Virus record (IMG/VR): IMGVR_UViG_3300013006_000114
Coordinates: 1 to 26,677 of that record
Strand: one strand, 5' to 3'
Length of the DNA stretch: 26,677 nucleotides
From: a virus
Shown here piece after piece: positions 1 to 26,677 of the stretch. How positions within the stretch are numbered: position 1 is the stretch's first letter; every line of letters starts with the position of its first letter. The position numbers and the translations under genes are program-made. Below the pieces are notes generated by a model, which worked only from the letters and a program-made list of their open reading frames with translations, ran no database searches and was not told where the DNA came from.

Positions 1-3000
1 AACAAACAAGTCACCAGTCAATACAGTGTTTGCGCTGCGAATTGTAGTGTTGCCAGAAGTAGATCCAATGTTAACGTTAGCAGAGCCGCCAAGTTCTAGA
101 GTTGTTGCAGTGTTATTCGCTAACGTGAATGTTGTTGCTGTACTAAAGATGTCGCCACCGTTGACGAAGAGTTCACCAGACAATACCGTATTCGATGAAC
201 GGATTACAGTGTTGCCAGTTGTTGCGCCAATCAAGACAGAAGTTGCTGCGCCACCAACACTGAGTGTAGTTGCGGTTGTGTTCGCTACAGTGAATGTAGT
301 GTTTGTGGTAGTGATGTTACTACCGTTGACTGCTAGATCGCCAGTTAAAGATGCGATACCTACAGAAATACCGTCTGAGCTTTGGAATGCCATTGAACCC
401 AAATACTGATTCAAAGGAATCTGATTTGGATTCATACCAATATCGTACTGAGAAGCTACTGCCCATTGTTGACCGTTAGCTGTTTCAGTGATAGTTCCGT
501 TAGCAGTAAAGTTGCCGTTTACAATAGTGTTTGAAGAACGGATGAAAGTATTGCCAGAAGAGTTGCCAATCAATACGTTAGAAGTTGCACCAGCACCTAG
601 CCATAAAGTTGTTGCTGTAGTGTTTGCTACAGTTAGTGTTGTTGCAGTAGTGCCAATGTCACCGCCGTTGACGTTCAAATCACCTAGCAAGTTGACAGTA
701 GCATTACGAATTGTAGCAATGCCTGTAGCTGCACCCATGTTCAATGTAGTAGCAGCACCAGCAAATTCTAATGAAGTAGTTACTGAGTTAGCTAGTGCAA
801 ATGTTGCTGCCGCAACTAATGCACTTCCTGCTAAAGTAACAGTAGCGTTACGAATTGTTGCTGTGCCTGTCGTTGCACCAAGCATTAGATCAGTAGCGGC
901 ACCACCAACGCGAACCGAAGTTGCTGTTGTGTTCGCTACAGTAAATGTTGTTTGGTTAGTTGCAATGTCACCACCGTTAACGTTCAAATCACCATCTAAT
1001 GTTACTGTTGCATTGCGAATTGTTGCTGTGCCTGTTGTTGCACCAAGCATTAGATCAGTAGCAGCACCACCAACACGGACTGAAGTTGCAGTAGTGTTTG
1101 CTAGAGTAAAGGTTGTCGCTGAAGTTGTAATGTCACCACCATTAACAGCGATATCACCTGGAGTAATGATACTCTTATTAATATCGAACGAATCGGAAGC
1201 GGATAGATAAACTACGTTAGCATTCGATCCTGCAATAGTGATGCCAGCACCGTTTGCTGCTGCATTATCCGCAGCCCCGTCTGCAATAATAATATTCTTA
1301 TCATCAACGCTCAGTGTTGTTGAGTTGATGATTGTAGTGCTGCCGTTAACTGTTAAGTTACCACCAATAATTGTGTTTCCAGTTATGATAGCATTTGCAG
1401 AACGGATTGTGGTGTTGCCAGAAGTAGAGCCAATGTTAACGTTAGCTGCGCCACCAAGTTCTAAAGTTGTTGCAGTTGTGTTTGCTAGAGTGAATGTATT
1501 TGCAGTTGTTGTAATACCGCCACCATTAACTGCTACGTTTGCTGTGTAAGTTGTATTACCAGTAATTGTTTGAGTTCCAGCTACATTCAAATTGCCTACA
1601 ATACCTACACCACCAGCTACAGTCAATGCGCCAGTAGTACTATTTGCCGAAGCTGTAGTTTGAAGAATTGCAAATTTAGTCGCATCCATCTGCGCTACTT
1701 CAAAGCTTGTTGCACCGTTTGCAGTATAGAAGTGAAGTGTATCGTCAGAAGCTCCAGGAGAAGTTTCTGCAATGATGTATGTCAAGCCGTCTACAGATTT
1801 TACACCACCAAGACTTGACCAGTTTGTGCCATCGTAGCCTTCGTATGCAGAAAGTTGTGTGTTGTATCTGACTTCACCTTGTGATGCTGTTCCGCGTTGG
1901 ATTGTATTGCCTACTGGAACACGCAATGCGCCTGTGCTATTAATAACTGCTTTGTTGTTATTAATAGTGAATGTGCCGCTGTTTGCAGCACCCATATTAA
2001 TCGAAGTCGCAGCACCACCGATGTTAAGTGTTGTTGATGTAGCATTAGCAATTGAGAACGATGTTGTGTTTGTAGTAATCGAAGGTCCAGCAACAACTAA
2101 TGAGCCAGTTCCAGTATTCAATCGAACATCACCTGAGGTGTATTCAATTTTGATTCTTTCTGAACCTTGAAGTTGAATGTAGAAGTTGCTATTGTCGTTC
2201 TGGTTTATGAATCCGCCAGAAGAATTTCCTACAAGAACTAATCTACCTGAAGTTAGTGTACTTCCATTGTCTAAGACTTTAAAGTTATTTCTAACTGTAG
2301 TGTTGCCTGTAGCAGCACCGAGATTCAATGTGGTAGCTGCACCACCAATTTCTAATGTTGTTGTTACTGTGTTGGCAAGATTCAATGATGCAGTTGTTCC
2401 TACAATATCACCACCAGAAACAAACAAGTCGCCAGAAATAACAGTGCCTGCGTTTCTGATTGTTGTGTTGCCTGTAGTAGCACCAATGGTAACGCTAGCT
2501 GCACCACCGATGCTAAGTGTTGTCGCTGTAGAGTTTGCTACAGTGAATGTTGTCGCTGAAGTCGTAATGTCTCCACCGTTGACTGCTAAGTCACCATCAA
2601 TAATTGTGTTTCCAGTTATGCTAGCATTTGCACTACGAATTACAGTATTGCCCGAAGTAGCACCAATGTTAACGTTAGCTGCGCCACCAATGTTTAGTGT
2701 TGTTGCTGTAGTGTTTGCTAAAGTAAACGTTGCTGATGTGGTATTAATGTCTCCACCGTTGACGAATAGTTTACCAGTCAATACCGTGTTGGCAGAGTTA
2801 ATTGTTGTATTTCCTGAAGTCGAGCCAATGTTTACGTTAGCTGCGCCGCCAAGACTCAATGTTGTTGCAGTAGTATTTGCAATTGTGAAAATAGTATTAG
2901 TTGTTGTAATACCACCACCATTGACTGCTACGTTTGCAGTGAATGTGCCATCTGTGCTTGTTAAGCCAGTAACCTGTAGTGCATTTCTAATCGTCGTTGT

Positions 3001-4446
3001 GCCAGTAGTAGCACCAAGCATCAAGTCCGTAGCAGCACCACCTAAGCGGACTGAAGTTGCTGTAGTGTTTGCTACGTTAAACGTTGTTGCACTAGTACTA
3101 ATGTCTCCACCATTGACGTTTAAGTCGCCATCTAGTGTTACTGTTGAGTTTCTAATCGTTGCAGTGCCTGTAGCAGCACCAATCAAGACTGATGTAGCCG
3201 CGCCGCCGATGTTAAATGTTGTTGCTGTGGAGTTTGCTACTGTAAATGTTGTTGCAGTAGTGCCAATGTCACCACCGTTAACGTTCAAGTCGCCAACAAG
3301 CACTGTAGATGCATTTCTAATCGTTAACGTACCAGTAGAAGCGCCAATCAAGACTGAAGTTGCAGCACCACCAACGCTAAGTGTTGTTGCTGTTGTATTT
3401 GCTAGAGTAAAAGTAGTTTGATTAGTGCTGATGTCTCCACCGTTGACTGCTAGATCACCGTCTAGAACAGTGCTTGCATTCCTAATAGTTGCGGTGCCCG
3501 TAGAAGCGCCAAGCATCAAGTCTGTGGCAGCACCACCAACGCGAACTGAAGTTGCTGTTGTATTTGCAAGAGTAAATGTTGTTGCTGTAGTAAAGATATC
3601 ACCACCATTAACAAACAATTCGCCTGACAATACAGTGTTTGCAGAACGGATCGAAGTGTTGCCAGTTGTGGTGCCAAGATTCAAAGTAGTAGCTGCACCA
3701 CCAATTTCTAATGTTGTTGCTGTTGTATTTGCTAGAGTGAAAGTAGTTTGATTAGTGCTGATGTCTCCACCGTTAACACTTAAGTCACCAACAAGAATTG
3801 TAGACGCATTGCGAATTGTAGCCACGCCAGTTGTTGCACCAAGTGTCAAGTCTGTTGCTGCACCACCTAAGCGAACTGAAGTTGCTGTAGTGTTTGCTAC
3901 GTTGAATGTTGTTGCACTAGTACCGATGTCGCCGCCGTTGACATTCAAGTCGCCATCTAGCGTTACTGTTGCGTTTCTAATCGTTGCAATACCAGTAGCA
4001 GCACCAATCAATACAGAAGTTGCAGCGCCACCGACACTTAATGTTGTTGCTGTTGCGTTTGCTACGTTGAATGTTGTTGCTGAAGTTGTAATGTCTCCGC
4101 CGTTGACTGCTAAGTCACCAACAAGAACTGTAGATGCATTTCTAATTGTAGCAGTGCCAGTTGTTGCGCCAAGCATTAGATCAGTAGCACCACCACCAAT
4201 ACGGACTGAAGTTGCTGTTGTATTTGCAAGAGTAAATGTTGTCGAGTTAGTGGTAATATCTCCACCCTGGATGGCAGCATCACCATAAACCGTCAATGTA
4301 GTGACATTTATAGTTGCACTATTTGCGCTACTTAAAATAAGGTTAGCAGTTCCATCAAGCTGCGAATTGACATTAGCAATAATCAGATTAGTAATTGCTC
4401 TAAACTGATTAAATGTATTTGATGATTGAACGGTTTGAATCGGCAT
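1..4446 (-). CDS. giant repeat tail fibre protein (3' end outside window)
   Basis: Probable long tail fibre or peripheral appendage acting at the virion surface. I checked every triplet of this frame: it runs from the ATG at 4446 to base 1 with no stop (1482 codons, C-terminus missing). The ATG directly follows the TAA of the preceding gene. After a roughly 60-residue N-terminus the protein is built of about twenty repeats of about 55 residues around a VNGGDI core, with a GGAAT-LMLGATTG-ATIRNA pattern. The array is interrupted by modules I recognise from marine T4-like phage fibres: QRGTASQGEVRYN near residue 855, VDDKNI followed by a GAGIT stretch near 1050, and PNQIPLNQYLG near 1345. Repeats plus these modules support a fibre. 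The receptor-binding tip, if present, lies beyond the window. The frame is sure; the fibre role is inferred from composition and position. Confidence 0.85.
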   Translation of the reverse strand, partial: MPIQTVQSSNTFNQFRAITNLIIANVNSQLDGTANLILSSANSATINVTTLTVYGDAAIQGGDITTNSTTFTLANTTATSVRIGGGATDLMLGATTGTATIRNASTVLVGDLAVNGGDITTSATTFNVANATATTLSVGGAATSVLIGAATGIATIRNATVTLDGDLNVNGGDIGTSATTFNVANTTATSVRLGGAATDLTLGATTGVATIRNASTILVGDLSVNGGDISTNQTTFTLANTTATTLEIGGAATTLNLGTTTGNTSIRSANTVLSGELFVNGGDIFTTATTFTLANTTATSVRVGGAATDLMLGASTGTATIRNASTVLDGDLAVNGGDISTNQTTFTLANTTATTLSVGGAATSVLIGASTGTLTIRNASTVLVGDLNVNGGDIGTTATTFTVANSTATTFNIGGAATSVLIGAATGTATIRNSTVTLDGDLNVNGGDISTSATTFNVANTTATSVRLGGAATDLMLGATTGTTTIRNALQVTGLTSTDGTFTANVAVNGGGITTTNTIFTIANTTATTLSLGGAANVNIGSTSGNTTINSANTVLTGKLFVNGGDINTTSATFTLANTTATTLNIGGAANVNIGATSGNTVIRSANASITGNTIIDGDLAVNGGDITTSATTFTVANSTATTLSIGGAASVTIGATTGNTTIRNAGTVISGDLFVSGGDIVGTTASLNLANTVTTTLEIGGAATTLNLGAATGNTTVRNNFKVLDNGSTLTSGRLVLVGNSSGGFINQNDNSNFYIQLQGSERIKIEYTSGDVRLNTGTGSLVVAGPSITTNTTSFSIANATSTTLNIGGAATSINMGAANSGTFTINNNKAVINSTGALRVPVGNTIQRGTASQGEVRYNTQLSAYEGYDGTNWSSLGGVKSVDGLTYIIAETSPGASDDTLHFYTANGATSFEVAQMDATKFAILQTTASANSTTGALTVAGGVGIVGNLNVAGTQTITGNTTYTANVAVNGGGITTTANTFTLANTTATTLELGGAANVNIGSTSGNTTIRSANAIITGNTIIGGNLTVNGSTTIINSTTLSVDDKNIIIADGAADNAAANGAGITIAGSNANVVYLSASDSFDINKSIITPGDIAVNGGDITTSATTFTLANTTATSVRVGGAATDLMLGATTGTATIRNATVTLDGDLNVNGGDIATNQTTFTVANTTATSVRVGGAATDLMLGATTGTATIRNATVTLAGSALVAAATFALANSVTTSLEFAGAATTLNMGAATGIATIRNATVNLLGDLNVNGGDIGTTATTLTVANTTATTLWLGAGATSNVLIGNSSGNTFIRSSNTIVNGNFTANGTITETANGQQWAVASQYDIGMNPNQIPLNQYLGSMAFQSSDGISVGIASLTGDLAVNGSNITTTNTTFTVANTTATTLSVGGAATSVLIGATTGNTVIRSSNTVLSGELFVNGGDIFSTATTFTLANNTATTLELGGSANVNIGSTSGNTTIRSANTVLTGDLFV
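120..4270 (-). repeat. 165-bp (55-residue) coding tandem repeats in the tail fibre
   Basis: The aspartate/asparagine codon of the VNGGD-type core recurs at 4258, 4093, 3928, 3763, 3598, 3433, 3268 and 3103, seven intervals of exactly 165 bases. It then appears at 2911, 2749, 2569 and 2407 (192, 162, 180 and 162), and again at 1132, 967, 658, 316 and 151. Degenerate units lie near 2080, 1516 and 820. Some stretches are nearly identical at DNA level: about 60 bases at 3383-3445 match those at 3713-3775 (two units apart) with only two differences seen. Units are otherwise mosaic. Confidence 0.85.
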
Positions 4447-4689
4447 TTACTTACCTTCTTTTGTTATTTTTAAAAGTAGTTCTTTTATGTCTCTTAGCTC
4501 ATTCTTTAAACTTGACAACTCTTCTTTGACTACAACTATATCTTCACTATCTTGAATATTGCGAAGGGCTTTTTCTTTTTGTAGCTTATATCTTAAAAGT
4601 CCATCCGTATCAGTATTTAGTATTGCTCTGGAATAAGTATCACGCTCACTAAATCCAGCAACTTTTTCTGCAAGTTTGATTGTAGTCAT
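4447..4689 (-). CDS. 80-residue coiled-coil protein, unknown function
   Basis: I do not recognise this protein. It starts MTTIKLAEKVAGFSERD and has a charged, heptad-like second half (roughly residues 34-80, rich in Leu, Glu and Lys, for example EELSSLKNELRDIKELLL) that should form a coiled coil. It sits between the giant DUF4815 protein and the tail fibre, and its TAA is followed directly by the fibre ATG, so the two are probably translated together. That position would suit a small connector or a fibre assembly factor, but nothing in the sequence proves it. A perfect TATAAATA lies one base upstream of the ATG and there is no Shine-Dalgarno sequence. No other in-frame ATG is available. Confidence 0.75.
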   Translation of the reverse strand: MTTIKLAEKVAGFSERDTYSRAILNTDTDGLLRYKLQKEKALRNIQDSEDIVVVKEELSSLKNELRDIKELLLKITKEGK

Positions 4690-4690
4690 A

Positions 4691-4698
4691 TATTTATA
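4691..4698 (-). promoter_or_regulatory. T4-type late promoter motif TATAAATA abutting a start codon
   Basis: TATAAATA reads on the - strand from 4698 to 4691. It lies one base before the ATG at 4689, much closer than the 23-28 bases seen at the other late promoters here. A transcript starting at the usual T4 distance would begin at or inside the start codon, so this may be leaderless, may serve only the fibre downstream, or may be a chance AT-rich match. Confidence 0.45.
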
Positions 4699-4703
4699 AC
4701 AAA

Positions 4704-7700
4704 TTAAGCTAATGCTATTGCTCTAAGATTTTTAACTCTGGGAATATTAGCTATAGTGTCCGATAAGAACACAACTTTTATAGCAAAATATTTGAATTGA
4801 TTGTATGTGATACCCTCTGGAGTAGTATATGCAATCGTGTCTTCCATTAATCTATATATGTCTTGTGCAGTAGCACTTGCGGCTGATGCAGAAGCCAATG
4901 ATAGATTAGTATTGTTTGCAATTGACGCAACTACACCCTGAGTTTTACTTGTGCCAAATGCTACAGTATCTCCAACTCGCAATTGTTCTAAGAAAACGGT
5001 GTTTGTTCCAGTTACTGCTGTTGAACTTATAGTTGTATTTGCAGTTCCTGATAATAGCACAGGTCTCTTAGCTTTACCGTCAGTAGATACTACATATTTT
5101 TGTTCAGAATAATCATTAGGATTTGCTGCAAAAGTTTTAAGTCCACTCAAATCCATTTCTGTCCAGAATTTATTATCGAATGTGTCTTGATCAGCACTGT
5201 TCAGAATCTTGTAGTATACCTTAATGTCAGTTCCCTTTTGACGATTAACATCTAAGAAAACATTTAAGTCTGAAGAATCGAATCCATCATTTAGTGTAAC
5301 TACTCTTGTAATATATCTACTTAATGATGTGTGTGGTCCTACTGGATTCTCTTCAGTGTTGTAATATAATGATACGCCGTTAGAAGTGACATTAAAGTTA
5401 TTCGCAACAACTAATGATGTATTATTGCTGACAGATGCAATTTGGCGATATTCATTAGTAGAAGTCTTTATGTATTTAATTCCAGCAAGTTCTGTAGTAA
5501 ATGAAGTTCCATATCCAGTAACAACATTACTTGAAGTGCTATATCCTACTGTGCCCGTCGCAGCAACATATGTAGAATTGTTGATAACATTCTTAGTCAA
5601 TATGCAGTTAACTCTTTGCAAATCGATGTATGGAGAAACCCATGGATTTTCAGTTGTCAATGTTGCACGAACTTTCAATGATTTAAATGATCTAGAAGTT
5701 TCTATAGAAGTATTAGAAACTTGTGACAACGAACTAAGAGTTTCTAAGTTTTTAATTGATGCATAATTTCCCACATTATATAAACTGTCAGACTGCGACA
5801 TTTCATATGTAATAGCCGTTTTAGGAAGTGTCAACGCTTCAATATTTGGATAAATTCCAGTATAAGAAATTGCACTTGTTATAGGCATATTATTCAATAC
5901 TGCAATTGCTGTTTTAGATAACTCTACTTTAGGATCAAAGAATTTTGCAATTTTTATTGCAAATTTTAAGTCTAAACTTGTAGACAATGTCCAGTTATAA
6001 TTGCTTGAAGGTGTATATAACTCTGTTTGTGAAGTTAAAACAACTTTAGCCTTAACACTAGTATTTGTAATATCTGTTTGTCCAACTTGTGCTACCCATA
6101 ATTTATATGCAGGATCATTATTATCAGCCTTTACGCCGATACCATATTTCTTTCCTGGCTGTAAGTATATAGGGCTAGGGAATGTAAATGTAGTAGCAAC
6201 AGTTGGTGTTGCGCTTGCAGTGATTGAACTACTTAATCTTACAGATTCATTTCCAATAATATTACGTGTAGGATATCCAGAAACAGAATCTACTTCTCTA
6301 ATATCTACAGTAACACCAGCAATAGGTGAAGTAGGTTTTTCTGCAAAATACAAATCGACTGAAGTTACCATTACACCTTGAGTATATGTGCTTGGATCTA
6401 CAATGAATGTTTGAATTAATGGATCAACAATCTCTGTAGATGTTCCGCTCTCAACTTCTTTTGAAGAAACAGAAACTAAAGATTTATTTGATATTCTATT
6501 CGTTGGTCTTGTGTTTAAAACACTGCTTGAGCTAGTTACAGAGGCGCCTTGAGTGTAGAACATACACTTAGCATATGATGTTTCTGTAGAGTCGTCGTAA
6601 GTAGCCTTATCTGAGATTTTAAATTCTCTTGCGCCCACATTAAATTTGTTTGCAGGAACTCTAAAAATACCCACAAATTTATTATTTGTAGACAATATTC
6701 CACCCGCTGATGGTGTTTGTCTAGTAAATAAACTAGATGTTGTTGGAAGAAATCCATTAGCATCAAACTCTTCATAAATTTCAGAAATAGTGCTACCAGA
6801 AGTTGCTGATATTGGAGTAACGTTAGATGTAACATCCATACCATCAAAATAGAAATATAATCTAGTAGAATTCTTTAGACTAGTTGCAGAAACAATAATG
6901 TCGCGGCTTCTCATAGTATTTTGGATTGATGTATCCAAAATTCTACCTGTAGCAGGATTTGTTTGTTGATGTGAAAGAATAGCACTATTCAGAGCATTTA
7001 TTGTTGATGAAGAAATGCTAGAAGAAACTACTCGTGTAGATTCTAGTGCGCGAATTCCTGGTTCATCACCAATAAAATATCTAACTGCTGGATCAACTTC
7101 AGTATTCCATGCATCCGATCTAACTTTCCAGTTATCTAGTTGACCAGTAGGATCATTAGCCAAATCTTTTCCTGGAACTCTTGTAGTAGCAAGCCAGTTA
7201 TCTGTAGATGGGAATAGAGATAGATCGCCCACGCTATTAATAGGCGCTGAACCGCTTAGTGCAACATTAGAAGTTGCATACATTTGATTTGCGGTGGATC
7301 TTACTTCAGTATATGCTAATAGTAATTTTTTACCAGTAGTTTTTGTTGCATTTGTAGAGCCAGAAGTATTGTATGCTAATGAGATTTGCATTTCATTATT
7401 TGAATACGCAGTCACATAATTATTGTGCCTATCAATAGCAGCTTTGTATACTGAAGACTTTACATCAGCAGTATTGTGTCCAGTGAATACATCTACTAAA
7501 AGTCCATTTTTGAATTTATCAACGCCAGTAACTGGATCAACAATAACTTTATTAGCAATTTGTTTTTCTGACGCATTCATCAGACTGTCAATTTCTAATT
7601 TATAAACTCTATTTTCAATAGAACCAATGTCCTGCATTGTATATCTTCTGTTCTTAACTGATGTTATACCAACTTCAGAAATTAGAGAAGGATATGGAGG

Positions 7701-10700
7701 AATAGATAGATCAGCTAACTGTAATGTTCCTGCAATCGCTGCTGGCGCCTTTGCGTCTTGATCTTGTGCGGGTCCATCATTTACTTTAAATTCACCATCT
7801 TCAGTTAGATATAGTTTAGATTTTCTACCCTTGTAGTAAATCACATCAGAGTCAAAATTAGAATCTGGTGTAGGAATATGAAGACCAACAGAACCTGTAG
7901 TTGGAACTTGATATGTTCCAGAATCAATTGGATTTAATGTAGTGACGTTTGCAGTTTTAATTGGTCTAAAGTCTAAGCAATCACGTAGATTAAATGTTTG
8001 ACCAGTCTTTGTGCTTGTATATACAGGCACTTCAGAAGTAGTAATTGTAGTATTAGAATCTACAGTATCATCAATTGGATATGAATCTATCGAGAAGTAT
8101 CCAGTGCCTTGAGTAGTATTGTGTGTATATGAATCGAATACAACTAATAGTCTACCTGTTGGAGTGTATCCAGATACAGGAGAAATAGTTGAGTGTTCAT
8201 ATGTATTATCACGCTGACCGTTATCGAAGGTATAGAATTCAGTCACATTAGTGTTTGCTGTTGTAGGAACAGAAACAAAATTATTAGCCTGATAAATTGC
8301 ACGTACTGCGATAACATCACCTTTACCTAGACTCCAGGGTCCAGTGTATAGTTTAGGATGAGTATTTGCTTGAATATAAACTTCATCGCCGTAGCTTATT
8401 AGTTTAGATTTCTCTCTAGCATTTGATCTAGCCATCGAAGAAATCAATTTTGCGCTAGTGAGAGTAACGTTTTCTGCAATATCAATTGTGACAGACGTTG
8501 GTGTAGAAACTGTTACGCTTCTAGTCGCGCCAGTGCTTCCGTATCCAGACAAACTAATTGGCATGCCTGCAGGGAACGATTTAGAATATGTGTTTGCAGT
8601 TGCACCAGTATGAGTTGTTGTCAACGTCATATATGTTGCGTTACTAATGCTATTAACAATTCTATCTAAACCATTCACACGAATAACATCACCAACATTA
8701 AAGTTGGTTTGGAACGATGTTGTTGTTCCCACTACAATACTGCTGTTTGCTGTAATTGTTACAGTACCTGTCAATGCAGCAGTGTTTGCTGTTGTAGATG
8801 GAATTAAATAGTAATTGTTATTCTTCTGTGCAGTAGACAATACTCCAGTGCCCTCAAATGTTTCTAAAACATCTGTAGTACTTGCAGAAGCAACACCAGC
8901 AGTAAGAGTGATAGTAGTTTCTGATTTAAAAAGAAAACCAGTTTCAATATTATTGCTTGGATCACGAAGAGTTTTTGTTGCATTGTATGGCAATTTAAAA
9001 ACTAGCTTATCAAATGAACTGTCTGCTAATACTGCGCGACCTAAAGAGTCTAAAACAAAATCAGCATATTTTGAAGGTGATCCAGATAGGTATAATGAAC
9101 GTGCGGATTCAAATAGTTTACCACTATCCATAACTACATCATAGAGATAGAATGTGTATACTGCTGATGATGTTCCTGGTGTTCCGCTTACGTAGTCTAG
9201 AGATTTAATTCTAGCAGTACCAATTTTAGATCCGGAAACAGTTGTTGATGCAAAAGTAGTATTTGAAATTGCAGCCTGTGCAGTATCGTAAATATTTACA
9301 GTAGTTCCAGAATTAATATCCCAGCTACCAACAATTTCTTTAACGTTTATTCCACCACCAAAAGCTAATTGCGTTCTCACTTGTTCGACGTATTGTGTGT
9401 CCGTTCCTTTACGAACATTAACTTCAGTTTTAGCTGTAGTTTCATGTCTATATCCTCTAACATACGCTGTTATTGCATCAACGTTTACAATTAGAAGTTC
9501 ATTATTACCGCCTTCGCCTAGAGTATAACGTCCACGATTGTCGCCGTTAATCAAATGCTCACGCGCAGTAATGATAGGATCGTTTAGTGTATAATCTCCA
9601 GACTCATCATATGTGCGTTGTGCAATTGCGTCTTCAATTTTACCACCAATTTCAATGTTTTTACGCTTTCTTATGATACCCTCATCAATCTCTACGTAAG
9701 AAACAAAACTGTCGATAGGAGTATCATTCAACTCATATTTTGCAAGAGTAGTAGTAATCTTAAGTCTATCTGCACCCGGCGCTTGATAGTTAGGACTTCC
9801 CTGCGCATTATCGACTAATGTTGCATCATCAATTGAATCTACAAATTCTGCATTAGGAATTAGTCCAACTTTATAAGATGGAACATTACTGTATTTGTCT
9901 AAGATGATAGTTTGAGAATCGCGTTTGACAAAGTGATTTGCAATGTATACAGTTCCTGCACCAATAGTTAATGAAGAACCTTTTGTGTATGTTACTTCAG
10001 TTGCACTATCTGGATCAACAACAAGTTGTGTAGCATCTGAAGTTGCAGTATTTGCATAGAATACTTCATTATTTGATATACATATTAATACTTCAGAGTT
10101 TTCAAATTTAGTTGATGTTCTCTTATCAAAACCAGAAGTCAATAGAATTGTAAATGGACTTCCATTAATGTCGGTACTAACTCCAGTAACTGTATTAGGA
10201 ACTGTTGCTGGAAAATCTCCAGATCCTGTAATTACAAAACGCTCTTCTCCTGTGAATGGATCACTCCAAATAGAACTGATTGTAGCAGTGTTTGATGTAG
10301 CAGTAGGATATGAGAATATGATTTCATTACCAACAACTAATTGATTATTCGTATTGCATCCTAAAATTGCACCGCCGCCGCTAGTATAAGATATGAATAA
10401 TGTCTTAGGATCACTGTTTTCAAGGTCAGTAGCTAAATTAACGTGCGCAATGATACCCGTGTTTGCGCCGATAACTTTTTCTCCTACAAAATTACTTATA
10501 TTAACTGTATTACCAGAATATGTATTCTGAAGTTTAACATAATCAAGCTTTAAGTTTGGAGAAATTTCGCAACCATCAAGAATAGCACCATCATCAAAAA
10601 TAAAATCTGCGAATCTTTCAAATTGTTTTTGTTGATATGTTTGTGACTGTGTTAATTCTCTAGCCTGAACTGCGCGCCCAGGACGATATAAAACACGCAC

Positions 10701-10772
10701 AAAGTTTTTATCCTCATCGTAATCGTCATAGTATGGACTTACGTTTAAATTGATATTACCTGGAGTAGACAT
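4704..10772 (-). CDS. 2022-residue DUF4815-type virion structural protein
   Basis: Very large structural protein of the baseplate periphery or tail fibre base. The N-terminus carries the DUF4815 signature (RPGRAVQAREL at residues 30-40, then QKQFERFADFIF), which I know from phage baseplate and appendage proteins. Further modules: FYFDGMDVTSNVTP near 1310, a beta-sandwich-like segment near 1477 (VDLYFAEKPTSP through PIYLQPGKKYGIGV), both familiar from cyanophage structural proteins, and three copies of a short beta module with a V-G-T-x-T/S-x-F core near 667, 1741 and 1907. The same module ends the 843-residue wedge protein. No catalytic motif is visible. It follows the gp8-like gene by 21 bases, the place where T4 has genes 9-12, so it may replace several of them. 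The start ATG at 10772 has only a distant AAGG-like element. Confidence 0.85.
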   Translation of the reverse strand: MSTPGNINLNVSPYYDDYDEDKNFVRVLYRPGRAVQARELTQSQTYQQKQFERFADFIFDDGAILDGCEISPNLKLDYVKLQNTYSGNTVNISNFVGEKVIGANTGIIAHVNLATDLENSDPKTLFISYTSGGGAILGCNTNNQLVVGNEIIFSYPTATSNTATISSIWSDPFTGEERFVITGSGDFPATVPNTVTGVSTDINGSPFTILLTSGFDKRTSTKFENSEVLICISNNEVFYANTATSDATQLVVDPDSATEVTYTKGSSLTIGAGTVYIANHFVKRDSQTIILDKYSNVPSYKVGLIPNAEFVDSIDDATLVDNAQGSPNYQAPGADRLKITTTLAKYELNDTPIDSFVSYVEIDEGIIRKRKNIEIGGKIEDAIAQRTYDESGDYTLNDPIITAREHLINGDNRGRYTLGEGGNNELLIVNVDAITAYVRGYRHETTAKTEVNVRKGTDTQYVEQVRTQLAFGGGINVKEIVGSWDINSGTTVNIYDTAQAAISNTTFASTTVSGSKIGTARIKSLDYVSGTPGTSSAVYTFYLYDVVMDSGKLFESARSLYLSGSPSKYADFVLDSLGRAVLADSSFDKLVFKLPYNATKTLRDPSNNIETGFLFKSETTITLTAGVASASTTDVLETFEGTGVLSTAQKNNNYYLIPSTTANTAALTGTVTITANSSIVVGTTTSFQTNFNVGDVIRVNGLDRIVNSISNATYMTLTTTHTGATANTYSKSFPAGMPISLSGYGSTGATRSVTVSTPTSVTIDIAENVTLTSAKLISSMARSNAREKSKLISYGDEVYIQANTHPKLYTGPWSLGKGDVIAVRAIYQANNFVSVPTTANTNVTEFYTFDNGQRDNTYEHSTISPVSGYTPTGRLLVVFDSYTHNTTQGTGYFSIDSYPIDDTVDSNTTITTSEVPVYTSTKTGQTFNLRDCLDFRPIKTANVTTLNPIDSGTYQVPTTGSVGLHIPTPDSNFDSDVIYYKGRKSKLYLTEDGEFKVNDGPAQDQDAKAPAAIAGTLQLADLSIPPYPSLISEVGITSVKNRRYTMQDIGSIENRVYKLEIDSLMNASEKQIANKVIVDPVTGVDKFKNGLLVDVFTGHNTADVKSSVYKAAIDRHNNYVTAYSNNEMQISLAYNTSGSTNATKTTGKKLLLAYTEVRSTANQMYATSNVALSGSAPINSVGDLSLFPSTDNWLATTRVPGKDLANDPTGQLDNWKVRSDAWNTEVDPAVRYFIGDEPGIRALESTRVVSSSISSSTINALNSAILSHQQTNPATGRILDTSIQNTMRSRDIIVSATSLKNSTRLYFYFDGMDVTSNVTPISATSGSTISEIYEEFDANGFLPTTSSLFTRQTPSAGGILSTNNKFVGIFRVPANKFNVGAREFKISDKATYDDSTETSYAKCMFYTQGASVTSSSSVLNTRPTNRISNKSLVSVSSKEVESGTSTEIVDPLIQTFIVDPSTYTQGVMVTSVDLYFAEKPTSPIAGVTVDIREVDSVSGYPTRNIIGNESVRLSSSITASATPTVATTFTFPSPIYLQPGKKYGIGVKADNNDPAYKLWVAQVGQTDITNTSVKAKVVLTSQTELYTPSSNYNWTLSTSLDLKFAIKIAKFFDPKVELSKTAIAVLNNMPITSAISYTGIYPNIEALTLPKTAITYEMSQSDSLYNVGNYASIKNLETLSSLSQVSNTSIETSRSFKSLKVRATLTTENPWVSPYIDLQRVNCILTKNVINNSTYVAATGTVGYSTSSNVVTGYGTSFTTELAGIKYIKTSTNEYRQIASVSNNTSLVVANNFNVTSNGVSLYYNTEENPVGPHTSLSRYITRVVTLNDGFDSSDLNVFLDVNRQKGTDIKVYYKILNSADQDTFDNKFWTEMDLSGLKTFAANPNDYSEQKYVVSTDGKAKRPVLLSGTANTTISSTAVTGTNTVFLEQLRVGDTVAFGTSKTQGVVASIANNTNLSLASASAASATAQDIYRLMEDTIAYTTPEGITYNQFKYFAIKVVFLSDTIANIPRVKNLRAIALA

Positions 10773-10793
10773 ATTATTTCTATGACCTTATTA

Positions 10794-12089
10794 TTAGAAT
10801 TGGATAATTAGTTTAATATCTTCAATCTGATCGGCAGTTCTGGTAATTTTGCCGCGATTTTCAATATATAAAATATCGCCTGTGTATGGTTCTAGCCCTG
10901 GATTATCTACGGCAGTAACAGTTCCAACTGCGCCAGAAGTTAATCCTGTAACTACAGTACTCGCAGACACATCTTTTGGAACAGGCTTTGTGGTATACAA
11001 ATATTTATTAGTTGAGTCCCAGTCAACAACATATGCTGTTGTAGTGACTCCACCGATTGATGCGCTAACAATCTCATCGATTTGATAGTTTGCACTTGGA
11101 GCACTAGTAAACGTATATCTATACGTGACTCTATAATTAGAGCCGTATGCTACAGTGCCTGTTCCATAAAGTAATGGATCACGCATAAGCCCCAATTTTC
11201 TATAGTCGTTTTGTACTGGGATTGTGCTAGACTCTGAGCCAGATAATCTAGCGTTGATCATCACATATGTGCCGTACAATTCTTTAATTGCGTCTTTGCC
11301 GTGACCATTTTTTGGCGTAATGATAGGAATTGCAGTTGCACCAACACCAACACCAGCAATTACTGCCGTTGCGTATGTGTAACCGCTACCTTTATTTGAG
11401 ATTGTTACTCCAGTTAAAGCTCCACCAGAAATGATAGGGCTAGCTGTAGCAGAAGTGCCGTCGCCGACTATAGTGATTGTTGTATTTGCTTGAAAATATC
11501 CTGTGCCGCCTGTAAGCTTTTTAATAAAATGAATTGCTCCATCCACAGCAGCGGCTGCAACTGTCTCATCAGTTTTAACTGGAATATAATCTCTAGTTAC
11601 AAACTTCAATGCGTCAGAAGTTGAAACTGTGTACATGTATTTCCAAATATAACTATCAGCATAAGAAACTTCAGAAGTTCCTGTGCCAGAAGGCTTTGAT
11701 GTAGATGCTGCGCCATAATTATTAGATAGACATTTGTATACGTTATAATCTTCAGTAATAACATAAAAATTTTTATCTGTCAATGTTGTATCAGTATGAT
11801 CATATGCATCATAGACTGTTCCTGTTGCCCAGTCTAATCGTCTTATACCGTTTGCAATATCAGAGGATTGAATTCTTTTTGCTGCAATTGTATCACGCCA
11901 TGGAATGTATTCAATGTTTGCAGTGTCGTTAAGTGGTGTTGCATAATTTGAAGTTTCATCAGCACCATCTGCGTACGGTACAGTGCCTCCAATGTATAGA
12001 TACATTGAAGTGTTTGCTGCTTCCGAAAACGCTTCGACAAACTGTTCTGAATTGTGAAGTCTAAAATTGCTAGTTGCTAATCCTGGCAT
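10794..12089 (-). CDS. gp8: gp8-like baseplate wedge protein
   Basis: Baseplate wedge component of 431 residues, longer than T4 gp8 (about 334). The C-terminus, GDILYIENRGKITR then QIEDIKLIIQF, matches the ending I recall for gp8 proteins of marine T4-like phages. The N-terminus (NSEQFVEAF, then YIGGTVPYAD) and the central DSYIWKYMYTV also fit that family. A glycine-rich GSGY repeat segment (around residues 190-260) resembles those of the neighbouring 843-residue protein and is probably an inserted beta module. The start at 12089 is well supported: AAAGGAA lies 7 bases upstream and a TATAAATA late promoter lies 28 bases upstream. It follows the gp7-position gene in the same order as T4 genes 7-8. 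Confidence 0.8.
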   Translation of the reverse strand: MPGLATSNFRLHNSEQFVEAFSEAANTSMYLYIGGTVPYADGADETSNYATPLNDTANIEYIPWRDTIAAKRIQSSDIANGIRRLDWATGTVYDAYDHTDTTLTDKNFYVITEDYNVYKCLSNNYGAASTSKPSGTGTSEVSYADSYIWKYMYTVSTSDALKFVTRDYIPVKTDETVAAAAVDGAIHFIKKLTGGTGYFQANTTITIVGDGTSATASPIISGGALTGVTISNKGSGYTYATAVIAGVGVGATAIPIITPKNGHGKDAIKELYGTYVMINARLSGSESSTIPVQNDYRKLGLMRDPLLYGTGTVAYGSNYRVTYRYTFTSAPSANYQIDEIVSASIGGVTTTAYVVDWDSTNKYLYTTKPVPKDVSASTVVTGLTSGAVGTVTAVDNPGLEPYTGDILYIENRGKITRTADQIEDIKLIIQF

Positions 12090-12096
12090 GATTATG

Positions 12097-12103
12097 TTCC
12101 TTT
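12097..12103 (-). promoter_or_regulatory. Shine-Dalgarno of the gp8-like gene
   Basis: AAAGGAA on the - strand, 7 bases before the ATG at 12089. It is one of the few strong ribosome binding sites in the leftward cluster and fixes this start. Confidence 0.7.
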
Positions 12104-12117
12104 ATTTGTATATTTTC

Positions 12118-12125
12118 TATTTATA
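12118..12125 (-). promoter_or_regulatory. T4-type late promoter TATAAATA upstream of the gp8-like gene
   Basis: A perfect TATAAATA reads on the - strand from 12125 to 12118, in the 43-base gap between the gp7-position gene and the gp8-like gene. It stands 28 bases before the ATG, with the Shine-Dalgarno between. In T4 this octamer is the -10 element recognised by the gp55 late sigma factor. A separate late transcript for the gp8-like, DUF4815 and fibre genes is inferred. Confidence 0.7.
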
Positions 12126-12132
12126 CAATGCA

Positions 12133-14664
12133 TTATTGTAATCTGCGCTTATATATGTCTGCGCCTGAATAAGTTCCTGCCAATGGACGGACAAGATTTA
12201 ATGTCATATAAGTGTTATTTGCTACTGTAAGAATATTTGCACTTTCGTCACCAATAATTAATTCTTCACCGTCTAGATAGTCTTCAGTGAATGTTGTTGA
12301 TGTGCCAGTGACTATACTTCCATTAACTGTTGCAGTGCCGTTAGCTTTAATTAATTTAGTTACGTGTGGACCATCCCATGTGTGCCATCTATCATTAAAC
12401 GTTAATCCCGAATAAGCTTCCGATTCTACGTACCACAAGTCAAATATTTTCAAGTCATCAAAAACGCCATTCAAATATCCCTGATAGAAGTCTGCTTTTA
12501 TTAAGTTGGTGTTTGCTGTCGCAGTATTTGCTACAGCATACAAAATGCTAGACGGAATTTGTTTAACAATTTCTGTTTCCACTGATATTTCATTGAAAAT
12601 ATTTTCAATGAGACTCAATAGAACAATTTCACCGAAGAATTCTAGACCAGCAGGATGAAGAATATTTTTGATTAGTTCGCTGTATGTTCCGAAGTTTTCA
12701 TTACTACGAATAACATAAGAGAAGTCTTGATAGAAATAAGAGTCTTGAATTATTTTATCATCGATCTTACTGTCATCATTTAAGTATAGACCTTTAGATA
12801 TATATGACCCAGTGATTATAGGAGTTAAGTTTGCATTCCCTGCACCAAATCCAGTAGCATCTATCGTAGTATTGCTTGAGCCATAATTTAATCCTTCAAT
12901 AACATCTACGCCACGAATTGATCCTAGACCAGAAACGTTATTAGCATAATCTACAACTGCACTGCCGCCATAACCTTGTATACCATTGCATGTAAATACT
13001 GCACTATATCCTGTAGTAGAACTGACAGTTATTGTTGGCAGACTTGTTGGTGTATATCCAGTGCCCGAATTAGTAAGTTCAATTCTATTAATTGGACCAG
13101 AATTTGTCCAGTCTTCGTTTTTAATTGCACTAGCTTTACTATTTAAAGTCTCTTCTTGAATAAGATTATATGTAGCGCCGCGTGCACCTTCAAGAAGAAT
13201 ATTATCTAAGCCGTAATTTGTTAAGTCTGTTAAATTATTCTGATCTATAATGTAACTACTATCTTCATTGATATAGTAGTCGCCAGCTTCTGTGATAATA
13301 TTATCAATGCTTCCTACAGAAGCAACTACACCAACTGCATTTGCTCCAGATCCTCCAGTGAATACTAGTGTGTTTCCTACTGAGTAGCTTGATCCTCTAT
13401 CTGTAAATCCAATTAAATTTTCAGATAGTGCGCCAATAGCTTTTATTGTAGTGTCTTCTAAAGTAATTGTAGGCACACTAGCATACTCGTTACCACCGTC
13501 TAAAATTTGAATTTGTGTAACTTCGCCTACATTGTATCCACCAAGAGTATAGGTGTTTGCAATAGATTTAACTGCTATGATAAGCCCAGAACCACCCGTG
13601 TCTGTATTATCAATTGTTGATAAAGATCCGACTCTATATCCATATCCAGTAGTGTTTAGTTTAACTCTATTGATGCGTCCGGATCCAATTTCAGAAACTG
13701 TAACTTTACCATTGTATCCTGATCCTGATACGGGAAGAATATTTCCGACTGCATATCCGCTGCCCGGTTCATTAATATTTACTCCAACAAGCACACCATA
13801 TACTGTAGTGTATGCTGTAGTTCCGCCGACTATTTTAATACTTTCATTAGCAATAAAAGTACCTTGAGTTAGCGTCAACGTCAATTCAGAATAAGGTAAG
13901 TCTTGAATAAAAGTCGATTGAATATCAGAAACTAGTGCAAGTGCGCCACTAGTAATGCCCACTATAGTCTGATTTAAAAGATCAAGAATATTTGATGTCG
14001 TTACAACTCTAAGAGTAGTAGGCTTGTAGAATTTGCCGCCAGATACTCTAAGTAAATCTTCGCCAGGATATCTAAGCTCAATTGTTTTATCATCATAAAG
14101 TGCTGCAAAAATAAATTGATACGCCTCTTCATTACTCTTAGAATGATAAAAATCTTTAAACTTATTTACAATCGCTCTTCTATCAGCAGCAGTTATGCTA
14201 GGAATTCCTTTATTTAATTCCTCTCTTAAATAATCAAAATATACACCAGAAGCTTTTTCAGGATCTCTATTGTTGAGATGTTGTCCAGTAGCGCGAACTA
14301 CGTTATCTTTAATGGCAAATATATATGCAGTAGCGCCAGAAGTTTCTCCAATAATCTGTTGACGTAAATTAAAAGGCGTTTCAGTCAGAGGCTTTACGAT
14401 AATATAGTCTGCGCCAACTTGCTTAATTAATGCTCTAGTGTTATATACAGTAAATGTTGTATTATCTTTATCAGTATATGTGACTGCTACTTTTACATAC
14501 TCGCCATTTCTAAATGTTCCAACAGAATCATACAATTCTATTTTAGAAGTCTGTAGCCATTCGTAATAAGCAGTAAGCAGATTCTGAAAGCTATCATCAT
14601 CTAGCCTTGGAATTTGATTCTGTACCGATAAAGACGGCTTAAATAGCGTATCGTATGTTGGCAT
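12133..14664 (-). CDS. baseplate wedge protein in the gp7 position
   Basis: Wedge or wedge-initiator protein of 843 residues (T4 gp7 is about 1030) lying between gp6 and the gp8-like gene, exactly where gene 7 lies in T4. The N-terminal part has an AYYEWLQTS motif near residue 32, common in baseplate proteins of marine T4-like phages. Residues of about 280-620 contain many GSGY/GTGY-type repeats. A conserved-looking FSYVIRS then HPAGLEFFGEI follows from about 641 to 680. The last 70 residues form a V-G-T-S-T-T-F beta module shared with the 2022-residue protein. The ATG at 14664 follows the gp6 stop by 2 bases, so translation is coupled. Homology to T4 gp7 itself is not visible by eye; the assignment rests mainly on order. 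Confidence 0.7.
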   Translation of the reverse strand: MPTYDTLFKPSLSVQNQIPRLDDDSFQNLLTAYYEWLQTSKIELYDSVGTFRNGEYVKVAVTYTDKDNTTFTVYNTRALIKQVGADYIIVKPLTETPFNLRQQIIGETSGATAYIFAIKDNVVRATGQHLNNRDPEKASGVYFDYLREELNKGIPSITAADRRAIVNKFKDFYHSKSNEEAYQFIFAALYDDKTIELRYPGEDLLRVSGGKFYKPTTLRVVTTSNILDLLNQTIVGITSGALALVSDIQSTFIQDLPYSELTLTLTQGTFIANESIKIVGGTTAYTTVYGVLVGVNINEPGSGYAVGNILPVSGSGYNGKVTVSEIGSGRINRVKLNTTGYGYRVGSLSTIDNTDTGGSGLIIAVKSIANTYTLGGYNVGEVTQIQILDGGNEYASVPTITLEDTTIKAIGALSENLIGFTDRGSSYSVGNTLVFTGGSGANAVGVVASVGSIDNIITEAGDYYINEDSSYIIDQNNLTDLTNYGLDNILLEGARGATYNLIQEETLNSKASAIKNEDWTNSGPINRIELTNSGTGYTPTSLPTITVSSTTGYSAVFTCNGIQGYGGSAVVDYANNVSGLGSIRGVDVIEGLNYGSSNTTIDATGFGAGNANLTPIITGSYISKGLYLNDDSKIDDKIIQDSYFYQDFSYVIRSNENFGTYSELIKNILHPAGLEFFGEIVLLSLIENIFNEISVETEIVKQIPSSILYAVANTATANTNLIKADFYQGYLNGVFDDLKIFDLWYVESEAYSGLTFNDRWHTWDGPHVTKLIKANGTATVNGSIVTGTSTTFTEDYLDGEELIIGDESANILTVANNTYMTLNLVRPLAGTYSGADIYKRRLQ

Positions 14665-14666
14665 TA

Positions 14667-16493
14667 TTATCTTCTAACTAAACTAATAGAGTTGTCGTCA
14701 ATTAAATTGAGAGTAATATCTTCATCGCGAATAGTAACGATTTGACCTCTTAATGGAAGAATATCAGTCGATGCTGGAATAGCTGTAACTCTTAGCTGTA
14801 CGCCTCCGTCAGCAAAGGCTGTTGGAATAAAATTATTAAGAACTATAGTTCCTGTGTCATAATTAATTGTGCCAACATTAGATATGATACCAACATTAGT
14901 TGTTCCAACTTTACGATAAATTCTAATCAATCCACCATTATCTTCTAGAAAACAATTACTGTATCCAGCGTAACTGAATTCATTTGATGTCACTTTATTT
15001 CCTGCACCAAATGGATTAGTACTCAATCTGTTTAGTGTCGCATTATCAATTGGATTAGAGAATCTGATTGTGTATTTAAATGCAACATTTAATTGTACAT
15101 CTAATTCTTTTGTCATAGTTGCAGATATTGAACTACTTACTACAGAACGATCAGTATCATCGATTATTCTAGTCAACATAGATTGTCTATAGTACTTAGA
15201 AAAAGAATTTAAATTATCAGTATTATATGTTTTAATAGATGTCACTAATCTACCTTTTAGACTAGTATCAGACTCTACAGTTTGTTTTGGATCATATTTA
15301 ACATTCACAGTTAATGCGATATAAATGTACTCTGGATCAATAATTTCTGTAGAAATTGCTAAAACTTTTTTTGGATTGATATAGCTGTTAATGATATTGT
15401 TTTTTTCATCAGCACTTAATACTTCTCCAAGTACTGGACGCACTGCAATGAATACTTTACCGTACTCCGGAGGATCGTTGTCTTGTCCACCCCATACTGC
15501 GACTGAGCCTACATTAGGTGCAGTTAGCATTATCGATTCATAATCTCCAGCCGTTACTGCTCTATTTTGTGCTGCAAATGCTTTTGGTGCAGCAAACTTA
15601 ATAGAAGCAATTGATTCTCTGTCTTGACCTCCAGCAGATGATGAGCCAGAATTTGGTGTGAATGTTACATCCGAAACGTCATTTATTGTAGAGGCTAACG
15701 TAAATGCTTTAATACCGTTACTTGTAGTTCCAGTAGATACGATATAATCTAAGTATACGATGTTACCATTCAATAGTTTTTTACTGATAACATCATCGCC
15801 AAAAGTAACTCTAAATTTACCATCTTCAACTTCTTCTAAGAAATATACTTCAGAAGCACTTGTAAGAGAAATTGCATCTGTTGATAATGTATAAAATTTT
15901 ATAGTAGAATCGGTAGAAGAATTTTGTATCTTAACTGTTAGTGTTGAGGTGTCTGCTGTGGGATTGGAAATTATAAATCTTTGATCTGGATCATTAACGT
16001 TATACGTATACTTTTCAGATACTGCTCTACCTTCAATTAAAGTAACTCCACTTACAACATATGTTCCAGAGTCATTGAAAAGTGTTGTTGCAGCTTGAGT
16101 TAAAAAAGTGTATGTTGTGCCATCTACGGCTGCTTGAAATTTAGTATATTTTGGAACAATAATACTGCCAGGCGCACCCACTACAGTTGCACTTAATGTA
16201 CCAGTTACTTTAGACGATGATGCCGATCTAGGAGTATAGTTTAATGCTTTAGCTAAATTTACAACAGAATTTCTTTTTTGTGCAGTAGCTAAGAAACCTT
16301 CTGTCGCTACCATATTTTGATAGAATGCTGTATAGTATGTGTTATATGACAACACATCCAATAGAACTCCAATACCAGATGCGTCAAAATTATAGTCTAT
16401 AAATTCTGCTTGATTTTGTAGAAACGACTTAAAATTTGCTCGAATTTCTTCAAAAGTGAGACCATCTAATTTTAAATTTGTTGGTGAAGCCAT
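14667..16493 (-). CDS. gp6: gp6 baseplate wedge protein (baseplate J-like)
   Basis: Central wedge protein, 608 residues (T4 gp6 is 660), that in T4 dimerises to form the continuous ring around the hub and carries sheath-contraction movements. Seen here: an N-terminal LTFEEIRANFKSFLQ segment, DASGIGVLLDVLSYNTYY near residues 38-55, and QNRAVTAGDYESIM around 310, the last typical of baseplate J/gp6 proteins. It lies directly downstream of gp25 with a 5-base gap, an order conserved in contractile tails. The start context is ACATATATGG without a clear Shine-Dalgarno, so coupling to gp25 is likely. The C-terminal third is a set of beta-rich segments with no other recognisable domain. Confidence 0.9.
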   Translation of the reverse strand: MASPTNLKLDGLTFEEIRANFKSFLQNQAEFIDYNFDASGIGVLLDVLSYNTYYTAFYQNMVATEGFLATAQKRNSVVNLAKALNYTPRSASSSKVTGTLSATVVGAPGSIIVPKYTKFQAAVDGTTYTFLTQAATTLFNDSGTYVVSGVTLIEGRAVSEKYTYNVNDPDQRFIISNPTADTSTLTVKIQNSSTDSTIKFYTLSTDAISLTSASEVYFLEEVEDGKFRVTFGDDVISKKLLNGNIVYLDYIVSTGTTSNGIKAFTLASTINDVSDVTFTPNSGSSSAGGQDRESIASIKFAAPKAFAAQNRAVTAGDYESIMLTAPNVGSVAVWGGQDNDPPEYGKVFIAVRPVLGEVLSADEKNNIINSYINPKKVLAISTEIIDPEYIYIALTVNVKYDPKQTVESDTSLKGRLVTSIKTYNTDNLNSFSKYYRQSMLTRIIDDTDRSVVSSSISATMTKELDVQLNVAFKYTIRFSNPIDNATLNRLSTNPFGAGNKVTSNEFSYAGYSNCFLEDNGGLIRIYRKVGTTNVGIISNVGTINYDTGTIVLNNFIPTAFADGGVQLRVTAIPASTDILPLRGQIVTIRDEDITLNLIDDNSISLVRR

Positions 16494-16498
16494 ATATG

Positions 16499-16885
16499 TT
16501 AACTCGTTCTTGTTATTGTTGTTGTTAGCGATTGTTGCGCACTTACATTAACTACATAATAATTTAGAATGATTTCTATTCCATCATTACTCATATTAGT
16601 AGTGATAGATACAATTTTAACTCTGGGCTCAAATCTAGTAATGCAATTATTTAATTCATCATTTATTTCAGATTCTGTTTCAGAATCGTTAGGCGAAAAT
16701 AAAAAATCGTATAGTCTTGTTCCATATTCTGGACTAAAAGGCTTAGATCCTAACGGTGTTCTAATTAAATTAATTAGTGCCTTTTTTACTGCGTGTTCAT
16801 TCACAGCCGGCGCAGTGTCGCCAGTTATTGGATTTGGAGTAAGATTTAGTGATAAATCTTTAAAGAATGCAGGTGCTGTTGCCAT
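16499..16885 (-). CDS. gp25: gp25 baseplate wedge protein
   Basis: Baseplate wedge protein of the gp25/GPW family, 128 residues against 132 in T4. In contractile tails gp25-type proteins link wedge to sheath and provide the template for sheath polymerisation. The diagnostic EPR triad is present at residues 86-88 (in RFEPRVKI), preceded by the typical ALINLIRTPLGSKPF segment (residues 36-50) and EYGTRLYDFLF (53-63). It sits immediately upstream of gp6 as in other contractile systems. A CATAAATA element overlaps the gap upstream of the ATG, one base off the late promoter consensus, so a weak late promoter is possible. Confidence 0.95.
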   Translation of the reverse strand: MATAPAFFKDLSLNLTPNPITGDTAPAVNEHAVKKALINLIRTPLGSKPFSPEYGTRLYDFLFSPNDSETESEINDELNNCITRFEPRVKIVSITTNMSNDGIEIILNYYVVNVSAQQSLTTTITRTS

Positions 16886-16891
16886 ATATCT

Positions 16892-16899
16892 TATTTATG
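16892..16899 (-). promoter_or_regulatory. possible variant late promoter CATAAATA before gp25
   Basis: CATAAATA on the - strand lies between the stop of the histone-like gene (16900) and the gp25 ATG (16885), leaving only 6 bases to the start. One base differs from TATAAATA. A chance match in AT-rich DNA is quite possible. Confidence 0.3.
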
Positions 16900-17091
16900 T
16901 TAGATAATTTCCAATTTTTCGCTAATCTTTGAATCTTGAATTTCTTTTCTTCTGTCTTTGGAAACCTTTGCAAATTCAGCTAGTGCTTTTCTTGCTCTAG
17001 TTGCTGCGGCTTTGTTTCCCTTTTCAGTAAACTTTTCGTTTTCCTTTACATAGGAATTGAATAAATCTACAAGCGTTTCGTGATTTGTCAT
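16900..17091 (-). CDS. histone H1-like (Hc1-type) small DNA-binding protein
   Basis: A 63-residue basic, helix-forming protein. The stretch EKGNKAAATRARKAL (residues 23-37), followed by KDRRKEIQD, closely resembles the core motif (F-EKGNKAAGTR-RK) of bacterial Hc1/histone H1-like proteins. From that resemblance I infer nucleoid- or genome-binding, although it sits between the hub and wedge genes of the baseplate operon. AAGGA lies 10 bases upstream of the ATG and supports this start. gp25 follows. It could condense phage DNA, modulate late transcription, or be packaged; the sequence does not tell which. It lacks the Lys/Pro/Ala-rich tail of longer H1-like proteins, so it is a core-only version. 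Confidence 0.75.
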   Translation of the reverse strand: MTNHETLVDLFNSYVKENEKFTEKGNKAAATRARKALAEFAKVSKDRRKEIQDSKISEKLEII

Positions 17092-17125
17092 TTGATAATT
17101 ATCCTTATTTTTTTTCTATTTGCTC

Positions 17126-17154
17126 TTGACAAGCTTGTGTGTAATTGGTATAAT
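17126..17154 (+). promoter_or_regulatory. perfect consensus sigma70 promoter, antisense to the late genes
   Basis: TTGACA at 17126-17131 and TATAAT at 17149-17154, separated by exactly 17 bases, with a TG dinucleotide (17146-17147) forming an extended -10. The predicted start is near 17161 on the + strand. It lies in the only sizeable gap of the leftward cluster (17092-17174). Downstream on the + strand there is no gene until 23245; the transcript would run antisense to the 57-residue gene and the gp5-like gene. The match is complete at all 12 positions. Confidence 0.6.
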
Positions 17155-17174
17155 GCAGTGTTGGTTCTCAGTAA

Positions 17175-17348
17175 TCAACCTAGTTTCTGCTTTAACATCT
17201 CCTTGATGAAAACGTTATTTGGAAATAGCTTAACCAAAATCATCGCTGCTGTCATATTGATGCCGCTCTTCAAGTCTTGAATCTCCTGAGGAGTAAGCAC
17301 TTGTGCCCATTCTTGAACTTGTGCATCAGTAATTTGTGTGTGTGCCAT
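17175..17348 (-). CDS. 57-residue protein, unknown function
   Basis: Short ORF with an ATG at 17348 and a TGA at 17175-17177. I do not recognise it. The product begins MAHTQITDAQVQEWAQVL and looks mostly helical: an acidic/polar first half (TPQEIQDLKSG) and a hydrophobic, basic second half (AAMILVKLFPNNVFIKEMLKQ). It starts 6 bases after the stop of the gp5-like gene and has AAGGGA 8 bases before the ATG, which is a better ribosome binding site than most neighbours. Position and signals support a real gene. It could be a small assembly factor or a minor structural subunit of the hub; nothing visible decides. Confidence 0.65.
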   Translation of the reverse strand: MAHTQITDAQVQEWAQVLTPQEIQDLKSGINMTAAMILVKLFPNNVFIKEMLKQKLG

Positions 17349-17353
17349 AATAA

Positions 17354-19075
17354 TTATCCCTTGAGTTTATTATAAAATGTTGCTGTTTTGCCAAATACTT
17401 TCATTAGGAATATCATAGCCTTTCTAGGCAGAAATTCTTTCTCTCTTTTAATCGTACTTGCCATAATTTTAACGATTGGTTTGTATGTCACATATCCAAA
17501 CACCTTGTTGAATAGATACGATCCATATGTCATGCCTTGAGTAGTGAATTCGCGCATTAGTTTCACAATATCATCTTGTGATAGATATCCGTTCTGATAA
17601 CAAACTCGCATAATTCCACCGTCCATCATGATCGATGTAGTACCAAAGCCATTGACTATATATGTACCATCGCCACTGACCCATAGGTTATATACTAACT
17701 CATCTTCAGTCTTGCGAGTAATTGGATTCTTAACTGGTTTAACTTTATCTAGCCAAGGATAAAGCCCTTGCTCTAGGGCTACCCATTCACCATTTATAAA
17801 CAGTGGATGATTAGGTGTTGCGAATGGCGCAAATTCAGCACTCGGTGAATACAATTCTTGCCAGTTATATTTATCTGGAACTATTTCAATGAAAAGCACT
17901 GTATTCACTTCAGTTCTATTCATGTTGAACACATAGTCGCCGTCTTTAATTTGATCGATACGTTTTTTTGATCCGTCAAACATAGTGACAAGTGTTTCTC
18001 CTAAGAAACAATCTGCGCCGCCGCTGCCGCCTCCGTCACCCAGCTCCGTAGCACCTGGCGTCAAAAGAACAAAATTGCCGTTTTCGTCAGTATAGCCTTC
18101 ACCCGATTCGACAATTCCTGGATCAACTATTACTGCATTAATAGGAGGTGTGATAAATGTTGTTTTAATTACTTTCGCATCAGGAGGAAAAACAGTATTC
18201 ATCAAAAGTCTAACATCACGAACTAAGTTTACAGTATCATAGCCGACACCACCTTCTAGTGCGTTTGACTCTGATGCTGAAGGATGATAGTATTCTATTG
18301 TATCACCTCCAACAGTTATTGGAGAAGGACGATTATCAGATCCAATCGCTTGTCTCGCTCCTAATGTGACTGTGCCATATCCAGGCAGATTAACAGTCGT
18401 GTTTGCGAGTGCAGATTTTAATCTAAATGTATTTTCCTCTGAAGTGGATAAAATTTTACCCTGAGCAAATACTCCTATATCCCAATCTCTTAAGACAGCA
18501 CCGTTTTCGTTGATCGATATACCTCTTCTCTGATTCGATGTGCTTGGTGTTAGAACAATACTACCTTTTGATAGAACTAATGTTGATGTACTACCGTGTG
18601 TGATAGCTATAGGATTATCGACAGCAGTGTCATTGATCATTTCAAATGAATTTCCACAAGACTGTTCAAATCTAAATCTATCTTTTTGTGAATCAACACT
18701 ATTTAATATATTTGATACGGTGTTGAAAGACCGCACAGTAGAAATCTGTTCTGAAAATCTTTCTTTAATGTCTGTAGGTATAGTTCCCGGAGGAATTCCA
18801 GGAATATATCCGAGAATGCATGGCTCTTGTGCATCTTCGCCGTCTAAGAAAAATCCAATAACCCAATCACCAAGATTGGGTATGCCATATGCGCCAGGCA
18901 TATTTGCTGGCATTAATGTAATTGCCCAAGGAAGATCAGCAGTAGGCATTTCTCCTGTGCTTGCATTATCATGATAACCAAAAATTCTAACTTTAGCTCT
19001 GCCCAGGATCAATGGGTCTTGGTTGTATTCAACAACACCAATCCACCATATGAATCCGTCTCTACCTAAAAACAT
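17354..19075 (-). CDS. gp5-like baseplate hub protein with C-terminal Hint domain
   Basis: Central hub/spike protein of 573 residues. Residues 1-100 look like the gp5 OB-fold (FIWWIGVVEYNQDPLILGRAKVRIFG, with NLGDWVIGFFLDG at 67-79). Residues of about 130-280 are beta-rich (GNSFEMIND, GSTSTLVLSKGSIVL), as in spike-stem regions. T4 gp5 has a lysozyme after the OB-fold; none is seen here. After a Gly-rich linker ending GGSGGAD, Cys356 opens a Hint domain: CFLGETLVTMFDG (block A), KRIDQIKDGDYVF, TPNHPLFINGEW at 420-431 (block B, T420 and H423), and VYNLWVSGDGTYIVNGFG at 461-478. The usual C-terminal His-Asn is missing, and about 90 further residues follow. Autocleavage at Cys356 is plausible by analogy; it is not shown. 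Neighbours (gp27-like, gp53, gp25) agree with a hub role. Confidence 0.85.
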   Translation of the reverse strand: MFLGRDGFIWWIGVVEYNQDPLILGRAKVRIFGYHDNASTGEMPTADLPWAITLMPANMPGAYGIPNLGDWVIGFFLDGEDAQEPCILGYIPGIPPGTIPTDIKERFSEQISTVRSFNTVSNILNSVDSQKDRFRFEQSCGNSFEMINDTAVDNPIAITHGSTSTLVLSKGSIVLTPSTSNQRRGISINENGAVLRDWDIGVFAQGKILSTSEENTFRLKSALANTTVNLPGYGTVTLGARQAIGSDNRPSPITVGGDTIEYYHPSASESNALEGGVGYDTVNLVRDVRLLMNTVFPPDAKVIKTTFITPPINAVIVDPGIVESGEGYTDENGNFVLLTPGATELGDGGGSGGADCFLGETLVTMFDGSKKRIDQIKDGDYVFNMNRTEVNTVLFIEIVPDKYNWQELYSPSAEFAPFATPNHPLFINGEWVALEQGLYPWLDKVKPVKNPITRKTEDELVYNLWVSGDGTYIVNGFGTTSIMMDGGIMRVCYQNGYLSQDDIVKLMREFTTQGMTYGSYLFNKVFGYVTYKPIVKIMASTIKREKEFLPRKAMIFLMKVFGKTATFYNKLKG

Positions 19076-19081
19076 ATTATC

Positions 19082-19315
19082 TTAACCTCTATGTTTGAAA
19101 TATTGAATTTCACGTTCTTGACTAGCAACCCACTCATCAGACGGCTTGCCTTCACCTTTGTAATACCTCAAAGGACGTCCTGTTTTCTTAGAGACTAGTG
19201 CCCATTTGCCATCTACTTGCTGAAGAACTTCCATCAACTCTGGACCGTATACAGATTCTTCCCATTCATCGATAGATGCAGGAGAAGCTTTTACAAAGTC
19301 TTTAAATTTCATCAT
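19082..19315 (-). CDS. 77-residue conserved-looking phage protein, unknown function
   Basis: Small protein between the kinase and the gp5-like gene. It contains DGKWALVSKKTGRPLRYYKG (about residues 35-54) and a charged end (EWVASQEREIQYFKHRG). I recall similar KWALVSKKTG-type segments as small proteins or domains in marine phages, without a known function. Two adjacent ATGs (19315 and 19312) compete; the first overlaps the TGA of the kinase gene as ATGA, which suggests coupled translation and perhaps a shared function with the kinase. The gp5-like ATG follows its stop by 6 bases. Confidence 0.75.
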   Translation of the reverse strand: MMKFKDFVKASPASIDEWEESVYGPELMEVLQQVDGKWALVSKKTGRPLRYYKGEGKPSDEWVASQEREIQYFKHRG

Positions 19316-20265
19316 AGATCATCTAACTCTTTTGTGTCTAATGCGTCTGGCGGCACATTGTCTTTGATCCATGTGTATAGTTGTTTTCTAACGTCTGCGT
19401 CATTAGTGATAGCTTTGCCTGGTTTCTTCATTGTAATATACAAGAAATCTTTAACAACTTTTCTACCCTTAATATCTTTGTAGTGTTCGCCTGTCTTTGG
19501 ATCAATCAAAAACATAGTGTTCTCTGGATTATTTAGAATGACATAAATGCCACCTCCTATCGTGACAGGCAAACTTGTCTTAACTAAACTTAGAATTGTT
19601 TGTGCAGCACCTTTGTGCGTTCTTAATAGAATATCATCAGGAACAACTCTTGCACGCTTTGCATTATTCTTCATTGCAATCTCATAGTTCGTCAATACCC
19701 ATGCAATGTGGATATTCTTAGGATCATATCCTAACTCAATTAACTTTGGAAGATATGCTTCAAGATCCGACATATCTGCGAAAGTAGAATCAAACAAGAT
19801 ATTAGGTAAAATATTTTCTTTAGCGCCATCTAATAATAAGTCCAAGGTTTTTTCTTTTACTCCAGTAGCCCTTACTAATACGTGCAATGCGTATACATGC
19901 TCTGGAATCTTAAGATTTAATTGACTAAGAGTGAGCCCTTTTGATGTGATGTGCTTTTCAATAAATGCAGCATCAGACTCTTTAATCTTATCACCATATT
20001 TTTTTAGCAAGTCGTCAGTAGTGAACTTGCTCATGCGATCTAATTTCTGAAATGCAATTTTCAATTCATCAACGTCACGAATTTTAAAGTCATTACCAGA
20101 TAGATAATTATCAATCGCAAAGCCTTTTCCAGATCCCGCGCCGCCAGCAAGAAAAACAATCTGGCCATACTTCGCACCATTGTTAAACGTGATTAGCTTT
20201 TCTGATAACAGTGAGTACGCTTCAAAATCTCTTTTTTGAAAATACTCTAAAAATTGTAATTGCAT
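19312..20265 (-). CDS. P-loop kinase, zeta-toxin/AAA_33-like
   Basis: Protein of 317 residues with a clear Walker A at residues 41-48 (GGAGSGKG) after a hydrophobic strand (QIVFLA). It also has an acidic motif at 64-69 (DVDELK), a second strand ending FDSTFADMS, and an Arg-containing helix plus VPDDILLRTH that could form the lid, as in zeta-toxin-type and AAA_33 P-loop kinases. The substrate (nucleotide, UDP-sugar or protein) cannot be read from the sequence. It sits inside the baseplate operon between the gp27- and gp5-like genes, and its stop overlaps the next start. The start is fixed by GAGGA 5 bases before the ATG, the strongest ribosome binding site of the leftward cluster, suggesting high expression. 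A structural or virion-injected role is possible but unproven. Confidence 0.8.
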   Translation of the reverse strand: MQLQFLEYFQKRDFEAYSLLSEKLITFNNGAKYGQIVFLAGGAGSGKGFAIDNYLSGNDFKIRDVDELKIAFQKLDRMSKFTTDDLLKKYGDKIKESDAAFIEKHITSKGLTLSQLNLKIPEHVYALHVLVRATGVKEKTLDLLLDGAKENILPNILFDSTFADMSDLEAYLPKLIELGYDPKNIHIAWVLTNYEIAMKNNAKRARVVPDDILLRTHKGAAQTILSLVKTSLPVTIGGGIYVILNNPENTMFLIDPKTGEHYKDIKGRKVVKDFLYITMKKPGKAITNDADVRKQLYTWIKDNVPPDALDTKELDDL

Positions 20266-20270
20266 TTTAT

Positions 20271-20275
20271 TCCTC
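20271..20275 (-). promoter_or_regulatory. strong Shine-Dalgarno of the kinase gene
   Basis: GAGGA on the - strand, 5 bases before the ATG at 20265. Most other starts in this cluster lack such a site, so this gene may be translated on its own at a high rate. Confidence 0.7.
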
Positions 20276-20284
20276 TTTTTTATT

Positions 20285-21661
20285 TTATGTTGCGCCTATT
20301 GCTATTAGGGTATTCAAGTTGAGTCTCATGTTACCTCTAGACAGTTCTAATTTTTTTGTGTAACCTAGTCTAGTTAAATTGTGTCTACATGCAGTTACAA
20401 CATATTTTCCTGAGTAAATTATATCATCTTGAACTATAGAATTTTCTATATTAATCGAATGACGTGCCCGACTAGGAAGTCTGAAATCTACAGCATCACC
20501 AACACCAATTCTATTTGTACCACCAGCAATATCTACTGTTATTCGAATGCTGCTATTCAAATATGCACCATAAGTATCATTTTTAATCCATGTTTTTTTG
20601 TCTGTAAATGGATCATTGATAGGATTTACAATCAGTCTTTCTCCGGGAAAGTCTTTTTCTCCATATGTACTGAAGTAATTTGTAGAATCTAAGTATTTGT
20701 TAAGATATGCTGATCCACCTGAAGCGTCTGTAGTGTCTTTATAATTTATTTGTGTGTCTGAGTATCGTCTATTTAAAATGTCTAGCGATCTGACTCTAGA
20801 ATTATAAAATCCTCCAACCATTGAACTCAAATGGTTATAGTTATTTTGATACTGCACAGTCTTTGCTCTAATATTAAACTCTGGTAGTGTAGTGCTGAAG
20901 TAACTTCCTGCAGGACTATATTTTATTGTTGGAACTACTTTTGCTGGATCATTTGAATTTTTGATTATATCATCGATGCTTGTAAAATAGTGATGATACG
21001 ATTGCCCATCTTTATTGTAATTCAGTCTTTCGTAGAACACATAATATTTTCCGTCTGAGCTTACTCTTTTTGCTAAACTATTAATAGCATCTATCGGCGC
21101 ATATCCAGGAGATAAGAATGGTCGAGCAAGAAATCCGCCAGATATTAAAATTTCTGGAGCATCAACATTAATGTAATCTGATGATGCGTTTGGATCCATG
21201 TACTTATACAGTTCTTTGACTATACTAGTTACATTTTTGTTCTGACCAAAACTTTTAAATACTCTTTTCTTAAGAGAGTTTAAAGATGCTTCTGATGTGA
21301 AGTACATTTTGTATTTTAAATTTCCTGTCGATGATGCAGGAATTTTAGAAAACTCATGAACAATAAGATCATTTCTATTAATAATGATAGAACCGCCTTC
21401 TTCTGGCATACGTGCTTTGATTATTATTCTTTCTCCACCAGTTAGTACAAACTTTTCTAATCCACCAACAAAGTCATTTATAGTAATTGATCCTGTGATA
21501 GAAGATTTGAATATATCTTCAAAGACTTCAATTTCTAATATAACGTTTATTAAATCAATTACTGCGCCACTTTTAATAGTGATACTAGCAACCTGAAGCT
21601 CAAATGCTTCGGTTTGACTTGTCATTGGTGTGTTGCTGCCACCATCAAAAGATGTTGCCAT
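20285..21661 (-). CDS. gp27-like baseplate hub protein
   Basis: Probable hub protein of 458 residues (T4 gp27 is 391), which in T4 forms the trimeric cup that joins the gp5 spike to the tail tube. Seen here: an N-terminal segment (LINVILEIEVFEDIFKSSITGSITINDF, read in parts) and a later GERIIIKARMPEE that resemble the tube-like barrel domains of gp27/VgrG proteins. FARPFLSPGYAPIDAINSLAKRVSSDGKYYVFYE-type segments near residue 180 are typical of hub proteins of this class. The C-terminus (GKYVVTACRHNLTRLGYTKKLELSRGN) also fits. It lies between gp53 and the hub spike gene. A TATAAATA lies 52 bases upstream of the ATG, within gp53. Direct identity with T4 gp27 is low, so the name is by pattern and order. 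Confidence 0.75.
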   Translation of the reverse strand: MATSFDGGSNTPMTSQTEAFELQVASITIKSGAVIDLINVILEIEVFEDIFKSSITGSITINDFVGGLEKFVLTGGERIIIKARMPEEGGSIIINRNDLIVHEFSKIPASSTGNLKYKMYFTSEASLNSLKKRVFKSFGQNKNVTSIVKELYKYMDPNASSDYINVDAPEILISGGFLARPFLSPGYAPIDAINSLAKRVSSDGKYYVFYERLNYNKDGQSYHHYFTSIDDIIKNSNDPAKVVPTIKYSPAGSYFSTTLPEFNIRAKTVQYQNNYNHLSSMVGGFYNSRVRSLDILNRRYSDTQINYKDTTDASGGSAYLNKYLDSTNYFSTYGEKDFPGERLIVNPINDPFTDKKTWIKNDTYGAYLNSSIRITVDIAGGTNRIGVGDAVDFRLPSRARHSINIENSIVQDDIIYSGKYVVTACRHNLTRLGYTKKLELSRGNMRLNLNTLIAIGAT

Positions 21662-21666
21662 ATACT

Positions 21667-22182
21667 TTAATTGCCTAAAAGTTCTTGCAGTCCAGTTTCA
21701 AATTGAATCACATATTTATAGTCTAATATTCTTATGAAAGATTTTTCTCCATTTATACGTCTTTCGTATTCCATAATAGTCTCTTTATATTTATTGCTGT
21801 CACTTAATTCCAAATACGACTCTTCACTAATGACAAGTTTATCTCCTGTATAGAAAAACTTATCAGTATTTGTTGCATAAGTGATGCTTCCGTATTTTTC
21901 TATGATATATTTTCTAAACGCTGAACTACTTTTAGGCCAATCGTCGTATAGACTATAGATATTATTCGACATCATAATAAGATATCCAAATTTTGGTGTA
22001 CCGTAAAGTTTATACGATACCCTATCTGGAGATTCTCCATCTGCAATATAGTATGGGCGAAGTGATGCTAATTTATACTTTGAAAATGCATCTTTTATTT
22101 TACCAGACACATTTAGATCGACACTTTTTATAGTGTCATACGTATCTATCTGATAGTTTATTCTTGGAAATATGTTAAACAT
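21667..22182 (-). CDS. gp53: gp53 baseplate wedge protein
   Basis: Wedge protein of 171 residues (T4 gp53 is 196) that in T4 is added last to the wedge and helps clamp wedges to one another and to the hub. The family motif is visible at residues 48-61 (DGESPDRVSYKLYG), followed by FGYLIMMSNNIYSLYDDWP, which is the LysM-like part known in gp53. The gene is sandwiched between gp48- and gp27-like genes with gaps of 13 and 5 bases. The start context is ATTATATGTT with no Shine-Dalgarno sequence. Confidence 0.9.
   Translation of the reverse strand: MFNIFPRINYQIDTYDTIKSVDLNVSGKIKDAFSKYKLASLRPYYIADGESPDRVSYKLYGTPKFGYLIMMSNNIYSLYDDWPKSSSAFRKYIIEKYGSITYATNTDKFFYTGDKLVISEESYLELSDSNKYKETIMEYERRINGEKSFIRILDYKYVIQFETGLQELLGN
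21713..21720 (-). promoter_or_regulatory. late promoter motif TATAAATA inside the gp53 3' end
   Basis: TATAAATA reads on the - strand from 21720 to 21713, within the gp53 coding sequence (Tyr-Lys-Tyr codons) and 52 bases upstream of the gp27-like ATG. It is a plausible internal late promoter for the hub genes, but codon choice in AT-rich DNA could also give it by chance. Confidence 0.4.
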
Positions 22183-22195
22183 ATAATGTTACTTA

Positions 22196-23206
22196 TTAGA
22201 AAATTGTGAAGTTGTTATTTGTGCCATTATTCATTTCGTCGCCAAGAGTTCTTGCTACTACCTCAGATAGTTGAAGTGTTAAATTCATTTCTGTTGGCAT
22301 ACCGTCTTCGAAGAATGTTATTTTTTGTCCACCATAATCTACTGCGACAGACTCTATAGCACACGCTTTACTTTTATAAAGGACCTTTATGGTTCTGTTC
22401 TCATTTTCATAAAATTCAATATTAAATGCTACTAAATGTGGATATCCAAATGTAAACGAGGTGTTGTCTAAAAAACTTTGTGCATCTGTATTTGACTGTA
22501 ATGCTGTTCGTAATTCCACATCAATATTTGAAGATGTGTATGAAGGTGAAGACGCAATTCTAAACGTTTTAATTATTCGTCGGATCTCTTGCGCATCTTC
22601 TTTATTTCTAGGCTTCATAGGCACTGGAATTTGATATTTTCTATACTGAGGTCCTTTGTACAGTAATTGTGCCATAGGATTTACTGCTTTTCTGTTACTA
22701 AATTCGAATTGACTAATACCACTAAGGCCCATGGACTCCACAAATCCACCGCCCGCCGCCGCCCCCCTTCTTAGTGAATATGCTATTGCTTCTGCCATGT
22801 TAGATACAGTTTGTTCGGCCGCATTCGATAGTCCTGCAAGTCCGGTTGTGCCAAAATTGAATAGTGCATCAGCTACAGAACCATTAGTGCCGCCACTGCC
22901 GCTTACAATCTGATCTGTTCTAGAATAATCAGAAAAATTACTGATGTTAAATACACTAGGCATTCTTAGATTTATGATTGGTCCACCACCTATTAGATTT
23001 CCGTAAGCGTCTAAAAAAAAGAATTTAATATATGGTGTATTAAATGCATCTGTTGTTAGAGGAAATCTTAATTTAGCATCATTAAGGCCTGCTGTAGCAT
23101 ATCTACCCACATTTTGAGAACTGTTTTTAATATCTGCACTGCCAGTATCTTCTGGATATGAAGTATCTTTTCCATCCATCGTCATAAAAAATTGTGTCGT
23201 GGCCAT
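22196..23206 (-). CDS. gp48: gp48-like baseplate tail-tube cap protein
   Basis: Baseplate-to-tube protein of 336 residues (T4 gp48 is 364) that in T4 sits on the hub with gp54 and starts the tail tube. Features: INLRMPSVFNISNFSDYSR near residues 78-97, a low-complexity Ala/Gly-rich segment (around 105-170, with RRGAAAGGGFVE) likely to be a flexible loop, and a C-terminal tube-fold part with FTFGYPHLVAFNIEFYEN and AIESVAVDYGG, followed by MPTEMNLTLQLSEV, the hallmark ending of tube-fold proteins. It is the first leftward gene of the divergent pair. AAGGAA stands 5 bases before the ATG and a TATAAATA late promoter lies 23 bases upstream. The GC-rich codons of the Ala/Gly stretch contrast with the rest. 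Confidence 0.85.
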   Translation of the reverse strand: MATTQFFMTMDGKDTSYPEDTGSADIKNSSQNVGRYATAGLNDAKLRFPLTTDAFNTPYIKFFFLDAYGNLIGGGPIINLRMPSVFNISNFSDYSRTDQIVSGSGGTNGSVADALFNFGTTGLAGLSNAAEQTVSNMAEAIAYSLRRGAAAGGGFVESMGLSGISQFEFSNRKAVNPMAQLLYKGPQYRKYQIPVPMKPRNKEDAQEIRRIIKTFRIASSPSYTSSNIDVELRTALQSNTDAQSFLDNTSFTFGYPHLVAFNIEFYENENRTIKVLYKSKACAIESVAVDYGGQKITFFEDGMPTEMNLTLQLSEVVARTLGDEMNNGTNNNFTIF

Positions 23207-23244
23207 TTAAATTCCTTTTTTTAATTAACTATTTATAAAACATT
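23207..23244. promoter_or_regulatory. divergent intergenic region between gp48 and gp4
   Basis: This 38-base AT-rich gap separates the leftward and rightward gene blocks. For the leftward side it holds AAGGAA (23212-23217) and the late promoter at 23230-23237. On the + strand only a TATAAAAC (23235-23242), two bases from the gp4 ATG, resembles a promoter element, and gp4 has no Shine-Dalgarno sequence. Confidence 0.6.
23230..23237 (-). promoter_or_regulatory. T4-type late promoter TATAAATA upstream of gp48
   Basis: Perfect TATAAATA on the - strand (23237 to 23230) in the divergent gap, 23 bases before the gp48 ATG with the Shine-Dalgarno in between. It is the best-placed late promoter of the window and should start the leftward baseplate transcript. 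Confidence 0.75.
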
Positions 23245-23685
23245 ATGGCATACAAAGGCAAATATAAACCAAAAAATCCATCTAAATACAATGGTGATCC
23301 CACCGGAATTACTTATAGAAGTTTGTGGGAACGAAAGTTTATGGTATACTGCGACACTAATTCTTCTATACTTAAATGGTCTTCAGAAGAAATAGTTATA
23401 CCCTATTTATCACCCATGGATAATCGTTGGCATAGATACTTTCCAGACTTCTGGATCCAGTATAGAGATGCTAATGGCACACTTCGTGCATCAATAATTG
23501 AAGTTAAGCCTCTCGCGCAGACTATGGAACCTAAACGTCTTGCATCGGGAACAAAGCCCACACGTAGATTCTTAAATGAAGTTGTAACTTGGGGTGTGAA
23601 TCAAGCTAAATGGACTGCTGCAATAAAATATTGTCAAGATAAAAATTGGGAATTTAAGTTGATGACAGAAAAAGAATTGACATAA
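23245..23685 (+). CDS. gp4: gp4 head completion protein, PD-(D/E)XK nuclease-like
   Basis: Head completion protein of 146 residues (T4 gp4 about 150), needed in T4 to finish DNA-filled heads before tail joining. The whole length follows the family: GKYKPKNPSKYNG at the start, YRSLWE (24-29), LKWSSEEIVIPY (43-54), RYFPDFW (64-70), IIEVKPL (84-90), and WTAAIKYC near 123. Glu29, Pro67-Asp68 and Glu86-Val-Lys88 give the arrangement of a PD-(D/E)XK/TnsA-like nuclease site, all intact, so it may trim or cut DNA at the packaging vertex. It opens the rightward block. No Shine-Dalgarno is seen before the ATG. The next gene starts 25 bases downstream. Confidence 0.9.
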   Translation: MAYKGKYKPKNPSKYNGDPTGITYRSLWERKFMVYCDTNSSILKWSSEEIVIPYLSPMDNRWHRYFPDFWIQYRDANGTLRASIIEVKPLAQTMEPKRLASGTKPTRRFLNEVVTWGVNQAKWTAAIKYCQDKNWEFKLMTEKELT

Positions 23686-23688
23686 ATA
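23681..23688 (+). promoter_or_regulatory. possible variant late promoter CATAAATA at the gp4 stop
   Basis: CATAAATA on the + strand overlaps the gp4 TAA and stands 22 bases before the next ATG (23711), a spacing like that of the good late promoters on the other strand. One base differs from the consensus. Confidence 0.4.
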
Positions 23689-23710
23689 GAAGACAACAAA
23701 CTACAATTCT

Positions 23711-24298
23711 ATGACAATATTCAAAGAACTCATATATCAAGGCATTCAAGCTGGTCAAGTACCCGCCAGAACGGCTGAGGCTAGAGAATGGTACCGAGAT
23801 GCTGCTAGTCAGTTATCTGGGCTAACTACATCTAAAGTAATGAAATCTTTTGAGCAAAAAAGAAAAGTTGCTCATTTACATCCTGGAATGATGTATCTTT
23901 TCAAATATGATCCAAAATTAAAGATGGAACTGCCGTATTACGATACGTTTCCTTTAATATTTCCTGTAGAACTTCATAAAGATGGCTTCTTGGGTATTAA
24001 CTTTCACTATTTGCCGCCAATGCTTCGTGCAAAACTAATGAATGCAATATACTCTACTGTAATGGATAAGAAATACGATGAGCATACTAAGATAAAGATT
24101 AGTTATAGTGTACTAAAAGCTGCGTCTAAATATAAAGAGTATAAACCGACTATAAAAAAGTACTTATACAATCATGTAAAATCGCCATTCTTAGAAATAA
24201 CTTCTGTCGAATGGGATATAGCACTATTTTTACCAATAGAAAAGTTTAAAAAAGCAACTGCGCAACAAGTTTGGGCAGACAGCAGAAAGAAAATCTAA
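23711..24298 (+). CDS. probable T4 gp2-like DNA end protector / head-tail completion protein
   Basis: Protein of 195 residues. HPGMMYLFKYDPKLK (about 57-71), PYYDTFPLIFPVE (75-87), FLGINFHYLPPMLRAKLMNAI (93-113) and EWDIALFLPIEKF (166-178) form a pattern I recall from proteins annotated as DNA end protector (gp2) in marine T4-like phages. Its place next to gp4 mirrors T4, where gene 2 precedes gene 4. gp2 protects the packaged DNA end from host RecBCD. The alternative is gp3, the tail completion and sheath stabiliser, encoded nearby in T4; I cannot separate these by eye. The start has no strong Shine-Dalgarno. Its TAA overlaps the next ATG by one base (TAATG), so the two are coupled. Confidence 0.65.
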   Translation: MTIFKELIYQGIQAGQVPARTAEAREWYRDAASQLSGLTTSKVMKSFEQKRKVAHLHPGMMYLFKYDPKLKMELPYYDTFPLIFPVELHKDGFLGINFHYLPPMLRAKLMNAIYSTVMDKKYDEHTKIKISYSVLKAASKYKEYKPTIKKYLYNHVKSPFLEITSVEWDIALFLPIEKFKKATAQQVWADSRKKI

Positions 24299-24951
24299 TG
24301 TTTAGTATATCAACTTTTGCTGCGTTAGTAAAACCAGTAAGACCTAATCTCTTCTTTGTAGAGATTAGTCTTCCACCAAAAATATTTAACAATCAAAATA
24401 GACAATACATAAGAGGCAGTGCAAATATAAATAATATTAATCAATCTTGGTTTACTGAGCTTCCGTTAAGTGAAACAAATGATGTAAATCCTAGATTTAG
24501 ATGTAGATGTGAAGCTACAGAATTGCCTGGCAGAACAATTGCCACCTCTGATGATACTACAGCATTCGGACCAAATGCGAAATTTGCATACGATCATACA
24601 TATTCAGATCATAATCTTCAAATTATTGCTTCAGAAGATATGTATGAAAGAAGAGTATTTGAAGTGTGGATGGACAATATTGTGAATGGTCCGGATGAAT
24701 ATGGCGCCGCCGCAAGTAAATCTGGACTCATAAGATATTATGATGATTATGCTGCTGGAGAAGTTAGAATTCATCAAATGAATGAACAGGGTGTGACATT
24801 GGCTAAATACACGCTAATGAATGCATATCCAATCGCACTGAGTCCTATGAACTTAACATGGGAAGAACAGAATACGTACCAAAGATTTAGTGTCACAATG
24901 ACATATCGATATCATATAGTGAATTTTAATAATTCGACAAATACTATATAA
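24298..24951 (+). CDS. tail-tube-fold protein (gp19/gp54-like)
   Basis: Tail-tube-type protein of 217 residues. RPNLFFVEISLPP (19-31), FRCRCEATELPGRTIAT (about 67-83), YDHTYSDHNLQIIASED, RRVFEVWMDNIVN, and the final LSPMNLTWEEQNTYQRFSVTMTYRYH follow the tube-fold pattern of T4 gp19. It is longer than gp19 (163) and shorter than the tube initiator gp54 (about 320). Its place beside baseplate and hub genes favours a gp54-like tube initiator, but a main tube protein cannot be excluded. I chose the ATG at 24298, which overlaps the preceding stop (TAATG), over an in-frame ATG at 24271 that lies inside the previous gene. A GCC-rich Ala stretch is present near 24705. Confidence 0.75.
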   Translation: MFSISTFAALVKPVRPNLFFVEISLPPKIFNNQNRQYIRGSANINNINQSWFTELPLSETNDVNPRFRCRCEATELPGRTIATSDDTTAFGPNAKFAYDHTYSDHNLQIIASEDMYERRVFEVWMDNIVNGPDEYGAAASKSGLIRYYDDYAAGEVRIHQMNEQGVTLAKYTLMNAYPIALSPMNLTWEEQNTYQRFSVTMTYRYHIVNFNNSTNTI

Positions 24952-24983
24952 TTTTTTATTACACCAACTGGAGATAATACACC

Positions 24984-25724
24984 ATGGCTTTACCTAAAAT
25001 TAAATCGCCAATTTTTGAATTGACTTTACCATCAAACGGAGTACCCGTTAAATACAGACCTTTCTTAGTTAAGGAACAAAAACTATTACTTATGGCACTT
25101 GAGAGTGAAGAGCCTACAGAAATGTTTAGAGCAATTAAGCAGATTATTAATAACTGTGCAGTTGATGATATTGAAGTAGACGATATGCCTATGTTCGATT
25201 TAGAATATTTCTTCTTGAAGCTTAGAGCAAAATCAATTGGAGAAATTATCGACATTCAACTTCGTCATCCAAATGGCATTAACTCTGACGGCGTAGAATG
25301 CACGCATGCAACACCAACAAAATTGAACTTGATGGATGTTGACGTGATTAAAGATCCAAAACATAATTTAAAAATTATGTTAGATGAGGAGTCTAAGATT
25401 GGTATTGTATTGAAATATCCTACAGTATCTTTGTCTGCAAAGACTGCTGTAGGTAAAGATCAATCTCAAATGGATACAATTGTTGATATTGTTGCTAACA
25501 GTATTGATTATATCTTTGATGCAGAGGCTGTATATCCAGCTTCAGAATCTTCTAAGGCTGAACTTCAAACTTTCGTTAACGATTTGAATCAAGAACAGTT
25601 TGCAAAGTTGACAGAATTCTTTAACACTATTCCAAAACTAAAGCACACTTTTGATTGGAAATGTTCTAAGTGTGGATGTAAAGAACACGTTGAACTTGAG
25701 GGTATGACAAGTTTTTTCGGTTAA
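24984..25724 (+). CDS. gp26: gp26-like baseplate hub/assembly protein (T4_baseplate family)
   Basis: Baseplate hub assembly protein of 246 residues (T4 gp26 is 208). It begins LPKIKSPIFELTLPSNGVPVKYRPFLVKEQKLLLMA, read in parts, the characteristic start of the T4_baseplate family, followed by AIKQIINNC and DLEYFFLKLRAKSIGE. The C-terminus has a CxxCxC with a nearby His (Cys227, Cys230, Cys232, His235) that may bind zinc, and ends GMTSFFG. GGAG lies 10 bases before the ATG. The Phe-Phe codons near the end form a T_TTT_TTC heptamer in frame, followed by a stem-loop and by an ORF in the -1 frame, so part of the product may be extended to about 315 residues by frameshifting. In other tails an assembly chaperone made in two forms this way sits just before the tape measure, as here. 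Confidence 0.85.
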   Translation: MALPKIKSPIFELTLPSNGVPVKYRPFLVKEQKLLLMALESEEPTEMFRAIKQIINNCAVDDIEVDDMPMFDLEYFFLKLRAKSIGEIIDIQLRHPNGINSDGVECTHATPTKLNLMDVDVIKDPKHNLKIMLDEESKIGIVLKYPTVSLSAKTAVGKDQSQMDTIVDIVANSIDYIFDAEAVYPASESSKAELQTFVNDLNQEQFAKLTEFFNTIPKLKHTFDWKCSKCGCKEHVELEGMTSFFG

Positions 25725-25767
25725 GTTTGTCGAATGATAACTTAATCAATCATTATAAGACAAACTT
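25712..25767 (+). promoter_or_regulatory. candidate programmed -1 frameshift site with stem-loop
   Basis: The heptamer T_TTT_TTC (25712-25718) is in the gp26 frame, two codons before its TAA. After 4 bases comes a perfect 9-bp stem (25723-25731 with 25759-25767), then after an asymmetric internal loop a second 6-bp stem (25733-25738 with 25749-25754) closing a 10-base loop. The gp26 stop and the only candidate start codon of the next ORF (TTG at 25727) both lie in the stem. A -1 slip continues as Arg-Leu-Ser-Leu into the downstream ORF. All elements are seen directly; slippage itself is inferred. Confidence 0.7.
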
Positions 25768-25930
25768 TGCGTTGATACAGCATCATAAATACAGTTTAAC
25801 TGAACTAGAAGAAATGATGCCTTTTGAGAGGGAAATATACGTTACATTACTCGCACAGTTTATCAAAGAAGAATCTGATAGACAAAGAGAGAATGAAAAC
25901 AAACAAAAATCTAGGTCTTCAAGAAGATAA
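25719..25930 (+). CDS. small ORF in the gp51 position, probably made by -1 frameshift from gp26
   Basis: A frame of about 70 codons ending at TAA 25928-25930. It has no ATG before an internal Met-Met, and its only start-like codon is TTG at 25727, without a Shine-Dalgarno and buried in a hairpin; read from there it would be 67 residues. The product contains HHKYSLTELEEMMPFEREIYVTLL, read in parts, and ends in a strongly charged tail (QRENENKQKSRSSRR). The order gp26 then this ORF matches T4 genes 26 and 51, and the size resembles small hub-assembly factors; sequence similarity to gp51 is not visible by eye. I think it is mainly the C-terminal extension of the gp26-like protein. The reported range begins where a frameshifted ribosome enters this frame. 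Confidence 0.65.
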
Positions 25931-25951
25931 TAACAATAAAAAAAGAGAAAA

Positions 25952-26677
25952 ATGGCTGATCTAACATCTAAACTTGCTGATAGTATAAAAAAATCAGTGT
26001 CAGGCTTTGGTGCAGGCATAAAGGCAGCTTTTATGTCTGCTAATCCTGCGGGCTTTGGACTTGCTATGAAAGGCATTCAAAGTGCGTTAGATAGTCAAGT
26101 TTCACTACAAAGAAGAGATTTCGAACAACGCCTACATGATAGACAGTTTGCAGAAGAAAACTCTAATGAGCAAATGAGAATAACTAGCGATATGCTAGGT
26201 ACTCTACACAGTATTGACGACACTCTTAAGAAAATACTTGCGCTTAGTTTAAATAATGTAAACAAAGACAAAGTTGAAGATTCTATTTTAAAGAAACTTT
26301 TAAATTCAGTATTACCTGCCGGCGCCGCCGCCAAAGTCGCCGGCGCCGCCGCCAAAGCAGCAGACGCATTAGCCGACAATAAGAAAACAAAAACATTTTT
26401 TGATACTTTAGTTGATATATTTAAAGGACTTAAAGAGTCTTTATTGGCAGGCATTAAGAACCTAATTAAATTCTTCAAAGAACTGCCAGACAATTTAATG
26501 GCAGGCATTAAGAACCTAATTAAATTCTTCAAAGAACTGCCAGACAATTTAATGGCAGGCATTAAGAACCTAATTAAATTCTTCAAAGAATTGCCAGTCA
26601 ATGTAATAGAAGGATTTAAGAACCTGATTAAATTCTTTACAGAATTACCTGGCAGATTGTTTAAAGGATTTAGTGCA
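25952..26677 (+). CDS. probable tail tape-measure protein, N-terminal part (runs off the window)
   Basis: Open from the ATG at 25952 to the last base (242 codons, no stop). The N-terminus is helical (KLADSIKKSVSGFGAGIKAAF), then comes a charged coiled-coil-like region (SLQRRDFEQRLHDRQFAEEN, about 51-70), an Ala-rich segment with a duplicated AGAAAK, and from residue 164 four amphipathic 18-residue repeats (AGIKNLIKFFKELPDN core). Long helical repeats right after the gp26-type chaperone are what a tape measure shows, so a role like T4 gp29 in setting tail length is likely. A phage-coded lytic or hub protein is the alternative. AGAG about 6 bases before the ATG is a weak ribosome binding site. 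Confidence 0.65.
   Translation, partial: MADLTSKLADSIKKSVSGFGAGIKAAFMSANPAGFGLAMKGIQSALDSQVSLQRRDFEQRLHDRQFAEENSNEQMRITSDMLGTLHSIDDTLKKILALSLNNVNKDKVEDSILKKLLNSVLPAGAAAKVAGAAAKAADALADNKKTKTFFDTLVDIFKGLKESLLAGIKNLIKFFKELPDNLMAGIKNLIKFFKELPDNLMAGIKNLIKFFKELPVNVIEGFKNLIKFFTELPGRLFKGFSA
26318..26357 (+). repeat. GC-rich 19-bp direct repeat in the tape-measure gene
   Basis: A 19-bp word of GCC/GGC codons ending in CAAAG occurs at 26318-26336 and again at 26339-26357, 21 bases apart, encoding a duplicated AGAAAK heptad-like unit. It stands out from the AT-rich surroundings. Confidence 0.8.
26441..26677 (+). repeat. 54-bp tandem repeats (18 residues) in the tape-measure gene
   Basis: Units at 26441-26494, 26495-26548, 26549-26602 and 26603-26656, with the start of a fifth at 26657. 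The first three differ at only a few bases over 54; the fourth is more diverged. They keep the reading frame and encode an amphipathic helix ending in a Pro turn. Confidence 0.9.

Follow-up and report, generated by a model that had tools for sequence, protein, structure and literature searches.

Introduction

Phage lambda slips at the heptamer GGGAAAG, and dnaX slips at AAAAAAG, where the shift gives a shorter product. Frameshifts in tail assembly chaperone genes are reportedly known from lambda (G/GT), HK97 and P2 (E/E+E′), as described by Xu, Hendrix and Duda in 2004.

The T4 proteins gp26 and gp51 are counted among the chaperones of hub assembly; gp51 is absent from the final particle, and the place of gp26 in the hub is disputed (PMC3004832). 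The tail assembly chaperones of T4-like phages are reported to have been identified by Vladimirov, Gautam and Davidson (2022; Virology 566:9-15). The PRFect paper, which cites that work, states that some T4-like phages do not frameshift but carry two genes, a short one and a longer, fused one (PMC10885494), and a 2025 paper cites it with regard to poly-T signals for -1 shifts in the chaperone genes of T4-like phages (PMC12846349). The chaperone identity is thus published already and the slip signal probably is too, so that the view taken in the initial annotation of the present locus, which knew of no such report for T4-like phages, does not stand. The breadth of lineages, the restart in Ackermannviridae and the upstream element described below were not found in a limited literature search, in which absence is weak evidence.

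According to the 2025 paper, the chaperone genes of the Vandenendeviridae and Andersonviridae, which are contractile-tailed phages, resemble the locus described here in that the short form carries a conserved poly-T tract (GTTTTT) at its 3′-end and the -1 frame is open, although these phages belong to other families (PMC12846349). The heptamer at which the present locus and its relatives would slip, T_TTT_TT(C/T), differs from the GGGAAAG of lambda.

Reading Frames at the gp26/gp51 Junction

The locus lies in a linear IMG/VR virus record of 26,677 bases (IMGVR_UViG_3300013006_000114), analysed over its whole length and here called the window. Its relevant features are the following.

24271-24951, + strand: gene of the tail tube protein, the upstream neighbour; ORF from TTG, protein searched from 24298; phrog_45, 2.7e-38
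24984-25724, + strand: gp26-like CDS, proposed short, unshifted form of the tail assembly chaperone; 246 aa; T4_baseplate PF12322, 1.3e-59; phrog_150, 1.1e-65; predicted N-terminal fold like that of the HK97 chaperone
25698-25702, + strand: GAGGG, Shine-Dalgarno-like, possible upstream stimulator; ends 9 nt before the heptamer
25712-25718, + strand: slippery heptamer T_TTT_TTC, read from the sequence; T6N in 169 of 196 distinct relatives
25718-25930, + strand: -1 frame extension of the gp51 family, proposed C-terminal part of the long chaperone form; 70 codons and stop; phrog_634, 4.3e-27; phrog_150 positions 235-278; 523 phage records by tblastn
25722-25724, + strand: TAA stop of the unshifted frame, read from the sequence
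25723-25767, + strand: predicted stem-loop, possible stimulator; 9 bp and 6 bp; -13.0 kcal/mol, z -2.64; arms kept only in two relatives (L008 and L009)
25952-26677, + strand: probable tape measure gene, running off the window; weak phrog tape-measure matches; 54-bp tandem repeat

The 3′-end of the gp26-like gene reads AGT TTT TTC GGT TAA, and the heptamer stands in the X_XXY_YYZ phase of the unshifted frame, two codons upstream of the stop. The last base of the heptamer is the first base of the -1 ORF (25718-25927, stop at 25928-25930). The initial annotation had described the in-frame heptamer, a 4-base spacer (25719-25722) and a following ORF in the -1 frame, and all three are as it gave them, the -1 frame being open from the heptamer for 70 codons to 25928. 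Its account of how that ORF starts holds with one correction. There is no ATG nearby, the first being codon 33, and no Shine-Dalgarno sequence at a proper distance for a start of the -1 ORF was found in the window. The TTG codon, which had been taken to be single and hidden in the stem, is one of two in frame, at 25727 inside the stem and at 25772 just beyond its 3′ arm. The bare heptamer occurs four times in the window against 9.7 expected, and the motif alone is not rare.

The match of the gp26-like protein to PF12322 reaches 201.9 bits, against a curated cut-off of 24.5. Positions 5-232 of the phrog_150 profile match the gp26-like protein and positions 235-278 match the product of the -1 frame; because one profile spans both halves, some phages appear to carry gp26 and gp51 fused.

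A programmed -1 frameshift very probably yields a short and a long tail assembly chaperone from this one gene. Most ribosomes would halt at the TAA at 25722 and release the short gp26-like form, and a fraction would slip back by one base on T_TTT_TTC, read about 70 more codons and produce a gp26-gp51 fusion of about 315 aa, the long form. If the division of labour follows that of lambda G/GT, the tape measure protein would be covered by the short domain, which the extension would tie to the tail tube subunit while the tail or the baseplate hub is assembled. Slippage itself, its rate, its stimulators and the chaperone function are what we infer from comparison. The anatomy of the window predicts two products that share an N-terminal domain, and T4 shows such a pair as two genes.

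Conservation of the Proposed Slip Site

The gp26-like proteins occur in 899 phage records, and tblastn finds the -1 ORF in 523. Reading the junctions of 219 loci, taken from GenBank and IMG/VR, gave 196 distinct ORFs of the family. An in-frame T6N heptamer lies 7-16 nt before the stop in 169 of these (147 TTTTTTC, 21 TTTTTTT and 1 TTTTTTG), and in every complete case among the 169 the -1 frame is open for 55-69 codons beyond the stop. The hosts of the heptamer-bearing phages include cyanobacteria, Caulobacter (Cr30), Sinorhizobium (phiN3), Rhizobium and Agrobacterium, as well as Stenotrophomonas, Pseudomonas (Milchi), Vibrio (VH7D) and Aeromonas (phiAS5). When aligned in relatives, as had been suggested at the outset, both the heptamer and the -1 frame are thus found to be kept in nearly all single-copy relatives. 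Among the sequences compared, the constant place and phase of the heptamer with an open -1 frame are not a matter of chance.

The heptamer-bearing set falls into 54 groups at 70% protein identity and 20 at 50%. At the site, all 54 clusters have a T before the Phe-Phe pair and TTT as the first Phe codon, both of which follow from how the heptamer is defined; at other positions of these genes, TTT accounts for 62% of the codons for Phe, and 71% of those for Asn, Ser and Asp end in T. A simple binomial for the site codons, with five Ackermannviridae counted as failures, gives about 1e-14 for the 70% clusters and 6e-6 for the 50% clusters, values that serve as a guide and not as exact probabilities, the sequences being related. 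A poly-T tract of this kind could in principle arise from codon bias in a conserved Phe-Phe end, with gp51 made by another route, given that Phe-Phe is nearly invariant at the C-terminus of gp26 and that many of the genomes are AT-rich. However, Phe-Phe is written TTT-TTC in 147 of 169 cases at the site, but of the 186 other such pairs in these genes only 20 are. The T in front of the pair is fixed as well, even at the BUCT608 locus, which looks GC-rich, and the -1 frame is open in every case. In T4, gp26 is without a -1 extension, has TTC TTT and lacks the heptamer. Codon bias is therefore an extremely unlikely explanation.

The conserved gp51 sequence of the relatives starts directly behind the heptamer, and homology reaches right up to it. 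In 33 of the 54 clusters, the first ATG of the -1 frame lies at least 13 codons past the heptamer, inside conserved sequence. The other arrangement, an ATG at most four codons from the heptamer, occurs in 19 of the 54, and restart may add free gp51 in those clusters. The conserved feature of the aligned junctions is the heptamer and not a start codon. These observations bear on translational coupling, by which ribosomes would stop at the TAA at 25722 and restart nearby (at TTG 25727 or 25772), giving free gp51 and no fusion. The close ATG in the 19 clusters is what coupling would lead one to expect, as are the separate annotation of gp51 in GenBank records and the -1 ORF that begins at TAATG in four of the five sampled Ackermannviridae, which lack the heptamer. 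Coupling is nevertheless very unlikely in the window, which has no ATG there, whose first TTG lies in the predicted stem and which offers no well-spaced Shine-Dalgarno sequence; in the relatives, the heptamer is kept and not the start codon, 33 clusters are ATG-free for at least 13 codons while the protein is conserved from the heptamer onwards, and T4 gp51 is itself a fusion. The -1 frameshift that had been proposed to join the gp26-like protein to the ORF in the gp51 position is thus supported by the heptamer, by the open -1 frame and by homology up to the heptamer.

Exceptions and the T4 Arrangement

The 27 of 196 ORFs without the heptamer pattern comprise 21 T4-type gp26/gp51 ORFs, five from Ackermannviridae and one from a fused genome. 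All five sampled Ackermannviridae lack the heptamer but retain the -1 ORF; SFP10 is the one with TAATT in place of the TAATG overlap. Relatives whose downstream ORF has its own ATG and ribosome binding site and whose heptamer is lost had been named beforehand as speaking against slippage; an ATG and a lost heptamer are seen in four Ackermannviridae, and 169 of the 196 ORFs keep the heptamer. A scan of IMG/VR with the query K445 (Ackermannviridae) found no relatives.

In Salmonella phage SFP10 (Kuttervirus; locus L095, 2305-2470), the -1 ORF is kept but unannotated. The fused genome is a Stenotrophomonas phage (L091, at about 2247; IMGVR_UViG_2974778117) with a run of five T, against six in the near-identical L005 and L090; the five-T run places gp26 and gp51 in one frame and is either a real variant or a sequencing error.

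In T4, genes 26 and 51 lie on opposite strands and lack the heptamer. T4 gp26 fills PF12322 and ends at position 235 of phrog_150, and T4 gp51 covers positions 13-280 of phrog_150 and also matches phrog_634. In the alignment, T4 gp51 is colinear, in a single frame, with gp26 followed by the -1 extension; the segment past the gp26 end shares 29% identity over 56 residues with the -1 product of the window (E 2e-5 in a single comparison). PF12322 is present in two copies in T4 and in one copy in each of 17 other genomes, of which 12 have the heptamer and five are the Ackermannviridae. The alignment and these copy numbers together indicate that T4 gp26 corresponds to the short form and T4 gp51 to the long form, encoded as a continuous gene. 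T4 therefore resembles the window in that the same family is present at full length, its gp26 ends where the short form of the window ends, and its gp51 runs on through the segment that is in the -1 frame in the window. It differs in having two genes on opposite strands, whereas a single gene that includes a slip site is found in the single-copy relatives and, as far as it is sequenced, in the window. Homologues of T4 gp51 were found in 1339 phage records. In the family tree, T4-type gp26 and gp51 form two groups; its branches are long and it has no outgroup, so that it does not tell whether the frameshift or the two genes came first.

Possible Stimulators of Slippage

The bipartite stem-loop seen in the initial annotation, with perfect stems of 9 bp and 6 bp, is present at 25723-25767. 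In the outer stem, AAGTTTGTC (25723-25731) pairs perfectly over 9 bp with GACAAACTT (25759-25767), and in the inner stem AATGAT (25733-25738) pairs with ATCATT (25749-25754). Folding of 25719-25775 alone, which includes the spacer as had been advised, gives -13.0 kcal/mol and z -2.64, with 3 of 200 shuffles as good; in a wider stretch z is only -1.69. Covarying stem pairs, suggested as a further check, were not found in the relatives: the hairpin is kept in two relatives that are 88-99% identical (L008 and L009) and is absent at 65% identity or less. As a conserved stimulator, the hairpin is rejected beyond the closest relatives, in which alone the arms are kept.

Across the clusters, folding after the heptamer is modestly stronger than at control positions (mean z -1.07 vs -0.06 to -0.40), with z below -2 in 25% of clusters vs 6-12%. 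The hairpins differ between lineages, and that of S-PM2 has 14 bp. The stem-loop of the window is thus a possible, lineage-specific stimulator.

An upstream Shine-Dalgarno-like element is a lead only. In many relatives, at about 55-65% identity, the stronger GGAGGG ends about 9 nt before the heptamer, where the window has the weaker TGAGGG. Glu is encoded as GAG in 29 of 59 cases at this element vs 286 of 1277 elsewhere in the genes (p 1.2e-5). Pairing energies compared with those of synonymous shuffles have a median rank of 0.41, the median cluster being no better than its shuffles. A universal Shine-Dalgarno stimulator is rejected, the element being confined to a subset of relatives. That subset resembles dnaX, in which a Shine-Dalgarno-like element precedes the heptamer by about 9-10 nt; the window differs from dnaX in the heptamer itself and in that its shifted product would be longer, not shorter.

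Neighbouring Genes and Probable Chaperone Identity

The genes are ordered tail tube, gp26, gp51 and tape measure, two ORFs sitting between the tail tube and tape measure genes. The next gene had been noted to look like a tape measure, and it probably is one: the matches are weak in the window and clear in the counterpart in a relative (L013; phrog_58 at 9.4e-20). Its 54-bp tandem repeat spans 26440-26644 in 3.8 copies with 92% matches, and a 21-bp Ala-rich repeat lies at 26318-26357.

The AlphaFold2 model of gp26, built from 35 sequences, has a mean pLDDT of 89.9. Over its first 90 residues, the model matches 3FGX (Z 8.2), the HK97 chaperone 2OB9 (Z 7.4) and YqbN 3KLU (Z 7.3), followed by a protein of a PICI-like element (Z 5.9) and then by unrelated chains at 2.7 or less; a Z of 7 to 8 is, however, within reach of unrelated models, and a value below 8 can reflect a common arrangement. 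The first Foldseek match of the model is the HK97 chaperone, at an E of only 0.57. No similarity to solved chaperones was found by sequence search, and an NCBIfam search found nothing. The predicted fold would not by itself prove the assignment, but together with the gene order it supports a chaperone reading. The suggestion that gp26 and gp51 are the equivalent of the lambda/HK97-type chaperone pair is accordingly strengthened by gene order and by an HK97-like predicted fold, and a chaperone function of gp26/gp51 is likely.

Elsewhere in the window, the minus strand encodes a 573-aa protein at 17354-19075 whose C-terminal part weakly matches a Hint/Vint-type domain (PF14623, 1.6e-5, narrowly missing the cut-off). 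An open ORF of at least 1482 aa at 1-4446 on the same strand contains many diverged repeats (NGGDI..TTFTLANTTATSVRVGGAATDL...IRN) and is probably a tail or fibre protein; the long ORFs on the strand opposite to it look spurious.

Implications for T4-Like Phages

More tentatively, the chaperone locus may have switched its mode of expression in evolution. A single gene with a slip site would be the usual arrangement, the separate genes 26 and 51 would supply the same two products in T4 and its close relatives, and the Ackermannviridae would have lost the slip site in favour of a stop-restart overlap. The stimulator would be an upstream Shine-Dalgarno-like element in some cases and a lineage-specific hairpin in others, the two alternating.

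The tiny gp51 genes without a convincing start in many T4-like phages are very probably extensions of gp26 that have been listed as separate or shortened genes. The frameshift reading also gives an evolutionary context to the T4 proteins gp26 and gp51, whose part in building the hub was long hard to interpret (PMC3004832), and it allows a comparison of three ways of solving one problem, with a single gene, with two genes or by restart.
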